A model generated the notes under the pieces. It saw only the letters and a list, made by a program, of their open reading frames with translations, searched no databases and was not told the origin of the DNA. This document shows positions 1 to 64,000 of a DNA stretch of 64,000 bases, piece by piece. Source of the stretch: Methylophilus sp. 13 (GTDB lineage Bacteria; Pseudomonadota; Gammaproteobacteria; Burkholderiales; Methylophilaceae); the NCBI RefSeq assembly GCF_015354335.1, contig NZ_JADKYR010000003.1, positions 310,001 through 374,000 on the forward strand, in the 5' to 3' direction. Numbering within the stretch: the stretch's first letter is position 1; every line of letters starts with the position of its first letter. The position numbers and the translations under genes are program-made.

Positions 1-3000
1 TACCACCCAGCGGCTGCTGTGTCACCAGGCTGTAAGGACCGGTAGATCGTGCGTGCATCTTGTCGTCGACCAAGTGGTGCAGTTTCAGCACGTGCATGTA
101 ACCGACAGTCACTGGACGCTCGAACGCATCACCGGTACGGCCATCAAACAGTTTGACCTGTGTTTTGCCAGCGTGGAACTGCAATTTCTTGGTGTGCTCG
201 TCATCATCAGGGAAAGCCAGATCCAGCATGGCTTTAATGTCAGACTCAGCGGCACCGTCAAACACTGGTGTCGCGAACGGCACGCCGTGTTTCAGGTTCT
301 GCGCAAGGTCAATCACTTCCACATCTGTCAGACCAGCAATGTCTTCTTTCTTGCCAGTGCTGCTGTTATAGATCTTGTCCAGGAAGCCTCGGATTTCAGC
401 CACTTTGGCTTCTGCTTGCAGCATATCGCCAATGCGTTTGCCCAAACCTTTGGCAGCCCAACCCAGGTGGGTTTCCAGAATCTGACCGATGTTCATCCGT
501 GAAGGCACGCCCAGCGGGTTCAACACGATATCCAGCGGTGTACCATCAGCCATGTATGGCATGTCTTCGACCGGGCAGATTTTTGAAATCACACCCTTGT
601 TACCGTGACGACCGGCCATCTTGTCACCAGGCTGAATACGGCGTTTCACAGCCAGATAGACTTTGACCATTTTTTGTACACCTGGTGGCAGTTCGTCACC
701 TTGTGTCAGTTTACGCTTCTTCTCTTCGAATTTGTTATCGAATTCGATGCGGGCCTGGCTCAAGCTGTCTTTCAACTGCTCAAGTTGACGGGCAGCCTCT
801 TCATCGCTCAAACGGATGTCAAACCAGTCATAACGACCCACGCTCTCCAGATATTCCTGAGTCAGGGTGTCGCCTTTTTTCAGCTTGTTCGGACCACCTG
901 TGGCCACTTTACCCGTCAACAGACGGCTGATACGGCCAAAAGTATCGTCTTCTACAATACGCATCTGGTCGCCCAGATCTTTCTTGTAGTGAGACAACTG
1001 GTCATCAATAATTTGTTGCGCACGGGCATCACGGTCGATACCTTCGCGTGTGAACACTTGTACGTCGATCACAGTACCGGTCATGCCAGAAGGCACGCGC
1101 AGTGAAGTGTCTTTCACGTCAGACGCTTTTTCACCGAAAATCGCACGCAGCAGCTTTTCTTCTGGCGTTAAAGTGGTTTCACCTTTAGGGGTCACTTTAC
1201 CTACCAGCACGTCACCCGCTTCCACCTCGGCACCAATATAGATAATCCCGGAATCATCCAGACGGCCCAGCATGCGCTCGGACAGATTGGAAATATCGCG
1301 GGTAATCTCTTCAGGTCCCAGTTTGGTATCACGTGCCACCACTGACAGCTCTTCAATGTGGATGGAGGTGTAACGGTCATCAGCCACTACGCGCTCGGAG
1401 ATCAGAATCGAGTCTTCGTAGTTGTAACCGTTCCAAGGCATAAAGCCAACCAGCATGTTCTGACCCAGCGCCAACTCACCCATATCCGTAGAAGCACCAT
1501 CCGCCACCACGTCGCCGCGGCTAATGATATCGCCTACTTTAACCAGCGGACGCTGGTTAATATTGGTGTTCTGGTTAGAACGGGTGTACTTGGTCAGGTT
1601 GTAGATATCCACACCCACTTCGCCGGCTTGCGCTTCAGCATCGTGGACACGAATCACAATACGGCCTGAGTCGACGTAATCGACCACGCCACCACGACGG
1701 GCAGTCACGACAGTACCGGAGTCCACCGCGACTGTACGCTCAATGCCTGTACCGACTACGGCTTTTTCAGCACGCAGACAAGGCACGGCTTGACGTTGCA
1801 TGTTGGCACCCATCAAGGCACGGTTCGCGTCATCGTGTTCCAGGAAAGGAATCAATGAAGCCGCAACAGACACGATCTGGCCTGGTGCCACGTCCATATA
1901 CTGCACGCGCTCAGGTTGCGTCATGGTAAATTCGTTATGGAAACGCGCAGAGACCAATTCCTCCTTGAAGCCACCGTCTGTAGACAGTTCGGTGTTAGCC
2001 TGTGCGATCACATACTGGCTTTCTTCAATGGCTGACAGGAAATCAATCTTGCCCGACACCTTGTTGCCTTCAACCAGACGATAAGGGGTTTCCAGGAAAC
2101 CATATTCGTTGGTACGGGCATACAGCGCCAGTGAGTTGATCAAACCAATGTTTGGACCTTCAGGCGTTTCAATTGGACACACACGGCCATAGTGGGTAGT
2201 GTGTACGTCACGCACCTCGAAGCCGGCACGCTCACGGGTCAAGCCACCTGGGCCCAAAGCGGAGATACGGCGTTTGTGCGTAATCTCGGACAATGGGTTA
2301 GTCTGGTCCATAAACTGCGACAACTGGCTAGAACCGAAAAACTCACGAATCGCACTGGAGACTGGCTTGGCATTGATCAAGTCATGCGGCATCAGGTTCT
2401 CTGACTCAGCCTGTGACAGACGCTCTTTGACGGCACGCTCAACACGGACCAGACCGGCACGGAACTGGTTCTCGGCCAATTCACCCACGGAACGGATACG
2501 ACGGTTACCTAAGTGGTCAATATCGTCAATCTCGCCACGGCCATTGCGCAGCTCAATCAGCACGCCAATGACAGCGAGGATATCTTCGTTGGATAGCACA
2601 TTGCTACCTGTATCGCCTTGAGGGCCGACTTTTTCGTAGAAACGACGCATCCAGGTTGCTGAACGGTCTTCCAGCTTGCTTGGATAAGCACGGCGGTTGA
2701 ATTTCATACGACCCACTACGGACAGGTCATAGCGATCTTCAGAGAAGAACAAACCATTAAACAAGGCCTCTACAGCCTCTTCGGTTGGCGGCTCGCCTGG
2801 GCGCATCATGCGGTAAATCGCTACACGTGCACTGTACTGGTCAGGAATCTCATCACTGCGCAATGTTTGCGAAATGAAATTACCATGATCCAAGTCGTTG
2901 GTGTAAATGGTGTCGATTTCTGAAATCTTTGCCGCGACCAACTTTTCAAGCAATGATGGTGTCACTTCATCATTGGCGTTAGCAATCAGCTCACCCGTTT

Positions 3001-3928
3001 CAGTATCAATAATGTTTTTGGCAACTGCGCGACCCATCATAAAGTCGGTTGGTACCGCCATGGTGGTTACGCCCGCTTTTTCGATGTCACGGATATGTTT
3101 AACGGTGATACGTTTGTCTTTGGCAACCAGCACATTACCGTCTTTGTCAGTAATGTCGAATTTGGCCACTTCACCACGCAGGCGGTCTGCCACCAACTCA
3201 AACTCCACGCCTTTCGGGCCGATGTGGAAAGTGTCGGTGTCGTGGAAGGTTTCCAGAATTTGCTCTGGAGTGTAGCCCAATGCCTTCAGCAGGATGGTCA
3301 CTGGCATCTTGCGGCGACGATCCACACGGAAGTACAGGTAATCTTTAGGATCAAACTCAAAGTCTAACCAGGAGCCACGGTAAGGAATAATCCGTGCAGA
3401 GAACAACAACTTACCGGAGCTGTGGGTTTTACCACGATCGTGCTCAAAGAATACGCCAGGGCTACGGTGCAATTGGGAAACAATGACACGCTCGGTACCA
3501 TTAATCACGAAAGAGCCATTTTCGGTCATGAGCGGCAATTCACCCATGTAGACTTCTTGTTCTTTGACTTCTTTGACGGTTGGTTTGGACGCTTCACGGT
3601 CCATAATGGTCAGACGTACCTTGACACGCAGTGGCACCGCGTAAGTCAGCCCACGTTGCTGACATTCTTTCACGTCAAATGGCTCTGCGCCTAATTGGTA
3701 GCTCACATAGTCCAGACGGGCATTCTCTGAATGACTCACAATCGGGAAAATGGAACGGAAAGTCGACTCTAGACCTTCGTTTTTACGTTGGTCCGCTGGT
3801 ACATTTTCCTGCAGGAATGATTTATAGGACTCCAGCTGCATGGCCAGCAGATAAGGTACCTCTTGAACGCTGTCACGCTTGGCAAAGCTTTTGCGAAGGC
3901 GTTTCTTTTCGGTAAAGGAATAGCTCAT
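1..3928 (-). CDS. rpoB: RNA polymerase beta subunit, 3' end cut by window
   Basis: Beta subunit of DNA-dependent RNA polymerase. The minus-strand frame opens at ATG 3928-3926 with [15 protein letters not shown], the typical proteobacterial RpoB N-terminus, after a strong ribosome site (AGGAGA). The frame stays open for about 1309 codons to the window edge, so roughly the last 60 or so residues of a normal 1360-1390-residue protein are missing because of the window, not because of damage. It is the last gene visible of the secE-nusG-rplKAJL-rpoB series; rpoC would be expected just outside. The gap to rplL holds two hairpins listed separately. Confidence 0.97.
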
Positions 3929-4111
3929 AGCGTCTCCTGAAATTTTTGAGGGTAGAAGACAAAACACTTTTCATCCACTGCAATGTTTTGACATCTAACT
4001 TCGCATTTAAAATCAGCCACTTAAATTAGCCGGTTAGCTTATCTATATGTGGCCACAATACCGCTTTTACAACAGGCTTCCAGACAATTACAGTTTATTT
4101 ACAATCTGCAA

Positions 4112-4149
4112 CGCCAGAAATGGCGAAGGCCGACGGTCTCCCGTCAGCC
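4112..4149 (-). promoter_or_regulatory. Tandem hairpins in the rplL-rpoB gap
   Basis: Two compact hairpins lie between rplL and rpoB. The first in transcription order has 9-bp arms at 4128-4136 and 4141-4149 with one G-T pair and a GAGA loop on the transcribed strand. The second is CGCCA/TGGCG at 4112-4125. Neither is followed by a T run. In enterobacteria this gap contains an attenuator and an RNase III site that set the ratio of ribosomal protein to polymerase synthesis. A similar role here is inferred from position. Confidence 0.55.
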
Positions 4150-4171
4150 CAGCCAGATTCACAATTGTGAA

Positions 4172-4549
4172 TTATTTCATCTCAGCAGTAGCGCCCGCTT
4201 CGATCAATTTCTTCACAGCGGCTTCAGCGTCAGCTTTGCTTACGCCTTCTTTAACCGCTTTAGGTGCGCCGTCTACCAGGTCTTTAGCTTCTTTCAAGCC
4301 CAAACCTGTCAGTTCACGAACTGCTTTAATCACGCTCACTTTGTTGTCGCCAGCGCCGTTCAAGATGACGTTGAACTCAGTTTGCTCAGCAGCAGCTGGA
4401 GCAGCACCAGCAGCAGCGCCGCCAGCAGCCACTGCAACAGCAGCAGCAGAAACACCAAACTTCTCTTCGATTTCTTTGATGAACGCAGTCAGTTCCAATA
4501 CGGTCATGCCACCGATTGCATCTAAGATGTCAGCATTAGAAATTGCCAT
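4172..4549 (-). CDS. rplL: 50S ribosomal protein L7/L12
   Basis: Stalk protein of the large ribosomal subunit, 125 residues, the usual length. It has the N-terminal dimerisation part ([20 protein letters not shown]), an alanine-rich hinge around residues 34-55 and the C-terminal factor-binding domain with the motif [16 protein letters not shown]. It binds L10 as dimers and recruits EF-Tu and EF-G. It lies 33 bases downstream of rplJ and is surely cotranscribed with it. A 16-base palindrome overlaps its stop codon (4157-4172) but no known function is assigned to that. Confidence 0.98.
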
Positions 4550-4582
4550 GATATAAATTTCCTAAAATAATTTGATTAAAAA

Positions 4583-5080
4583 TTAAGCCGCTTGCTTTTC
4601 TTTTTCGTCGCGTATTGCAGCAACGGCACGAGCAAACTTGGTTGGGACTTCGTTGAGTGTGCCAGCCAATTTGGACAGCAACTCATCACGGCTCAATGTA
4701 GATGCCAACGCTTGCACGCCAGCCACATCAAGACGCTCATTAGGCATCGCGCCCGCTTTCAGTACGAACAATTCGTTATCTTTTGCGAAATTGTTCATGA
4801 CTTTGGCGGCTGCAACTGGATCGGTAGAAATACCGTACACCAGTGGCCCAACCATGTCGTCAGCCAATGCGGCAAAAGGCGTACCTTCTACTGCACGACG
4901 AACCAAGGTGTTTTTCAACACACGCAGATACACACCTGCATTACGTGCATCAGCACGCAGTTTCGTCATATTGGCTACGCCAATACCACGATACTCAGCA
5001 AGTACGATTGCTTGTGCGTTTGCTACTTGCGCAGCAACCTCGGCAACGACTTCTTTTTTCTCTGTAAGATTAAGACTCAA
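4583..5080 (-). CDS. rplJ: 50S ribosomal protein L10, TTG start
   Basis: Stalk base protein that carries L7/L12 dimers. The best start is TTG at 5080-5078: it gives [19 protein letters not shown], which matches the family N-terminus, a 165-residue product of normal size, and it sits 8 bases after a strong GGAAGGAGAA ribosome site. An upstream in-frame extension to 5206 is open but runs through the leader hairpin and has no resemblance to L10. L10 is an autogenous regulator in other bacteria, binding the leader of its own mRNA; the structured leader at 5081-5356 fits this. Confidence 0.96.
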
Positions 5081-5356
5081 GGTCTGTTCTCCTTCCGTTA
5101 ATGAAAGCCCGGTTAAATCACCGGGCCACTCACGGCGTCCTTGTGCAGGGCATGGATATATCCTGTGTTGGGGATCGCCATCTGCGTTGGTTTCAAACTG
5201 CTGCAAACAGAGGATTACTCACCCATTTGCATTCAATTTTCAATTAAGTAAAACACCAACGGTCTTTGATGTTCTTGAGTGCTTACAAAATTGCATAAAC
5301 ACTCAAGCCCAAAGTACTTGCCCGACCCATTAACGGACCGGGACTTGATTCAATGC
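5081..5356 (-). promoter_or_regulatory. rplA-rplJ leader, probable L10 leader RNA
   Basis: This 276-base gap between rplA and rplJ contains three stems on the minus strand: one just after the rplA stop (about 5324-5345, CCCGGTCC pairing with GGGTCGGG using G-T pairs), an 8-bp stem CTTGAGTG/CACTCAAG at 5274-5281 and 5300-5307, and a GCCCGGT/ACCGGGC hairpin at 5107-5113 and 5120-5126 close to the rplJ ribosome site. Size, position and stems suit the L10 leader, which binds the L10-L12 complex to repress translation. The kink-turn itself was not modelled by eye. A promoter may also lie here. Confidence 0.55.
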
Positions 5357-6043
5357 TTAAGCAGCGACTGAAGCTTGGTCAACACGTACGCCAGGACCCA
5401 TGGTGCTGGAGACTGACAATTTCTTCAGGTATACGCCTTTGGAGCTGGCTGGCTTGGCTTTGTTCAATGCTTCGATCAAAGCAGACAGGTTGCCTTGCAG
5501 TTGCTCAACAGTAAATGAAGCACGGCCGATGGTGCAGTGAACGATACCGCCTTTATCAGTACGGTATTGCACTTGACCCGCTTTAGCATTCTTAACTGCT
5601 GTCGCTGCGTCTGGTGTCACGGTACCCACTTTTGGGTTAGGCATCAAACCACGTGGGCCCAACACTTGACCCAAGGCACCAACGATACGCATCGCATCAG
5701 GTGTAGCAATGGCTACATCAAAATCCAACATACCGCCTTTGACTTGCTCGGCCAGATCTTCAAAACCAACGATGTCAGCACCAGCTGCTTTTGCAGCTTC
5801 AGCTTGTGCACCTTGTGCAAACACAGCCACACGCACTGTTTTACCAGTCCCGTTAGGCAATACGATCGCGCCACGCACCAGCTGGTCAGATTTACGTGGG
5901 TCGATACCCAAGTTAATCACTGCGTCTACAGATTCGTTAAATTTAGCAGTTGCGCCTTCTTTTACCAGGCTCAGCGCATCAACTACCGGGTACAGCTTGT
6001 TGCGGTCAATCTTTGCACGCAACGCATCAATTCTTTTCGCCAT
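5357..6043 (-). CDS. rplA: 50S ribosomal protein L1
   Basis: L1 of the large subunit stalk, 228 residues. The chosen start gives [19 protein letters not shown] and is preceded by GGAGGG eight bases upstream, inside the end of rplK; a start three codons earlier would overlap the rplK stop. The signature region [18 protein letters not shown] is complete. L1 binds 23S rRNA near the E site and in many bacteria also represses its own rplK-rplA message. It begins one base after the rplK stop codon, so translation is probably coupled. Confidence 0.97.
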
Positions 6044-6044
6044 G

Positions 6045-6476
6045 TTATACACCCTCCACTTCGATACCCATGCTGCGTGCGCTACCAGCGATGGTGCGAA
6101 CGGCTGCGTCCATGTCGGCAGCGGTCAGGTCAGGCATTTTTGTTTTGGCGATTTCTTCGGCTTGTGCACGAGTAATCTTGCCAACTTTGTCCGTATGAGG
6201 ACGTGGAGACCCTTTTTCCAGCTTGGCTGCTTTTTTGATCAGCACAGTTGCAGGAGGGGTTTTCATCACGAATGTGAAGCTCTTGTCTGCAAACGCAGTG
6301 ATCACCACTGGGATAGGCAGACCTGGTTCAACGCCTTGTGTTGCCGCGTTAAACGCTTTACAGAATTCCATGATGTTCAGACCACGTTGACCCAGTGCTG
6401 GACCGACTGGTGGGCTTGGGTTGGCTTTACCTGCAGGGATCTGCAGCTTAATATAGCCAATGACTTTCTTTGCCAT
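6045..6476 (-). CDS. rplK: 50S ribosomal protein L11
   Basis: L11, 143 residues, full length. It opens with [20 protein letters not shown] and has the proline-rich N-terminal switch ([20 protein letters not shown]) that is part of the GTPase-associated centre and is needed for RelA sensing of uncharged tRNA. The RNA-binding C-terminal domain ends in [15 protein letters not shown]. It follows nusG after a 90-base gap and directly precedes rplA. Confidence 0.98.
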
Positions 6477-6566
6477 GTTTGACTCCTTGAATGGGTAATA
6501 GCGCCTGTGGCAGGCTCCCCGTTAAAAAATATCGACCGCCAGTCAGGCCGTCGACACAATGCACAA

Positions 6567-7103
6567 CTAGACTTCTTTTTCTACTTGTGCAAAATCCAGT
6601 TCAACCGGTGTCGCACGGCCAAAAATGACCACTGAAACACGCAGTTTGTTTTTGTCGTAGTTCACTTCCTCTACGCTGCCAGAGAAGTCCTTGAATGGAC
6701 CATCGATCACACGAACACTCTCGCCCTTTTCAAAGGTCATCTTCTGTGTCGGATTAGATTTGCTGTCATCCATGCGACGCAGAATAATTTCGACTTCCTT
6801 ATCCTTGATCGGGGTTGGACGTTGTGCAGTGCCACCGATGAATGAAGTCACACGTGGTGTACTTCTCACCAAATGCCAACTTTCGTCAGTCATTTCCATT
6901 TGCACCAACACGTAACCAGGATACAAGCGACGCTCAGAAATGGTCTTCTGACCATTTTTCAGCTCAATCACCTCTTCTACCGGCACCAGAATGTCACCGA
7001 ACTGATCCGGGATATTCGATCTTGCGACGCGCTCTTCCAAACCGGCCTTGACGGATTTCTCCATGCCGGAGAAGGCCTGAACTGCATACCAACGCATAGC
7101 CAT
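6567..7103 (-). CDS. nusG: Transcription termination/antitermination factor NusG
   Basis: NusG, 178 residues. The NGN domain starts at [17 protein letters not shown] and binds the polymerase clamp; the C-terminal KOW domain (about residues 125-178, [19 protein letters not shown]) binds Rho or ribosomal protein S10. The start ATG overlaps the secE stop as TAATG, which implies coupled translation. Gene order secE-nusG-rplK is conserved across bacteria. Confidence 0.98.
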
Positions 7104-7450
7104 TAAGCCCCCCTACCCATAATCCATTGCACCATGTAGGCAAAACTGATGTCCACCAACGCCAAGAAAGCAGCCATGATCACAACCAGCACCACAACAG
7201 CCAGTGTCGTTTGCAGGGTTTCCTGACGCGTTGGCCACACCACACGCTTGGCTTCAGCAACAGACTCATTAAAGAAAACCAGCGCCTGCTTACCTTGTGG
7301 CGCAGTCCACGCGACCGCTACAGACGCGACAATACCTGCCAACACGGCAAGTATCCTGATAACCATTGCTTTATCTTCAAAAAGATAAAAACCGGCAATC
7401 CCCAAAGCTAGTAACAACAGGGATAAAGCCAGTTTGATTTTATCGATCAT
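7103..7450 (-). CDS. secE: Preprotein translocase subunit SecE
   Basis: SecE stabilises SecY in the inner-membrane Sec translocon. The start chosen ([17 protein letters not shown]) yields 115 residues with three hydrophobic segments, around 6-24, 32-49 and 85-110, the long form also seen in enterobacteria. The conserved cytoplasmic hinge [20 protein letters not shown] precedes the last membrane span. An 18-codon upstream extension is open but would reach into tRNA-Trp and is not credible. No strong ribosome site is visible before the chosen ATG. Confidence 0.93.
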
Positions 7451-7493
7451 ATACTTAACTTTATGATTAACACCACAGACTATTCTGGGTGTT

Positions 7494-7569
7494 TGGCAGG
7501 CCAAGAGGGTCTCGAACCCCCAACCCTCGGTTTTGGAGACCGATACTCTACCAATTGAGCTATTGGCCT
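7494..7569 (-). tRNA. tRNA-Trp (CCA anticodon)
   Basis: Cloverleaf read on the minus strand: acceptor AGGCCAA/TTGGCCT, anticodon stem TCGGT/ACCGA enclosing loop CTCCAAA, T loop TTCGAGA, and an encoded 3' CCA at 7496-7494. It sits between tuf and secE and is probably cut from the same transcript. Confidence 0.97.
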
Positions 7570-7627
7570 GTACTCTTTAAAGCGAAAGCTGCACGGGTTG
7601 TAGCGCAGCTTTCACCTACATCAACAA

Positions 7628-8818
7628 TTACTCGATGATTTTGGCAACGACGCCAGCACCAACGGTACGACCACCTTCACGAATCGCGAAGCGCAGACCA
7701 TCTTCCATCGCGATAGGCGCGATCAATGTCACAGTGATAGATACGTTATCACCTGGCATCACCATTTCGGTACCTGCTGGCAATTCAACTGCACCAGTCA
7801 CGTCAGTGGTACGGAAGTAGAACTGTGGACGGTAGCCGTTGAAGAATGGTGTATGACGACCACCTTCATCTTTACCCAACACGTAGATCTCAGCGGTGAA
7901 CTTGGTGTGTGGTTTGATAGAACCGGATTTAGCCAGCACTTGACCACGCTCAACTTCTTCACGCTTGGTACCGCGCAGCAGTACGCCTACGTTGTCACCC
8001 GCTTGACCTTGGTCCAGCAGTTTACGGAACATTTCAACACCAGTACAGGTGGTTTTCAAGGTTGGCTTCAGACCAACGATTTCGATTTCGTCACCGACTT
8101 TAACGATACCACGCTCAACACGGCCGGTTACTACAGTACCACGACCAGAGATAGAGAATACGTCTTCTACTGGCATCAGGAAGGTACCGTCAATGGCACG
8201 CTCTGGGGTTGGGATGTAGCTGTCCAATGCGTCAGCCAATGCGAAGATCGCTGGTTCGCCGATTTCTGATTGGTCGCCTTCAAGGGCCAATTTAGCAGAA
8301 CCTTTGATGATTGGGGTGTCATCACCTGGGAAGTCATACTTGCTCAGCAAGTCACGCACTTCCATTTCAACCAGTTCCAACAACTCAGCGTCGTCAACCA
8401 TGTCGGCTTTGTTCAGGAATACAACGATGTATGGTACGCCAACCTGACGGGCCAACAGGATGTGCTCACGTGTTTGTGGCATAGGGCCGTCAGCTGCTGA
8501 ACATACCAGGATCGCGCCGTCCATCTGGGCAGCACCGGTAATCATGTTTTTAACGTAGTCAGCGTGGCCTGGGCAGTCAACGTGTGCGTAGTGACGGCTT
8601 GCAGTCTCGTACTCAACGTGTGCTGTGTTGATGGTAATACCACGTGCTTTTTCTTCTGGTGCCGCGTCAATTTGGTCGTAAGCTTTTGCTTCGCCACCAA
8701 ATTTCTTGGTCAACACTGTGGTGATCGCCGCTGTCAATGTTGTCTTACCGTGGTCAACGTGACCAATCGTACCAACGTTCACGTGTGGCTTGGTACGTTC
8801 AAATTTGCCTTTTGCCAT
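7628..8818 (-). CDS. tuf: Elongation factor Tu
   Basis: EF-Tu, 396 residues, delivers aminoacyl-tRNA to the ribosome. GTPase motifs are present: GHVDHGKT near residue 18, DCPGH near 80 and NKAD near 136, followed by the two beta-barrel domains ending in [10 protein letters not shown]. It lies downstream of four tRNA genes, the same arrangement as enterobacterial thrU-tyrU-glyT-thrT-tufB. A second tuf copy near the str operon is usual in this group but cannot be seen here. Confidence 0.98.
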
Positions 8819-8940
8819 GATGTTTTTCCTTTATTAGTACTAAATAAAGCCAATAATATTGTTTTCACAAATTATGCGACGCGGATGACAGCACCCTTGC
8901 GCGACTACTTACCAAGCCCCATATCACTACAGAGCGCATC

Positions 8941-9015
<75 letters not shown>

Positions 9016-9035
9016 GTTTTGCCTTTTGTTATTGT

Positions 9036-9111
9036 TGGAGCGGGCGACGAGGTTCGAACTCGCGACATCTTGCTTGGAAGGCAAGTGCTCTACCAACTGA
9101 GCTACACCCGC
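9036..9111 (-). tRNA. tRNA-Gly (TCC anticodon)
   Basis: Acceptor GCGGGTG paired with CGCCCGC (one G-T pair), anticodon stem CTTGC/GCAAG around loop CTTCCAA, T loop TTCGAAC, encoded CCA. It is the third tRNA in the tuf-linked cluster. Confidence 0.96.
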
Positions 9112-9181
9112 ACTATGCAGAACACCCAAGGAAGGCTCTCACCAACCCGCTTTACAGCAACACCTACAGGCAATCATTTTT

Positions 9182-9266
9182 TGGTGGAGGGGGCTGGATT
9201 CGAACCAGCGTACTCAGAGAGAACGGATTTACAGTCCGTCGCCTTTAACCACTCGGCCACCCCTCC
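9182..9266 (-). tRNA. tRNA-Tyr (GTA anticodon)
   Basis: An 85-base class II tRNA. Acceptor GGAGGGG with CCCCTCC, anticodon stem ACGGA/TCCGT around loop CTGTAAA, a long variable arm, T loop TTCGAAT and encoded CCA. It is the second tRNA in the cluster. Confidence 0.96.
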
Positions 9267-9328
9267 AAAAAATCGACCGCGATTATCGCGGTTTATGTCA
9301 TCAACGTCAATGTCAACTGACATAAATT

Positions 9329-9404
9329 TGGTGCCGGGTATCGGAATCGAACTGATGACCTTCGCATTACAAGTGCGCTGCTCTACCAACTGAGCTAACC
9401 CGGC
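9329..9404 (-). tRNA. tRNA-Thr (TGT anticodon)
   Basis: Acceptor GCCGGGT with ACCCGGC, anticodon stem GCGCA/TGCGA (one weak pair) around loop CTTGTAA, T loop TTCGATT, encoded CCA. It is the promoter-proximal gene of the tRNA-tuf transcript. Confidence 0.95.
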
Positions 9405-9420
9405 ATTTCAGGAAGGCGCA

Positions 9421-9426
9421 ACTATA
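9421..9426 (-). promoter_or_regulatory. Probable -10 box of the tRNA-tuf operon
   Basis: On the minus strand TATAGT is followed by the GC-rich stretch TGCGCC, a discriminator typical of stringently controlled stable-RNA promoters, and the first tRNA begins about 17 bases downstream. The -35 region is not recognisable at 16-18 bases spacing, so the call rests on the -10 box, discriminator and position. Confidence 0.5.
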
Positions 9427-9532
9427 TCACTTTTTTTGGGATGTGATCTAGTGCTTTTATGAATTTTTTTATTTTTTGTTGAAAAAATTGCATTCAAAAT
9501 GAAGCATCGGCTAAACACCGAGCACAGCAGCC

Positions 9533-9940
9533 TTACTTCACTACTTTAAGGTGTGACTTTTTCGCTTGCGCATCCACCGCAGACGCTACCGGGGACACCA
9601 TTTTTTCAGGCGCTGGCGGCACGCCATCCACAACTTCAAAAAACATACCTTGCCCATTCTCCCTGGCAAATACGCCTCCGATCCGGTTGATCGGGACATA
9701 AATATGTTGCGCAACGCCATTAAAGCGCGCAGAGAACACAACCGCATCATTATCAATATGCAAATCTTTGACAGCAGTGTAGTTCACATTTAGCACAATC
9801 TCGCCATTTTTGACATAAGCCATCGGCACACGCGTCTGCGCATCCACTTTGACCAGCAAATGCGGCGTCAGATTATTATCCAGACACCATTCATGTATGG
9901 CGCGAATCAAATAAGCCGTGGTCGGAATCAATGTACTCAT
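9533..9940 (-). CDS. sspB: ClpXP specificity-enhancing factor SspB
   Basis: Adaptor that delivers ssrA-tagged and some other substrates to ClpXP. At 135 residues it has the SspB fold region (residues 5-105, with TPHLLVKVDAQTRVPMAYVK and NGEIVLNVNYTAV) and a flexible tail ending in HLKVVK. A short basic/hydrophobic C-terminus of this kind docks on the ClpX zinc domain. It follows sspA as in most proteobacteria, but a terminator lies between them directly ahead of its ribosome site (AAGGAAG). Confidence 0.95.
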   Translation of the reverse strand: MSTLIPTTAYLIRAIHEWCLDNNLTPHLLVKVDAQTRVPMAYVKNGEIVLNVNYTAVKDLHIDNDAVVFSARFNGVAQHIYVPINRIGGVFARENGQGMFFEVVDGVPPAPEKMVSPVASAVDAQAKKSHLKVVK

Positions 9941-9954
9941 GTTGGACTTCCTTA

Positions 9955-9987
9955 AAAAAACAGCGCGAATATGGATTCGCGCTGTTT
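9955..9987 (-). terminator. Intrinsic terminator between sspA and sspB
   Basis: Perfect 13-bp arms (9958-9970 and 9975-9987) with a 4-base loop. On the minus strand the second arm runs into TTTTTTT. It directly follows sspA and precedes the sspB ribosome site by a few bases. Confidence 0.85.
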
Positions 9988-10001
9988 ATGCATGACTGAT
10001 G

Positions 10002-10601
10002 TTATTTACGCATCGCCTTTTCAGAGGGTGTCATAGCCTCTGCATACATTGGACGAGAGAACAAACGCTCGGCATACTTGAGCAATGGCGAAGCCTGGTT
10101 TGGCAACTCAATGCCATAATGCCCTAACCGCCATAACAATGGCGTGATCGCCACATCCAGCATGGAGTACTCGTCGCCCATCAGGTAGTTTTGCTTGCCA
10201 AAAATCGGCACCAACTGCGTCAGGTTATCGCGAATGACCTTGCGTGCACGATCCGCGGTTTCCTGATTATCAGATTCAACATCCTTGATATGACTGAACA
10301 AGTCTTTTTCAAAGTTATACAAGAACAGTCTTGCACGTGCGCGCATGACCGGGTCAGCTGGCATGAGTTGAGGATGAGGAAAACGCTCATCGATATACTC
10401 ATTGATGATATTGGCTTCTGACAAGACCAGGTCACGCTCGACCAACACCGGCACTTCACCATAAGGATTCAAAATGGCCAGATCTTCAGTTTTATTGGTC
10501 AAGTCCACATCAATGACTTCAAAGTCCATGCCCTTCTCGAACAGCACGATACGGCAACGGTGACTGTAAGGATCAACGGTACCCGAATACAATCTCATCA
10601 T
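10002..10601 (-). CDS. sspA: Stringent starvation protein A
   Basis: RNA polymerase-associated protein with a glutathione-transferase fold, 199 residues. The thioredoxin-like N-terminal half (LYSGTVDPYSHRCRIVLFEK) carries the conserved Pro-Tyr-Ser-His region, and the helical C-terminal half follows from about residue 85. In enterobacteria SspA binds sigma-70 holoenzyme and helps cells survive acid and starvation. It lies downstream of petC but has that operon's terminator before it, so it probably has its own promoter at 10602-10620. Confidence 0.94.
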   Translation of the reverse strand: MMRLYSGTVDPYSHRCRIVLFEKGMDFEVIDVDLTNKTEDLAILNPYGEVPVLVERDLVLSEANIINEYIDERFPHPQLMPADPVMRARARLFLYNFEKDLFSHIKDVESDNQETADRARKVIRDNLTQLVPIFGKQNYLMGDEYSMLDVAITPLLWRLGHYGIELPNQASPLLKYAERLFSRPMYAEAMTPSEKAMRK

Positions 10602-10617
10602 AATTTATTTTCCCTAT

Positions 10618-10651
10618 AAAAAAAGACACCAAGGCCTCACGCCTTGGTGTC
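10618..10651 (-). terminator. Terminator of the petABC operon
   Basis: Perfect 11-bp stem GACACCAAGGC/GCCTTGGTGTC (10625-10635 and 10641-10651), 5-base loop, followed on the minus strand by seven T (10624-10618). It sits 16 bases after the petC stop. Confidence 0.92.
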
Positions 10652-10666
10652 AGACTTGGTTGGCAA

Positions 10667-11377
10667 TTAGCGAATATCTTTCCAGTATTCGGCTTTGATT
10701 TTTTTCACCAAGAAGAACAATCCTGACAGGAACAGCAACACTGCCACCCCAATCCACAAACGGGATTGTTTGGCTGGCTCTGCCATAAATGCGAGGAAGT
10801 TAGTCAGATCACCGACAAACTGGTCATACTCTTGCGGATTGAGCTTACCGGCTTTGTCCAGTTTAAGGGTGTGTGTTTCGTGATCGAGTACTTGCACGCC
10901 TTGCAACTCATATAACACATGCGGCATGGCCACCTTGTCAAACACCAGGTTATTCCAGCCAGTGGGACGTGACTCATCCTTGTAGAAGCTGCGCAGATAG
11001 GCATACACCCAATCCGCACCACGCGCACGCACTTCAACGCTCAAATCAGGCGGTGCAGCACCAAACCATTTTTTCGCATCTTTAGGATTCATGCTAATGC
11101 GCATGGTTTCGCCCACCTTCTCACCGGCAAACAACAGATTGTCTTTAATCTCTTTGTCGGTCAGGCCAATGTCCTGCAAGCGGTTGTAACGCATGTAGTT
11201 GGCGCTGTGGCAATTCAGGCAATAATTTACAAAGATCTTGGCACCACGCTGCAATGACGCTTTATCCGTCATCTTGATTGGCGCCTTGACATCAATATGC
11301 ACCTCATTTGCAAACGCCATCACTGACGCCAAGAGGGCCAGACCTGCAAAGGCCTGCAAAAACAATTTTTTCATCAT
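10667..11377 (-). CDS. petC: Ubiquinol-cytochrome c reductase, cytochrome c1
   Basis: Cytochrome c1 of the bc1 complex, 236 residues from the MMKKLFLQAF start. A signal peptide ends near AFA (residue 23). Haem c attaches at CLNCH (residues 53-57), and a C-terminal membrane anchor (WIGVAVLLFLSGLFFLVKKI) is followed by a cytoplasmic tail. The first ATG overlaps the petB stop as TAATG. A 45-codon upstream extension lies wholly within petB and is rejected. The protein passes electrons from the Rieske centre to soluble cytochromes. Confidence 0.96.
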   Translation of the reverse strand: MMKKLFLQAFAGLALLASVMAFANEVHIDVKAPIKMTDKASLQRGAKIFVNYCLNCHSANYMRYNRLQDIGLTDKEIKDNLLFAGEKVGETMRISMNPKDAKKWFGAAPPDLSVEVRARGADWVYAYLRSFYKDESRPTGWNNLVFDKVAMPHVLYELQGVQVLDHETHTLKLDKAGKLNPQEYDQFVGDLTNFLAFMAEPAKQSRLWIGVAVLLFLSGLFFLVKKIKAEYWKDIR

Positions 11378-12663
11378 TAGTATGTCACCCTTTCTGGCAC
11401 AGGCTTGGTTTGATCTTTTTTGGTATACCAAGGCATCAAGACAAAGAATGCAAAGTACACCACTGAACAAATACGAGCCAACACAGTCGCGCGGTCTGCA
11501 CGACCCATCCATGGTCCAAATTGACCCCAGACATCACCTGGCACGGTTCCCAGATAACCCAGGATCACGAAGCTGATCACAAAAGCAGCCAACCAGCGTT
11601 TGTACAACTTGCCACGGTAACGAATAGACTTCACCGGACTCTTGTCCAACCACGGCAAGAACGCAAAGGCCACGACTGACAAGCCCATGGCTACCACACC
11701 AGGGAATTGCGAGATACCGATAGGCGGCACTGCACGCAAAATGGAGTAGTAAGGCGTGAAATACCAGACTGGCGCAATATGCGGCGGTGTTTTCAAAGGA
11801 TCTGCCGGAATAAAGTTATTCGCTTCGAGGAAGTAACCACCCATTTCAGGCATAAAGAACACAATCGCAAAAAACACCATCAGGAAGACAACTACACCCA
11901 CCAGATCTTTCACAGAGTAGTAAGGGTGAAATGGAATGCCATCCAATGGAATACCGGTTGCCTTGTCTTTATAGGTCTTGATTTCAACGCCATCAGGGTT
12001 GTTAGAGCCCACTTCATGCAAAGCCACGATATGCACAGCAACCAGCCCCAGCAACACCAGCGGTAAGGCGATCACGTGGAAAGCAAAGAAACGGTTCAGG
12101 GTAGCATCGGAAACCAGATAGTCACCACGCAACCACTCAGACAAGTCAGGACCAATAAACGGCACAGTTGAGAACAGGTTCACAATCACCTGCGCACCCC
12201 AGTAAGACATTTGACCCCATGGCAGCAGGTAGCCAAAGAACGCTTCGCCCATCAGCACCAGGAAAATGCCCACACCAAACAACCAGATCAACTCACGCGG
12301 CGTGCGATAAGATCCGTAAATCAGGCCACGGAACATATGCAAATAGACCACCACAAAGAACATGGAGGCGCCGGTCGAGTGCATGTAACGGATAATGTTG
12401 CCGCCAAATACGTCCCGCATGATGTATTCCACCGAAGCAAAGGCCAACTCGGCATCCGGCTTGTAGTTCATGGTCAGAAAAATACCGGTGACAATTTGCA
12501 GCACCAGCACCAGCAAAGCCAATGATCCGAAGAAATACCAGAAGTTGAAATTTTTCGGTGCGTAATACTCGGTAAGGTGTCCCTTGATGGTACTGGTCAG
12601 CGGGAATCTGGCATCAAACCAGCCCAGTAAACCAGTGGCAGTTGTTTTTTTAGTCGTTGCCAT
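11377..12663 (-). CDS. petB: Ubiquinol-cytochrome c reductase, cytochrome b
   Basis: Full-length cytochrome b, 428 residues, with eight or more hydrophobic segments and both quinone-site regions. Haem-region motifs GYLLPWGQMSYWG and the paired histidines on helices B and D are present. The Qo-site motif reads PVWYFTPYYSILRA, that is PVWY instead of the PEWY of mitochondria and alphaproteobacteria, a variant I expect in betaproteobacteria. It begins 5 bases after petA and is translationally coupled to petC. Confidence 0.96.
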   Translation of the reverse strand: MATTKKTTATGLLGWFDARFPLTSTIKGHLTEYYAPKNFNFWYFFGSLALLVLVLQIVTGIFLTMNYKPDAELAFASVEYIMRDVFGGNIIRYMHSTGASMFFVVVYLHMFRGLIYGSYRTPRELIWLFGVGIFLVLMGEAFFGYLLPWGQMSYWGAQVIVNLFSTVPFIGPDLSEWLRGDYLVSDATLNRFFAFHVIALPLVLLGLVAVHIVALHEVGSNNPDGVEIKTYKDKATGIPLDGIPFHPYYSVKDLVGVVVFLMVFFAIVFFMPEMGGYFLEANNFIPADPLKTPPHIAPVWYFTPYYSILRAVPPIGISQFPGVVAMGLSVVAFAFLPWLDKSPVKSIRYRGKLYKRWLAAFVISFVILGYLGTVPGDVWGQFGPWMGRADRATVLARICSVVYFAFFVLMPWYTKKDQTKPVPERVTY

Positions 12664-12668
12664 GATAG

Positions 12669-13289
12669 TTAAGCCTCCGCCTTTTTGTCATCGCCAATCA
12701 GCAAGGTCGTGTCAGTCAGATATTGATGCGGCGGCACCAGCAGATTTTTTGGTGCCGGAGAGCCTTTGAACACACGGCCAGCCAAGTCAAACTTAGAGCC
12801 GTGGCAAGGACAGACAAAACCACCATCCCAGTCTGCTGTCATTGCAAAGTTGTCGTTTGGTGAACAACCCAGATGCGTGCAGGTCCCCAACATGACCCCG
12901 AACTCTGGCTTGATAGAACGATCCTTGTTTTTACAATACTCAGGCTGTTGCGGCACTTCCAGATTCGGATCCGACAACTGGTCATCATGCTTGACCAACT
13001 TATCCAGCATTTCTGGCGTACGACGCACGATCCAAACCGGTTGACCACGCCATTCAGCCGTCATTTTCTCGCCCGGCTTCAACTTGCTGATATCCACCTC
13101 GACAGGTGCACCCGCCGCTTTGGCACGTTCACTTGGCAGCATGCTACCAACAAACGGCACCGCTACTGCAGCAACCCCAACAGCCCCGGTGGCGGCAGTC
13201 GCTTTCACCAAAAAATCGCGTTTTTGCAAATCCACCTCAGATGGCTGGCAAAACGACAAACAGTTGTTGTCAATTTTGTTTTCTGACAT
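12669..13289 (-). CDS. petA: Ubiquinol-cytochrome c reductase, Rieske iron-sulfur subunit
   Basis: Rieske protein, 206 residues from [10 protein letters not shown], which follows AAGGAAG. Cluster motifs CTHLGC (137-142) and CPCHGS (160-165) are intact. The N-terminal membrane anchor (about 28-50) is preceded by KRDFLVK, a twin-arginine-like motif with lysine in place of the first arginine. First gene of petABC; a good promoter lies at 13345-13373. An in-frame extension upstream to 13373 would cross the promoter and is rejected. Confidence 0.95.
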
Positions 13290-13344
13290 TGGCTTCCTTA
13301 ATCTACCCTTTTGAGGTAACAGTGAGTATAAAACTTGAGTCGCG

Positions 13345-13373
13345 ATTATACATTTTTCGCAGAAACAAGCCAA
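13345..13373 (-). promoter_or_regulatory. Sigma-70-type promoter of petABC
   Basis: Minus strand: TTGGCT (13373-13368), 17-base spacer, TATAAT (13350-13345). The -10 is a perfect consensus and transcription would begin about 50 bases before the petA start. Confidence 0.75.
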
Positions 13374-13405
13374 ATTTATTTCAATAAGTCATTGATATTA
13401 ATCAA

Positions 13406-14152
13406 TTAAACAGGGTTACCCAACTCAACATAAACATGCTCCAAGCCATGCGTTTGTGCAAGCCACTGCCCAAGCGCCTGGACGCCATAACGCTCAGTGG
13501 CATGATGCCCGGCACTGAGGTAAGCCGTACCTGATTCGCAGACGGTATGCCAGGTTTGCTCGGAGACTTCACCACTGATAAACAGGTCCACGCCAGCAGT
13601 GACCGCCTGTTGAATATAAGATTGGGCAGCGCCAGTACACCAGGAGACAGTGTGTACTAACTTATCAGGGGCCCCAAGCACTTGTGGCTGCCGCCCCAAT
13701 CGTTGGGCAACATGCTCTGCCACCTGCGCCAGCGACATCGGTTGCGCCAAGGTGGTCACAGGCAGCATATTCTTATCATCAAGATAGCGTGTCACCGGCC
13801 AGCCGAACACCTGTCCCAGTTGCACATTGTTTCCCACCTGCGGATGTGCATCTAGCGGCAGGTGATACGCCAGCAGGCTGATATCATGTGTGAGCAAGCG
13901 CTTGAGGCGCTGACGCTTGAGCCCAGTCACCTCTGCTGGCTCGCCACGCCAGAAATAGCCATGATGCACTAGAATCGCATCCGCATTGGCGGCGATGGCC
14001 GCCTCAATCAGCGCCTGACTGGCAGTCACGCCACTGATAATGCGCCGCACTTGCGGCCGCCCCTCCACCTGCAAACCGTTGGGGCAATAGTCCTGGAATT
14101 TGCTTACTTGCAAAAAATTAGCCAATTCACTAACAAGAAGATTCAATTCCAT
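13406..14152 (-). CDS. Nif3-like dinuclear metal centre protein
   Basis: Member of the Nif3/DUF34 family, 248 residues, the short bacterial form. The metal-binding signature is visible: ILVHHGYFWRGEP (two adjacent histidines, residues 62-63), HLPLDAHPQVGNN and near the C-terminus SAGHHATERYGVQ. Structures of relatives show a hexameric ring with a two-metal site. The biochemical role is unsettled; GTP cyclohydrolase-like or metal-chaperone roles have been proposed. It is divergent from the DegS-like gene and precedes petA but is probably a separate unit. Confidence 0.9.
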   Translation of the reverse strand: MELNLLVSELANFLQVSKFQDYCPNGLQVEGRPQVRRIISGVTASQALIEAAIAANADAILVHHGYFWRGEPAEVTGLKRQRLKRLLTHDISLLAYHLPLDAHPQVGNNVQLGQVFGWPVTRYLDDKNMLPVTTLAQPMSLAQVAEHVAQRLGRQPQVLGAPDKLVHTVSWCTGAAQSYIQQAVTAGVDLFISGEVSEQTWHTVCESGTAYLSAGHHATERYGVQALGQWLAQTHGLEHVYVELGNPV

Positions 14153-14219
14153 CTCTGAGTCTCATATACTAGTCGTTATTAAAGACATTCACTTATTGCA
14201 CATTTCTCTTTTGGCATCT

Positions 14220-15377
14220 ATGCGACATCTCTGGTCTATCTTCTCACAAGCAGTCACCGTTTGTCTGGGCATTTTGTTTGTCTTAAAACTTTTTTATCCC
14301 ACCCTGCTCACGCAACCCGTGAACAAAACCCTGGTGATCAAGGAAACGGCCGCCACTAGCCAGGCCATGGTCGCGAAGTCCGGCTACCGCAATGCCGTGA
14401 GCAAGGCCATGCCCTCAGTGGTGAATATTTTCACCACTGCCCGCATGAGCCAGGATCCACACCGCGCATTGAAGAATGACCCATTGTTTCGTCATTTTTT
14501 CGGTGATGAAATTGAAGAAGAGGATGAACAACCTGAAAACAGCCTCGGTAGCGGCGTGATTGTCAGTGCCGATGGCCTGATCCTGACCAATAACCATGTG
14601 ATCAGCTCGGCCGATCAAATTGAAGTTGCGCTCAGCGATGGCAGCAAGTCCTCAGCCACAGTGGTCGGTACCGATCCTGAGACCGACCTGGCCGTGCTCA
14701 AAATAGACCGCAAACAACTCCCTGCCATCACATTCAGCAATAGTGACCAGATGAAGGTAGGGGATGTCGTCCTGGCGATTGGCAACCCGTTTGGCGTTGG
14801 ACAAACCGTGACCCAAGGCATTATTAGCGCACTGGGACGCAACCATCTGGGCATCAATACATTTGAGAACTTTATTCAAACCGATGCCTCCATTAATCCT
14901 GGCAACTCCGGTGGCGCGCTGATCGACGTCAACGGCAACCTGATCGGCATCAATAGTGCCATTTATTCCCGCAATGGCGGCAGCATGGGGATAGGCTTTG
15001 CTATTCCGGTCAGCATCGCCAAACAGGTCATGGAACAAATTACTTTTAATGGGTCGGTGACGCGTGGCTGGATAGGCATAGAAGCGCAAGACATTACGCC
15101 AGAACTGGCGGAATCCTTTAACCTCAAGAACGTCAACGGCTCCTTGATTGCCGGTGTGTTGTTAGACAGTCCGGCTGATCGCGCCGGCTTGCGTCCTGGC
15201 GACATCCTGATTGCCATCGACAACAAACCTGTGTCTGACAGCCAGGCAATGCTAAATATAATCGCCATGCTCAAGCCACGTGACAAGGCAACATTGGCGA
15301 TCTTGCGCGCGGGCAAGAAAATGGAGATCAGCCTGATCGTAGGTAAGCGCCCACTGCCAAGCAAGGTAGCGCAATAA
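14220..15377 (+). CDS. DegS-like membrane-anchored serine protease
   Basis: HtrA-family protease, 385 residues from MRHLWSIFSQAV. An uncleaved N-terminal membrane span (about residues 8-28) is followed by a trypsin-like domain with His126 (LTNNHVIS), Asp156 (TDLAVLKI) and Ser230 (NPGNSGGALI), and one PDZ domain (about 275-375). One PDZ plus a membrane anchor resembles DegS/AlgW, which cleave anti-sigma factors when outer-membrane proteins misfold, rather than the two-PDZ DegP/DegQ. No anti-sigma gene is in the window, so the target is unknown. The earlier in-frame ATG at 14100 lies inside the divergent gene. Confidence 0.9.
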   Translation: MRHLWSIFSQAVTVCLGILFVLKLFYPTLLTQPVNKTLVIKETAATSQAMVAKSGYRNAVSKAMPSVVNIFTTARMSQDPHRALKNDPLFRHFFGDEIEEEDEQPENSLGSGVIVSADGLILTNNHVISSADQIEVALSDGSKSSATVVGTDPETDLAVLKIDRKQLPAITFSNSDQMKVGDVVLAIGNPFGVGQTVTQGIISALGRNHLGINTFENFIQTDASINPGNSGGALIDVNGNLIGINSAIYSRNGGSMGIGFAIPVSIAKQVMEQITFNGSVTRGWIGIEAQDITPELAESFNLKNVNGSLIAGVLLDSPADRAGLRPGDILIAIDNKPVSDSQAMLNIIAMLKPRDKATLAILRAGKKMEISLIVGKRPLPSKVAQ

Positions 15378-15390
15378 CTAGAAACTTTAA

Positions 15391-16128
15391 TTAAGTTGGT
15401 GTAGCACTGTCTGCTGGCGATTGCGGCAACCAGCGCACCACCAGCAGGCCCAGCTCATAGAGCAACCACAACGGGATGGCCAGCATGCATTGAGAGACAA
15501 TGTCTGGTGGCGTAAAAATGGCGCCCAACACAAAAGCGCCTACGATTACATAAGAGCGCGCCTCCTTGAGTTGCGCCAAAGTCACCCACCCCATCAATGA
15601 TAACAATATGACGGCGATGGGCACTTCAAATGCAAAACCAAACGCTAGAAACATGCCGATGACAAAGTCCAGATACTCAGCAATATCTGTCATCACCGCG
15701 ACACCCGCTGGTGCGCTACCCACCAGAAAGCCAAATACAACCGGGAACACGGCAAAATAGGCAAAGGCCATGCCCATAAAGAATAACCCGATGGCCGCCG
15801 CAAGCAGGGGCCGAATCAATCGTTTTTCATGTGCATATAACCCCGGTGCGATAAATGCCCAGCACTGATAAATCATCCATGGCAACGCGATCAAAAAGGC
15901 TGCCATCATGGTCACTTTCATCGGCACAAAGAAGGGCGTGGTGACTGCTGTCGCTATCATTTGCGCCCCTTGCGGCAACTTTGCCAGCAAGGGTGCCGCC
16001 AGCAAATGATAAATGCGGTCAGCAAACGGAAATAAAGCCACAAAAATGACCAGCCAGCCCGCAACCGCACGCAACAAACGGTTACGCAGCTCAATCAGGT
16101 GGGAAATAAAACTTTCAGTAGGCGTCAT
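15391..16128 (-). CDS. tatC: Twin-arginine translocase subunit TatC
   Basis: Inner-membrane receptor for twin-arginine signal peptides, 245 residues with six hydrophobic segments. It begins MTPTESFISHLIELRNRLLRA, the cytoplasmic signal-binding N-terminus, and contains the conserved FPFADRIY and FAFGFAFEVPIA stretches. It is the last gene of tatABC and converges with the protease gene on the other strand; no clear terminator is visible in the 13-base gap. Confidence 0.97.
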   Translation of the reverse strand: MTPTESFISHLIELRNRLLRAVAGWLVIFVALFPFADRIYHLLAAPLLAKLPQGAQMIATAVTTPFFVPMKVTMMAAFLIALPWMIYQCWAFIAPGLYAHEKRLIRPLLAAAIGLFFMGMAFAYFAVFPVVFGFLVGSAPAGVAVMTDIAEYLDFVIGMFLAFGFAFEVPIAVILLSLMGWVTLAQLKEARSYVIVGAFVLGAIFTPPDIVSQCMLAIPLWLLYELGLLVVRWLPQSPADSATPT

Positions 16129-16159
16129 AATTTATAAAGCGCGATCAAACTACAAACGC

Positions 16160-16681
16160 TTAGAGGATGGGTTCATTCGGTGGCGTATCGTTTGCCGTCT
16201 TCGCCGCCTGCCGTGCGCGGCGCTGTCTCGGCTTTGCCGCAGGGGCTTCTGCAAATAACTCGGCTTGTGGCGCTGGCGCAGATTCAGAAACCACCAATGC
16301 GCTAGGCACTGCTGCTTCAGCAGGCTGCTCATCGTTCACCGGTGATGACTTGCGTTGACGTGGTTTGCGTGACGGTTTAACCGGCTCAACAACCTTCTCG
16401 GGCTGGACACTGGTTTCGGCGATCGAATTCTCAGGCAAAATATGCTGTGCCGCATCGTCATATACCGACTGCAAGCCCGATTTTACTTCGTCTTGCAGTT
16501 GTTGCAACTCGGCAAACCTGGCTTCACGATTAACCTCATCTTTTACCTGGCTGACAAAGCGTTGCATGCGCCCAAAAAAAGCGCCCGCAGTGCGGGCGAC
16601 TTTAGGCAGTTTTTCCGGCCCGATCACCACCAAGGCAACCAGCGCAATCACCAGTAATTCTGAAAACGAAATATCAAACAC
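16160..16681 (-). CDS. tatB: Sec-independent translocase subunit TatB
   Basis: TatB, 173 residues. A membrane helix (MFDISFSELLVIALVALVVI) with the GPEKLPKV hinge, an amphipathic helix to about residue 65, and a long low-complexity tail ending around a basic KPRQRRARQAAK stretch. TatB and TatC form the signal-peptide receptor. The tail is somewhat longer than strictly needed and rich in Ala, Pro and Glu, as is common in betaproteobacteria. Confidence 0.95.
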   Translation of the reverse strand: MFDISFSELLVIALVALVVIGPEKLPKVARTAGAFFGRMQRFVSQVKDEVNREARFAELQQLQDEVKSGLQSVYDDAAQHILPENSIAETSVQPEKVVEPVKPSRKPRQRKSSPVNDEQPAEAAVPSALVVSESAPAPQAELFAEAPAAKPRQRRARQAAKTANDTPPNEPIL

Positions 16682-16694
16682 AATCGGTCAGTAC

Positions 16695-16877
16695 TCACTT
16701 ACTTTTGTCAGAAATCTCATCAGGCTTAGAACCTTCTTTGCCGTCATTCATTGCTTTTTTAAACTCATTGACCGCGCCACCTACATCACCGCCAATATTA
16801 CGCAGCTTTTTGGTACCAAACACCAGCACCACGATCAGTAACACGATCAGCCAATGCCATAAACTGAATGAACCCAT
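16695..16877 (-). CDS. tatA: Sec-independent translocase subunit TatA
   Basis: Pore-forming TatA, 60 residues, short. One membrane helix ([19 protein letters not shown]) is followed by the [17 protein letters not shown] hinge/amphipathic helix and a charged tail. The phenylalanine-glycine pair and the lysines after the hinge are conserved. It starts the tatABC set, 25 bases after hinT, and is likely cotranscribed with the his genes upstream. Confidence 0.96.
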
Positions 16878-16902
16878 TGCAATCTCCTTAACGCGTCAAC
16901 TT

Positions 16903-17232
16903 TTAAGCGGCAGGCCCGCCACCAAAGACATGCAGATGGATATGGAACACTTCCTGGCCACCCTCACGCCCGACATTCATCACTGTTTTATAGCCAACCA
17001 ACCCTTGCTCAGCAGCCAGTTTGGCACCCAGCAACATCATTTTGCCAAGAAGCGCCTGATGCTCAGCAGTACATTCTTTAAGCGTTTCAATATGTGCTTT
17101 GGGGACAATCAGAAAATGCACCCGCGCCAGTGGCCGAATATCATGAAATGCGATGACCTCGTCATCTTCATACAGTAATTTCGCCGGAATAGTGCCAGCA
17201 ACAATTTTACAAAAAATGCAGTCTGCACTCAT
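16903..17232 (-). CDS. hinT: HIT-family purine nucleoside phosphoramidase
   Basis: Histidine triad protein, 109 residues. It begins [20 protein letters not shown] and ends with the catalytic triad [12 protein letters not shown]. Relatives hydrolyse adenosine phosphoramidates and aminoacyl adenylates. The start ATG overlaps the hisE stop by four bases (ATGA), a fusion of the his operon with downstream genes also found in other betaproteobacteria. Confidence 0.95.
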
Positions 17233-17549
17233 TCTTTTCTGCTCGCTTTCTCAACGATGCCCGACAGCCCTTCACGGCGCGCAAGCTCATTAAGCACATC
17301 CTGCGCCTGCAAGCCGGCATGACTTAACATCACCAGGGTATGAAACCATAAATCGGCGGTTTCATAAATCAGCTCTTCCTTGTTGCCGCCTTTGGCCGCA
17401 ATCACTGTTTCCGTCGCTTCTTCACCCACTTTTTTGAGAATGCTGTCCATGCCTTTGGCATAGAGTTTGGCGACATAGGAGCTGGCCGGATCGGCACTTT
17501 TACGCGCTTCCAGCAATTCAGACAAGCGGCTTAATACGTCATCACTCAT
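17229..17549 (-). CDS. hisE: Phosphoribosyl-ATP pyrophosphohydrolase
   Basis: Second step of histidine synthesis: phosphoribosyl-ATP to phosphoribosyl-AMP and pyrophosphate. 106 residues; all-alpha MazG-like fold with the metal-binding motif [14 protein letters not shown] and [18 protein letters not shown]. HisE and HisI are separate genes here, unlike the fused enterobacterial enzyme, but they overlap by 8 bases. Confidence 0.96.
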
Positions 17550-17925
17550 GGTAAATCGCTTTCGGATCTTTGAGCACAGGCTCTACAGTCACCCAGGTAT
17601 CGCCCTGTAATTGCTGAAAGAAACAGTTATGCCTACCGGTGTGACAGGCGATGCCACCCAATTGTTCGACCGTGATCAGCACGACATCATTATCGCAATC
17701 GAGACGAATGTCGTGCACGATTTGCGTGTGCCCAGACTCTTCACCTTTATGCCACAGTTTGTTGCGCGAGCGCGAATAGTAAACTGCATGTCCAGAGTCT
17801 CTAGTCAATTGCAAGGCTTCGCGGTTCATCCAGGCAAACATGAGAATTTTACCTGTGTCTTTTTCCTGGGCGATGACCGGCACCAAGCCTTCTGCCGTCC
17901 AGGCCACTTGCTCCAGCCAGCTCAT
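17542..17925 (-). CDS. hisI: Phosphoribosyl-AMP cyclohydrolase
   Basis: Third step of histidine synthesis, opening the purine ring of phosphoribosyl-AMP. 127 residues, with the zinc and magnesium ligands in [19 protein letters not shown] and [10 protein letters not shown]. It overlaps hisF by four bases (ATGA) and hisE by eight, so the three are translated as a unit. Confidence 0.96.
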
Positions 17926-18686
17926 CGCACTTCTATCCCATGTTCACGCATATAGTCTTTCGCTTGCTGCACAGTGAACTCACCATAGTGAAAAATACTG
18001 GCAGCCAGAACAGCGTCGGCGCCACCAACGGTGACACCCTCCACCAGATGGTGCAGATTCCCCACGCCGCCGGAAGCAATCAATGGCACATCCACTGCTT
18101 CGCTGATCGCTTTGTTGAGCGGGTTATTAAATCCGATTTTGGTTCCATCGCGGTCCATGCTGGTGACCAGCAACTCACCGGCCCCCAGACTCACCATCTT
18201 TTGCGCCCATTTGACGGCATCGAGACCGGTAGGATTACGCCCGCCATGGGTGAACACTTCCCACTCAAACGGCTGATTATCTACTTTTTTGGCATCAATC
18301 GCGACCACTATACATTGCGAACCAAAACGTCCGGCAGCATCCTCAACCACTTGCGGATTGACCACGGCAGTGGTGTTGATGCTGACTTTATCGGCCCCCG
18401 CATTGAGCAGCCGCCGCACATCTTCAACCTTGCGCACGCCGCCACCGACGGTTAACGGGATAAAGATCTGCTCGGCCACACGCTCAATAATGTGCAGAAT
18501 CAAGTCACGATTGTCTGAGCTGGCGGTAATATCCAGAAACGTCAGTTCGTCCGCGCCCTGGTCGTTGTAACGCTGTGCGATTTCCACCGGATCGCCTGCA
18601 TCGCGCAATTCCAGAAAATTCACGCCTTTGACGACACGACCATCAGTCACATCCAGGCAAGGAATAATGCGTTTGGCGCAGCCCAT
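17922..18686 (-). CDS. hisF: Imidazole glycerol phosphate synthase cyclase subunit
   Basis: TIM-barrel cyclase that uses ammonia from HisH to make imidazole glycerol phosphate and AICAR. 254 residues; catalytic Asp in [12 protein letters not shown] (N-terminal half) and DRDGTKIGF (C-terminal half), with phosphate loops GGGVRK and SGGVGN. It starts two bases after the hisA stop. Confidence 0.97.
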
Positions 18687-18688
18687 TT

Positions 18689-19432
18689 TTATTGACCACT
18701 CAGCTGGTCAGCTAATGCTTGCGCAGCAGAAAAGTCCAGTGTCCCTTCATAAATGGCGCGGCCGGTAATGGCACCCATGATGCCTTCATCCTGCACGGCG
18801 CACAAGTTGCGCACATCATCCAGATTGGTCACCCCGCCACTGGCGATCACCGGAATCGTTAAAGCCTGCGCCAATGCTACAGTCGCTTCAATATTCACGC
18901 CAGTCAACATGCCATCCCGGCCGATATCCGTGTAAACAATACTTTCCACACCGTAATCTTCAAATTTCTTCGCCAGGTCAATCACATCATGCCCCGTCAA
19001 CTTGGACCAGCCATCCACGGCTACTTTGCCGTCTTTGGCATCCAGCCCCACCATGATCTGGCCTGGGAAAGCATAGCAGGCCTCATGCAGAAAGCCCGGA
19101 TTCTTCACAGCGGCGGTGCCAATAATGACATAGCTGATACCATCATCCAGATAGCGCTCTATTGTATCCAGATCACGGATGCCACCACCCAATTGAATAG
19201 GGATATCCCCACCTATTGCAGCCACAATAGACTTGATCGCACCTTCATTGACAGGCTTGCCCGCAAAGGCCCCATTCAAGTCCACCAGGTGTAAACGCTT
19301 ACCGCCTTTATCTGCCCAATGTCTGGCCATCGCTGCAGGATCTTCGGAAAATACGGTGGACTCTTCCATCAGTCCCTGCTTCAAACGCACGCAGTGGCCA
19401 TCTTTTAAATCAATTGCTGGAATGATTAACAT
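18689..19432 (-). CDS. hisA: ProFAR isomerase
   Basis: Isomerase acting on the aminoaldose ProFAR (Amadori rearrangement), 247 residues. TIM barrel with catalytic Asp8 in [14 protein letters not shown] and Asp in [12 protein letters not shown]; phosphate-binding GGGIRD and SGGVTN. Its homology to HisF is plain. It follows hisH after 53 bases. Confidence 0.97.
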
Positions 19433-19485
19433 GTTGTTTTCAGTAGATAAATAACGAGTAGTGACTAAAACGACTGTAGCCCGTC

Positions 19486-20133
19486 TTAGGGCTTCCAGTT
19501 TACAAAATTACGTAAAAGTTGCAAGCCTGCACTGGCGCTCTTTTCCGGGTGAAACTGCACGGCAAATACATTGTCACGTGCAATCGCGCCGGTAAAATCA
19601 AATGGATAGGCGGTGGTCGCAGCGGTCAATGCCGTCTCATCCGGGACCACATAGTAGCTATGCACGTAGTAAAAACGGGCCTGGTCAGGAATCTCCTGCC
19701 ACAAGGCATGCGGCTGAGTCTGATGTACCTGGCTCCAGCCCATGTGCGGGACCTTGAGCTTTTCACCATGCACATCCACCATTTTTGCCTGAGGAAAGCG
19801 CTTGACCTCGCCGGCATACACGCCTAGCCCAGGCACATTGCCTTCTTCAGAATGCTCAAACAACATTTGCAAACCAATACATATGCCGAGGAAAGGCTTT
19901 TGCTGTGTTGCGTCCATCACTGCCTGACGCAAACTCCGCGCATCCAATTCACGAATGCAATCCGGCATGGCGCCCTGCCCCGGAAACACTACCCGCTCCG
20001 CCTGGGCAATTTGCGCAGGATCGCTGGTGACTGCAACCGTGGTATCAGGCGCTACCGCTTTGAAAGCATTGGCAACTGAACGGAGGTTTCCCATGCCATA
20101 ATCAACAATGGCGACTTGCAAACGATTCATCAT
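19486..20133 (-). CDS. hisH: Imidazole glycerol phosphate synthase glutaminase subunit
   Basis: Class I glutamine amidotransferase that feeds ammonia to HisF. 215 residues from the ATG-ATG at 20133; a TTG two codons earlier is also possible. The nucleophile cysteine is in [12 protein letters not shown] and the His/Glu pair in [12 protein letters not shown]. It lies 11 bases after hisB. Confidence 0.96.
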
Positions 20134-20144
20134 AAACAATCGGG

Positions 20145-20735
20145 CTATAACGCACCTTTGGTTGATGGCATCAAGCCGGCCATGCGAGGATCCTGGGTGG
20201 CCGCCATACGCAAGGCACGGCCAAACGCTTTAAAAATCGTTTCCGCCTGGTGATGAGCGTTTTGGCCTTTGAGATTATCAATGTGCAGCGTGACCAGTGC
20301 ATGATTGACAAAGCCCTGGAAAAATTCGTGAATCAGATCTACATCAAACTCACCGATCATGGCACGCGTAAAGGTGCAATCAAACGCCAAGCCCGGACGA
20401 CCGGACAAGTCCAGCGCCACACGGCTCAAGGCTTCATCCAGCGGGACATAGCTATGCCCGTAGCGCGTCAAGCCTTTTTTGTCGCCCAACGCCTTGCTGA
20501 ATGCCTGACCCAAGGTGATCCCGATATCTTCAACCGTATGGTGGGCATCAATATGCAAATCGCCTTTGGCATGCACTTTCAGGTCTATCATGCCATGACG
20601 GGCGATTTGATCCAGCATGTGATCCAAAAAGCCCAGCCCACTGTCCAGTTCAGACTGCCCTGTACCATCGAGATTAATCGACACAGTAATTTGGGTTTCT
20701 AGCGTATTACGCGTAACTTCGGCTTGACGTGACAT
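20145..20735 (-). CDS. hisB: Imidazoleglycerol-phosphate dehydratase
   Basis: Monofunctional dehydratase, 196 residues from [16 protein letters not shown]; it lacks the phosphatase half found in enterobacterial HisB. Two repeats carry the manganese ligands ([24 protein letters not shown] and the later [17 protein letters not shown]). A longer GTG start at 20756 is possible. No clear ribosome site precedes either start. Upstream is the hps terminator, so hisB must have its own promoter in 20757-20827 or depend on readthrough. Confidence 0.95.
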
Positions 20736-20827
20736 ATGAGAGAGGAAGGTGATCACTGAGAGTTTGCAAGTATTATACGCATTTTACAGCAAGTCTTGGC
20801 AGACAGGCAAAACCAGTTGTGAAAAAC

Positions 20828-20856
20828 AAAAAAGCAGCCCAATGGACTGCTTTTTT
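20828..20856 (-). terminator. Terminator after hps
   Basis: AAAAAAGCAG (20828-20837) pairs with CTGCTTTTTT (20847-20856); with inner pairs the minus-strand stem is GCAGTCC/GGGCTGC around ATT, then T6. It separates hps from hisB. Confidence 0.88.
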
Positions 20857-20887
20857 GAATCGTGCATTTATCAGAAATAAAAGCGGA

Positions 20888-21772
20888 TTATTTTGCTTCT
20901 TCAGTCGCTGGTGCAGCTTCTGCAGCAGGCGCTTCAGCGGCTGGAGCAGCTTCTTCAGCAGCAGGTGCTTCGGCAGCAGGCGCCTCAGCAGCTGGGGCAG
21001 CCTCTTCAGCAGCTGGTGCTTCTGCAGCAGGCGCAGCTTCTTCAGATTTTTTACCCAACAAAGAGAATACCAATACTGCAGCAACTGCAGCAATAATCCA
21101 TGGCAGCAACTTGTTACCACCTTTAGCAGCACCAGCACCAGCACCGTGTGCAATTTTGGTGATTTCTGTTGCAGCAGCAGCAGGATCAGCAGCACCGTAG
21201 ATCGCTGCACCAGCAACGACGATATCAGCACCAGCGTCAACCACTTGTTTAGTCGTTGCAGCTTTTACACCACCAGCCACAGACACTTTAGCGCCTGTTT
21301 TCAGACCGGACACCAGGCCCAAGTCAGCGAATGGGGTTTGACCAGCCGCTTGTTGATCCAAGCCAGTGTGCACGCCGATGATGTGTGCACCCAACTTAAC
21401 AACTTCCAGCGTACGGGCTTTTTTGTCTTTTACGTTGATCAGGTCGATTTGCGCTTCTTTGCCATATTTGTTGGCAGCATCAATCACGCCTTTGATGGTA
21501 CCGATGTCAGCAGTGCCCAAAACGGTACAAATGTCAGCACCTGCTTTGTAGAATGGCTCAGCTTCGTAGAAGCCAGCATCCATGGTTTTCAGGTCAACCA
21601 AAATTTTGTTGTTAGGGAATTTTGCACGCAGTGCTTTCAACAGTTCGATACCGTTGTGCTTGATGCAAGGGGTACCGATTTCCAAGATATCAACGTGTGG
21701 CGCCACTTTAGCTGCTAAAGCGATCGTCGCGTCAAAATCCAATGAGTCCAATGCCATCTGGGTTTGTGCCAT
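20888..21772 (-). CDS. hps: 3-hexulose-6-phosphate synthase with membrane segment and repeat tail
   Basis: Condenses formaldehyde with ribulose 5-phosphate, the key carbon-fixing step of the ribulose monophosphate cycle. Residues 1-209 are a complete orotate-decarboxylase-superfamily barrel (EIGTPCIKHNG, LVDLKTMDAGFYE, GVHTGLDQQ, VAGGVK, VVAGAAIYG). The usual enzyme ends near 207-211. Here it continues for about 85 residues: a Gly/Ala linker (209-220), a hydrophobic segment at 222-240 (LLPWIIAAVAAVLVFSLLG) flanked by lysines, then a Glu/Ala/Pro tail (243-294) built from the unit EEAAPAAEAPAA. The frame is uninterrupted and starts after GGAGGAAG. It sits between hisC and hisB but has its own promoter (21872-21901) and terminator. 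The reaction is certain from the family; membrane attachment and the role of the tail are inferred. Confidence 0.95.
   Translation of the reverse strand: MAQTQMALDSLDFDATIALAAKVAPHVDILEIGTPCIKHNGIELLKALRAKFPNNKILVDLKTMDAGFYEAEPFYKAGADICTVLGTADIGTIKGVIDAANKYGKEAQIDLINVKDKKARTLEVVKLGAHIIGVHTGLDQQAAGQTPFADLGLVSGLKTGAKVSVAGGVKAATTKQVVDAGADIVVAGAAIYGAADPAAAATEITKIAHGAGAGAAKGGNKLLPWIIAAVAAVLVFSLLGKKSEEAAPAAEAPAAEEAAPAAEAPAAEAPAAEEAAPAAEAPAAEAAPATEEAK
20903..21043 (-). repeat. In-frame tandem repeats coding the hps tail
   Basis: Three imperfect copies of a roughly 36-base unit encode EEAAPAAEAPAA, the second and third copies lengthened by extra residues. The repetition is clear at DNA level (gcagctggagcagcttcttc-like blocks) and makes the tail length liable to change by slippage. 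Confidence 0.85.
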
Positions 21773-21871
21773 TTTTCTTCCTCCGAGTTTGCTCTATTTT
21801 CAATCCAATGAATCTATGCGCAGCAATCATGCAAACGCAACCGTCACTGCACATTATGTACAATAGGGTGC

Positions 21872-21901
21872 ATCATAACCGGATTTGCCACACAATGACA
21901 A
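21872..21901 (-). promoter_or_regulatory. Probable hps promoter
   Basis: Minus strand TTGTCA (21901-21896), 18-base spacer, TATGAT (21877-21872). It would give a leader of about 95 bases before the hps start. A TGCAC/GTGCA inverted repeat lies just downstream and could be an operator, but I recognise no specific regulator. Confidence 0.6.
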
Positions 21902-21988
21902 TATTCGCTGGATATTTTTATGTGCGATTACAATCAATTAACCGCGATTAGCCCGTAATTTAGTACAAATCCCGCGCTTTTGACGACA

Positions 21989-23053
21989 TCAGGCTTGCAC
22001 AAGCGCACGTATTGCCTGCATCAAGGCCTGATTTTGCGACTCGTTACCGATGGTAATCCGTAAAAAATCGGAAATTCTAGCTGGTTTTTTGAAATGGCGG
22101 ACGATCACGGCGCGTTCACGCAGCCCTGCGGCCAACTGCTCACCCACATACGCCGGGTGACGGGTAAAAATAAAGTTTGCCCCGGAAGGCAACACTTCAA
22201 ATCCCAACGCTTCTAGTGCACTGACCAGGCTGGTACGCGACGTGATGACCTGTTGACGCGTTTGCTGAAAGTAAGCTTCATCCTGCAATGCCGCAATGGC
22301 ACCCGCCTCGGCAAAACGATCAATCGGATATGAGTTAAAGCTGTCCTTGACCCGGATTAATGCCTCAATCAACGCGGCATTGCCCAACGCATAGCCCACG
22401 CGCAAGCCTGCTAACGAACGTGATTTCGAGTAGGTATGCGTCACCAGCAGATTTGGGTAACGATGAATCAGTGCGACCGCGGACTCGGTGCCAAAGTCAA
22501 CATAGGCCTCATCGACCACCACCACAGATTGCGTATTGTGGGCCAGCAAGCGCTCAATTTCGCTTAATGGCAGCGGAATGCCGGTTGGCGCGTTGGGGTT
22601 AGGGAAAATAATCCCGCCATTAGGGCGCAAATAATCGTCTATCGCCACTTCAAACTGCGCATTGAGCGCAACGGTTTCAAAGTGGATGCCGTACAAGCCG
22701 CAGTAGACCGGATAGAAACTGTAACTAATATCAGGAAACAACAAAGGCAAGTCGTGCTTGAGCAAGGCCTGAAACACGTGCGCTAACACCTCATCGGAAC
22801 CGTTGCCGACAAACACCTGATTGGCTTGCAGCCCATGATATTCAGCCAACGCCGCCTTGAGGCGACTGGAATCCGGATCGGGATACAGGCGCAAACTGTC
22901 TGCAGCTTCTGCCTCCAAGGCAGCAATCACCTTGGGGCTGGGACCATAAGGATTTTCATTGGTATTAAGCTTGACCAGATTTTGCAACTTGGGCTGTTCG
23001 CCCGGCACATAAGGGGTCAACTCATGAACAATCTTGCTCCAATATTGACTCAT
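21989..23053 (-). CDS. hisC: Histidinol-phosphate aminotransferase
   Basis: PLP-dependent fold-type I transaminase, 354 residues, converting imidazole acetol phosphate to histidinol phosphate. Motifs: [11 protein letters not shown] near the N-terminus, [10 protein letters not shown], and the PLP lysine in [19 protein letters not shown]. It starts 9 bases after hisD. Downstream, the 216-base gap before hps contains the hps promoter. Confidence 0.96.
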
Positions 23054-23062
23054 GGCTGCCTC

Positions 23063-24361
23063 TTATTTCAAGCGATACTCAGCACTACGCGCGTGCGCCT
23101 GCAGGCCTTCGCCATACGCCAACGTCGCAGCAATCTTGCCCAGCGTTTGCGCCCCCGCAGACGACACCATAATCAGGCTGGAACGCTTCTGGAAATCATA
23201 GACCCCCAACGGCGAACTGAATCGGGCGGTACGTGAGGTCGGCAGCACATGGTTGGGGCCGGCGCAATAATCGCCCAGCGCCTCACAGGTGTCACGCCCC
23301 ATAAAGATCGCCCCGGCATGCTTGATCTGCTTGCTAAAGGCCAAGGCATCGTCCATGGATAACTCCAGGTGTTCTGGCGCGATGTAGTTGCAAATCTCGG
23401 CGGCCTCAGCCAGGTCCTTTACTTGTATCAGTGCACCCCGGTTTTGCAGCGAGGTACGAATAATCTCCTGGCGCGGCATGTCGACCACCTGACGGGCAAT
23501 ACTGGCCTCCACCTGATCCAGAAATTCTGCGCTTGGCGACAGCAATATCGCCTGTGCCAACTCGTCATGTTCCGCCTGGCTGAACAGATCCATGGCTGTC
23601 CAATCTGGATTGCTCTTGCCATCGCTGATGACCAGAATCTCAGAAGGACCTGCCACCATATCAATGCCGACGACCCCGAACACCCGGCGCTTGGCCGCAG
23701 CCACATAGGCATTACCTGGCCCGACAATCTTGTCTACCTGTGGCACGGTTTCAGTGCCATATGCCAGCGCCCCCACGGCTTGTGCACCGCCAATACAGAA
23801 CACGCGATCCACGCCACAGACCGCAGCCGCAGCCAGTACCAATGAATTTTTCTCGCCATTCGGCGTAGGCACAACCATCACCAACTCTTGCACACCCGCC
23901 ACCTTGGCAGGGATCGCATTCATCAGCACAGAAGAGGGATAAGCCGCCTTACCGCCAGGCACATACAAGCCCACGCGATCCAGCGCCGTCACCTGTTGAC
24001 CAAGCAAGGTGCCATCAGCCTCAGTATATTGCCAGGACTGCATGACCTGCTTTTCGTGATAGCTACGCACCCGGTCAGCTGCTGCCTGCAAAGCCTCGCG
24101 CTGTGCCGCCGGCAGGCTGGTTAAGGCCGCTTGCAACTCCGCTTGAGGAATTTCCAATGCAGCCAGACTGGAGGCATTGGTTTTATCAAAGCGGTTGGTA
24201 TATTCAAGCACAGCCGCATCACCGCGCGCCTTCACATCCTTGAGAATATTGGCAACCACCAGGTCTATGCTGTCATCTTGCGCGGTCTCAAAAGCCAGCA
24301 ATGCCTTCAATTCGGCATCAAAGCCATGATCCTGTGTATTTAAGCGTTTAATCTTCATCAT
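23063..24361 (-). CDS. hisD: Histidinol dehydrogenase
   Basis: Zinc enzyme that oxidises L-histidinol to histidine in two NAD-dependent steps, 432 residues. Signature stretches are present: [50 protein letters not shown], and [11 protein letters not shown], with zinc ligands in [13 protein letters not shown] and [14 protein letters not shown]. It lies 10 bases after hisG. Confidence 0.97.
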
Positions 24362-24371
24362 TTTCTAAACA

Positions 24372-25013
24372 TTAATCTTTGCGGACAGCGCCCGCAAAGC
24401 TATCAATAATCGGCTGCAACAAAGGCCGATTCACTTTGTAAGAAGCCTGATTGACCACCAGCCGCGAACTGATAGCACCAATCTCCTCTACTGCTTTGAG
24501 CTTGTTGGCGCGTAAAGTTCCACCCGTGCTGACCAAATCCACAATCGCATCGGCCAATCCAACCAACGGGCCCAATTCCATCGAGCCATAAAGCTTGATC
24601 AAATCCACATGCATGCCTTTGGCGGCAAAATGCTCGCGTGCGGTTTTCACATACTTAGTCACCACCTTGAGGCGCGCGCCCTGACGGATGCTGGCTTCAT
24701 AATCGAAGTCATCACGCACCGCCACCATCATTTTGCAGCGCGCAATATTCAAGTCCAGCGGTTGATACAGGCCTTCTCCACCATGCTCATCCAGGACATC
24801 CTTACCGGCAATACCAATATCTGCTGCACCATATTGCACATAGGTAGGCACATCGGTCGCACGGACAATCACCAACCGGACATCCTCACGGTTGGTCGGC
24901 ACAATCAGCTTGCGGGAAGACTCGGGGTCTTCTAATGCCTGAATCCCTGCTGCGGCCAACAAGGGCGTGGTTTCCTCAAAAATACGCCCCTTGCTGAGTG
25001 CGATAGTAATCAT
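24372..25013 (-). CDS. hisG: ATP phosphoribosyltransferase, short form
   Basis: First committed step of histidine synthesis. At 213 residues it is the short HisG that lacks the C-terminal regulatory domain and works with HisZ, a histidyl-tRNA synthetase-like subunit; hisZ is not in this window. The catalytic region has [17 protein letters not shown] and [19 protein letters not shown]. It follows murA by two bases, so histidine synthesis here is physically joined to the envelope gene cluster. Confidence 0.96.
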
Positions 25014-25015
25014 GA

Positions 25016-26592
<1,577 letters not shown>

Positions 26593-26622
26593 GATTCATC
26601 ACTCCATCGTGTTAAGAACGCT

Positions 26623-26868
26623 TCAGGCCTGCAGTTGCTGCCATTGCGTCGGGGTATAGGTTTGCATAGACAACGCATGAATTTCCGCACGCATCCGGTC
26701 TCCCAGTGCGGCATAGACAAGCTGGTGCTGCTGCACCATGCGTTTACCTTCAAATGCCGGACTGACTATCACCGCATCAAAATGCGTGCCGTCATCGCCA
26801 TTGACTTTCAGGTAATCGCACTCCAACCCGTTGCGGATATAAGCCTCTAATTGCGCTGCTGTTAACAC
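26623..26868 (-). CDS. ibaG: BolA-family protein (IbaG-like)
   Basis: 81-residue BolA fold protein with the conserved H/C region in DGTHFDAVIVSPAFEGKRMVQQHQLVYAALG. By size and by position between an mla cluster and murA it matches IbaG (YrbA) rather than BolA itself. It probably partners with the adjacent CGFS glutaredoxin in iron-sulfur handling. Confidence 0.9.
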   Translation of the reverse strand: MLTAAQLEAYIRNGLECDYLKVNGDDGTHFDAVIVSPAFEGKRMVQQHQLVYAALGDRMRAEIHALSMQTYTPTQWQQLQA

Positions 26869-26922
26869 AAAACCTCTCTTGTTCTACAAAATACAGTTGA
26901 ATCTAGCCAGGGGTCTGACCAG

Positions 26923-27729
26923 CTAACTGCGTAATTTATAACCGGATTTTAACATCTTTAGGCATAGCCACGCCAATCCGAGCAAGAAGCTAGCCACCAC
27001 TGCCAAACTCAGCCATGGCGACACGTCCCCCTGCCCGAAGAAGCCATAACGAAAACCGTCTATCATGTAAAAAAATGGATTCAATTGCGAGACCGCCTGC
27101 CAGAAAGGGGGGAGCGAGTGAATCGAATAGAAAACACCGGATAAAAACGTCAGCGGCATGATGACAAAGTTTTGAAAAGCGGCCATCTGGTCGAACTTGT
27201 CCGCCCAGATACCGGCAATCACACCAAACGTGCCCAGCAATGCGCTACCACAAAGGGCGAACGTGATAATCCACCCGGGATGCACCGTTGGTACCGACAC
27301 AAAACACAACGCAACCAGATAAATACTCAACCCAACCACTAAACCACGGATCATGGATGCCGCCAGAAAAGCGATAAAAAACTCCATGGTCGTCAGCGGC
27401 GTGAGTAGCAGGAAGACAATGTTGCCCATCACTTTAGACTGGATCAGGCTCGATGAGCTATTGGCAAAGGCATTCTGCAACAAGGACATCATCATCAGGC
27501 CAGGCACCAGAAACGCGGTATAACTGACCTGATCGTAGACTTTGACGTGGGACTCCAGCACATGCGAAAAAATCAGCAGGTATAACAATGCTGTCAGAAT
27601 GGGCGAAGCAATGGTTTGAAATGCCACGCGCCAAAAACGCAACAGCTCTTTTTTAAACAGCGTATAAACGCCGCGACGCTGCGGGCTGATTTTGTCATCC
27701 AGCCAAAAAAATGGATTCAGCCACTTCAT
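26923..27729 (-). CDS. ABC-2 type transporter permease (YadH-like)
   Basis: Inner-membrane permease of an ABC-2 exporter, 268 residues with six hydrophobic segments and an N-terminal cytoplasmic part (RRGVYTLFKKELLRFWR). The C-terminal SPWLSLAVVASFLLGLAWLCL segment closes the domain. It overlaps its ATPase by four bases. The substrate is not known for this family; neighbouring lipid-transport genes make an envelope lipid or glycan plausible but unproven. Confidence 0.9.
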   Translation of the reverse strand: MKWLNPFFWLDDKISPQRRGVYTLFKKELLRFWRVAFQTIASPILTALLYLLIFSHVLESHVKVYDQVSYTAFLVPGLMMMSLLQNAFANSSSSLIQSKVMGNIVFLLLTPLTTMEFFIAFLAASMIRGLVVGLSIYLVALCFVSVPTVHPGWIITFALCGSALLGTFGVIAGIWADKFDQMAAFQNFVIMPLTFLSGVFYSIHSLPPFWQAVSQLNPFFYMIDGFRYGFFGQGDVSPWLSLAVVASFLLGLAWLCLKMLKSGYKLRS

Positions 27730-28640
27730 GCCAGCACCCCTTGCTGATTCCCCACCAGGTTAAGAAAGACATCTTCCAGATCCGCCTCCTGCAGTTGCAT
27801 GTCCAGCACCTGCACGCCCGCCTGACGCAACGCAGTCAGCACCGTTTCCACCTGCGTTAACTCCGTGATCGCCAGGACGACCTCTTCCCCGTTTTGCTGC
27901 TTGAGTAGCGGCTGTAACACAGCAGGCAAGGCCGCCGACAAGCGTAACGACAACTGCTTTGCGGCATGGCTCTTGAGCAAAGCGCGCGTACTGTCTAGCG
28001 CCACAACGCGGCCTTGCTTCATCATTGCCACGCGCTGACACAAAGCCTCAGCCTCTTCGAGATAATGCGTGGTCAAAATAATCGTATGTCCTTGCTGATT
28101 CAGTGTTTGAATAAACGCCCACAGCATTTGCCGCAATTCGACATCCACCCCTGCGGTCGGCTCATCGAGCACGATGACGGGGGGCTTGTGCGCCAGCGCC
28201 TGCGCAATCAGGGCCCGACGCTTCATGCCGCCCGACAGTTTTCGCATATTGGTATAGGCTTTGTCAGTGAGCCCCAGCCCTTCGATAATCTCATCGACCC
28301 AGACATCATTCTCGGGGCCATGCCCGAAATAACCAGCCTGGAAACGCAGCATTTCACGCACATTGAAAAACGGATCAAATACCAGCTCTTGCGGCACCAC
28401 GCCCAATGCCTGACGCGCACGCTGATAATCAGACTGCACATCGTACCCCATGATGCGGATGCTGCCGCTCGTGGGTTGCAACAACCCCGCCATCAAATTG
28501 ATCAGCGTGGATTTGCCTGCCCCGTTAGGGCCAAGTAAGGCAAAAAACTCGCCTTGCTCAATCTGCAAATCCACGCCCCTTAGGGCTTCAAACTGACCAA
28601 ACCGTTTGGTAATTCCTGTGATTTCTATGGCAGCGGCCAC
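27726..28640 (-). CDS. ABC exporter ATP-binding protein (YadG-like)
   Basis: 304-residue ATPase with Walker A (GPNGAGKST), Q loop (GVVPQE), signature LSGGMKRR and Walker B (VIVLDEPTAGVD), and a roughly 80-residue C-terminal extension that ends EADLEDVFLNLVG, as usual for ABC-2 exporter ATPases. It lies between mlaB and its permease, interrupting the usual mlaFEDCB-ibaG order. Confidence 0.92.
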   Translation of the reverse strand: MAAAIEITGITKRFGQFEALRGVDLQIEQGEFFALLGPNGAGKSTLINLMAGLLQPTSGSIRIMGYDVQSDYQRARQALGVVPQELVFDPFFNVREMLRFQAGYFGHGPENDVWVDEIIEGLGLTDKAYTNMRKLSGGMKRRALIAQALAHKPPVIVLDEPTAGVDVELRQMLWAFIQTLNQQGHTIILTTHYLEEAEALCQRVAMMKQGRVVALDSTRALLKSHAAKQLSLRLSAALPAVLQPLLKQQNGEEVVLAITELTQVETVLTALRQAGVQVLDMQLQEADLEDVFLNLVGNQQGVLA

Positions 28641-28714
28641 GTCTATCCTTTCGCTATCCCAAAAAAACGAAACCCCACCTCGTCTGAGCTGGGGCTGTTC
28701 GATTTTGTGAGTGG

Positions 28715-29008
28715 TTAATTCAACAAGAATCCATCGACACCGTATAGCTGCATTAAACTTCGCAGATTGTCTGGCACCCCGACGACTGACATGTTACCCG
28801 GGTGCGTATAGTCATGATTAAGTCTGCGCTGTATCTCAAGAATCATACTGATCGCCACCGTATCCACCTCTTTCACCCCTGAAAAGTCCAGGGTCAGTGG
28901 CGAGGCGAGCTGCAGTTTTTGCAAGTCAGCTAAAGTTTCGCTGATATTGGCAATCAGCAAATCACCTTTAAAGTGCAAACTATTTTGTTGTTGCGTCAGT
29001 TGAGCCAC
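28715..29008 (-). CDS. mlaB: STAS-domain protein MlaB
   Basis: 97 residues, a single STAS domain with LTLDFSGVKEVDTVAISMIL. In the phospholipid transporter MlaFEDB this cytoplasmic subunit binds MlaF and activates it. Sequence is divergent but length, fold motif and position after mlaC support the call. Confidence 0.88.
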   Translation of the reverse strand: MAQLTQQQNSLHFKGDLLIANISETLADLQKLQLASPLTLDFSGVKEVDTVAISMILEIQRRLNHDYTHPGNMSVVGVPDNLRSLMQLYGVDGFLLN

Positions 29009-29039
29009 CCGTTTCTCCCGATTTCTTCAGACCACGCAG

Positions 29040-29642
29040 TTATTTACCTGTGGCTGCCTTGTTCTTGTCCGCCAGTTTTTTCGTCAGGCTATCCAGACCA
29101 TTTTGGCGAATTTCTTGTGCAAACTGGCTACGGTAGTTAGTGACCAGACTAACGCCTTCAATGACGATATCAAACACTTTCCAGTCGTCGCCTTTTTTTC
29201 CCAATGTGTAATCAACGGCAATCGGATCGCCACCAGGCTGCTGTATCGCCGTTTTGACGGTTGCTGTATCCGCCCCGGACTCCATGCGGAAAGGCTTGTA
29301 TTCAATTACCTGATTTTTATATTTAGACAATGCAGTAGCATAAGTGCGTAACAGCAGCGTCTTGAACTCAGCCTGGAAAGCTGTTTTCTGATCTGGGCTC
29401 GCATTAGTCCAGTTTTTACCTAACACCAGACGTGACACTTTCTCAAAGTCAAAGTTTGGCAGTATCTTTTCTTCTGCCAGACTGAAAATCTTTTGCTGGT
29501 TGCCCGCTTGAATATCCTTATCGCTTTTGATGACTTCAATCACATCGTCGGCGGTCTTTTTCACCAGTTGATCGGGCGCCATTGCTGCCATTGCTACACC
29601 ACTGACCAACCACATGGCTGCTGCCATCCACCACTTTTTCAT
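29040..29642 (-). CDS. mlaC: Periplasmic phospholipid-binding protein MlaC
   Basis: 200 residues with a signal peptide (MKKWWMAAAMWLVSGVAMA) and the MlaC/Ttg2D domain: NFDFEKVSRLVLGKNWTNAS, then TYATALSKYKN and the DWKVFDIVIEGVSLV stretch. It shuttles phospholipid between the outer-membrane MlaA-porin complex and MlaFEDB. Confidence 0.95.
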   Translation of the reverse strand: MKKWWMAAAMWLVSGVAMAAMAPDQLVKKTADDVIEVIKSDKDIQAGNQQKIFSLAEEKILPNFDFEKVSRLVLGKNWTNASPDQKTAFQAEFKTLLLRTYATALSKYKNQVIEYKPFRMESGADTATVKTAIQQPGGDPIAVDYTLGKKGDDWKVFDIVIEGVSLVTNYRSQFAQEIRQNGLDSLTKKLADKNKAATGK

Positions 29643-29666
29643 CGCTATCCCTTTATATCGTTTGAG

Positions 29667-30212
29667 TTATTTGCCCACTTTATCAAGCGGGCTGGCATCT
29701 AACGCATCAACTGTACTTTCGGTTGATGTTGCTGCCGTTTTATTTCCATTGTCGTTACTTTCTGTCGCCTTGCTATACAAAAACTGGCTAATCAGTTTTT
29801 CCAGCACAACTGCATCCTGGGTCTGTGTAATCTTGTCTCCATTTTTGAGACTGACTTCGTCACCACCGGCTTCGAGCCCAACGTATTGCTCACCCAGCAA
29901 GCCTGCAGTGTAAATGTTGGCGAACGTATCTTTGGGGAACGCGTAACGAGCATCAATGTTGAGACTCACGACGGCCTCATAAGTTTTAGGATCAAACACA
30001 ATATCATTGACGCGACCGACCACCACCCCTGCACTTTTCACAGGGGCGCGAGGTTTGAGGCCGCCAATATTCTCAAAGTTCGCCGTCACGGTATAGGTCT
30101 GGCCAATATTACTGGTAGTGAGATTGCCCACTTTCATGGCCAAGCCCAATAAAGCGGCCAATCCTAATGCCACAAAGATCCCTACCCATAAATCAATTGT
30201 TGTTCTTTCCAT
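29667..30212 (-). CDS. mlaD: MCE-domain protein MlaD
   Basis: 181 residues: one N-terminal membrane helix (IDLWVGIFVALGLAALLGLA), a single MCE domain (about 40-120, YTVTANFENIGGLKPRAPVK and GLLGEQYVGLEAGG) and a Ser/Thr-rich tail. It forms the hexameric periplasmic ring through which lipid passes to or from MlaE. Confidence 0.96.
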   Translation of the reverse strand: MERTTIDLWVGIFVALGLAALLGLAMKVGNLTTSNIGQTYTVTANFENIGGLKPRAPVKSAGVVVGRVNDIVFDPKTYEAVVSLNIDARYAFPKDTFANIYTAGLLGEQYVGLEAGGDEVSLKNGDKITQTQDAVVLEKLISQFLYSKATESNDNGNKTAATSTESTVDALDASPLDKVGK

Positions 30213-30246
30213 TGCTGCTCCCGCAAATATCTCGTACGTTGTCCTG

Positions 30247-31041
30247 CTAAACCGCGATCATGAACGAGGTTAATATAAAATCCAGTCCCAATACCGCCAG
30301 TGACGAACTCACCACTGTGCGTGTTGTGGCCCGGCTGACCCCCTCAGCGGTCGGCGGTGCATCATAGCCCTCAAACAAGGCAATCATGGTACAAGCCACG
30401 CCAAACACCAGGCTCTTCAACACGCCATTCAGGATGTCATACTGCCAGTCCACATTGGCTTGCATCTGTGACCAGAACGCCCCAGCGTCGACGCCAATCA
30501 AAGGCACTGCCACCAAATAGCCGCCCAAAATACCCACCATCGAGAACAAGGCCGCCAATATTGGCATGGCAATCACCCCCGCCCAGAAACGCGGGGCAAT
30601 GACGCGTGCGATGGGACTGACCGCCATCATTTCCATGGCAGAAAGCTGCTCTGTCGCCTTCATCAACCCGATTTCAGCAGTAATGGCGGTACCGGCACGT
30701 CCGGCAAATAACAAGGCCGTAACCACCGGCCCCAACTCGCGCACCAGGGCCAACGAAACCAATACGCCAATCGCTTCCGACGAGCCGTATTTTTGCAACG
30801 TGTTATAGCCCTGTAAGGCCAGCACCATGCCGACGAAAAATGCGGAGACCAGAATAATGATCAGCGAGAGGACGCCAGTAAAATAAACTTCGCGGATCGT
30901 GAGCCGAAAGCGGCGAAAACTCTCGCCGGAGGAAATCAGCGTTAACCACAACAGGCGACCACCCGCTCCCAGACGCCAGATTTTATTGATAAAGCCCGCC
31001 CCCAGCTTGGTCAGCAGCCGCTTGATTTTATGCACAATCAT
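30247..31041 (-). CDS. mlaE: Phospholipid ABC transporter permease MlaE
   Basis: 264-residue integral membrane protein of the MlaE family, five or six hydrophobic segments. Conserved region REVYFTGVLSLIIILVSAFF and the coupling stretch ELGPVVTALLFAGRAGTAIT with AEIGLMKATEQLSAMEMM. It overlaps mlaF by one base. Confidence 0.96.
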   Translation of the reverse strand: MIVHKIKRLLTKLGAGFINKIWRLGAGGRLLWLTLISSGESFRRFRLTIREVYFTGVLSLIIILVSAFFVGMVLALQGYNTLQKYGSSEAIGVLVSLALVRELGPVVTALLFAGRAGTAITAEIGLMKATEQLSAMEMMAVSPIARVIAPRFWAGVIAMPILAALFSMVGILGGYLVAVPLIGVDAGAFWSQMQANVDWQYDILNGVLKSLVFGVACTMIALFEGYDAPPTAEGVSRATTRTVVSSSLAVLGLDFILTSFMIAV

Positions 31042-31844
31042 TAACGCGCCCCTCTTAACAAACTGGCATGATATTCAGGCGCCGCATAATGAAAAGGAAC
31101 CGGACCGTCTTTTTCACCATGCACAAATTGATGGATAAACGGCAACTCGGACTGACGCAGCTCATCGGGCGTGCCCTCAGCAGCGACAATGCCGTCGGCG
31201 ACGAAATAGACGTAGTCTGCAAACTGGAACGTCTCTTCAACATCATGCGTGACAATGATAGAGGTTGCCCCCAGCACGTCATTCAGGCTGCGAATGAGGT
31301 CGCAAATAACGGCCATGGAAATCGGATCCAGTCCGGCAAATGGCTCGTCATACATGATAATGCTGGGATCCAGGGCAATCGCGCGCGCCAGTGCAACGCG
31401 TCTGGCCATACCGCCTGACAGCTCTGTAGGCATCAGGGCATGCGCACCCCGCAAACCAACCGCATTCAACTTCATCAGCACCAGGTCACGAATCATGCTT
31501 TCGGGCAAGCTGGTATGCTCGCGCATCGGAAACGCAACATTTTCATACACGGATAAATCGGTGAACAAGGCACCATGTTGAAACAACATGCCCATTTTCC
31601 GGCGCAGTCGATAGATGCCTTCACGATCTTGCTCATGAACGACCTCACCAACCACTTTGACTTGCCCCTTGGTCGGCTTTAACTGCCCACCGATCAAGCG
31701 CAACAAGGTGGTTTTACCGCTGCCACTGCCGCCCATGATGGCAACCACCTTACCTTTGGGAAACGTCATGTTGATGCCTTTATGCAACAATCGGCCTTTG
31801 TAGCCGAAAGACAGGTCTTGAATTTCTACAATTGCGTTCGCCAT
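31041..31844 (-). CDS. mlaF: Phospholipid ABC transporter ATPase MlaF
   Basis: 267 residues with Walker A GGSGSGKTT, signature LSGGMARR, Walker B IIMYDEPFAGLD and the switch histidine in VTHDVEE. It powers the MlaFEDB complex that maintains outer-membrane asymmetry. First gene of a cluster that continues through mlaB, an ABC-2 exporter, ibaG, grxD and murA into hisGDC; no terminator was seen in that stretch. Confidence 0.96.
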   Translation of the reverse strand: MANAIVEIQDLSFGYKGRLLHKGINMTFPKGKVVAIMGGSGSGKTTLLRLIGGQLKPTKGQVKVVGEVVHEQDREGIYRLRRKMGMLFQHGALFTDLSVYENVAFPMREHTSLPESMIRDLVLMKLNAVGLRGAHALMPTELSGGMARRVALARAIALDPSIIMYDEPFAGLDPISMAVICDLIRSLNDVLGATSIIVTHDVEETFQFADYVYFVADGIVAAEGTPDELRQSELPFIHQFVHGEKDGPVPFHYAAPEYHASLLRGAR

Positions 31845-31919
31845 AGGAAGTGGGAGTTGTAAATCGGCTCTTATTCTAAAACAGATTCAAATTGAAAAGA
31901 TGTATGTAAACCTCATAAT

Positions 31920-31950
31920 ACAAAAAGCCTGAAAAACCAGGCTTTTTGTA
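31920..31950 (-). terminator. Terminator after the prepilin gene
   Basis: Perfect 12-bp hairpin ACAAAAAGCCTG/CAGGCTTTTTGT with a 6-base loop. The A/T-rich arms let it work on the minus strand after the prepilin gene, just ahead of mlaF. Confidence 0.88.
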
Positions 31951-31973
31951 TCAGCAATCTGTTGTATTCTACA

Positions 31974-32612
31974 CTAAAAACTCATGCACACTAAGTAGGC
32001 CGTGCCGGGTAGCGGGGCGGCAACACCGGCACTAGGTGTGCCATTTAGGACAACACGCATGGCGCCAGTATTGCCCACACCGTCATCCAGCATGGTATCC
32101 AATTGCGCCGCATAACGCCCTAAAATCGCATCGGAACACATGGCGTGCGCACTGCTAAACGCGCCTGCGGTGACCGCTGTTAAAGCGGTCACGTTGCTGA
32201 CACCCAACTGCCCGCCTTCACTATTGCGCGGCACATATTGCGTACTGGTGGGGTCGGTTGATCCGGTAGCCAAGCCCGCCAATCGCAAGTGTTGCCAGAT
32301 TAAAAATGATTCATCCGTATCCGTGCTTGAATTCCAAGCACCTTGAATCAAGCCATTTTGTGTTTGCCCGTTCGTAGTCGCATTGGTGCCGTTGACATGG
32401 ATATCTGCCGCATGATCATCCCCGGGCAAGACGCGAAAACGGTCTTGATAGCCATAAAAATAAGTGGGGATATTTCTAAAGTCACTGGCGAGACTTTTCA
32501 CCTTGGCGTTGGCAATCAATTCTTGCCCGCGCATCACCCCGGCCAATAGCAACCCGGCGATCACAAGCACAATCGCCAATTCAATCAAAGTAAACCCTTG
32601 TTGTGTTTTCAT
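31974..32612 (-). CDS. Solitary prepilin-like protein
   Basis: 212 residues from MKTQQGFTLIELAIVLVIAG, preceded by the strong ribosome site AGGAGG. The prepilin peptidase site (QQG before FTLIE) has the glutamate at +5 of the mature protein and is followed by a hydrophobic helix. The C-terminal domain has two cysteines that could form a disulfide loop (in AHAMCSDAIL and AYLVCMSF). No pilus or type II secretion genes are adjacent, so whether it is a minor pilin, a pseudopilin or something else cannot be told. It is bounded by terminators on both sides. Confidence 0.85.
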   Translation of the reverse strand: MKTQQGFTLIELAIVLVIAGLLLAGVMRGQELIANAKVKSLASDFRNIPTYFYGYQDRFRVLPGDDHAADIHVNGTNATTNGQTQNGLIQGAWNSSTDTDESFLIWQHLRLAGLATGSTDPTSTQYVPRNSEGGQLGVSNVTALTAVTAGAFSSAHAMCSDAILGRYAAQLDTMLDDGVGNTGAMRVVLNGTPSAGVAAPLPGTAYLVCMSF

Positions 32613-32769
32613 GTTAAATCCTCCTGATAGCTTAAACCTGTTGTTAAAAGCATGACCCAAGACGCATCTGCACCGACGCTATGAATAGCCCGGCACAGCA
32701 ATTACTTTAACATTAATTAAATATATTTAACAAATAAAACACCAGGAATCTGGCAAAAAGAGCAAAGAA

Positions 32770-32799
32770 AACGGGCAGATGTTTACACATCTGCCCGTT
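32770..32799 (-). terminator. Terminator after ccsB
   Basis: Perfect 13-bp stem (32770-32782 with 32787-32799) and a TTAC-length loop, 17 bases after the ccsB stop. The minus strand continues TTTCTTTGCTCTTTTTG, a broken T tract. Confidence 0.8.
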
Positions 32800-32816
32800 G
32801 AAATGACTACTTAAAA

Positions 32817-33959
32817 TTAAAGCGTACCGTAAGAATGCAGCCCGCTTAAGAACATATTCACGCCCAAAAATGCAAACGTTGTCACCAGCAACCCGACCAG
32901 CGCCCACCAGGCCAACATGCTGCCGCGTAAGCCCTTCATGAGACGCAAATGTAGCCAGGCCGCATAATTTAGCCAGACAATCAGCGCCCAGGTTTCTTTA
33001 GGGTCCCATGACCAGTAGCCCCCCCAAGCCTCTGCGGCCCACATTGCCCCTAAAATCGTTGCAATCGTGAAAAATGCAAAACCGACCGCAATCGCTTTAT
33101 ACATCAAATCATCCAGCACATGCGGCGCGGGCAAGCGACTCGCCAGAATGCCCCGCTTTGCCAGCAGGTAAGCCCCGGCGACCATCGCCGCCAGCGAGAA
33201 GGCACCATAGCCTATAAAGTTGGCGGGTACATGAATCTTCATCCAGTAACTTTGCAAGGCAGGCACCAACGGCTGAATCTCGTTGGCATGACGATCAAAG
33301 GTATACCAGAGAATAAAGCCCACCGCGGCATTGATCACCACCAGCACAAAACCACCCAATTGGCGTGTTTTAAACAATTGCTCATAGTGCAAATACAACA
33401 AAGCCGTGATCAGGCAAAACAGGATAAACACTTCGTATAAATTGCTGATCGGAATATGGCCGATATCGGGTGCAATCAGGTAGGACTCATACCAGCGTAC
33501 CATCAGGCCGACAAACCCAAACAAGGTCGCCGTCCACGTCAGGGCCGAGGCCACTTTGGCGGTGAACTCTGATTTTTGGAACATGGCCAGCCAATAGGTC
33601 AGCATGGCCAGTACAAACAGCACATTCATCCACATGATGGCAGACTGGCTGGCCAACAGAAACTTGAGCAAGAAGCGTTGACCACCCTGACTCAAGTCGC
33701 CCTGATAAACGTAGACGCCTATCAGGCTCAGCACAGCCACACCCAAGACCAGGCGGGCAATGGCTGACCAGCGCCAGCCCAAATAACTAAACACCGCAAC
33801 TGCCCCAAACAGAAAGCTGACCTCGTAAATATCCATGAAGCCTGCATAGCGCTGATACGAAAACACCGCACCCGCCAGCAACAGAATGGCATAGACCCAA
33901 TCAAACTTGCTTAACGACTGCCAGAAAGATACTGGCTTGGATAACGTTGACGTATTCAT
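32817..33959 (-). CDS. ccsB: System II cytochrome c biogenesis protein CcsB/CcsA type
   Basis: 380-residue membrane protein with about eight to ten hydrophobic segments and the haem-handling WWD motif in WGGYWSWDPKETWALIVW. Histidines near TFDRHANEIQP and KIHVPANFIGYG are candidates for the axial ligands. With ResB it moves haem to the periplasm and attaches it to CxxCH apocytochromes such as petC and the cytochrome c4 encoded nearby. Naming varies (CcsA, CcsB, ResC). Confidence 0.93.
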   Translation of the reverse strand: MNTSTLSKPVSFWQSLSKFDWVYAILLLAGAVFSYQRYAGFMDIYEVSFLFGAVAVFSYLGWRWSAIARLVLGVAVLSLIGVYVYQGDLSQGGQRFLLKFLLASQSAIMWMNVLFVLAMLTYWLAMFQKSEFTAKVASALTWTATLFGFVGLMVRWYESYLIAPDIGHIPISNLYEVFILFCLITALLYLHYEQLFKTRQLGGFVLVVINAAVGFILWYTFDRHANEIQPLVPALQSYWMKIHVPANFIGYGAFSLAAMVAGAYLLAKRGILASRLPAPHVLDDLMYKAIAVGFAFFTIATILGAMWAAEAWGGYWSWDPKETWALIVWLNYAAWLHLRLMKGLRGSMLAWWALVGLLVTTFAFLGVNMFLSGLHSYGTL

Positions 33960-33983
33960 CTTATTCCCCGATTCAATAACGCA

Positions 33984-35954
33984 TTATGCTGAAGGTGCTT
34001 GCAACAGCGTTGAAAGTTGCTGGCGCGCACGCGCAAAATCCTGATCCAAGTCCATATTTTTACGGTTAGACGACATGGCCACCAGGACTTCGTGCTGTGC
34101 AGGTTTGATCAATAACCACAAGCGACGTTCCTTAATATAGAACATGGCAAAAATACCCAGTACCAACATCACCGAACCCAGATATACCCAATTCTGCCCA
34201 GGCGAGCGCGTCAGTTGGAAACCACTGGCTTGTTTCAGCGTGTAATTCTTGAGCTGAAAATAATACGGCGTGCCATAAAAGAATAAGTCATTCATGGCAT
34301 TCAGGCTATCCTGTATAAAGATGGCGCTGGTCTGATCCTCTGCGATAGGCTGCAAGTGACGTTGTGCACGGCTCATTTGATACGCCTGCATCGCTGCACG
34401 GTTCAACAATTTGAGATAAGTTTGTGCCGCTTGCTCGCGTTGGTCTTTGGGCACAGCGCTTTCAATAATGCGTGATAACTCACTGTAGCCGCCACGCTTG
34501 AAGGTCATTAGCAATTGCTGCAAGCTTTGCTCAAACTGCGCTCGTAATGTGGGGTTATTACCTGGCATTTGCGCGGCCACCTGCTGCGCGATCGCCTGAA
34601 TCGACTTGTCATCGCGCAAGGTTTGGCGCAATCGCATAAAACCGGTGATTTCCATGTCGTCATCTGCGGGAATGCGCAAGTACTTGAAGTCCTCCTGCAC
34701 GGTCTCACGCATGCCAGAGACGAAATAAGCGCGGCCATCCAGCATCAGAGGCTGCATGTAATTGACATACTCACGTGCCTGGCCACTGGCATTGCGCAAT
34801 TTGAACGTGGTGTTTGGACCCACATTGTGCGGCTTACCTTTACCATCCGCCGACAAATTCAGGATATTAAACTGGCGAAACTCATTGAATTCGACGGTCA
34901 GCTTTTGCGCGCCGTCACCGAGCGAGCCTTTTTGCAAGATCACGCCATCCACATCAAAGCCATCCTGCTGGTTAGCGGCCAAATCCCAGAGTTTGAATTT
35001 GAGCTGTGAGCCACCATCCTGAAAGTCAGATTGGTAAATCGCAATCCCTTTGTAAATAAAAGGATGATTCACTCTGACCGTCGCCTCAATCGGTTGCTTC
35101 AGGTCTGAATCAGTGATGAGGATATCGCTTTCAAACGATTTCGGCATCCCGGTCGGGTAATGCTCGATACGAAAGTCCTTGAGCATGACCGTAAAAGGTA
35201 ATTCTTGGACCAGATAGCCATCACGCACCCGTAAGAAAGACACGTTATCCCGTTCGCCTTCCGGCAAGGTCATATTGGCGCGGAATGAAAGGTTGCCCAC
35301 CCCCAGCCGACTCTCAGGCGGCACCTGGCGTGAAGGAATATCGCGCGTCTCAACCTTTTTGTAACCCAGCAATTCCTGAATCTTGAACGGCAAATTGCCA
35401 TCGAGCAGGCCACCAAAACAAATCACCACAATCGCGGCATGCGTAAAGATATAGCCCAAGCGCTGATGCGTCCCCAATTTGGCCGCAATCAGCACATCGC
35501 CATTAATTTGTGGCGTGGCCTTAAAAGTGTAACGCTCTGCCGTCAACCAGGCGGACAACTGTGACTGTAAGGCGGTTGCTGCCGAAGCCGTCGTCAGGCT
35601 GGCCTGATGCTCAAATAAACGTAAGGATTTTTCAGTGGCATGCTCTTTATAGGTTTTCCATTCCTTGAGCATGAGCGGTGTATTCCGCAGCACGCACAAG
35701 GTAGTTGAAATCACCAAAAACAGTAAAATCACCAAAAACCACGCCGCATGATAGACATCCAGCAACCCCAGCAATTCGAACAATTCAAACCAGAATTGAC
35801 CGAACTTGACGATGTAATTGGTATAGGGCTCATTCTGCTTGAGTACGGTACCAATAATCGACGCAACGCCCAACAGCGTTAACAAGCTCACGGCAAAACG
35901 CATGGAACTCAGTAACTCATAAACACGCCGGGAAAATGAAGCTGGAGATTTCAA
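33984..35954 (-). CDS. resB: System II cytochrome c biogenesis protein ResB
   Basis: 656 residues: membrane segments near residues 18-35, 65-85 and 165-185, a large periplasmic region, and a last membrane span near 590-610 (NWVYLGSVMLVLGIFAMFYI). It contains the ResB signature SMRFAVSLLTLLGVASIIGTV and the DFRIEHYPTGMPKSFESDI stretch. It forms the haem synthetase complex with CcsB, 24 bases downstream. Confidence 0.94.
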   Translation of the reverse strand: MKSPASFSRRVYELLSSMRFAVSLLTLLGVASIIGTVLKQNEPYTNYIVKFGQFWFELFELLGLLDVYHAAWFLVILLFLVISTTLCVLRNTPLMLKEWKTYKEHATEKSLRLFEHQASLTTASAATALQSQLSAWLTAERYTFKATPQINGDVLIAAKLGTHQRLGYIFTHAAIVVICFGGLLDGNLPFKIQELLGYKKVETRDIPSRQVPPESRLGVGNLSFRANMTLPEGERDNVSFLRVRDGYLVQELPFTVMLKDFRIEHYPTGMPKSFESDILITDSDLKQPIEATVRVNHPFIYKGIAIYQSDFQDGGSQLKFKLWDLAANQQDGFDVDGVILQKGSLGDGAQKLTVEFNEFRQFNILNLSADGKGKPHNVGPNTTFKLRNASGQAREYVNYMQPLMLDGRAYFVSGMRETVQEDFKYLRIPADDDMEITGFMRLRQTLRDDKSIQAIAQQVAAQMPGNNPTLRAQFEQSLQQLLMTFKRGGYSELSRIIESAVPKDQREQAAQTYLKLLNRAAMQAYQMSRAQRHLQPIAEDQTSAIFIQDSLNAMNDLFFYGTPYYFQLKNYTLKQASGFQLTRSPGQNWVYLGSVMLVLGIFAMFYIKERRLWLLIKPAQHEVLVAMSSNRKNMDLDQDFARARQQLSTLLQAPSA

Positions 35955-36066
35955 ATCGTTCTCGTCAAAAGATGGATAAGTTTGGTTGCTGGTCAGTCAC
36001 GGTCTTAACGCAAGGCCCGCTGTTGTGGACGACACAAAACTGCAAAGGTTGCATACGGCTACAGTA

Positions 36067-36092
36067 AAAAAGGTGGCCAAAGCCACCTTTTT
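36067..36092 (-). terminator. Terminator after the cytochrome c4 gene
   Basis: AAAAAGGTGGC/GCCACCTTTTT, 11-bp stem with 4-base loop, 15 bases after the stop of the dihaem cytochrome gene; ends in a T run on the minus strand. Confidence 0.9.
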
Positions 36093-36106
36093 CGAGCAGT
36101 CAAAAA

Positions 36107-36733
36107 TTAACGCAAGCCTTGGATATAGTCTGCAACAGCCTGCATCTCGGCATCGCTCATTTTACCGGCGATGGTCATCATCATTGGTGCATTGGCGCGC
36201 TCACCAGTGCGGAAAGTACGCAGTTGCTGCAAGGTGTAATCTGCATGCTGCCCGGCCAAGCGCGGAAACTGCTTGGGCAATCCGGCACCCGTCGCGCCAT
36301 GGCAAGCTGCACAGGCAGGCACTTGCGTTGCAGCAATCCCGCCGCGATAGATCTTCTCGCCCAGTGAGCCTTTACCATTGCTTTTCGCCTTGTTCAGCTT
36401 GATGCTTTGGGAAGAAAAGTATTTTGCCAGGCCTTCCATGTCTTCCTGGCTTAAGGCACCGGCCATGCCGGACATCACTGCGTTGGCACGCGTGCCTTCC
36501 TTAAAGTTAGTCAACTGCTTGACCAGATACTCAGGATGCTGACCCGCCAACTTGGGGTTGGTCGTAATCACACTGTTACCATCTGCGCCATGACAAGCCG
36601 CACAGACGTTCTGCACGATTTTCTCAGGGCCATTGACCGCTGGCGCCGCCGCAGGGGCCGCTTCCTCAGCAAAAACAGGCTGCAAGCCAGTTGCCAGCAA
36701 TAAAAACAATCCCGCTTTAAAACTCTTTAACAT
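36107..36733 (-). CDS. Dihaem cytochrome c4
   Basis: 208 residues from MLKSFKAGLFLLLATG, with signal peptide to about FAEE. Two class I cytochrome domains, each with CAACH (44-48 and 141-145) and methionine ligand candidates (NAVMSGMAGAL; NAPMMMTIAGKM). Periplasmic electron carrier between bc1 and terminal oxidases in related bacteria. An upstream extension of 28 codons has no signal-peptide logic and is rejected. It is divergent from engB. Confidence 0.95.
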   Translation of the reverse strand: MLKSFKAGLFLLLATGLQPVFAEEAAPAAAPAVNGPEKIVQNVCAACHGADGNSVITTNPKLAGQHPEYLVKQLTNFKEGTRANAVMSGMAGALSQEDMEGLAKYFSSQSIKLNKAKSNGKGSLGEKIYRGGIAATQVPACAACHGATGAGLPKQFPRLAGQHADYTLQQLRTFRTGERANAPMMMTIAGKMSDAEMQAVADYIQGLR

Positions 36734-36843
36734 ATCTGAATGCCCCAACGTTTTTATTCTGCAGCATTTTATCAAACAAAGCCTGTTCGTGATAGCATGC
36801 AAGCCTGAATAGTCCACAAATCTTGAGTCAGCTCAACGCCATC

Positions 36844-37479
36844 ATGCCTGTTTTCCAAAATGCCAGCTTTCACCTCTCTGCACACCACCTGCGGGACTTG
36901 CCCCCAGCCAGTGGCATTGAAGTAGCATTTGCCGGCCGGTCTAACGCCGGAAAATCGAGCGCGCTGAACACTTTGGCCAACCACAACCGGCTCGCGTTTG
37001 TGAGCAAGCAACCAGGCCGCACACAGCTGATTAACTTTTTCACCCTGGGCGATGACAAGCACCTGGTTGACCTGCCTGGCTACGGTTACGCCAAGGTGCC
37101 TGAAGCCATGCGCATGCATTGGCAAAACGTGCTGTCCCGCTACCTGAGCGAACGCAGCAGCCTGGCCGGCCTGGTACTGGTCATGGATAGCCGTCACCCA
37201 CTCACACCACTAGACCGGCAAATGCTGGACTGGTTCTGTCCCAGCGGCAAACCGGTGCACGTACTGCTGACTAAAAGCGACAAATTGTCGCGAAGCGAAT
37301 CTACCATCACCTTAGGTAAAGTCCGCAAAGAGCTCCAAGCCAACTGGGGAAATGCCATCTCCGTGCAACTCTTTTCCAGCCTGAAAAAGCAAGGGGTTGA
37401 TGAAGCAGAAAAAGTGCTGGGCGAATGGTTCTTCGGTGGTGACACCCAAACGGAAGCGGTGGCGCCAGCCAGCGAATAA
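36844..37479 (+). CDS. engB: Ribosome biogenesis GTPase EngB (YsxC)
   Basis: TrmE-Era-EngA-EngB-septin family GTPase needed for large-subunit assembly. 211 residues from the [14 protein letters not shown]; a TTG seven codons earlier is possible. G1 [13 protein letters not shown]3 [11 protein letters not shown]4 TKSDKL are all present. It is followed at once by its terminator and is divergent from cytochrome c4. Confidence 0.96.
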
Positions 37480-37507
37480 AAAAGGCAGACGCACAGTCTG
37501 CCTTTTT
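37478..37507. terminator. Bidirectional terminator between engB and trmB
   Basis: AAAAAGGCAGAC/GTCTGCCTTTTT hairpin with a 5-base loop, starting at the engB stop codon and ending 9 bases from the trmB stop. The A/T arms suit both convergent genes. Confidence 0.9.
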
Positions 37508-37515
37508 AGTGGACC

Positions 37516-38226
37516 TTAAACGCGCCTAAACACCAAATCCCACACCCCGTGTCCCAACTTGAGACCCCGGTTTTCAAACTTGGTGAGCGGACGGTAGGCC
37601 GGTTTCTCGGCATAATCTGCCGCAGTATTCTGCAACTGTGGCTCTGCGCGCAATACCTCAAGTACCCACTCGGCATACTCCTGCCAGTCAGTCGCCACAT
37701 GAATGTAAGCGCCCGCTTTCAATTTTGAGCACAACAGTTTTACAAACTCAGCCTGGATCAATCGACGTTTGTGATGACGTTTTTTGTGCCAGGGATCGGG
37801 AAAGAAAATGTGTACGCCATCCAGCGAACCGTCTGCCAACATCTGCTGTAACACCTCAACCGCATCATGCTGAATAATACGGATATTCTGGATATCCCCC
37901 TCCTGCATCAACTTGAGCAGACTCCCCACGCCTGGAGTATGTACCTCGACTGCCAGAAAGTCATAGTCAGGCAAGGTTTGTGCAATCTTTGCCGTCGCAT
38001 CCCCCATGCCAAAGCCGATCTCAAGGATTTTTTTGCTCTCGCTACGCGCGAATGCCTGATTCAGATCGAGCGGCTGCGCTGCATACTCGATCCCGAATTG
38101 CGGCCAGGCCGTTTGTAATGCGCGCTCCTGGCCCTTGGTCAAGCGGCCCTGACGCAGCACAAAACTGCGGATACGGCGTTGATAAGGCGCTTCGTCAATC
38201 GGGAGGGTTTGGTCTAATTCACTCAT
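37516..38226 (-). CDS. trmB: tRNA (guanine-N7)-methyltransferase
   Basis: Methylates G46 of tRNA, 236 residues from [14 protein letters not shown]-binding motif [10 protein letters not shown], later [20 protein letters not shown] and the [10 protein letters not shown] stretch are typical of TrmB. The promoter -10 TATAAT is only 7 bases before this ATG, so the mRNA may be leaderless; further upstream starts would lie within or before the promoter. Confidence 0.95.
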
Positions 38227-38233
38227 GGGGCGC

Positions 38234-38239
38234 ATTATA
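38234..38239 (-). promoter_or_regulatory. -10 box close to the trmB start
   Basis: Perfect TATAAT on the minus strand followed by GCGCCCC and then the trmB ATG. Initiation 6-7 bases downstream of the box would fall on or one base before the start codon. No good -35 box is visible at 16-18 bases. Confidence 0.55.
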
Positions 38240-38399
38240 CTTGAGAGGCATGCTTTTGATTTTGTGATTTTTACGGTCTGCGCTTTCAGCTTCATTGCAA
38301 CCACTCGCGAGTACAACAATGTGTCAATCAAGGTTGCATTCACTCAAGCGCAACCATGGCTGATTCAAGCAGACACGGCCGCCATCGACCGGCCTAAAC

Positions 38400-39569
38400 T
38401 TAAAGCTGATGCCGCTTATCCCCTTGCAAAAAGCCCAGCAATGGCAACGAGATCCCTTTACTCAAAGCCAATACCTTGAATAATTCACCCATCTCCGCCG
38501 GTGACAACAGCTTTTGCACCGCAGCCACCTGCGGCAAATAATGGGCACTGTCTTCGGGATTGATCTGCTGTAGCAATTGCAGAATGCCGCAATTGATCAA
38601 AAACTGGGCTTGATTGGTGTATCCCGCGCAATCGAGTCCATGTGCCAATGCCGTTTCGGCCATGGCGGTAAAATCGACGTGGGCGGTGATGTCTTGCAAG
38701 CCGGGATACCGCAAGGGATCATCATGCGCATAGTGCTGATAATGACACATCAGTGTGCCCTGGTTGCGCTGCGGGTGATAGTACTCGCGGGCACTGAAGC
38801 CGTAATCAGGCAGCAAGATCAATCCTTGCTGCAACATCGCGGCGAGACTGGCGATCAATCCTTGTGCTGCAGGATTGATTTCGGTGAGATACCCTTCTGG
38901 CAACTGAGCGGCGTCGATGTGTGCGACGTCTGCTTCATTTTGCAAAGGGCGCGTTTGCCATACAAAACCATGTTCATAGCCAACCCCGCGCTCCAGCCAG
39001 CGGCCGCCATGCCACTCCACCAGCTGTACCGGGATTGCATCCAGCACTTCATTGCCAATCACCACGCCCGTGAATTGCTCAGGCAAACGATCCAGCCATT
39101 GCACCCGTGCATAAAGTTCGGCTGGCAAGCCTGCCTGCAAGCTTTCTTGCTGGCGCATCCGTAAGTTGGCACTTACCTCAAGGATGTAGTAGTGTGGGTG
39201 CAGCTGGTGCTGGGTATGCAGCGCCCGCAGCAAGCCTTGCGCCAATCTGCCGGTGCCTGCACCGAGCTCCAAAATAGCCCCCCCGGTTTCTAACAACACT
39301 GGAGCAAGCTGGTTGGCGATGGCGCGCGCAAAAAGTGGCGAAATCTGCGGGGCGGTCACAAAATCGCCGCCTATACCGAACTTATTGCCGCCGCCGCTGT
39401 AATATCCGAGGTGTGGCGTATACAAGGCTTGCTGCATGTAATCCGCAAAGGAAATCCAGCCGCCTTGTTGCTCAATATGCGCTTTGATCTGTTGGTGCAG
39501 GGCGTCGCTGTGCGCCTGCATCAGCGCATCCGGCACAGGCAAGCGGGAAGAAGTGGGTTGAACAGTCAT
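38400..39569 (-). CDS. SAM-dependent methyltransferase, MidA/NDUFAF7 family
   Basis: 389 residues with the glycine-rich SAM site ILELGAGTGRLAQGLL (about 98-112) and the family stretches GYYSGGGNKFGIGGDFVTAP and GVVIGNEVLDAIPVQL. The mitochondrial relative NDUFAF7 methylates an arginine on a complex I subunit; the bacterial target is unknown. Divergent from the pteridine reductase gene. Confidence 0.9.
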   Translation of the reverse strand: MTVQPTSSRLPVPDALMQAHSDALHQQIKAHIEQQGGWISFADYMQQALYTPHLGYYSGGGNKFGIGGDFVTAPQISPLFARAIANQLAPVLLETGGAILELGAGTGRLAQGLLRALHTQHQLHPHYYILEVSANLRMRQQESLQAGLPAELYARVQWLDRLPEQFTGVVIGNEVLDAIPVQLVEWHGGRWLERGVGYEHGFVWQTRPLQNEADVAHIDAAQLPEGYLTEINPAAQGLIASLAAMLQQGLILLPDYGFSAREYYHPQRNQGTLMCHYQHYAHDDPLRYPGLQDITAHVDFTAMAETALAHGLDCAGYTNQAQFLINCGILQLLQQINPEDSAHYLPQVAAVQKLLSPAEMGELFKVLALSKGISLPLLGFLQGDKRHQL

Positions 39570-39609
39570 TCAATCATTATAATGTGAGCCGTTTAGAAAA
39601 GAGTACAAC

Positions 39610-40362
39610 GTGAAATTCAGCCCTAACAATAAAGTGGTATTGATTACTGGCGGTGCCAAACGGGTAGGCGCCGCCATCACCCGCGCCTTGCACCAGCAAG
39701 GGGCCAATGTGATGTTGCACTACCACACCAGTCAGCGAGAAGCCGAAACACTGCAAGCAGAGCTCAACCAGACGCGTGCCGACAGTGTAGCGATCATGCA
39801 GGCCAACCTACTGCAAACGGCAGATTTACCCAAACTGATCCAAGCCACCTTGCAACAATTCGGCCGACTCGATGCACTGATCAACAACGCTTCCAGCTAT
39901 TATGCGACACCCCTCGGTGGCATTAGCGAAGCACAATGGGACGAACTCACCGGCAGCAACCTTAAAGCGCCCTTATTTTTAAGCCAGGCCGCCGCCGATG
40001 CCCTGTTCGCCAGCCGGGGATGCATCGTCAACATCACGGACATGCACATAGAGCGCCCGAAAAAGCATTACATCGTTTACAGTGCCGCCAAAGCCGGTCT
40101 GGTCAACCTGACCAAATCGCTGGCGCAGGAGTTGGCGCCCAATGTACGCGTCAATGCGGTCGCACCTGGGCCAGTATTGTGGCCAGAAGACCATCAGGAG
40201 TTTGATGAAATCTACCGGCAACAGGTCGTCAACCAGACCCTGCTTAAGCGCACAGGCGAACCGGAAGATATTGCCAAGGCGGTCAAGTTTCTGGTGTATG
40301 ACGCGCCGTTTATCACCGGCCATGTGCTGGCCGTGGATGGCGGCCGCCATTTAAGTATGTAA
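39610..40362 (+). CDS. Pteridine reductase-like short-chain dehydrogenase
   Basis: 250 residues, GTG start at 39610. Rossmann glycine motif TGGAKRVGAAI, NNAS, catalytic Tyr-Lys in YSAAKAGL and the NAVAPGPVLWP loop. The TGGAKR (basic residue for NADPH) and overall pattern match pteridine/dihydrofolate reductases such as FolM/PTR1, which reduce dihydromonapterin or dihydrobiopterin. A TATAAT box for this gene lies in the 40-base divergent gap at about 39577. Confidence 0.88.
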   Translation: MKFSPNNKVVLITGGAKRVGAAITRALHQQGANVMLHYHTSQREAETLQAELNQTRADSVAIMQANLLQTADLPKLIQATLQQFGRLDALINNASSYYATPLGGISEAQWDELTGSNLKAPLFLSQAAADALFASRGCIVNITDMHIERPKKHYIVYSAAKAGLVNLTKSLAQELAPNVRVNAVAPGPVLWPEDHQEFDEIYRQQVVNQTLLKRTGEPEDIAKAVKFLVYDAPFITGHVLAVDGGRHLSM

Positions 40363-40369
40363 CTCAGCG

Positions 40370-40690
40370 ATGCGGATTAAAGAGCAGACCATCACTATCC
40401 ATGCTGCTGCACCCCCCAAACCCCAATTGGGTGCAGCCTGCAATGGCTGTGGTGTCTGTTGTGCGGCCGAGCCCTGCCCGGTGAGTCTGACCCTGCTCTG
40501 GCCGCATCAAACCCCGTGCCGCGCCCTGATCTGGAGTGAAGTTGAAAAACGTTATTTTTGCGGCATGGTCAGTGCGCCGGCGCAATTTTTAAGCTGGCTA
40601 CCGACCGGGCTCAACCGGGCGGCCAGCCGATTATTCAGACGCTGGATTGCTGCAGATACGCGATGCGATGCAGATGTTACGCTGGAATAA
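40370..40690 (+). CDS. Small cysteine-cluster protein, YkgJ-like
   Basis: 106 residues with a dense cysteine motif CNGCGVCCAAEPCP and a further Cys in YFCGM, typical of the YkgJ/UPF0153 family thought to bind zinc or an iron-sulfur cluster. No function is established. It starts 8 bases after the reductase stop and is probably cotranscribed with it. Confidence 0.75.
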   Translation: MRIKEQTITIHAAAPPKPQLGAACNGCGVCCAAEPCPVSLTLLWPHQTPCRALIWSEVEKRYFCGMVSAPAQFLSWLPTGLNRAASRLFRRWIAADTRCDADVTLE

Positions 40691-40744
40691 ACAAAATCAC
40701 CTCAAATAATCAAACACTTACCATTTTTACGCCCGGCTTTCCGC

Positions 40745-40750
40745 TATAAT
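40745..40750 (+). promoter_or_regulatory. -10 box close to the ttcA start
   Basis: TATAAT followed by GCGCGCCT and then the ttcA ATG, the same arrangement as before trmB. Predicted start of transcription is 0-2 bases before the codon. -35 not convincing. Confidence 0.55.
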
Positions 40751-40758
40751 GCGCGCCT

Positions 40759-41700
40759 ATGAAGATCAAACATTACCCTGACGATGTCAGCCAGAATTTT
40801 TTAAAGCTGCGCAACCAGTTGATTAGTGCCACCGGTAAAGCCATTGGTGACTACAACATGATTGAGGAAGGCGATACCGTGCTGGTGTGCATGAGCGGCG
40901 GCAAAGACAGCCATGCCATGCTCATGATTCTGCTGGCGCTGCAAGAACGCGCGCCGATCAACTTCAAACTGATTGCGATGAATCTGGACCAGAAGCAGCC
41001 GGGCTTTCCAGCCGACATTCTGCCTGCCTACTTAGAAAAACTGGGTGTGGAATATCGCATCGTCGAGGCCGACACCTATTCCATCGTCAAGGAAAAAATC
41101 CCTGAGGGTAAAACCACTTGCAGCCTGTGTTCACGCCTGCGTCGTGGCATTATTTACACCACGGCACAGCAATTGGGTGCTAACAAGATTGCGCTGGGAC
41201 ACCATCGCGATGATATTGTGCAAACCTTGTTCTTAAACATGTTTTACGGGGCCAAGATGAAGGCGATGCCGCCCAAGCTGGCGACCAACCGTGGCGAATT
41301 CATGGTGATCCGCCCGCTGGCCTATTGTGCCGAAAAAGACATTGCCGCTTATGCACGCGGCATGCAGTTTCCGATTATTCCGTGTGATTTGTGCGGCAGC
41401 CAGGAAAACTTGCAGCGGCAAAAAGTGAAAGACATGCTTAACAACTGGGAGCGTGAACAACCCGGTCGCATCAATAATATTTTCCGTGCCATTGGTAATG
41501 TAGAGCCCTCACACTTGGCAGATTTTGACTTGTATGACTTCAAGCATTTGAGCCAGGCCAAAGAGGAGGATGAAGATCCCATGTTTGACCATGAGAAATT
41601 TTCGAGCAACGACATGGCACTGACCATTGCCACGCAAGACGAAAAACATATTGCCTTTGCACGCAAACCGTTTCCAGTTGCGGTGTCCACTGAAGAATAA
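40759..41700 (+). CDS. ttcA: tRNA 2-thiocytidine biosynthesis protein TtcA
   Basis: Thiolates C32 of certain tRNAs, 313 residues. PP-loop SGGKDS (46-51) for ATP, and cysteine pairs CSLC (121-124) and CDLC (209-212) that hold the 4Fe-4S cluster and catalytic sulfur. The C-terminal acidic stretch [15 protein letters not shown] is as in relatives. Start codon lies only 8 bases after a TATAAT box. Confidence 0.95.
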
Positions 41701-41811
41701 AACAACTATTTGAGGATGACAGGTGTATAAAACGGCACTTTCTTGTATGGAAGGTTGTCTAGCCGTTGCAACGCTTGCTATTATCTAGCCAACGCTTAAA
41801 CAGACTACGCA

Positions 41812-44364
41812 ATGTCCAAACTACTGATTGTAGAATCCCCTTCCAAAGCCAAAACCCTAAAAAAGTATTTGGGCGGCGACTTTGAAGTCTTGGCCTCTTA
41901 CGGGCATGTACGAGACCTGATTCCGAAAAATGGCGCCGTCGATCCAACTCAGCAGTTTGCCATGAAGTACGGCATTATCGACCGCAACAGCAAGCATGTA
42001 GATGCGATTGCCAAAGCAGTCAAAAATGCAGACAGCATTTATCTGGCAACCGACCCGGATCGCGAAGGCGAGGCCATCTCCTGGCATATTGCCGAGATTC
42101 TGGCCGAGAAAAAGCTGATCAAGAACAAATTGCTCAAACGCGTTGAGTTTAACGAAATCACGCAAACCGCCGTCAAGTATGCGATTGATCATCCGCGCGA
42201 CATTTCGATGGACCTGGTCAATGCGCAGCAGGCGCGCCGCGCGCTGGACTATCTGGTTGGCTTTAATTTATCGCCCCTACTATGGAAAAAGATCCGCCGC
42301 GGCCTCTCGGCTGGCCGCGTGCAGAGCCCGGCCTTGCGCCTGATTGTTGAACGCGAGCTCGAAATCGAAGCCTTTAGCAGTCAGGAATACTGGAGCATCC
42401 ATATGGGTGCGCTCAAGCATGCGCATGGTTTTGAAGCCAAGCTGGTGCAGCTCAATGGGGTAAAAGTCGAACAGTTCACCGTCATCAATCATGACCAGCA
42501 AGCCGATATCGTCGGCAAACTACTGCTGGCGTCTGCCGGCAAAACAACGGTCACCCGCGTTGAGAAAAAACAACGCAGCCGGAGTCCGGCAGCCCCATTC
42601 ACCACGTCAACCTTGCAACAAGAGGCGGTGCGCAAGCTGGGCTTTACCACCAGCCGCGCCATGCGTGTTGCACAACAACTGTATGAAGGGGTAGACGTGG
42701 GTAGCGGCACCGTCGGCTTGATTACCTACATGCGTACCGACTCGTTCAGTTTGGCCACCGAAGCCGTCATGCAAATCCGCGACTACGTGAAAAAGCATTT
42801 TGACGCAGACTACCTGCCTAAAGCGCCCATCATGTACAAAACCAAAGCGAAGAATGCTCAAGAGGCGCATGAGGCGATCCGCCCTACCGACATTACACGG
42901 ACGCCAGCCAGTGTGCGTCAATATCTCAATGACGAGCAGTTCAAACTGTATGAAATGATCTGGAAGCGCACGCTGGCTTGTCAGATGACACAGGCAAAAT
43001 ATGACGCGGTCAGCGTTGATCTGGCCGTCGGCTCCGAGGCTAACCTGTTCCGGGCCAGTGGGCAAACGCTGGTCTTCCCTGGCTTTATTGCCGTCTATAT
43101 GGAAGGCAAGGACGACGACAAAGACGACGAAGATGCCGAGGCCAAACTACCGCACCTGGAAACAGGCGAAGTGCTGAACGTTGAGCGTATTTATGGCGAG
43201 CAACATTTTACCGAGCCGCCGCCGCGTTACTCTGAGGCCAGCCTGGTCAAAGCACTGGAAGAATACGGTATTGGCCGCCCCTCGACGTATGCGAGCATTA
43301 TCTCCACCTTGCAAGACCGCGAGTATGTTCTACTGGATAAGAAACGCTTTACCCCTACGGACGTAGGTCGTGTCGTCAACAAGTTTTTGACCGAGCACTT
43401 TACCCAGTATGTGGATTATGACTTTACCGCCAAACTCGAAAACGAGCTCGATGAAATTGCGGAGGGGAATTTAGACTGGGTGCCCGTCATGGACAAATTC
43501 TGGCAAGGGTTTAACCAGCAGATTCAGGTCAAGGCCGATGTCGAACGTCCGGGCAATGAGCTCATCGATGAACAATGTCCCAAATGTGGCCGCCAGTTGC
43601 AGAAACAACTGAGCCGCTATGGTAGCTTTATCGGTTGTACCGGCTACAACGCCACCCCCAAATGTGATTACAAACGCAGCCTGGATGGTGAAACCAATGC
43701 CGCCGCCGAACCGGTCGTCATCGGTCAGGACACGGAAACCCAAAAAGACATTTACCTGATGAACGGCCCTTATGGCCCCTATTTGCAGGTAGGTCAGCCC
43801 GTGGAAGGCGAAAAGAAAAAACCAAAACGCGTCAGCATCCCCAAAGAGATCCCCCTCAGCCAGATCAATATTGATACGGCGCACATGCTGCTCAGCCTGC
43901 CTCGGGACCTGGGCGCACACCCGGAAACCGGTAAAAAAATCGTCGCCAATATTGGCCGCTTTGGCCCCTACGTCAATCACGACGGCAAGTTCAAGTCCAT
44001 CCCAAAAACTGAAAGCGTGTTCAGCATTACGCTGGAAGGCGCAGTCGCACTGTTGGCGGCTGCCGGGGGCCCGGCACCGCTGGCTGATTTGGGGGCGCAC
44101 CCTTCAGGCGAGGGGCGTATTGAGGTATTCTCAGGGCGTTATGGTCCCTATGTACAACATAGCGGGATCCGCGCCACACTGCCAAAGAGTGTGACGCCGG
44201 AAGAGTTAACCGTTGAGCAAGCGCTAGAGTTATTGGCCGAAAAGGCAGCGAAAGACGGTGGCACTAAAACTGGTAAAAAAACGACAGCTAAAAAAGCGCC
44301 TGCCAAAAAGACAACAACCAAGACAACCACAAGCAAACGCACAAAAAAAACCGAAGCAGAATAA
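41812..44364 (+). CDS. topA: DNA topoisomerase I
   Basis: 850-residue type IA topoisomerase that relaxes negative supercoils. Toprim domain (LLIVESPSKAKTL; DPDREGEAISWH), catalytic Tyr306 in TYMRTDSFSL, and gate domains to about residue 560. The C-terminus has one CxxC zinc ribbon (CPKCGRQL ... GCTGYNATPKC), topoisomerase repeat domains and a lysine/threonine-rich tail (from about 820) for DNA or polymerase contact. The tail of alternating Lys-Thr-Ala is usual in betaproteobacteria. Confidence 0.97.
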   Translation: MSKLLIVESPSKAKTLKKYLGGDFEVLASYGHVRDLIPKNGAVDPTQQFAMKYGIIDRNSKHVDAIAKAVKNADSIYLATDPDREGEAISWHIAEILAEKKLIKNKLLKRVEFNEITQTAVKYAIDHPRDISMDLVNAQQARRALDYLVGFNLSPLLWKKIRRGLSAGRVQSPALRLIVERELEIEAFSSQEYWSIHMGALKHAHGFEAKLVQLNGVKVEQFTVINHDQQADIVGKLLLASAGKTTVTRVEKKQRSRSPAAPFTTSTLQQEAVRKLGFTTSRAMRVAQQLYEGVDVGSGTVGLITYMRTDSFSLATEAVMQIRDYVKKHFDADYLPKAPIMYKTKAKNAQEAHEAIRPTDITRTPASVRQYLNDEQFKLYEMIWKRTLACQMTQAKYDAVSVDLAVGSEANLFRASGQTLVFPGFIAVYMEGKDDDKDDEDAEAKLPHLETGEVLNVERIYGEQHFTEPPPRYSEASLVKALEEYGIGRPSTYASIISTLQDREYVLLDKKRFTPTDVGRVVNKFLTEHFTQYVDYDFTAKLENELDEIAEGNLDWVPVMDKFWQGFNQQIQVKADVERPGNELIDEQCPKCGRQLQKQLSRYGSFIGCTGYNATPKCDYKRSLDGETNAAAEPVVIGQDTETQKDIYLMNGPYGPYLQVGQPVEGEKKKPKRVSIPKEIPLSQINIDTAHMLLSLPRDLGAHPETGKKIVANIGRFGPYVNHDGKFKSIPKTESVFSITLEGAVALLAAAGGPAPLADLGAHPSGEGRIEVFSGRYGPYVQHSGIRATLPKSVTPEELTVEQALELLAEKAAKDGGTKTGKKTTAKKAPAKKTTTKTTTSKRTKKTEAE

Positions 44365-44393
44365 ATAAAGGGAGCTAAGCTCCCTTTATTTAT
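44361..44393. terminator. Bidirectional terminator between topA and the HD-GYP gene
   Basis: Near-perfect palindrome with 16-base arms centred at 44377 (GGGAGCT A AGCTCCC core, A/T flanks). It overlaps the topA stop codon and serves both converging genes. Confidence 0.9.
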
Positions 44394-44413
44394 TGTTGCA
44401 GCGATGGCGAGGA

Positions 44414-45667
44414 CTAATGATTCGTCCATAAATGATCAATGTTGTCTACGCCCCAAGCTGCAGCGGACTCATTGCCTACAATCTCATCCATTCCCTTGGA
44501 TAAATCTAATTCAACCACGGGAATACGCGTTTTGGATTTTGTGGAGAAAAACACCTTCACGACCGGCTTGAGTAAACTGTCAGGCGATTGCCTGACCACG
44601 ACAGCCAAACGGCCAGACTTCAAAATTACCACAGTCCCCACAGGATAAATACCCAAGCTCTTGACGAAAGCCTTAAAGATGACCGGATCAAAATGCCCGG
44701 CCCAACTGGCCATACGTTTGAGTGCCATACCTGGCTCCCAAGCCGGTTTATATGAACGGGTCGACGTAACGGCATCATACACGTCACAAATAGCGCCCAT
44801 CTTTGCAAAAATACTAATGCGGTCTCCAGACAGTCGCTTGGGATAGCCGCTTCCGTCCACTTTCTCATGATGATGCAAACAAACATCGAGCGTGACTTCA
44901 TCGGCAACATTCGCTTTAAGCAACATATCGTAGCCCAACTGCGGATGCTGGCGGACGATATCAAACTCCTGATCAGAGAGTGCGCCAGGTTTATTCAAAA
45001 TATCCAGCGGAATCGCAGCTTTGCCCATATCATGCATTAATCCGGCCAATCCGGCTTTACGGATCTCTGCATCAGAAAGCTTGAGCTCTTTTGCCAGGGC
45101 CGCCATCAGTGCGCATACCGCCACCGAGTGCATATACGTGTAATCATCTACCGTTTTTAGCCGTACCAGACTAATCAGCGCATGTGAATTACGCGTAACA
45201 GAGGCAGAAATTTCTTCCACGATGGGCATCACTGCTTCTGCCTCTATTGCTTTACCCAGGCGCAAATCCTGAAACATTGAGTTAATGGCTTTGCGCGAAG
45301 AAGCAATGATCTTAACCGCTTGCTCTCGCTCAGCCTCAATCGTGGTCGGGGTGTGTCTATTCGGATCAGGTGAGGCGGGCGGTGGGGAAGGTGCCGGACC
45401 ATCCAGCTCAAGCATGACCAGCTCCTTATCGGACAAGGCTGGCTGCGGAGGGGGTTCAGACAAAGTTTTTCTGACCTTAGCAATATCCAGGCCTTGGCTG
45501 ACATCAATCACCACTTCTTGGATGCGGCTGGCAAGAAGCTTCTGCAAGTCTTCCGGGTCCTTGAGCACAAACTTGCTGCGCCAAAATGGATGATCCATCC
45601 ACGGCCCCTTGAGCTCATGAATGTACATGCCTAGGCGCACGTCCTTCACTTTAATTGTTTTAAGCAT
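44414..45667 (-). CDS. HD-GYP domain protein with N-terminal DUF3391
   Basis: 417 residues from MLKTIKVKDVRLGMYIHEL. N-terminal DUF3391 (about 1-125, with a proline-rich linker) precedes an HD-GYP domain: HDMGK at 212-216 and HHHEKVDGSGYP at 265-276, the complete set for a cyclic di-GMP phosphodiesterase. It has no transmembrane segment and is likely cytoplasmic. A start six codons earlier is possible. Stands alone between topA and metK. Confidence 0.9.
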   Translation of the reverse strand: MLKTIKVKDVRLGMYIHELKGPWMDHPFWRSKFVLKDPEDLQKLLASRIQEVVIDVSQGLDIAKVRKTLSEPPPQPALSDKELVMLELDGPAPSPPPASPDPNRHTPTTIEAEREQAVKIIASSRKAINSMFQDLRLGKAIEAEAVMPIVEEISASVTRNSHALISLVRLKTVDDYTYMHSVAVCALMAALAKELKLSDAEIRKAGLAGLMHDMGKAAIPLDILNKPGALSDQEFDIVRQHPQLGYDMLLKANVADEVTLDVCLHHHEKVDGSGYPKRLSGDRISIFAKMGAICDVYDAVTSTRSYKPAWEPGMALKRMASWAGHFDPVIFKAFVKSLGIYPVGTVVILKSGRLAVVVRQSPDSLLKPVVKVFFSTKSKTRIPVVELDLSKGMDEIVGNESAAAWGVDNIDHLWTNH

Positions 45668-45729
45668 CCCGTTTACAACCCCCATACAACTGCTAACAAT
45701 TTTACAATTGATTCAGGTCAAATAGCCAT

Positions 45730-45754
45730 AAAAAAAGAGGGCAAATGCCCTCTT
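45730..45754 (-). terminator. Terminator of metK
   Basis: AAGAGGGC/GCCCTCTT 8-bp stem with 4-base loop, followed on the minus strand by TTTTTTT. Starts 27 bases after the metK stop. Confidence 0.88.
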
Positions 45755-45780
45755 GAAAATTACTTTTACGTGAATGTTGT

Positions 45781-46944
45781 TTACAATCCTGCCGCCGCGC
45801 GCAGTGCTGCCGCCTTGTCGGTATTTTCCCAGCTGAACTCAGGTTCATCGCGGCCAAAGTGACCATATGCTGCTGTTTTGCTGTAAATAGGTCGCAACAG
45901 GTCCAACATTTTGACAATGCCTTTGGGACGCAAGTCAAAATGCTCGCGTACCAATTGTGTCAGACGTTCATCAGACACCTTGCCGGTACCATAGGTCTCG
46001 ACCATGATAGAGGTCGGTTGCGCCACGCCAATCGCATAGCTCACCTGCACCAGACACTTGTCCGCCAAGCCTGCCGCCACAATATTTTTGGCGACATAAC
46101 GACCCGCATAAGCGGCTGAACGGTCAACTTTGGAAGGGTCTTTGCCAGAGAATGCGCCACCACCATGGGGTGCAGCACCGCCATAGGTATCCACAATAAT
46201 TTTGCGGCCGGTCAGACCGCAATCACCTTGCGGGCCGCCAATGACAAAACGACCTGTCGGATTGACTAGGTATTTAATCTCGCCTTTGATCAATTCTGCG
46301 GGCAAGGTCGGTTTGATAATTTCTTCAATGACAGCTTCACGAATGGCTTCTAAAGTCATCTCAGGGGCATGTTGGGTAGACACCAGCACGGTGTCAATTT
46401 TATGCGGTTTGCCATCGACATACTGGATTGTGACTTGTGATTTGGCATCTGGACGCAGCCAAGGCAAACGGCCATCTTTACGCAGCTGCGATTGACGCTC
46501 CATGACTCGGTGGCTCAACCAGATGGGCAAAGGCATCAGTTGTGGCGTTTCGTTCACGGCATAGCCAAACATGAGTCCCTGATCACCCGCGCCCTGATCC
46601 AGCGGATCATCATTGGCGTTATCGACGCCTTGCGCAATGTCCGGGGACTGTTTGTCATAAGCCACCAGTACCGCACAACCTTTGTAGTCAATGCCGTAAT
46701 CGGTATTGTCGTAGCCGATACGCTTGACTGCATCCCGGGCCACTTTGATGTAATCCACATTGGCTGTGGTTGTAATCTCACCAGCCAACACAATCAAACC
46801 AGTATTTGCCAGGGTTTCCGCCGCCACACGTGCTGTCGGATCTTGGGCGAGAATGGCATCGAGAATGCTGTCAGAAACTTGATCGGCCAGTTTGTCAGGA
46901 TGACCTTCGGAAACGGATTCCGAAGTAAAAAGATATTCACTCAT
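45781..46944 (-). CDS. metK: S-adenosylmethionine synthetase
   Basis: Makes S-adenosylmethionine from ATP and methionine, 387 residues. Motifs [29 protein letters not shown] and [16 protein letters not shown] are intact. Divergent from dapF across a 166-base gap. I looked for SAM riboswitch elements in that gap and recognised none; a TATACT -10 lies about 20 bases before the ATG. Confidence 0.97.
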
Positions 46945-47110
46945 GTTTGACGCCTTGAAAAGTATAAAGAGTTGATAAAAGCGATCGACTAAAGGCTAAA
47001 GCCGACCGCAAAATTGGGAACGAAGATTCTACCCGAGTTTAACGGCAACAAGGAATAAATATGCGGACCATGGATGCCTTCAACGGCGTGATAAGGTATT
47101 ATCTTGAGCT

Positions 47111-47941
47111 ATGAAATTAAGATTCACCAAAATGCAGGGCGCCGGCAATGACTTTGTCGTCATCGATGCGACTCGCGCACCCGTCAACCTCTCCCATGCC
47201 CAAATCCAGCACATCGCCAACCGCTATTTTGGCGTGGGTTGCGACCAGTTATTGATGGTCGAGTCGACGACCACGCCTGACGTGGACTTTCGTTACCGCA
47301 TTTTTAATGCAGATGGTGGCGAAGTTGAGCAATGCGGCAATGGGGCCAGGTGTTTTGTGCGATTTGTCGTGGATAAAGGGCTCACAGACAAACACGAAAT
47401 CAAGGTCGAAACCGCCAGTGGCGTGATTACGCTCAAATTACAAGAAGACGGACAAGTCACCGTGAATATGGGCGCGCCTCGTTTTACACCCGCGCAGATC
47501 CCTTTTGAGGCTGAGCAACAAGCAACCACTTATGAATTGCCATTGGCGAGCGAAACCATCACAGTCAGCGCAGTATCCATGGGCAACCCGCATGCAGTCA
47601 TGCTGGTAGACAATGTGCATACGGCTGAAGTCGCCAGCCTTGGTCCGCAAATAGAATCGCATCCTCAATTTCCGCAACGCGTGAATGCTGGTTTTATGCA
47701 GGTCCTGAACGAGCATGAGATCAATTTGCGTGTCTATGAACGCGGCAGTGGTGAAACGCTGGCTTGCGGCACTGGCGCCTGCGCGGCAGCCGTCAGTGGC
47801 ATCCAACTGGGTACACTACAAAGCCCGATCAAAGTCCATACCCGTGGCGGCATCCTCACTATCCAATGGGCAGGCGGAGAGTCGCCCGTCTTGATGACCG
47901 GGCCGGCAGAGATTGTATTTGACGGCGAAATTGAAATTTAA
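47111..47941 (+). CDS. dapF: Diaminopimelate epimerase
   Basis: Interconverts LL- and meso-diaminopimelate for lysine and peptidoglycan, 276 residues. Two catalytic cysteines: [10 protein letters not shown] (first half) and [13 protein letters not shown] (second half). Opens [19 protein letters not shown]. Heads a dapF-DUF484-small gene-xerC operon, the same order as in many gammaproteobacteria. The nearest -10-like box (TATTAT) is only 8 bases before the ATG. Confidence 0.97.
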
Positions 47942-47974
47942 AACAAAGAACTTAAGATAAAGAACAGCAGTATC

Positions 47975-48628
47975 ATGGAAGAAAGCATTAACGAAAACGA
48001 CATCAAGCATTACCTCAAAGCACACCCTGACTTCTTTGAGCGTCATGCCCACCTACTGGCAGAGCTGTTCCTGCCCAGTCCACATGGCAAAGGCACTATT
48101 TCACTGGCTGAACGCCAGCAAATCGCCCAGCGCGACAAAATTCGTGTACTGGAATCCAGATTCACCGAGCTGATCCTGACTGCTGAAGAAAACGAAACCA
48201 CCGCCAACAAGGTGCACGAGCTGACTTTAGGCTTGCTGTATGCCAAAGACGTGCCGGCCTTGCATGCGCATCTGGTCGAGTTTTTGTCCAGCCAGTTTCA
48301 GTTGCCAAATACACAACTCAAACTATGGGCCAATGACGCCCATGCGCCAGACAGCCTGTTTATTGCGGCAGAAGACTCGCTCAAAAACTGGGCCAAAGAC
48401 TTGAGCCAACCTTACTGTGGCACGCTGCCGACCATGGATATTGCTGGCTGGTTTAGTGAAACCCCGGCTTCGCTGGCCGTGATTCCGATGCGCTACCAGG
48501 AAGTGACGTTTGGTCTGATGGCCATCCCCAGCGAGCAACGCAGCCGCTTTTATGCGGGCATGGGCACGTTGTTCCTTAACCGAATCGGTGAACTGGTCAG
48601 CGCCTCGCTGGCACGCTATATCGTATGA
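47975..48628 (+). CDS. DUF484 family protein (YigA-like)
   Basis: 217 residues. A short N-terminal helical part (ENDIKHYLKAHPDFFERHAHLLAEL, in two pieces) leads into a GAF-like domain (about 85-215). The family is almost always between dapF and xerC but its role is unknown. Overlaps the next small gene by four bases (ATGA). Confidence 0.88.
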   Translation: MEESINENDIKHYLKAHPDFFERHAHLLAELFLPSPHGKGTISLAERQQIAQRDKIRVLESRFTELILTAEENETTANKVHELTLGLLYAKDVPALHAHLVEFLSSQFQLPNTQLKLWANDAHAPDSLFIAAEDSLKNWAKDLSQPYCGTLPTMDIAGWFSETPASLAVIPMRYQEVTFGLMAIPSEQRSRFYAGMGTLFLNRIGELVSASLARYIV

Positions 48629-48825
48629 AAGCCCCCGCTGAGGTTTCCGCCAAGAGGGATCTTCTTGCGGCAATTGTCAGCGTAAATCAACCATGGCAAC
48701 GCAGCCAGATTGCCGCGTTGGCTGTGACCCAGAGTCCGCATGAACAAGCATGGTCACTCCAACTGCGGCGGGCACTGGCTACCGCTGACTCATATTTAAA
48801 GTACTGCGGATACTCGCATGCATGA
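48625..48825 (+). CDS. Small hypothetical protein between DUF484 and xerC
   Basis: 66 residues, MKAPAEVSAKRDLLAAIV to YLKYCGYSHA. The ATG overlaps the DUF484 stop by four bases and its stop overlaps the xerC start by eight, a nested pattern that suggests coupled translation rather than chance. The sequence is basic, soluble and resembles no domain I know. It may be a lineage-specific adaptor or a spacer that couples xerC translation. Confidence 0.55.
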   Translation: MKAPAEVSAKRDLLAAIVSVNQPWQRSQIAALAVTQSPHEQAWSLQLRRALATADSYLKYCGYSHA

Positions 48826-49699
48826 ATTGCTAGATGACTACCTCGATTTTCTGCATTTCGAGCGTGGTCTCAGTGAACACACCCGCAACAACTACCAGCG
48901 TGACCTAGAACAACTGCTCGCGCAACACGGGCACACGCTGCAATCGATCACCCCGCAACACATCCGTCGAAGCATCGCCACCCTGCATAGCCAAGGCCTG
49001 AGTGGCCGCAGCATCGCGCGCATGCTCTCCAGCTGGCGCGGCTTCTTCCGTTATCTGGTCCTGCATCACCAATTCCCCTCCAATCCGGTCATCGGCTTGC
49101 GCGCACCCAAAGCCGCCAAAACGCTGCCACACGCGTTATCCATCGAGCAAACCATCAAACTGGTCGAACTGGAGGGCGATACCGCCATCATTGTGCGCGA
49201 CCGCGCCATGCTGGAACTGTTCTACTCCTCAGGCTTGCGACTGAGCGAACTGGTCGGCCTCAACCTGGACCGGCTGGATTTAAATGAAGGCATGGTCACC
49301 GTCACCGGCAAAGGCAATAAAACACGGATGGTCCCGCTGGGTAGCAAAGCCGTTGCTGCACTGAAGGCCTGGTTGGCCCAGCGACCACTGTGGCTGCTCA
49401 AACAGCCACAGCAACCCGCGGTCTTCATTAGCCAGCAAGGTCGCCGCCTCAATGGTCGCAGCATCCAAAAGCGCATCAGTGACTGGGCCATCAAGCAGGG
49501 CCTGCATAACCAGGTGCATCCTCATATGCTGCGTCACAGCTTTGCCAGTCACGTACTCCAAAGTAGCGGTGACTTACGTGCCGTACAAGAAATGCTTGGG
49601 CACGCCAATATCAGCACCACCCAGGTGTATACACATCTGGATTTTCAGCATTTGAGCAAAGTGTATGACGCTGCACACCCGCGTGCCAAAAAAAAATAA
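48818..49699 (+). CDS. xerC: Site-specific tyrosine recombinase XerC
   Basis: Resolves chromosome dimers at dif with XerD. 293 residues: N-terminal SAM-like core-binding domain (1-95) and catalytic domain with Arg141, Lys165, His236-x-x-Arg239, His262 and nucleophile Tyr271. Last gene of the dapF operon. No strong terminator follows. Confidence 0.94.
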   Translation: MHELLDDYLDFLHFERGLSEHTRNNYQRDLEQLLAQHGHTLQSITPQHIRRSIATLHSQGLSGRSIARMLSSWRGFFRYLVLHHQFPSNPVIGLRAPKAAKTLPHALSIEQTIKLVELEGDTAIIVRDRAMLELFYSSGLRLSELVGLNLDRLDLNEGMVTVTGKGNKTRMVPLGSKAVAALKAWLAQRPLWLLKQPQQPAVFISQQGRRLNGRSIQKRISDWAIKQGLHNQVHPHMLRHSFASHVLQSSGDLRAVQEMLGHANISTTQVYTHLDFQHLSKVYDAAHPRAKKK

Positions 49700-49883
49700 A
49701 TGGCTGAATCAATGGCCTAGCCTTTACCCTAGTCCTCACATGGTTTTGCAAGTGCATAAATTGTGGCAAAATAACCCTACTAAATTGGTAAACTTTCTAC
49801 CAGTCTCGTGACTCTAAAGTCACATCGCCTGCGTTTAGTCATGACAGGCAGTTATTTCAATCAAACCTAAAAAAGGAAATTCC

Positions 49884-50465
49884 ATGGAACACGTCTTACC
49901 AGCATTGCCTTTTGCAAAAAATGCATTAGCCCCACACATGTCTGAAGAAACTTTTGACTATCACTATGGCAAACACCACCAAGCCTACGTCACCAACCTC
50001 AACAACCTGATCAAAGGCACCGAGTTTGAAAATGCCAGCCTGGAAGAGATTGTGAAAAAATCTTCTGCTGGCATCTACAACAACTCTGCACAAATCTGGA
50101 ACCATACCTTCTTCTGGAACTGCCTGTCTCCAAACGGTGGTGGTGAGCCAACAGGTGCATTGGCTGCAGCCATCAATGCCAAATGGGGCTCTTATGAAGA
50201 GTTCAAAAAAGCTTTCCAAGCTTCAGCAGTCGGCAACTTTGGTTCAGGCTGGACCTGGTTGGTGAAAAAAGCCGACGGTTCTGTAGACATCGTCAACATG
50301 GGCGCCGCGGGCACCCCATTGACCACAGGCGACACTGCATTGTTGACCATCGACGTTTGGGAACACGCCTACTACATCGACCACCGCAATGCCCGTCCTA
50401 AATTCGTGGAAACATTCCTTAATCATCTGGTGAACTGGGAATTTGCAGCAAAAAACTTTGCTTAA
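49884..50465 (+). CDS. sodB: Superoxide dismutase, iron type
   Basis: 193 residues. Metal ligands His27, His74, Asp157 and His161 are all in place, and the pattern ([20 protein letters not shown]) is that of iron enzymes. No signal peptide, so cytoplasmic. Ribosome site AAAGGAA precedes the ATG. It is monocistronic, closed by the terminator at 50557-50588. Confidence 0.96.
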
Positions 50466-50524
50466 TTCGCAGAGTCGTTGGCGACAATAAACTAAAAGTC
50501 GCAAACATTAACCTGTATATTAAA

Positions 50525-50588
50525 AGCGTTGTTTGGTGATACCAAACACCTGCGCTAAAGCCCCGGACCTTCTGGGGCTTTATTTTTT
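50525..50588 (+). terminator. sodB terminator with upstream long hairpin
   Basis: The terminator proper is AAAGCCCC/GGGGCTTT (50557-50564, 50574-50581) followed by ATTTTTT. Directly before it a second hairpin has inner arms GTTTGGT/ACCAAAC (50531-50537, 50541-50547) and outer arms AGCG/CGCT. Two adjacent structures of this kind at a 3' end may stabilise the mRNA or be a small RNA 3' module. Confidence 0.85.
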
Positions 50589-50743
50589 CCTGGTTGATCA
50601 GTTTGAATAGAGACGCTTGGTAATCATGCCTTTGTGAGGTGAGGCTGACTTTCTCTGAAAGTATTTTCTCTGTCATTTACAAGTGAATGATTGCATTTTT
50701 ATCGTATTGCACGATTTTAATCACGCCCAAACTTGGACTTAAC
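50589..50743. other. Intergenic stretch, no gene seen
   Basis: About 155 A/T-rich bases between the sodB terminator and the NtrC-like site. No open frame with a ribosome site and no tRNA-like or riboswitch fold was recognised. A half-site GCAC at 50709-50712 could be a weaker second activator site. Confidence 0.5.
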
Positions 50744-50758
50744 GCACTATCAAAGTGC
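50744..50758 (+). promoter_or_regulatory. NtrC-type binding site
   Basis: GCAC-N7-GTGC (GCACTATCAAAGTGC), matching the NtrC dyad consensus, centred about 87 bases upstream of the predicted transcription start. That is a usual distance for a sigma-54 activator. Confidence 0.55.
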
Positions 50759-50811
50759 ATAAATATTGATCACTTTTATAGGAATTCCATTTAAAACAAG
50801 GATTTACTGAC

Positions 50812-50828
50812 TGGCATATTAGTTGCTA
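50812..50828 (+). promoter_or_regulatory. Sigma-54 promoter of the guanidine operon
   Basis: TGGCAT-N5-TTGCTA: GG at -24 and GC at -12 with exactly 10 bases between. The start would fall near 50838, immediately before the guanidine-I aptamer. Implies RpoN-dependent expression under nitrogen limitation. Confidence 0.75.
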
Positions 50829-50839
50829 GTTTAGTCATG

Positions 50840-50994
50840 TGGGGCAGCAGGTATGAACGCTGCATTACCTAATGGTTGGCTAGGGTTCCGGCTTACGTGA
50901 GTGAGTGCTGGTCCGAGAGCTGACGACCTCCAAGAGGTTACACGGCGGGATAAAAGCCCGGGAGATAGCAACATTTTGAATGTTAGCTGCTCCC
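50840..50994 (+). promoter_or_regulatory. Guanidine-I (ykkC) riboswitch
   Basis: Conserved ykkC blocks occur in order: GCTAGGGTTCCG (50879-50890), CTGGTCCGAGAG (50908-50919), and ACACGGCGGGATAAAAGCCC with GGGAGA ending at 50965. The aptamer binds guanidinium. The last conserved GGGAG (50960-50964) can instead pair with CTCCC (50990-50994) around an AACATT/AATGTT hairpin, a candidate expression platform. There is no T run, so control may be through translation: the next ribosome site, GGAG at 51012, can also pair with CTCC just before the ATG. Confidence 0.93.
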
Positions 50995-51023
50995 TTGCCG
51001 AATAATTTACTTGGAGTTCTCCT

Positions 51024-52085
51024 ATGCTAGTTCGACGCTTTACAATCGCACTGACGCTGCTTTGCTTTTCTCTATTCAATACCACTGCATTCGCTGCTGA
51101 CTCAAAAAAACAATTCAATATTTGCTGGACCATTTATGCTGGATGGATGCCATGGGATTATGCGCAAGCAAAAGGCATCGTCGCCAAATGGGCAAAGAAA
51201 TACGGTATCACGATTAAAGTTACTCAGTTGAACGATTATGCTGAGTCCATTAATCAATATACCGCAGGGCAATTTGATGGTTGCAGTATGGCCAATCTGG
51301 ATGCATTGGTTGTGCCAGCGGCGGGTGGCGTTGACTCCACCGCATTAATTGTCGGCGACTATTCAAATGGTAACGACGGTATTGTCATTAAGGGTGCGAA
51401 TAAACAGATCAAGGACCTCAAGGGGCAAAGCGTACACTTGGTTCAATATTCTGTATCGCATTACTTACTGGCGAGAGCTCTGGAACAGGCCGGACTCACC
51501 CAGAAGGACTTGAAGTTAGTCAATGTCTCAGATGCAGATGTTGTCGCCGCTTTTAGCACGCCGTCTGTGAAAGCCATGGCAACCTGGAACCCTCAACTCT
51601 CTGAGTTAGCCGCGCTGCCAAATACCTCAAAAGCATTCACCTCCAGCCAAATTCCTGGCGAAATCATCGACTTGATGGTCGTCAATACAGACACTTTACG
51701 AAAAAAACCCTCGCTAGGGAAAGCTTTAACGGGCGCATGGTTTGAAGTGATGGCACTCATGAAAGCAAAAGATAAAGAGGCGTTGCAATACATGGCAAAG
51801 CACTCTGGCACAACCCTGGATTCATACATGCAGCAAATTTCCACCACCGCCCTGTTTTATGAACCTGCTGCCTCACTGGCCTTTGTCAGGGACGCGAAAC
51901 TGCCAACGGTGATGCAAAAGGTCTCTAGTTTTTCTTTCGAGAATGGTTTGCTGGGGCCTGCAGCAAAATCCGCAACCGCCATTGGCATTGAATATCCCAA
52001 CGGCGTCGTCACCGGTAATAGCAAAAATATCAAACTCAGATTCACTGACACGTATCTGCAAATGGCGGTTGATGGCAAGCTCTAA
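51024..52085 (+). CDS. ABC transporter substrate-binding protein, guanidine locus
   Basis: 353 residues with a signal peptide (about 1-25, ending TTAFAAD). NitT/TauT-type periplasmic protein (PBP2 fold: ICWTIYAGWMPWDYAQAKGI; DGCSMANLDALVVPAAGG). The family sits next to urea/guanidine carboxylase genes and was named for urea, but the guanidine riboswitch just upstream points to guanidine or a close derivative. First gene of the operon. Confidence 0.88.
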   Translation: MLVRRFTIALTLLCFSLFNTTAFAADSKKQFNICWTIYAGWMPWDYAQAKGIVAKWAKKYGITIKVTQLNDYAESINQYTAGQFDGCSMANLDALVVPAAGGVDSTALIVGDYSNGNDGIVIKGANKQIKDLKGQSVHLVQYSVSHYLLARALEQAGLTQKDLKLVNVSDADVVAAFSTPSVKAMATWNPQLSELAALPNTSKAFTSSQIPGEIIDLMVVNTDTLRKKPSLGKALTGAWFEVMALMKAKDKEALQYMAKHSGTTLDSYMQQISTTALFYEPAASLAFVRDAKLPTVMQKVSSFSFENGLLGPAAKSATAIGIEYPNGVVTGNSKNIKLRFTDTYLQMAVDGKL

Positions 52086-52096
52086 ACAGGTCAATC

Positions 52097-52912
52097 ATGA
52101 GATTAATTAATCAATACCCCAGCAGGGGGACGAGATGGATGCTTGCCGCAATCCCAATGATCTTGATCATTGTTGTGTATTTGGTGAACTCACATCTTCG
52201 CCTGGTTGAAAATCCAGAGGACAAGCTCCTTCCTAGTGTTTCTCAAATGTGGGAAGCCCTGAAGCTGATGGCCTTTACAGAAGACCCGTCCACTGGGACC
52301 TTTCTGATGCTGGATGACACCTTGTCCAGTTTGAAGCGACTAGGGATCAGCTTAGCCATGGTTGCATCGCTTGGGTTAACGCTCGGTATTTTATTAGGAT
52401 CGATCCCGTTGTTACGGGCATCCCTTTCCCCTTTGGTCGCGATCATCTCCATGGTGCCGCCGCTGGCGATTCTTCCCATCCTGTTTATCGTGTTTGGCCT
52501 GGATGAGCTCTCTAAGATCATGCTGATTGTGATCGGACTCACGCCCATGCTGGCACGTGACCTGGAACAACGGGCACGAGAACTGCCCAAGGAAATCATC
52601 ATTAAAGCGCAGACATTAGGCGCTAACTCATGGACGTTAATGATACGGGTGGTACTACCGCAATTACTGGCAAGATTGATGACTTCCCTGCGCTTACTGA
52701 TGGGCTCAGCCTGGTTATTTCTGATTTCTGCGGAAGCCATCTCCTCGACAGAAGGCCTGGGATATCGCATCTTTCTCGTGCGTAGATATCTCGCGATGGA
52801 TGTGATCTTGCCGTATGTTTTGTGGATCACCTTGCTGGCTTGGCTGACAGATTATGCACTCAAAAAACTGCATCAAGTCTGCTTTCCTTGGGCGGAAGGA
52901 GCGGACGCATGA
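52097..52912 (+). CDS. ABC transporter permease, guanidine locus
   Basis: 271 residues, six hydrophobic segments, BPD_transp_1 domain with the coupling-helix EAA region (ELPKEIIIKAQTLGANSWTL). Inner-membrane channel of the importer. It begins 11 bases after the binding-protein gene and overlaps the ATPase start by four bases. Confidence 0.9.
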   Translation: MRLINQYPSRGTRWMLAAIPMILIIVVYLVNSHLRLVENPEDKLLPSVSQMWEALKLMAFTEDPSTGTFLMLDDTLSSLKRLGISLAMVASLGLTLGILLGSIPLLRASLSPLVAIISMVPPLAILPILFIVFGLDELSKIMLIVIGLTPMLARDLEQRARELPKEIIIKAQTLGANSWTLMIRVVLPQLLARLMTSLRLLMGSAWLFLISAEAISSTEGLGYRIFLVRRYLAMDVILPYVLWITLLAWLTDYALKKLHQVCFPWAEGADA

Positions 52913-53691
52913 GTTTTATAGAGTTTAAGAATGTGTGGCGAAGCTACGGAGACCATGTCGTTTTAGAGGGTCTGAATCTGAAGGTTGAAGAAGGCGAGTT
53001 TTGCACGCTGGTAGGCGCTTCAGGCTGCGGAAAATCCACACTCCTGCGCATGCTGCTGGGCCAGGAGACCCCGACCAAAGGTGAGATTCTTTTGGATGGG
53101 CAAAAACTCCCGGCAGAGCCAGACCCCTCCCGCGGGGTGGTATTCCAAAAGTACTCGGTGTTCCCGCACCTGACGGTTCTGGAGAATGTGGTCATAGGCA
53201 TGGAGTTTTCCGCATCGCCTTTTTGGGGGCGCCTGTGGGGCGCTAAAAAGAAAGAAGCAAGACGCAAGGCTACGCAAATTCTCAGCCGTGTCGGGCTGGA
53301 TCACCATTTGCATCAATACCCGTCTGCGCTATCGGGCGGCATGCAGCAACGCCTCGCCATCGCGCAGGCTTTGATCGCTCAACCACGTATCCTGTTGCTG
53401 GATGAACCCTTTGGCGCGCTGGATCCTGGTATTCGCAAAGATATGCATGCACTCATGTTAGAGCTATGCAAAGAGACAAAATTGACGGTCTTCATGGTCA
53501 CCCATGACTTGTCCGAGGGCTTTCATTTGGGCACCCGATTGATGGTATTTGATAAGGTCAGAGTCGATCCACATGCACCCAAAGCCTACGGTGCGCGTAT
53601 CACCTACGACATCAAGCTCAATCAGGACAGACGCCAGCAACAAGCGCAGGTGGCGACCTTGCCCACCCATGTGCTTAATCAAACGAATTAA
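52909..53691 (+). CDS. ABC transporter ATP-binding protein, guanidine locus
   Basis: 260 residues from MSFIEFKNVWRSYG at the ATGA overlap with the permease; an upstream start at 52822 would be within the permease. Walker A GASGCGKST, signature LSGGMQQR, Walker B ILLLDEPFGALD and H loop MVTHDLSEG are complete. NitT/TauT type. Confidence 0.92.
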   Translation: MSFIEFKNVWRSYGDHVVLEGLNLKVEEGEFCTLVGASGCGKSTLLRMLLGQETPTKGEILLDGQKLPAEPDPSRGVVFQKYSVFPHLTVLENVVIGMEFSASPFWGRLWGAKKKEARRKATQILSRVGLDHHLHQYPSALSGGMQQRLAIAQALIAQPRILLLDEPFGALDPGIRKDMHALMLELCKETKLTVFMVTHDLSEGFHLGTRLMVFDKVRVDPHAPKAYGARITYDIKLNQDRRQQQAQVATLPTHVLNQTN

Positions 53692-53702
53692 AAGGTTTAC
53701 CG

Positions 53703-54431
53703 ATGAACAACGATACAAATACATCTAGCATCCTCTACGAAGAGCTTGTTCCAGGCGGAGGTCACACCTCCTTCATCCTGAAAAAAGACCAGGTTTTGCG
53801 CATGACCGACGTCGAAGGTCACGCCAATGTCAGCCTCATGATGTTGAATGCACATCAACACAGCGAGCGGCTGAACTTACCAGACACCTTAAAAGCGCAA
53901 CACACGGCCAAGCTCACAAAAGGACATTGCTTTTACTCGGACATGGGGAGAGTACTCGCCGCCATCACAGAGGATACATGCGGTTGGCATGACAGTTTGG
54001 GCGGGGTGTTAAACGCTCAAGAAGTCCTAGCGAAATATGGCGTTGGCCGCTATCAGGAACTCAGAAATAATTTCTATCGTAATGGCACGGATAATCTGTT
54101 GGTTGAGATGGGTAAATGGAACCTTGATCTTCAAGACTTGCTCATGGTCGTCAACTTTTTTAGCAAAGTGACCGTGGATGACGAGGGATCCCTGTTCTTT
54201 GAGCCCAACCATTCTTGTGCAGGTGATTACGTGGAGTTGTATGCACCAATGGACACCTTGGTGATTCTGACCGCCATTCAACATCCATTGGATCCCAATC
54301 CTGAGTATCACCCCCGCCCCGTGCAACTGTCATGGCGCAACGCAGAGAGCGAAAGTATCAGTGAAGTGTGTCGACAGTCACGGCCAGAAAACGGTCGTGC
54401 TTTCCATAACACTGAACGCTTCTACCTGTGA
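53703..54431 (+). CDS. DUF1989 protein, carboxyguanidine deiminase subunit (larger)
   Basis: 242 residues, formerly 'urea carboxylase-associated protein'. Conserved DUF1989 features: YSDMGRVLAAITEDTCGWHD and the Asn-Asn-Phe-Tyr and MVVNFFSKV stretches. A 2020 study showed that such paired DUF1989 proteins (CgdA/CgdB) together hydrolyse carboxyguanidine to allophanate and ammonia. Which subunit is A or B I cannot settle by eye. Twelve bases after the transporter ATPase. Confidence 0.85.
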   Translation: MNNDTNTSSILYEELVPGGGHTSFILKKDQVLRMTDVEGHANVSLMMLNAHQHSERLNLPDTLKAQHTAKLTKGHCFYSDMGRVLAAITEDTCGWHDSLGGVLNAQEVLAKYGVGRYQELRNNFYRNGTDNLLVEMGKWNLDLQDLLMVVNFFSKVTVDDEGSLFFEPNHSCAGDYVELYAPMDTLVILTAIQHPLDPNPEYHPRPVQLSWRNAESESISEVCRQSRPENGRAFHNTERFYL

Positions 54432-54444
54432 GGAAAGAATCAAT

Positions 54445-55080
54445 ATGAACATCATCTCAAGCCCATTAGCTGCTGAAAAAGCCTTTTTTCACCATGTCAT
54501 TCCGGCAGGCGAACCTTATTTGTTTGAAGTCAAAGCAGGACAGACATTCAGGCTGTTAGACAGTGAAGGTAACCAGGCCGTGGATACCCTTTTTTATAGC
54601 GCGAGCAATCCAAGAGAGCGTTATGACGCGCAACGGACCATGCGTAATCAGAACAAGGTTTACCTGACGACCGGTACAACGCTGTACTCAAATCTGGGCA
54701 ATCCATTAGCCACGATTGTGGCAGATACCTGCGGTCGCCACGACACCCTGGGAGGCGCATGCGCTCAGGAAAGTAATACCGTACGTTATTCACTCGACAA
54801 GCGCTACATGCATAGTTGCAGAGACAATTTCATGTGCGCCTGTTTGCATGATGGCAGATTGAACAAGCGGGATATTGGCGCAAACATTAACTTCTTCATG
54901 AACGTTCCGGTCACTCCGGAGGGCGGCTTGACCTTTGCAGATGGCATTTCAGCGCCAGGCAAATATGTGGAATTAAAAGCGCACCAGGATTTAATTGTGT
55001 TGATCTCGAATTGCCCACAACTGAACAACCCATGTAATGGATGGAACCCAACCCAAGCGGAGGTGTTTGTATGGAACTAA
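54445..55080 (+). CDS. DUF1989 protein, carboxyguanidine deiminase subunit (smaller)
   Basis: 211 residues from MNIISSPLAAEKAFF, after GAGGAAAG; a longer frame from 54361 lies in the previous gene. Metal/active-site region ATIVADTCGRHDTLGGACAQ and cysteines in NFMCACLHD. Partner of the preceding protein. Its last codons contain the ribosome site and start of a 32-residue gene in another frame. Confidence 0.86.
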   Translation: MNIISSPLAAEKAFFHHVIPAGEPYLFEVKAGQTFRLLDSEGNQAVDTLFYSASNPRERYDAQRTMRNQNKVYLTTGTTLYSNLGNPLATIVADTCGRHDTLGGACAQESNTVRYSLDKRYMHSCRDNFMCACLHDGRLNKRDIGANINFFMNVPVTPEGGLTFADGISAPGKYVELKAHQDLIVLISNCPQLNNPCNGWNPTQAEVFVWN

Positions 55081-55169
55081 CATTCAAAAAGAAGATGATA
55101 CGCGTCTTTCGAAAAGTGCTTGATGCCTTGTATCAAGGCATGACAGCAAGAGCAGACTTCTCTAAATAA
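55071..55169 (+). CDS. 32-residue small protein, guanidine operon
   Basis: Begins MELTFKKKMIRVFRKVLD and ends TARADFSK. The ATG overlaps the end of the smaller DUF1989 gene, 7 bases after a GGAGG ribosome site placed inside that gene. Strongly basic N-terminal half with amphipathic helical character. No family recognised. Its position between the deiminase and the guanidine-II riboswitch, and the strong ribosome site, argue that it is translated. Confidence 0.6.
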   Translation: MELTFKKKMIRVFRKVLDALYQGMTARADFSK

Positions 55170-55226
55170 ACATGATTTAGTCAGTCACTTAACGGCTATC
55201 CAAATACTCACCTAGCCAGTGGATCC

Positions 55227-55273
55227 CGCTGTGGACGACCTCAGCGCGGTTTCGTATATGCGGGACGACCCGC
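55227..55273 (+). promoter_or_regulatory. Guanidine-II (mini-ykkC) riboswitch
   Basis: Two tandem hairpins each with the ACGA loop that binds guanidinium: CGCTG-T-GG(ACGA)CC-T-CAGCG at 55227-55246 and GCGGG(ACGA)CCCGC at 55260-55273, separated by 13 bases. The second ends 18 bases before the carboxylase ATG. This is the mini-ykkC layout, which controls translation in other bacteria by freeing the ribosome site when ligand is bound. Confidence 0.88.
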
Positions 55274-55291
55274 CCTCAGAAGATCATTTGT

Positions 55292-58200
55292 ATGTTCAAT
55301 AAACTACTGATTGCAAATCGAGGGGCGATTGCTTGCCGCATCCTCCGCACCCTAAAAGCCCTGAACGTGAAAGGGGTGGCGGTTTATTCAGAATCGGACA
55401 TTGCCAGTTTACATATTCAGCAGGCCGACGAAGCGATTAGCTTAGGTGAAGGCCCCGCTGCAAATACGTATCTCAATGTAGCGCGGATACTTGAAATCGC
55501 AAAAACCACCGGCGCGACTGCCATTCATCCTGGGTATGGTTTTTTATCTGAGAATGCAGCGTTCGCAGAAGCCTGCGAACAAGCAGGCATCGCCTTTATT
55601 GGCCCAACCCCGGAACAATTACGCGTTTTCGGGCTTAAGCACACGGCAAGGGCCATTGCAAAAGCCCATCAGGTGCCCATGCTGGAGGGCACTGAGTTGT
55701 TGGAGAGCGTGCACGAGGCGACCGCTGCAGCCAAGCAGGTAGGTTACCCGGTCATGCTGAAAAGTACCGCGGGGGGGGGTGGCATAGGTATGCGCGTGTG
55801 CTGGAACGAACGCGACCTTGCCGAAGCGTTTGAAGCCGTAAGGCGCTTGGGACAGAACAACTTTAGTGACTCTGGCGTGTTTATTGAAAAATACATTGAA
55901 CGCGCCAGACACTTAGAGGTTCAGGTGTTTGGGGATGGCAAAGGTGAGGTCATTGCCTTGGGGGTGCGTGATTGCTCTGTGCAGCGCAGAAACCAAAAAG
56001 TATTAGAAGAAACCCCGGCGCCCAACTTGCCGGACGGCATGGCGCAGGCGCTATGTGAAGCGGCGATTAAATTAGCAAAAGCGGTTAATTACCGCAGTGC
56101 GGGCACCGTAGAATTTGTGTATGACAGCCTTGCCGAGCAATTTTATTTCCTCGAAGTGAATACCCGCTTACAGGTAGAGCATGGTGTTACCGAGCAAGTA
56201 TGGGGTGTTGACCTGGTGCGTTGGATGATTGAATTGGCGGCTGGCGACTTACCGCCTTTGTCAGACATTCGCCAAACACTGCAACCCCATGGCCACGCAA
56301 TACAAGCCCGCCTGTATGCGGAAGATCCTGGAAAAGACTTTCAACCCAGCCCTGGTTTGTTGACCAATGTTGCGTTTCCACATGCGGATGGAAAAGCATT
56401 GCGTGTAGACACATGGGTTGAGGCAGGCTGCGAAGTGCCGCCCTATTTTGACCCCATGATTGCAAAAGTGATTAGCTGGTCAACCACCAGGGAGGAGGCC
56501 AGAAAGCGTCTGGATGACGCGCTCGCAGAGACCGTGCTATACGGCGTAGAGACCAACCGTGACTACCTCAGACAAATATTATCCGACCAGCCATTTTCAG
56601 AAGGCCATCCCTGGACGCGCTGTCTTGAGGGTTTAGCCTATCAATCTCACACATTTGAAGTCCTTGTTCCAGGCACGCAAACCACCATTCAGGATTATCC
56701 TGGTCGCCAGGGATATTGGGCCGTCGGTGTTCCGCCCTCAGGCCCAATGGATAGCCTGGCTTTCCGTTTGGGGAATCGTTTGCTGGGGAACGAAGAACGT
56801 GCCGCCGGATTGGAAATCACCATGAGTGGTCCCACCTTGCGCTTCAATACGGATGCCGTTGTCGCTATCACGGGTGCAAACATCCCGGTAAAAGTGGATG
56901 GCGAGCAGGCGCCACAACATGTTTCTCTCCACATCAAGCGAGGGTCAACGTTAACCTTAGGCAAAATTGCCGAAACAGGCGCCCGCAGCTATTTGCTTTT
57001 CAGGGGCGGCCTGGAGATTCCTGAATATTTGGGCAGTAAAAGTACGTTTACGCTGGGCCAATTCGGCGGGCATGCGGGGCGCGCTTTAAGGGCCGGGGAT
57101 GTCATCCACCTGCCAGCATTAGAGGATGCTGCTGCGGGCATCGCGCTACCGCCAGACCTCTACCCTCCCCTTGCTGAGACCAGACAGATCCGAGTCATTT
57201 ATGGGCCGCATGGCGCCCCGGAATATTTCACCCAGCGCTACATCGATCAGTTTTTAAACACAGATTGGGAAGTGCATTTCAACTCCAGCAGAACCGGTGT
57301 TCGCCTGATTGGACCGAAACCTGAGTGGGTCAGAGAGAGTGGCGGTGAAGCGGGTTTACACCCATCCAATATTCACGACAACCCCTATGCGATTGGTGCG
57401 GTTGATTTCACCGGTGACATGCCGGTGATTCTCGGGCCTGATGGGCCCAGCCTGGGCGGCTTTGTCTGCCCGGTGACGATGATTGAAGCAGATTTATGGC
57501 ACTTGGGACAACTCAAGGCAGGTGACAAAGTTCGCTTTATCCCGGTGACCATCGCCACCGCCAGACAGGCTTTTAAAGAACAACAGCAACAAATCGCAGG
57601 CCTGAGTCCAATCACTGCATCTTGGCAGGCGGCAGAACTGCAGACCCCTATCGTGCTGGAAATTGGGGAAAAGGATGCCAAGCTCGTCGCAAGACTATCT
57701 GGCGATACGCACTTGTTGATTGAGATCGGCGCGCCTGAGCTAGACCTTGTTTTGCGATTCAAAGCGCATGCTTTGATGCAAGCCATCGAACAAAGCAACC
57801 CTGCCGGCATTATTGACCTCACCCCTGGCATACGCTCCTTGCAAGTGCATTACCAGCCGGAACAGCTGCCATTAAAAACATTATTGGCGTTGATCCAGGA
57901 AATTTGGGGCAAACTCAGTTCAACGCAAGATATTACCGTGCCATCCAGGGTAGTGCATTTGCCATTGTCCTGGGACGATCCGGCGTGCCAATTGGCGATC
58001 GAAAAATATATGACCACCGTGCGTAAAGATGCGCCTTGGTGCCCGAGCAACCTGGAGTTTATCCGTCGCATCAATGAATTGCCGGACATTCAAAAAGTGC
58101 AGGAAATCGTTTTTGACGCCAGTTACCTGGTCATGGGCCTGGGGGATGTTTACCTTGGGGCGCCAGTCGCCACCCCCTTGGATCCACGGCACAGATTAGT

Positions 58201-58891
58201 CACTACCAAATACAACCCGGCCAGAACCTGGACGGCCGAGAATTCCGTCGGCATTGGCGGCGCTTACATCTGTGTTTACGGTATGGAGGGTCCAGGGGGT
58301 TACCAGTTTGTGGGCCGCACCCTGCAAATGTGGAGTCGCTATAAAAAGGTAGCTGCGTTTGAAGGAAAGCCATGGTTACTGAATTTCTTTGACCAGATTC
58401 GTTTTTACCCCGTGTCGGCCGAAGAATTACTTGTCATTCGGCGCGATTTTCCACTCGGTCGCTATCCATTAAAGATTGAAGAGACCAGCCTTAACCTTTC
58501 GCAATATCAGTCCTTCTTGGCAACAGAGGCGGCATCAATTCAAGCCTTCAGGACCCATCAACAAACCGCATTCGATGCAGAGCGTCAGCGCTGGATTGAC
58601 ACTGGCCAGGCCCATTTTGAAATAGATGAAAATTTAGCCAGTGACACTGAAGAATCCACCTTAACTGAGGGGCAAGTCGGCGTGGAAAGCCATATTGCCG
58701 GCAATTTATGGCAAGTCGCTGTGCAGATTGGGCAACAGGTGACCGCTGGTGAGTCTTTAGTCATTCTTGAATCCATGAAAATGGAAATTGAAATCCAAGC
58801 ACCTGTCGATGGTGTCGTGGCAGAGATACGCGTCTCCCCGGGCTCACCAGTCAAAGCCGGGCAGTGTGTGGTTGTGATTAACGAAGCTTAA
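55292..58891 (+). CDS. Biotin-dependent guanidine (urea-type) carboxylase
   Basis: 1199 residues. Biotin carboxylase half (1-450; ATP grasp AGGGGIGM at 160-167, REVQVFGDG-like region), then KipA/KipI-type carboxyltransferase domains (about 460-1010, VVAITGANIPVKV; VTGDMPV-like DFTGDMPVILGPDG; GLGDVYLGAPVATPLDPRHR), and a C-terminal biotinyl domain with ESMKMEI, Lys1163. Uses ATP and bicarbonate. In this riboswitch-controlled neighbourhood, with two DUF1989 genes, the substrate is most likely guanidine, giving carboxyguanidine, rather than urea. A run of nine G occurs at 55771-55779. Confidence 0.9.
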   Translation: MFNKLLIANRGAIACRILRTLKALNVKGVAVYSESDIASLHIQQADEAISLGEGPAANTYLNVARILEIAKTTGATAIHPGYGFLSENAAFAEACEQAGIAFIGPTPEQLRVFGLKHTARAIAKAHQVPMLEGTELLESVHEATAAAKQVGYPVMLKSTAGGGGIGMRVCWNERDLAEAFEAVRRLGQNNFSDSGVFIEKYIERARHLEVQVFGDGKGEVIALGVRDCSVQRRNQKVLEETPAPNLPDGMAQALCEAAIKLAKAVNYRSAGTVEFVYDSLAEQFYFLEVNTRLQVEHGVTEQVWGVDLVRWMIELAAGDLPPLSDIRQTLQPHGHAIQARLYAEDPGKDFQPSPGLLTNVAFPHADGKALRVDTWVEAGCEVPPYFDPMIAKVISWSTTREEARKRLDDALAETVLYGVETNRDYLRQILSDQPFSEGHPWTRCLEGLAYQSHTFEVLVPGTQTTIQDYPGRQGYWAVGVPPSGPMDSLAFRLGNRLLGNEERAAGLEITMSGPTLRFNTDAVVAITGANIPVKVDGEQAPQHVSLHIKRGSTLTLGKIAETGARSYLLFRGGLEIPEYLGSKSTFTLGQFGGHAGRALRAGDVIHLPALEDAAAGIALPPDLYPPLAETRQIRVIYGPHGAPEYFTQRYIDQFLNTDWEVHFNSSRTGVRLIGPKPEWVRESGGEAGLHPSNIHDNPYAIGAVDFTGDMPVILGPDGPSLGGFVCPVTMIEADLWHLGQLKAGDKVRFIPVTIATARQAFKEQQQQIAGLSPITASWQAAELQTPIVLEIGEKDAKLVARLSGDTHLLIEIGAPELDLVLRFKAHALMQAIEQSNPAGIIDLTPGIRSLQVHYQPEQLPLKTLLALIQEIWGKLSSTQDITVPSRVVHLPLSWDDPACQLAIEKYMTTVRKDAPWCPSNLEFIRRINELPDIQKVQEIVFDASYLVMGLGDVYLGAPVATPLDPRHRLVTTKYNPARTWTAENSVGIGGAYICVYGMEGPGGYQFVGRTLQMWSRYKKVAAFEGKPWLLNFFDQIRFYPVSAEELLVIRRDFPLGRYPLKIEETSLNLSQYQSFLATEAASIQAFRTHQQTAFDAERQRWIDTGQAHFEIDENLASDTEESTLTEGQVGVESHIAGNLWQVAVQIGQQVTAGESLVILESMKMEIEIQAPVDGVVAEIRVSPGSPVKAGQCVVVINEA

Positions 58892-58902
58892 AGGACATTG
58901 AA

Positions 58903-60705
58903 ATGAAACACCCATATAACCTGCAATTGGATGCCCTTAAAAATGCGTATGCCAAGCATGCGTTCTCCCCCCGTGAACTCATTCAAGCATTGCGCGAAAG
59001 AGCCTTCCAGTTAAATCCAGAATACAAGCTCTTCATCCACATTCTGACCGAAGAGGAATTAGCGCCTTATCTGGCAAATCTAGAGGCCACCGGGCCTGAA
59101 AGTTTACCGCTGTATGGCGTCCCATTTGCGGTCAAGGATAACATCGACCTGGCCGGTGTCCCGACCACGGCGGCATGTCATGCGTTTAGTTACATCCCGG
59201 CAAAAAATGCCACCATTGTTGCGCAGTTGATCGCACTAGGCGCGATCCCCATCGGTAAAACGAATCTTGATCAGTTCGCGACTGGCCTGAACGGCACCCG
59301 CTCCCCCTATGGACTCTGCCGCAATAGCGTCCTTGCTGAATATCCCAGTGGCGGCTCCAGTGCAGGCTCCGCGCTGGCAGTGGCATTGGGACTGGCATCG
59401 TTTGCACTCGGGACGGATACCGCAGGCAGCGGGCGTGTTCCGGCAGCGCTCAACAACCTGATTGGATTGAAAGCCACCAAAGGCTTAATTTCAACAGCTG
59501 GTGTTGTACCAGCTTGCCGCACGCTGGATTGCACGACCTTTTTTACCGCGACCGCATTGGAAGCAAGCAAGCTGCTCGCACTCACTGCGCGCAAGGATCC
59601 AGAAGACGAATACAGCCGAGCCAATGTTGGCTGGAACACGGGCAGATCGTTTGGCATCCCCGCCAGCGGATTTAAGTTTGGCGTCCCTAAACAATTAGAG
59701 TTTCTAGGTTGCGCTGAAAGTCAGGCCCTCTTTGAGCGTTCAGTCTCCACCCTTGAGACCATGGGGGGCATCGCCATTGAAATAGACTTCAGTGCCTTTC
59801 TGGAGGCTGCGAAGCTTCTTTACGAAGGCCCATGGGTCGCTGAGAGATACAGCGTCGTTGGCGAGTTGATTGAGAACAATCCAGAAGCGGTACTGCCCGT
59901 CATCAGAGATGTGCTACAAAAAGCACCAACTGCCACAGCGGTGCAAGCGTTTAGAGCACAATACAAATTACAAGCCCTAAAAGTCAAGACGGATGCCATT
60001 CTTGCCAACCTGGATTTCATGATCACGCCGGCCTATCCGCGCCCGGTCACCTTGGCCGAGCTAGCGGCAGAGCCTGTGAAACGTAACTCTGATTTGGGGA
60101 CTTACACCAACTTCATGAATCTGCTCGACTATGCGGCGGTAGCGGTTCCGGCTGGATTCATGCGGAATGGCCTGCCTTCAGGGGTGACTTTGTTTGGGCG
60201 GGCATTCTGTGACCAATATCTTTTAAGTATTGCGGACAGTTTTCAGCGCACCTCAAAACTACCGCTGATTGGTCAATTCGAATTCACGGCCGCGCCCCCT
60301 ACCACCTTGGCAAAAAATGATCGCTCACAGCTGCTGGTGTGTGGCGCACATTTAGACGGTTTGCCCTTGAATTGGCAATTAAAAGATAAAGGCGGGCAAT
60401 TGCTCAAAAAAACACAGACCTCCTCTGCTTACCAGTTTTATGCCTTGGCGGGCTCACCGCCCAAACGACCAGGGTTAAGAAGAGTTGCAACCGGTGGCCG
60501 GTCATTTGAGGTGGAAATCTGGGAAATCCCCACCCAAGAGCTAGGCGCCTTTCTAAATGATATTCCGGCGCCATTAGGACTGGGCAAGGTTGAACTGATA
60601 GATGGCTCATGGGTCACCGGATTTATTTGTGAGGATTACGCACTGGAAACTGCAGATCAAATCTCTCAGTTTTCTGGATGGCGAGATTACTTGCAACACC
60701 AATAG
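58903..60705 (+). CDS. atzF: Allophanate hydrolase
   Basis: 600 residues. N-terminal amidase-signature domain (to about 445) with triad Lys78 (FAVKDNIDL), Ser152 (GGSSAGSA) and Ser176 (GTDTAGSGRVPAALN). The C-terminal domain (about 460-600) is the second hydrolytic domain of AtzF/DUR1,2 that completes cleavage of allophanate to two CO2 and two NH3. Twelve bases after the carboxylase, so cotranscribed. Confidence 0.94.
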   Translation: MKHPYNLQLDALKNAYAKHAFSPRELIQALRERAFQLNPEYKLFIHILTEEELAPYLANLEATGPESLPLYGVPFAVKDNIDLAGVPTTAACHAFSYIPAKNATIVAQLIALGAIPIGKTNLDQFATGLNGTRSPYGLCRNSVLAEYPSGGSSAGSALAVALGLASFALGTDTAGSGRVPAALNNLIGLKATKGLISTAGVVPACRTLDCTTFFTATALEASKLLALTARKDPEDEYSRANVGWNTGRSFGIPASGFKFGVPKQLEFLGCAESQALFERSVSTLETMGGIAIEIDFSAFLEAAKLLYEGPWVAERYSVVGELIENNPEAVLPVIRDVLQKAPTATAVQAFRAQYKLQALKVKTDAILANLDFMITPAYPRPVTLAELAAEPVKRNSDLGTYTNFMNLLDYAAVAVPAGFMRNGLPSGVTLFGRAFCDQYLLSIADSFQRTSKLPLIGQFEFTAAPPTTLAKNDRSQLLVCGAHLDGLPLNWQLKDKGGQLLKKTQTSSAYQFYALAGSPPKRPGLRRVATGGRSFEVEIWEIPTQELGAFLNDIPAPLGLGKVELIDGSWVTGFICEDYALETADQISQFSGWRDYLQHQ

Positions 60706-60805
60706 CTTTGCTGGGTCTGTCAGCGAACCGTTGACGTTTCCCTGATTCATTCAAAAATCTTTTTTGCTTTTAATAGGGATGTTGCACAAAAAGATGACTA
60801 TATTT

Positions 60806-60838
60806 AGCGCAGTGGGGAAGCCATCCAGCCATTGCGTT
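60806..60838 (+). promoter_or_regulatory. Hairpin in the leader of the exporter gene
   Basis: CGCAGTGG (60808-60815) pairs with CCATTGCG (60829-60836), one G-T pair, extendable by two pairs, around a 13-base loop. It lies about 37 bases before the gene start. It does not match the guanidine-I, -II or -III patterns that I know. Confidence 0.4.
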
Positions 60839-60874
60839 TTCACAGGACAGCTTGGCTTCACTTTAGGACAATTT

Positions 60875-61192
60875 ATGGCTTGGTTACAACTTTTCGCCGC
60901 TGGCATTCTGGAAATCATCTTCGCTTACGCGATCAAAGAGTCTGATGGTTTTTCAAAACTGCTACCGTCACTCATGACGCTGCTTACAGTGATAGGAAGC
61001 TTTTGGTTGCTATCTTCAGCGATGCGCACGATCCCCATGGGCACCGCTTACACTGTTTGGACGGGGATTGGTGGCGTTGGTGCATTTATCGTTGGCATCA
61101 CGGTGCTCTCTGAACCCATCACAATGTTGCGATTACTTGCGGCAACCTTAATCATTTCTGGGCTGATACTCATGAAAGTTGGCGGATCATAA
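60875..61192 (+). CDS. Gdx-type guanidinium exporter (small multidrug resistance family)
   Basis: 105 residues with four membrane helices, from MAWLQLFAAGILE; preceded by AGGA. Key residues of Gdx/SugE transporters are present: Glu13, Ser42, Tyr59 and Trp62 in GTAYTVWTGIGGVGA; position 16 is Phe where characterised exporters have Trp. Exchanges guanidinium for protons. Earlier in-frame ATGs from 60764 would add an unlikely 37-residue extension. It closes the guanidine operon. Confidence 0.9.
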   Translation: MAWLQLFAAGILEIIFAYAIKESDGFSKLLPSLMTLLTVIGSFWLLSSAMRTIPMGTAYTVWTGIGGVGAFIVGITVLSEPITMLRLLAATLIISGLILMKVGGS

Positions 61193-61466
61193 ACCATGAA
61201 ATGGCAACAGCACTCGCTCTAAAGGGTCGCTCACTTAACGCTCACCTTGCGTGAGACGACGTATTTATTCTTTTAACAGCACGTCTGTGATCAAGCAGAC
61301 TTTGCTGATGTAGCTTACTTCGTTGCCATTGCCCAAGCTTATACGATTCAAGCCCAACCTTAGGCAATCTAAAGCGCGCAACCCATCATTGCGAAAATGG
61401 GATAGTTGAATTCACACGAAACTCGCATGATACGACCATGATTTTTAATTGCTAGGGGAAGCTGTC
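61193..61466. other. Intergenic stretch before the permease, no gene seen
   Basis: About 270 bases between the exporter and the ethanolamine permease. No gene, tRNA or riboswitch recognised. A short AGACG/CGTCT pairing and several A/T blocks occur but no convincing promoter pair. Confidence 0.4.
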
Positions 61467-62813
61467 ATGAGCGTATCGTTAAAGCCAACGCTGAATGGTT
61501 GGCATTTATGGGGACTGGCCGTCGGGCTGGTGATTTCTGGCGAATATTTTGGCTGGAGTTACGGCTGGGATAAAGCGGGAACCTTGGGTTTTTTGGTGAC
61601 CACGCTCTTTATCGCGCTGATGTACACCACCTTTATTTTCAGTTTTACCGAACTCACTACTTCTATTCCACATGCCGGTGGGCCGTTTGCTTACGCCAGA
61701 CGGGCTTTTGGTCCTAAGATGGCGTATGTTGCCGGTTATGCCACCTTGATTGAGTTTTTATTCGCACCGCCGGCCATTGCGATGGCGATTGGCGCCTATC
61801 TGAATGTGCAATATCCGGGCATAGACCCCAAGCTTTTTGCCGTGGGTGCTTATATTGTATTTGTCAGTTTGAATATTGTTGGGGTGCATATCGCTGCCAC
61901 CTTTGAACTGCTGGTCACCTTGCTCGCGATTATTGAGTTATTGGTGTTTATGGGCGTGGTTGCCCCCGGTTTCTCGATGACAAACTTTGTCGCACATGGC
62001 TGGGCAGGTAATGACGTTTTTAGCAGCGCAGCGATTCCAGGCATGGTGGCGGCGATTCCATTTGCCATTTGGTTTTTTCTCGCCATTGAAGGCGTGGCCA
62101 TGGCTGCAGAAGAGGCCAAAGATCCGAGAAGAACGATCCCCAAAGCTTATATTGCCGGGATTCTGACGCTGGTGTTTCTGGCCATAGGCGTGATGTTATA
62201 TGCAGGTGGCGTGGGCGACTGGAGAACCCTGGCCAATGTCAATGATCCTATTCCACAGGCAATGAAAGTGGTGGTGGGTGAGAACAGTGGCTGGTTACAT
62301 ATGCTGGTTTGGATTGGCTTGCTAGGATTGATTGCCTCTTTTCACGGAATTTTGCTTGGTTGCTCACGGCAGATTTTTGCCCTGGCACGCGCCGGATTTA
62401 TGCCCAAATACTTTGAAGCCACGCATGCGCGCTTTAGAACCCCACATCGCGCGTTGATCGCTGGGGCCGTGGTCGGCCTGGCAGCTATTTTGAGTGATGA
62501 CTTACAGTTTAATGGCATGACGCTCACGGCAAACTTGATCACGATGGCGGTATTCGGGGCCATCGTCATGTATATCGTTTCGATGCTGAGCTTTTTTGCG
62601 CTGAGAAAAAATGAGCCTAAGCTTGAACGCCCGTTCCGAACCATGGGTTATCCGCTGTTTCCGGCCATTGCCTTGAGCCTTGCCGTGATCAGTTTGCTGA
62701 CCATGGTCTACTACAATCAGGCATTGGCGCTGGTGTTTGCCGTGCTGATGGCAGTGGGCTATATTTATTTCAGCCTGACAAAAGGGCAACGCGACACCGC
62801 GACTGACCGTTAA
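61467..62813 (+). CDS. eat: Ethanolamine permease
   Basis: 448 residues, twelve hydrophobic segments, APC superfamily. Starts MSVSLKPTLNGWHLWGL after AGGGGAAG; a start six codons earlier is possible. Opens with VISGEYFGWSYGWDKAGTLG and FTELTTSIPHAGGPFAYARR, the pattern of the bacterial Eat family. It imports ethanolamine for the lyase encoded 66 bases downstream. Confidence 0.88.
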   Translation: MSVSLKPTLNGWHLWGLAVGLVISGEYFGWSYGWDKAGTLGFLVTTLFIALMYTTFIFSFTELTTSIPHAGGPFAYARRAFGPKMAYVAGYATLIEFLFAPPAIAMAIGAYLNVQYPGIDPKLFAVGAYIVFVSLNIVGVHIAATFELLVTLLAIIELLVFMGVVAPGFSMTNFVAHGWAGNDVFSSAAIPGMVAAIPFAIWFFLAIEGVAMAAEEAKDPRRTIPKAYIAGILTLVFLAIGVMLYAGGVGDWRTLANVNDPIPQAMKVVVGENSGWLHMLVWIGLLGLIASFHGILLGCSRQIFALARAGFMPKYFEATHARFRTPHRALIAGAVVGLAAILSDDLQFNGMTLTANLITMAVFGAIVMYIVSMLSFFALRKNEPKLERPFRTMGYPLFPAIALSLAVISLLTMVYYNQALALVFAVLMAVGYIYFSLTKGQRDTATDR

Positions 62814-62879
62814 ACGCGGACAATCCATGCAAGGTACGTAAAGGAGTCCCCTGTTGATTCCTTGGAGAGTGAGAAAAAG

Positions 62880-64000
62880 ATGGCTTACAGTTACAGCGTC
62901 GGAGTACATCAGTATCAGTTTAAAGACTTGAAAGAAGTGATGGCAAAAGCCTCACCGCCGCGCTCTGGCGACTTTCTCGCAGGCGTGGCTGCAGAGACTT
63001 ATGTTGAGCGCATGGCCGCCAGGATGTGCCTTGCCAGTGTGCCGCTCAAACGCTTTTTAGAGGAGTTGCTGCTGCCTTATGAACAAGACGAAGTGACGCG
63101 CTTGATCATTGATACGCATGATGCGCAGGCATTTAGTGAGATCAGCCATTTAACCGTAGGCGATTTTCGAGACTGGCTGTTGCTGGATACCACGGATACC
63201 GCCACGCTGACGCGGGTTGCCAAAGGCATCACGCCGGAAATGGCGGCAGCGGTCAGCAAGCTGATGCGCAACCAGGACTTGATCCTGGTTGCCAAAAAAT
63301 GCCAAGTGACGACCGCATTTCGAAATACCATCGGCCTGCCAGGTCGTTTGTCTGTGCGCTTGCAGCCCAACCACCCGACCGACGATGCCCGCGGTATTGC
63401 CGCTTCTCTGCTAGACGGATTATTGTATGGCTCGGGGGATGCGGTGATCGGCATCAACCCGGCCACCGATAGCATTCCTGGCTTGATGAACTTATATTAC
63501 CTGGTTGATGAAGTCATTAACCAATATGAGATTCCCACCCAGTCGTGCATCCTGACCCATGTCACCAACCAGATTCAACTCATCGAAAAAGGTGCGCCGA
63601 TTGATTTGGTGTTTCAGTCGATTGCCGGCACCGAACAAGCCAATAAAACGTTTGGTATTAATCTTTCGATTCTGGATGAAGCGTATTCTGCAGCCTTGTC
63701 ACTGCAACGCGGCACGGTAGGCCAGAACGTTATGTATTTTGAAACAGGCCAAGGCTCGGCACTCTCGGCCAACGCCAATTTTGGCATGGACCAGCAAACC
63801 TGCGAGGCACGTGCCTATGCGGTTGCCCGCCACTTTTCGCCCTTACTCACCAATACGGTGGTGGGCTTTATCGGGCCTGAATACCTATACGATGGCAAAC
63901 AAATTATCCGTGCCGGCCTGGAAGACCATTTCTGCGGTAAGTTGCTGGGCCTGCCGCTGGGGTGTGATGTCTGCTACACCAACCATGCCGAGGCAGATCA
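62880..64000 (+). CDS. eutB: Ethanolamine ammonia-lyase large subunit, 3' end cut by window
   Basis: 373 residues visible of about 460. The ATG at 62880 follows GGAGAGTGAGA and gives MAYSYSVGVHQYQFKDLKEV. Adenosylcobalamin-dependent TIM barrel that splits ethanolamine to acetaldehyde and ammonia; the VGFIGPEYLYDGKQIIRAG region and QSIAGTEQANKTFG are typical. eutC should follow beyond the window. No microcompartment genes are visible. Confidence 0.95.
   Translation, partial: MAYSYSVGVHQYQFKDLKEVMAKASPPRSGDFLAGVAAETYVERMAARMCLASVPLKRFLEELLLPYEQDEVTRLIIDTHDAQAFSEISHLTVGDFRDWLLLDTTDTATLTRVAKGITPEMAAAVSKLMRNQDLILVAKKCQVTTAFRNTIGLPGRLSVRLQPNHPTDDARGIAASLLDGLLYGSGDAVIGINPATDSIPGLMNLYYLVDEVINQYEIPTQSCILTHVTNQIQLIEKGAPIDLVFQSIAGTEQANKTFGINLSILDEAYSAALSLQRGTVGQNVMYFETGQGSALSANANFGMDQQTCEARAYAVARHFSPLLTNTVVGFIGPEYLYDGKQIIRAGLEDHFCGKLLGLPLGCDVCYTNHAEAD

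Follow-up and report, generated by a model that had tools for sequence, protein, structure and literature searches.

The window, as the whole stretch of 64,000 nucleotides from Methylophilus sp. 13 is called here, carries on its minus strand (20888..21772) a gene open from ATG to TAA for a hexulose-phosphate synthase (Hps) of 294 amino acids that is predicted to be membrane-anchored. This gene sits singly between hisC and hisB, also on the minus strand, the upstream neighbour HisC (21989..23053) and the downstream neighbour HisB (20145..20756) serving as markers of a conserved position, referred to below as the histidine slot. The same genome encodes a second Hps (L003) of 210 amino acids, without any extension, in a tal-hps-phi cluster. 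Further along the minus strand of the window, a gene identified by eye as that of EF-Tu (7628-8818) adjoins a tRNA cluster. In at least 20 loci of the family, the contig stops about 11-13 kb downstream of hps, roughly the distance of the EF-Tu gene, a pattern that breaks in the assemblies at duplicated tuf genes would produce.

The window hps is preceded by a promoter-like site, TTGTCA-18-TATGAT (21872..21901, minus strand), and by a ribosome-binding site, GGAGGAAG (21777..21784, minus strand), and an intrinsic terminator made of a 14-pair stem and a T run lies directly 3' of it (20827..20857, minus strand). As a consensus match the promoter-like site is weak (2 found versus 1.5 expected in shuffles), its conservation being the stronger evidence; terminator-type sites are likewise close to expectation (2 found versus 1.8 expected). 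In an alignment of 15 close Methylophilus genomes, five of which are displayed, all three signals are conserved, and the terminator stem is kept through paired changes in some of these five relatives. The codon bias of the window hps (Nc 33.8) resembles that of the soluble hps (34.2), the values of nine neighbouring genes being 43.1-52.5. Its own conserved signals and its codon bias make the window hps a probable single-gene unit with strong expression, and not a passenger carried by the histidine operon.

The C-terminal extension of the window protein

The first 209 residues (21146..21772, minus strand) form a (beta/alpha)8 barrel, delimited with Pfam/NCBIfam, AlphaFold2 and Foldseek. The Pfam OMPdecase/HUMPS match covers residues 5-204 (E 4e-40), the NCBIfam model TIGR03128 (RuMP_HxlA) covers residues 5-207 with 246.8 bits for a cut-off of 200, and the best Foldseek matches of the barrel model, 3f4w and 3ajx, are both Hps structures. 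The closest named matches are the proteins of Methylophilus sp. 42 and QUAN (97 and 96% identity). The HxlAB fusion model remains below its cut-off (294.6 versus 500 bits) and matches the Hps part only (4-212); as no C-terminal Phi domain is present, the protein is not an Hps-Phi fusion. The motif D-x-K-x-x-D, an active-site motif of Hps, reads DLKTMD in the window protein and is found in all 105 anchored copies of the survey described below, two soluble rows failing the same check. The pattern H-x-G-L/F-D, a second active-site signature, is present in 49/55 amphipathic, 50/50 transmembrane and 133/140 soluble copies. The window enzyme is probably active as an Hps.

Beyond the barrel, the frame encodes a Gly/Ala/Lys linker of 12 residues (210-221, 21110..21145, minus strand) distinguished by pLDDT and dN/dS, a predicted transmembrane helix (222-240, 21053..21109, minus strand) delimited by hydropathy, AlphaFold2 and dN/dS, and an acidic Ala/Pro/Glu tail (241-294, 20891..21052, minus strand) that pLDDT and charge predict to be disordered and periplasmic. 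Of all 19-residue windows in the extension, precisely 222-240 (LLPWIIAAVAAVLVFSLLG) scores best, with a mean Kyte-Doolittle hydropathy of 2.47 and a Hessa-2005 insertion energy of -0.65 summed over these residues. AlphaFold2, supplied with 19 sequences of the family (16 transmembrane-type and 3 amphipathic-type), predicts a barrel that begins at residue 3 and closes with helix 197-208, then a helix standing apart (222-239) and a tail without structure; the mean pLDDT is 78, falling to about 70 in the 222-239 region and to less than 50 in residues 214-219 and most of the tail. As the barrel starts at residue 3, there is no room for a signal peptide, and hydropathy and AlphaFold2 agree on a single predicted transmembrane helix.

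These results match a preliminary description of this DNA in several respects. It had considered the barrel complete by residue 209, as Pfam, TIGR03128 and AlphaFold2 all indicate, and had placed at 222-240 the hydrophobic segment that hydropathy now selects as the best window and AlphaFold2 models as a lone helix. It had also stated that Hps proteins usually end near residue 210, which is true of L003 and of the loci read from two other families, Hps-Phi-like fusions excepted. The acidic Ala/Pro/Glu character that it ascribed to the tail stands, but the length has to be corrected from 52 to 54 residues, as the earlier count started two residues later.

A short protein encoded on another contig of this genome (L192:1393-1704, contig C10) carries the lipobox-like sequence LTAC, followed almost exclusively by a repeat of the EAPAAEAPAA type that ends in EEAK and closely resembles the Hps tail in style. 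This suggests that sequences of this type may be exported in this genome, although the likeness between low-complexity sequences may be convergent.

An annotation or frame artefact, in which a stop near codon 210 would have been lost by sequencing error or recent fusion, could in principle produce such an extension. In 105 pairwise comparisons of the 15 close Methylophilus genomes (which include two of one species with an identical protein), the helix shows 0 non-synonymous differences (dN/dS 0), while 38% of its synonymous sites differ. The helix is therefore under purifying selection in these genomes, and a frame error is excluded, since the amino acids of the helix remain unchanged despite this synonymous divergence. 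The same architecture is moreover open in 50 histidine-slot genes belonging to 5 genera, so that the probability left to an artefact is negligible. Among the same 15 genomes, dN/dS is 0.010 for the barrel, 0.15 for the linker, 0.03 for the first 12 residues past the helix and 0.13 for the tail from residue 253. When all 21 genomes of the genus are taken, the value for the helix rises to 0.147 versus 0.039 for the barrel; at larger distances the sequence of the helix thus changes while its character stays.

Gene positions and anchor types in Methylophilaceae

Hps genes from 150 evenly drawn genomes of Methylophilaceae were sorted by their neighbours and by their C-terminus, transmembrane-type proteins being recognised by a tail length of more than 45 residues and then by a hydropathy check. 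Every Hps gene of the histidine slot encodes an anchor (101/101), either a transmembrane helix with an acidic tail behind it (50 genes, 5 genera) or an amphipathic helix (51 genes); as the genomes are related, these 101 genes represent far fewer than 101 independent events. None of the 140 rows of the tal/phi slot is anchored, their proteins ending 0-3 residues past the barrel; these soluble rows include one G011 barrel counted twice (L180, which is cut short, and L411) and one G028 barrel without a start. Four additional amphipathic copies, one from genus g9, two from g12 and one from g19, have neither his nor tal/phi neighbours in view. The preliminary description had called for an alignment across the family and other methylotrophs to see how widespread the extension is: an anchor of one type or the other is general in the histidine slot of the family, the transmembrane extension being carried by half of the genes. 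The order hisG-D-C-hps-B-H-A-F-I-E is whole in 14 of 16 histidine-slot loci (12-18 kb each), the remaining two showing one side only (L338 the downstream side, L340 from g3 the upstream side).

Outside the small-genome genera g14 and g16, an anchored copy is present in 104 of 111 genomes, and such copies occur in 21 genera. It was not found in G125, where hisC was likewise not found, nor in G008 and G028 of g9, which have a soluble copy only, nor in G064 and G082, which have Hps fragments only, nor in G100 and G024, which gave no match at E 1e-30. The 39 genomes of g14 and g16 include none with an anchored Hps and 32 with a soluble copy, and hisC and hisB are directly adjacent in all seven small-genome genomes checked. 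Altogether 11 of the 150 genomes lack an Hps row (G024, G064, G082, G100 and seven small-genome ones); since frames of less than 150 amino acids were not counted, contig-edge fragments were dropped from these figures (e.g. G003, G058, G028). One small-genome member of g14, G013, gives no match to the formaldehyde-activating enzyme (Fae), against two or three matches in each of four relatives with larger genomes. In five loci (L319, L320, L323, L324 and L325, from G018, G031, G026, G005 and G039, respectively), the tal/phi slot contains two adjacent Hps genes of different lineages, the first being that usual in Methylophilaceae and the second methanotroph-like.

Among the 50 proteins of the transmembrane type, Kyte-Doolittle values for the best window in the extension are 1.67-2.66 (median 2.16). 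Soluble Hps copies reach 1.98 inside the barrel and overlap the weakest helix (1.67), so that hydropathy alone does not decide every case. The charges follow the positive-inside pattern: the 15 residues preceding the helix carry a net charge of at least +1 in 49/50 and of 0 in one, and the net charge after the helix is -4 to -21 in all 50; yet one or two Lys/Arg occur within the first 8 residues after the helix in 39/50. The part following the helix comprises 31-110 residues (at least 37 in 49/50) and drifts in sequence, length and repeat pattern, some genomes having hardly any Pro there or none. Tail-anchored proteins of N-in, C-out orientation resemble the window protein in having one helix near the C-terminus with positive charge before and negative charge after it. 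In a strict tail-anchored protein, however, the helix lies within about 30 residues of the C-terminus, a distance exceeded both by the window Hps (54 residues) and by its class.

The amphipathic anchor is a C-terminal helix of 10-11 residues (e.g. LFGWLKKLFS). Its eight commonest forms have hydrophobic moments of 0.67-0.75, versus 0.61-0.68 for the end of E. coli MinD (taken from NC_000913), and shuffles of the two forms tested reach the observed moment in about 2% of cases. A search of 20 genomes for DNA encoding the amphipathic-end motif, which missed the ends in G018, G021 and G031, gave 16 places: 13 are Hps by position and three are one-mismatch places in frames of 7, 36 and 73 codons, the reversed control pattern also giving three places. 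Like these ends, the membrane-targeting sequence of MinD is an amphipathic helix at the C-terminus, about 10 residues long, in which a Lys pair is usual, and two of the 55 amphipathic copies even have a MinD-like end, -LFGG. The likeness of the predicted Hps helices to MinD spans only a few residues, and convergence is its probable cause. It also concerns the histidine-slot Hps of other genera, whereas the window protein has a transmembrane helix, and Hps has no ATP switch. MinD itself may be absent or very divergent in six genomes of the family (G000, G069, G002, G005, G062 and G027), where none was found at E <=1e-60, the E. coli control being positive.

Both types of anchor may occur within one genus, as in g7 (16 genomes of the amphipathic type and 7 of the transmembrane type), and one genome, of g21, has both in tandem in its histidine slot. 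Judged from sequence, the two anchors are interchangeable for one slot.

The barrels do not follow the slots in a simple way. In 14 of 16 genera, the histidine-slot barrel is closest to the histidine-slot barrel of another genus, as plain inheritance would give, although this closeness is biased upward because it is a maximum over 15 genera. The two exceptions are g3, where this barrel is 95.9% identical to the soluble barrel encoded in its own genome versus 90.8% to histidine-slot barrels of other genera, and g6 (91.8% versus 67.6%). The histidine slot of g6 is occupied by a divergent methanotroph-like barrel with an amphipathic end (62-64% identity to the window barrel, two read); similar methanotroph-like barrels with amphipathic ends are those of g12 and g19 (67% in two) that lack his or tal/phi neighbours in view. 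A FastTree phylogeny of the barrels (midpoint root), several nodes of which are weakly supported, mixes soluble and anchored copies by genus. In G016, the two hps genes have near-identical DNA over much of their first half, suggesting exchange between these copies, and no clear gene-conversion breakpoint was found at the anchor in this pair. The anchor stays with the slot despite the barrel pattern of g3 and g6 and the apparent exchange in G016, and we regard this association as the strongest sign that the anchor, and not just the enzyme, is under selection in the histidine slot.

Membrane attachment and its possible purpose

Attachment of the histidine-slot copy to the inner membrane, with a division of labour between the two Hps copies, is predicted, and we hold it to be likely. 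This suggests that part of formaldehyde fixation takes place at the cell membrane, and the anchoring at the inner membrane put forward in the preliminary description is well supported by the gene comparison (101/101) and the helix prediction, and more broadly than that description could show. The histidine-slot copy would be held on the cytosolic face, either by a single transmembrane helix with an acidic tail outside or by an amphipathic helix in the inner leaflet, and the tal-hps-phi copy would be soluble. Ribulose 5-phosphate, with which Hps combines the toxic formaldehyde, is cytosolic. A cytosolic barrel with a periplasmic tail fits the charge pattern, and this topology is favoured because the substrate is cytosolic, there is no room for a signal peptide, the charges place the tail outside and the alternative anchor belongs to the inner leaflet.

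Dimers are known in the Hps family; if this applies here, the two weak amphipathic helices of a dimer would together bind the membrane, as in MinD. The membrane-targeting helix of MinD is described as weak, its binding to the membrane needing two or more copies (PMC6803595).

It might be argued that the hydrophobic segment is not inserted at all and serves the self-assembly, the stability or the degradation of a soluble enzyme. The localisation is a prediction and some segments have a modest hydropathy, but other genera fill this slot with proteins ending in a MinD-like amphipathic helix, and the charges on the two sides of the transmembrane helix are asymmetric; both observations point to the membrane, which makes a soluble role very unlikely.

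What the anchor is for is harder to decide. Methanol and methylamine dehydrogenases make formaldehyde in the periplasm, and the preliminary description had seen a benefit in placing Hps next to the periplasmic methanol dehydrogenase. Under this explanation, the anchor keeps the enzyme near these dehydrogenases, where it would trap entering formaldehyde at once; well-supported membrane attachment, the periplasmic origin of formaldehyde and the likely high expression of the gene are in its favour. A diffusion model with first-order kinetics, no membrane resistance and assumed values of D, kcat/Km, enzyme level and cell radius (0.25-0.4 micrometre) indicates, however, that placing all of the enzyme at the wall would lower formaldehyde there by 0-4%, and by at most 0.4% in 10 of the 12 model rows listed, all of them for D = 500 square micrometres per second. 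Because the benefit is so small for a small molecule, nearness is a poor reason for an anchor, and the small-genome relatives do without an anchored copy altogether (0/39). Capture by proximity is thus considered unlikely, and the benefit originally envisaged is weakened, within the assumed parameters.

The tail offers another possible purpose, namely docking to a protein of the periplasm, for instance methanol dehydrogenase or the cytochrome of that enzyme. The net negative charge of all 50 transmembrane-type tails is compatible with this, as is the lipoprotein-like protein of the same genome described above, since exported proteins may carry such tails. Nevertheless, 51 of the 101 genes of the same slot have no tail, and the tails drift in sequence and repeat pattern, Pro being scarce or absent in some genomes, so that docking appears quite unlikely. 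The linkers of dehydrogenase E2 proteins are rich in Ala and Pro and lie between folded domains. The Hps tail shares their Ala/Pro richness and probably their flexibility, but it is terminal, strongly acidic, situated after a membrane helix, unstructured in AlphaFold2 and followed by no lipoyl or other domain; an E2-type linker was therefore rejected. The drift of the tail, its terminal position and its absence from half of the slot leave the earlier proposal of a docking arm or E2-like linker less credible than before.

The small benefit found by diffusion makes us lean instead towards contact within an assembly. The anchor would bring the first step of the RuMP pathway into a membrane-associated assembly that takes formaldehyde from membrane partners, or protects them, by direct contact and not by mere nearness, a purpose that we advance tentatively. 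Concerning the tail, a fairly stable length, a drifting sequence and a negative charge suggest a spacer: its 31-110 residues would let the helix leave the ribosome before translation ends, and its acidity would keep it outside. This role, conceivable for the transmembrane form although we would not give it even chances, does not make the tail a general requirement, as half of the slot orthologues lack one. The whole can be pictured as two separate entry points into the RuMP pathway, one soluble and one at the inner membrane, with an ancient function bound to the histidine slot, a contact assembly and a spacer tail; the membrane entry point would have kept its address while swapping its anchor chemistry and, in one genus, its whole barrel. 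This picture is a possible one in which our confidence stays below one half, and its weak point is the purpose of the anchor, since the diffusion estimate removes the obvious benefit.

Published systems and other families

Natural methylotrophs may place Hps on purpose, which has a bearing on formaldehyde in engineered methanol-using strains, where this compound is a source of trouble. With two anchors in one slot, the switching of bacteria between integral and peripheral attachment to the membrane can also be studied as a natural experiment. The Hps of Methylococcus capsulatus has reportedly been described as membrane-associated.

The soluble Hps (HxlA, TIGR03128; 3ajx, 3f4w) and the window protein have in common the barrel fold, the active-site motif and a score above the family cut-off, but the latter differs by its C-terminal anchor and by standing alone in a histidine cluster instead of beside phi or tal. 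Two locations of hps in Methylophilaceae are already in print: the histidine cluster for one copy and, for the other, the H4MPT cluster, where its neighbours are HPI and transaldolase. The section on these genes is silent on C-terminal extensions, membrane anchors and different roles (PMC4109929). Among the matches listed from the open-licence literature on Hps and RuMP, no description of a membrane anchor on Hps was found. The same matches offered no explanation for the presence of two hps genes in the RuMP methylotrophs of Methylophilaceae, a question that a fixed split between soluble and membrane copies would make directly testable.

Outside Methylophilaceae, one methanotroph-like family gave Hps matches in 39 of 41 genomes, and a further family in 28 of 29. 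No membrane anchor was found in 30 Hps loci from each of these two families, the proteins stopping a few residues past the barrel at most or continuing as Hps-Phi-like fusions. The methanotroph fusions also carry a C-terminal addition, but it comprises about 180 residues and looks Phi-like by eye (seven fusions). Only six of 369 genomes sampled across the class, including that of the window, have an Hps above the family cut-off. Two records titled uncultured Truepera (L068) and Thermoplasmatota (L069) contain Hps sequences with 75 and 60% identity to the window protein, respectively, and contamination or mis-naming is likely in both.
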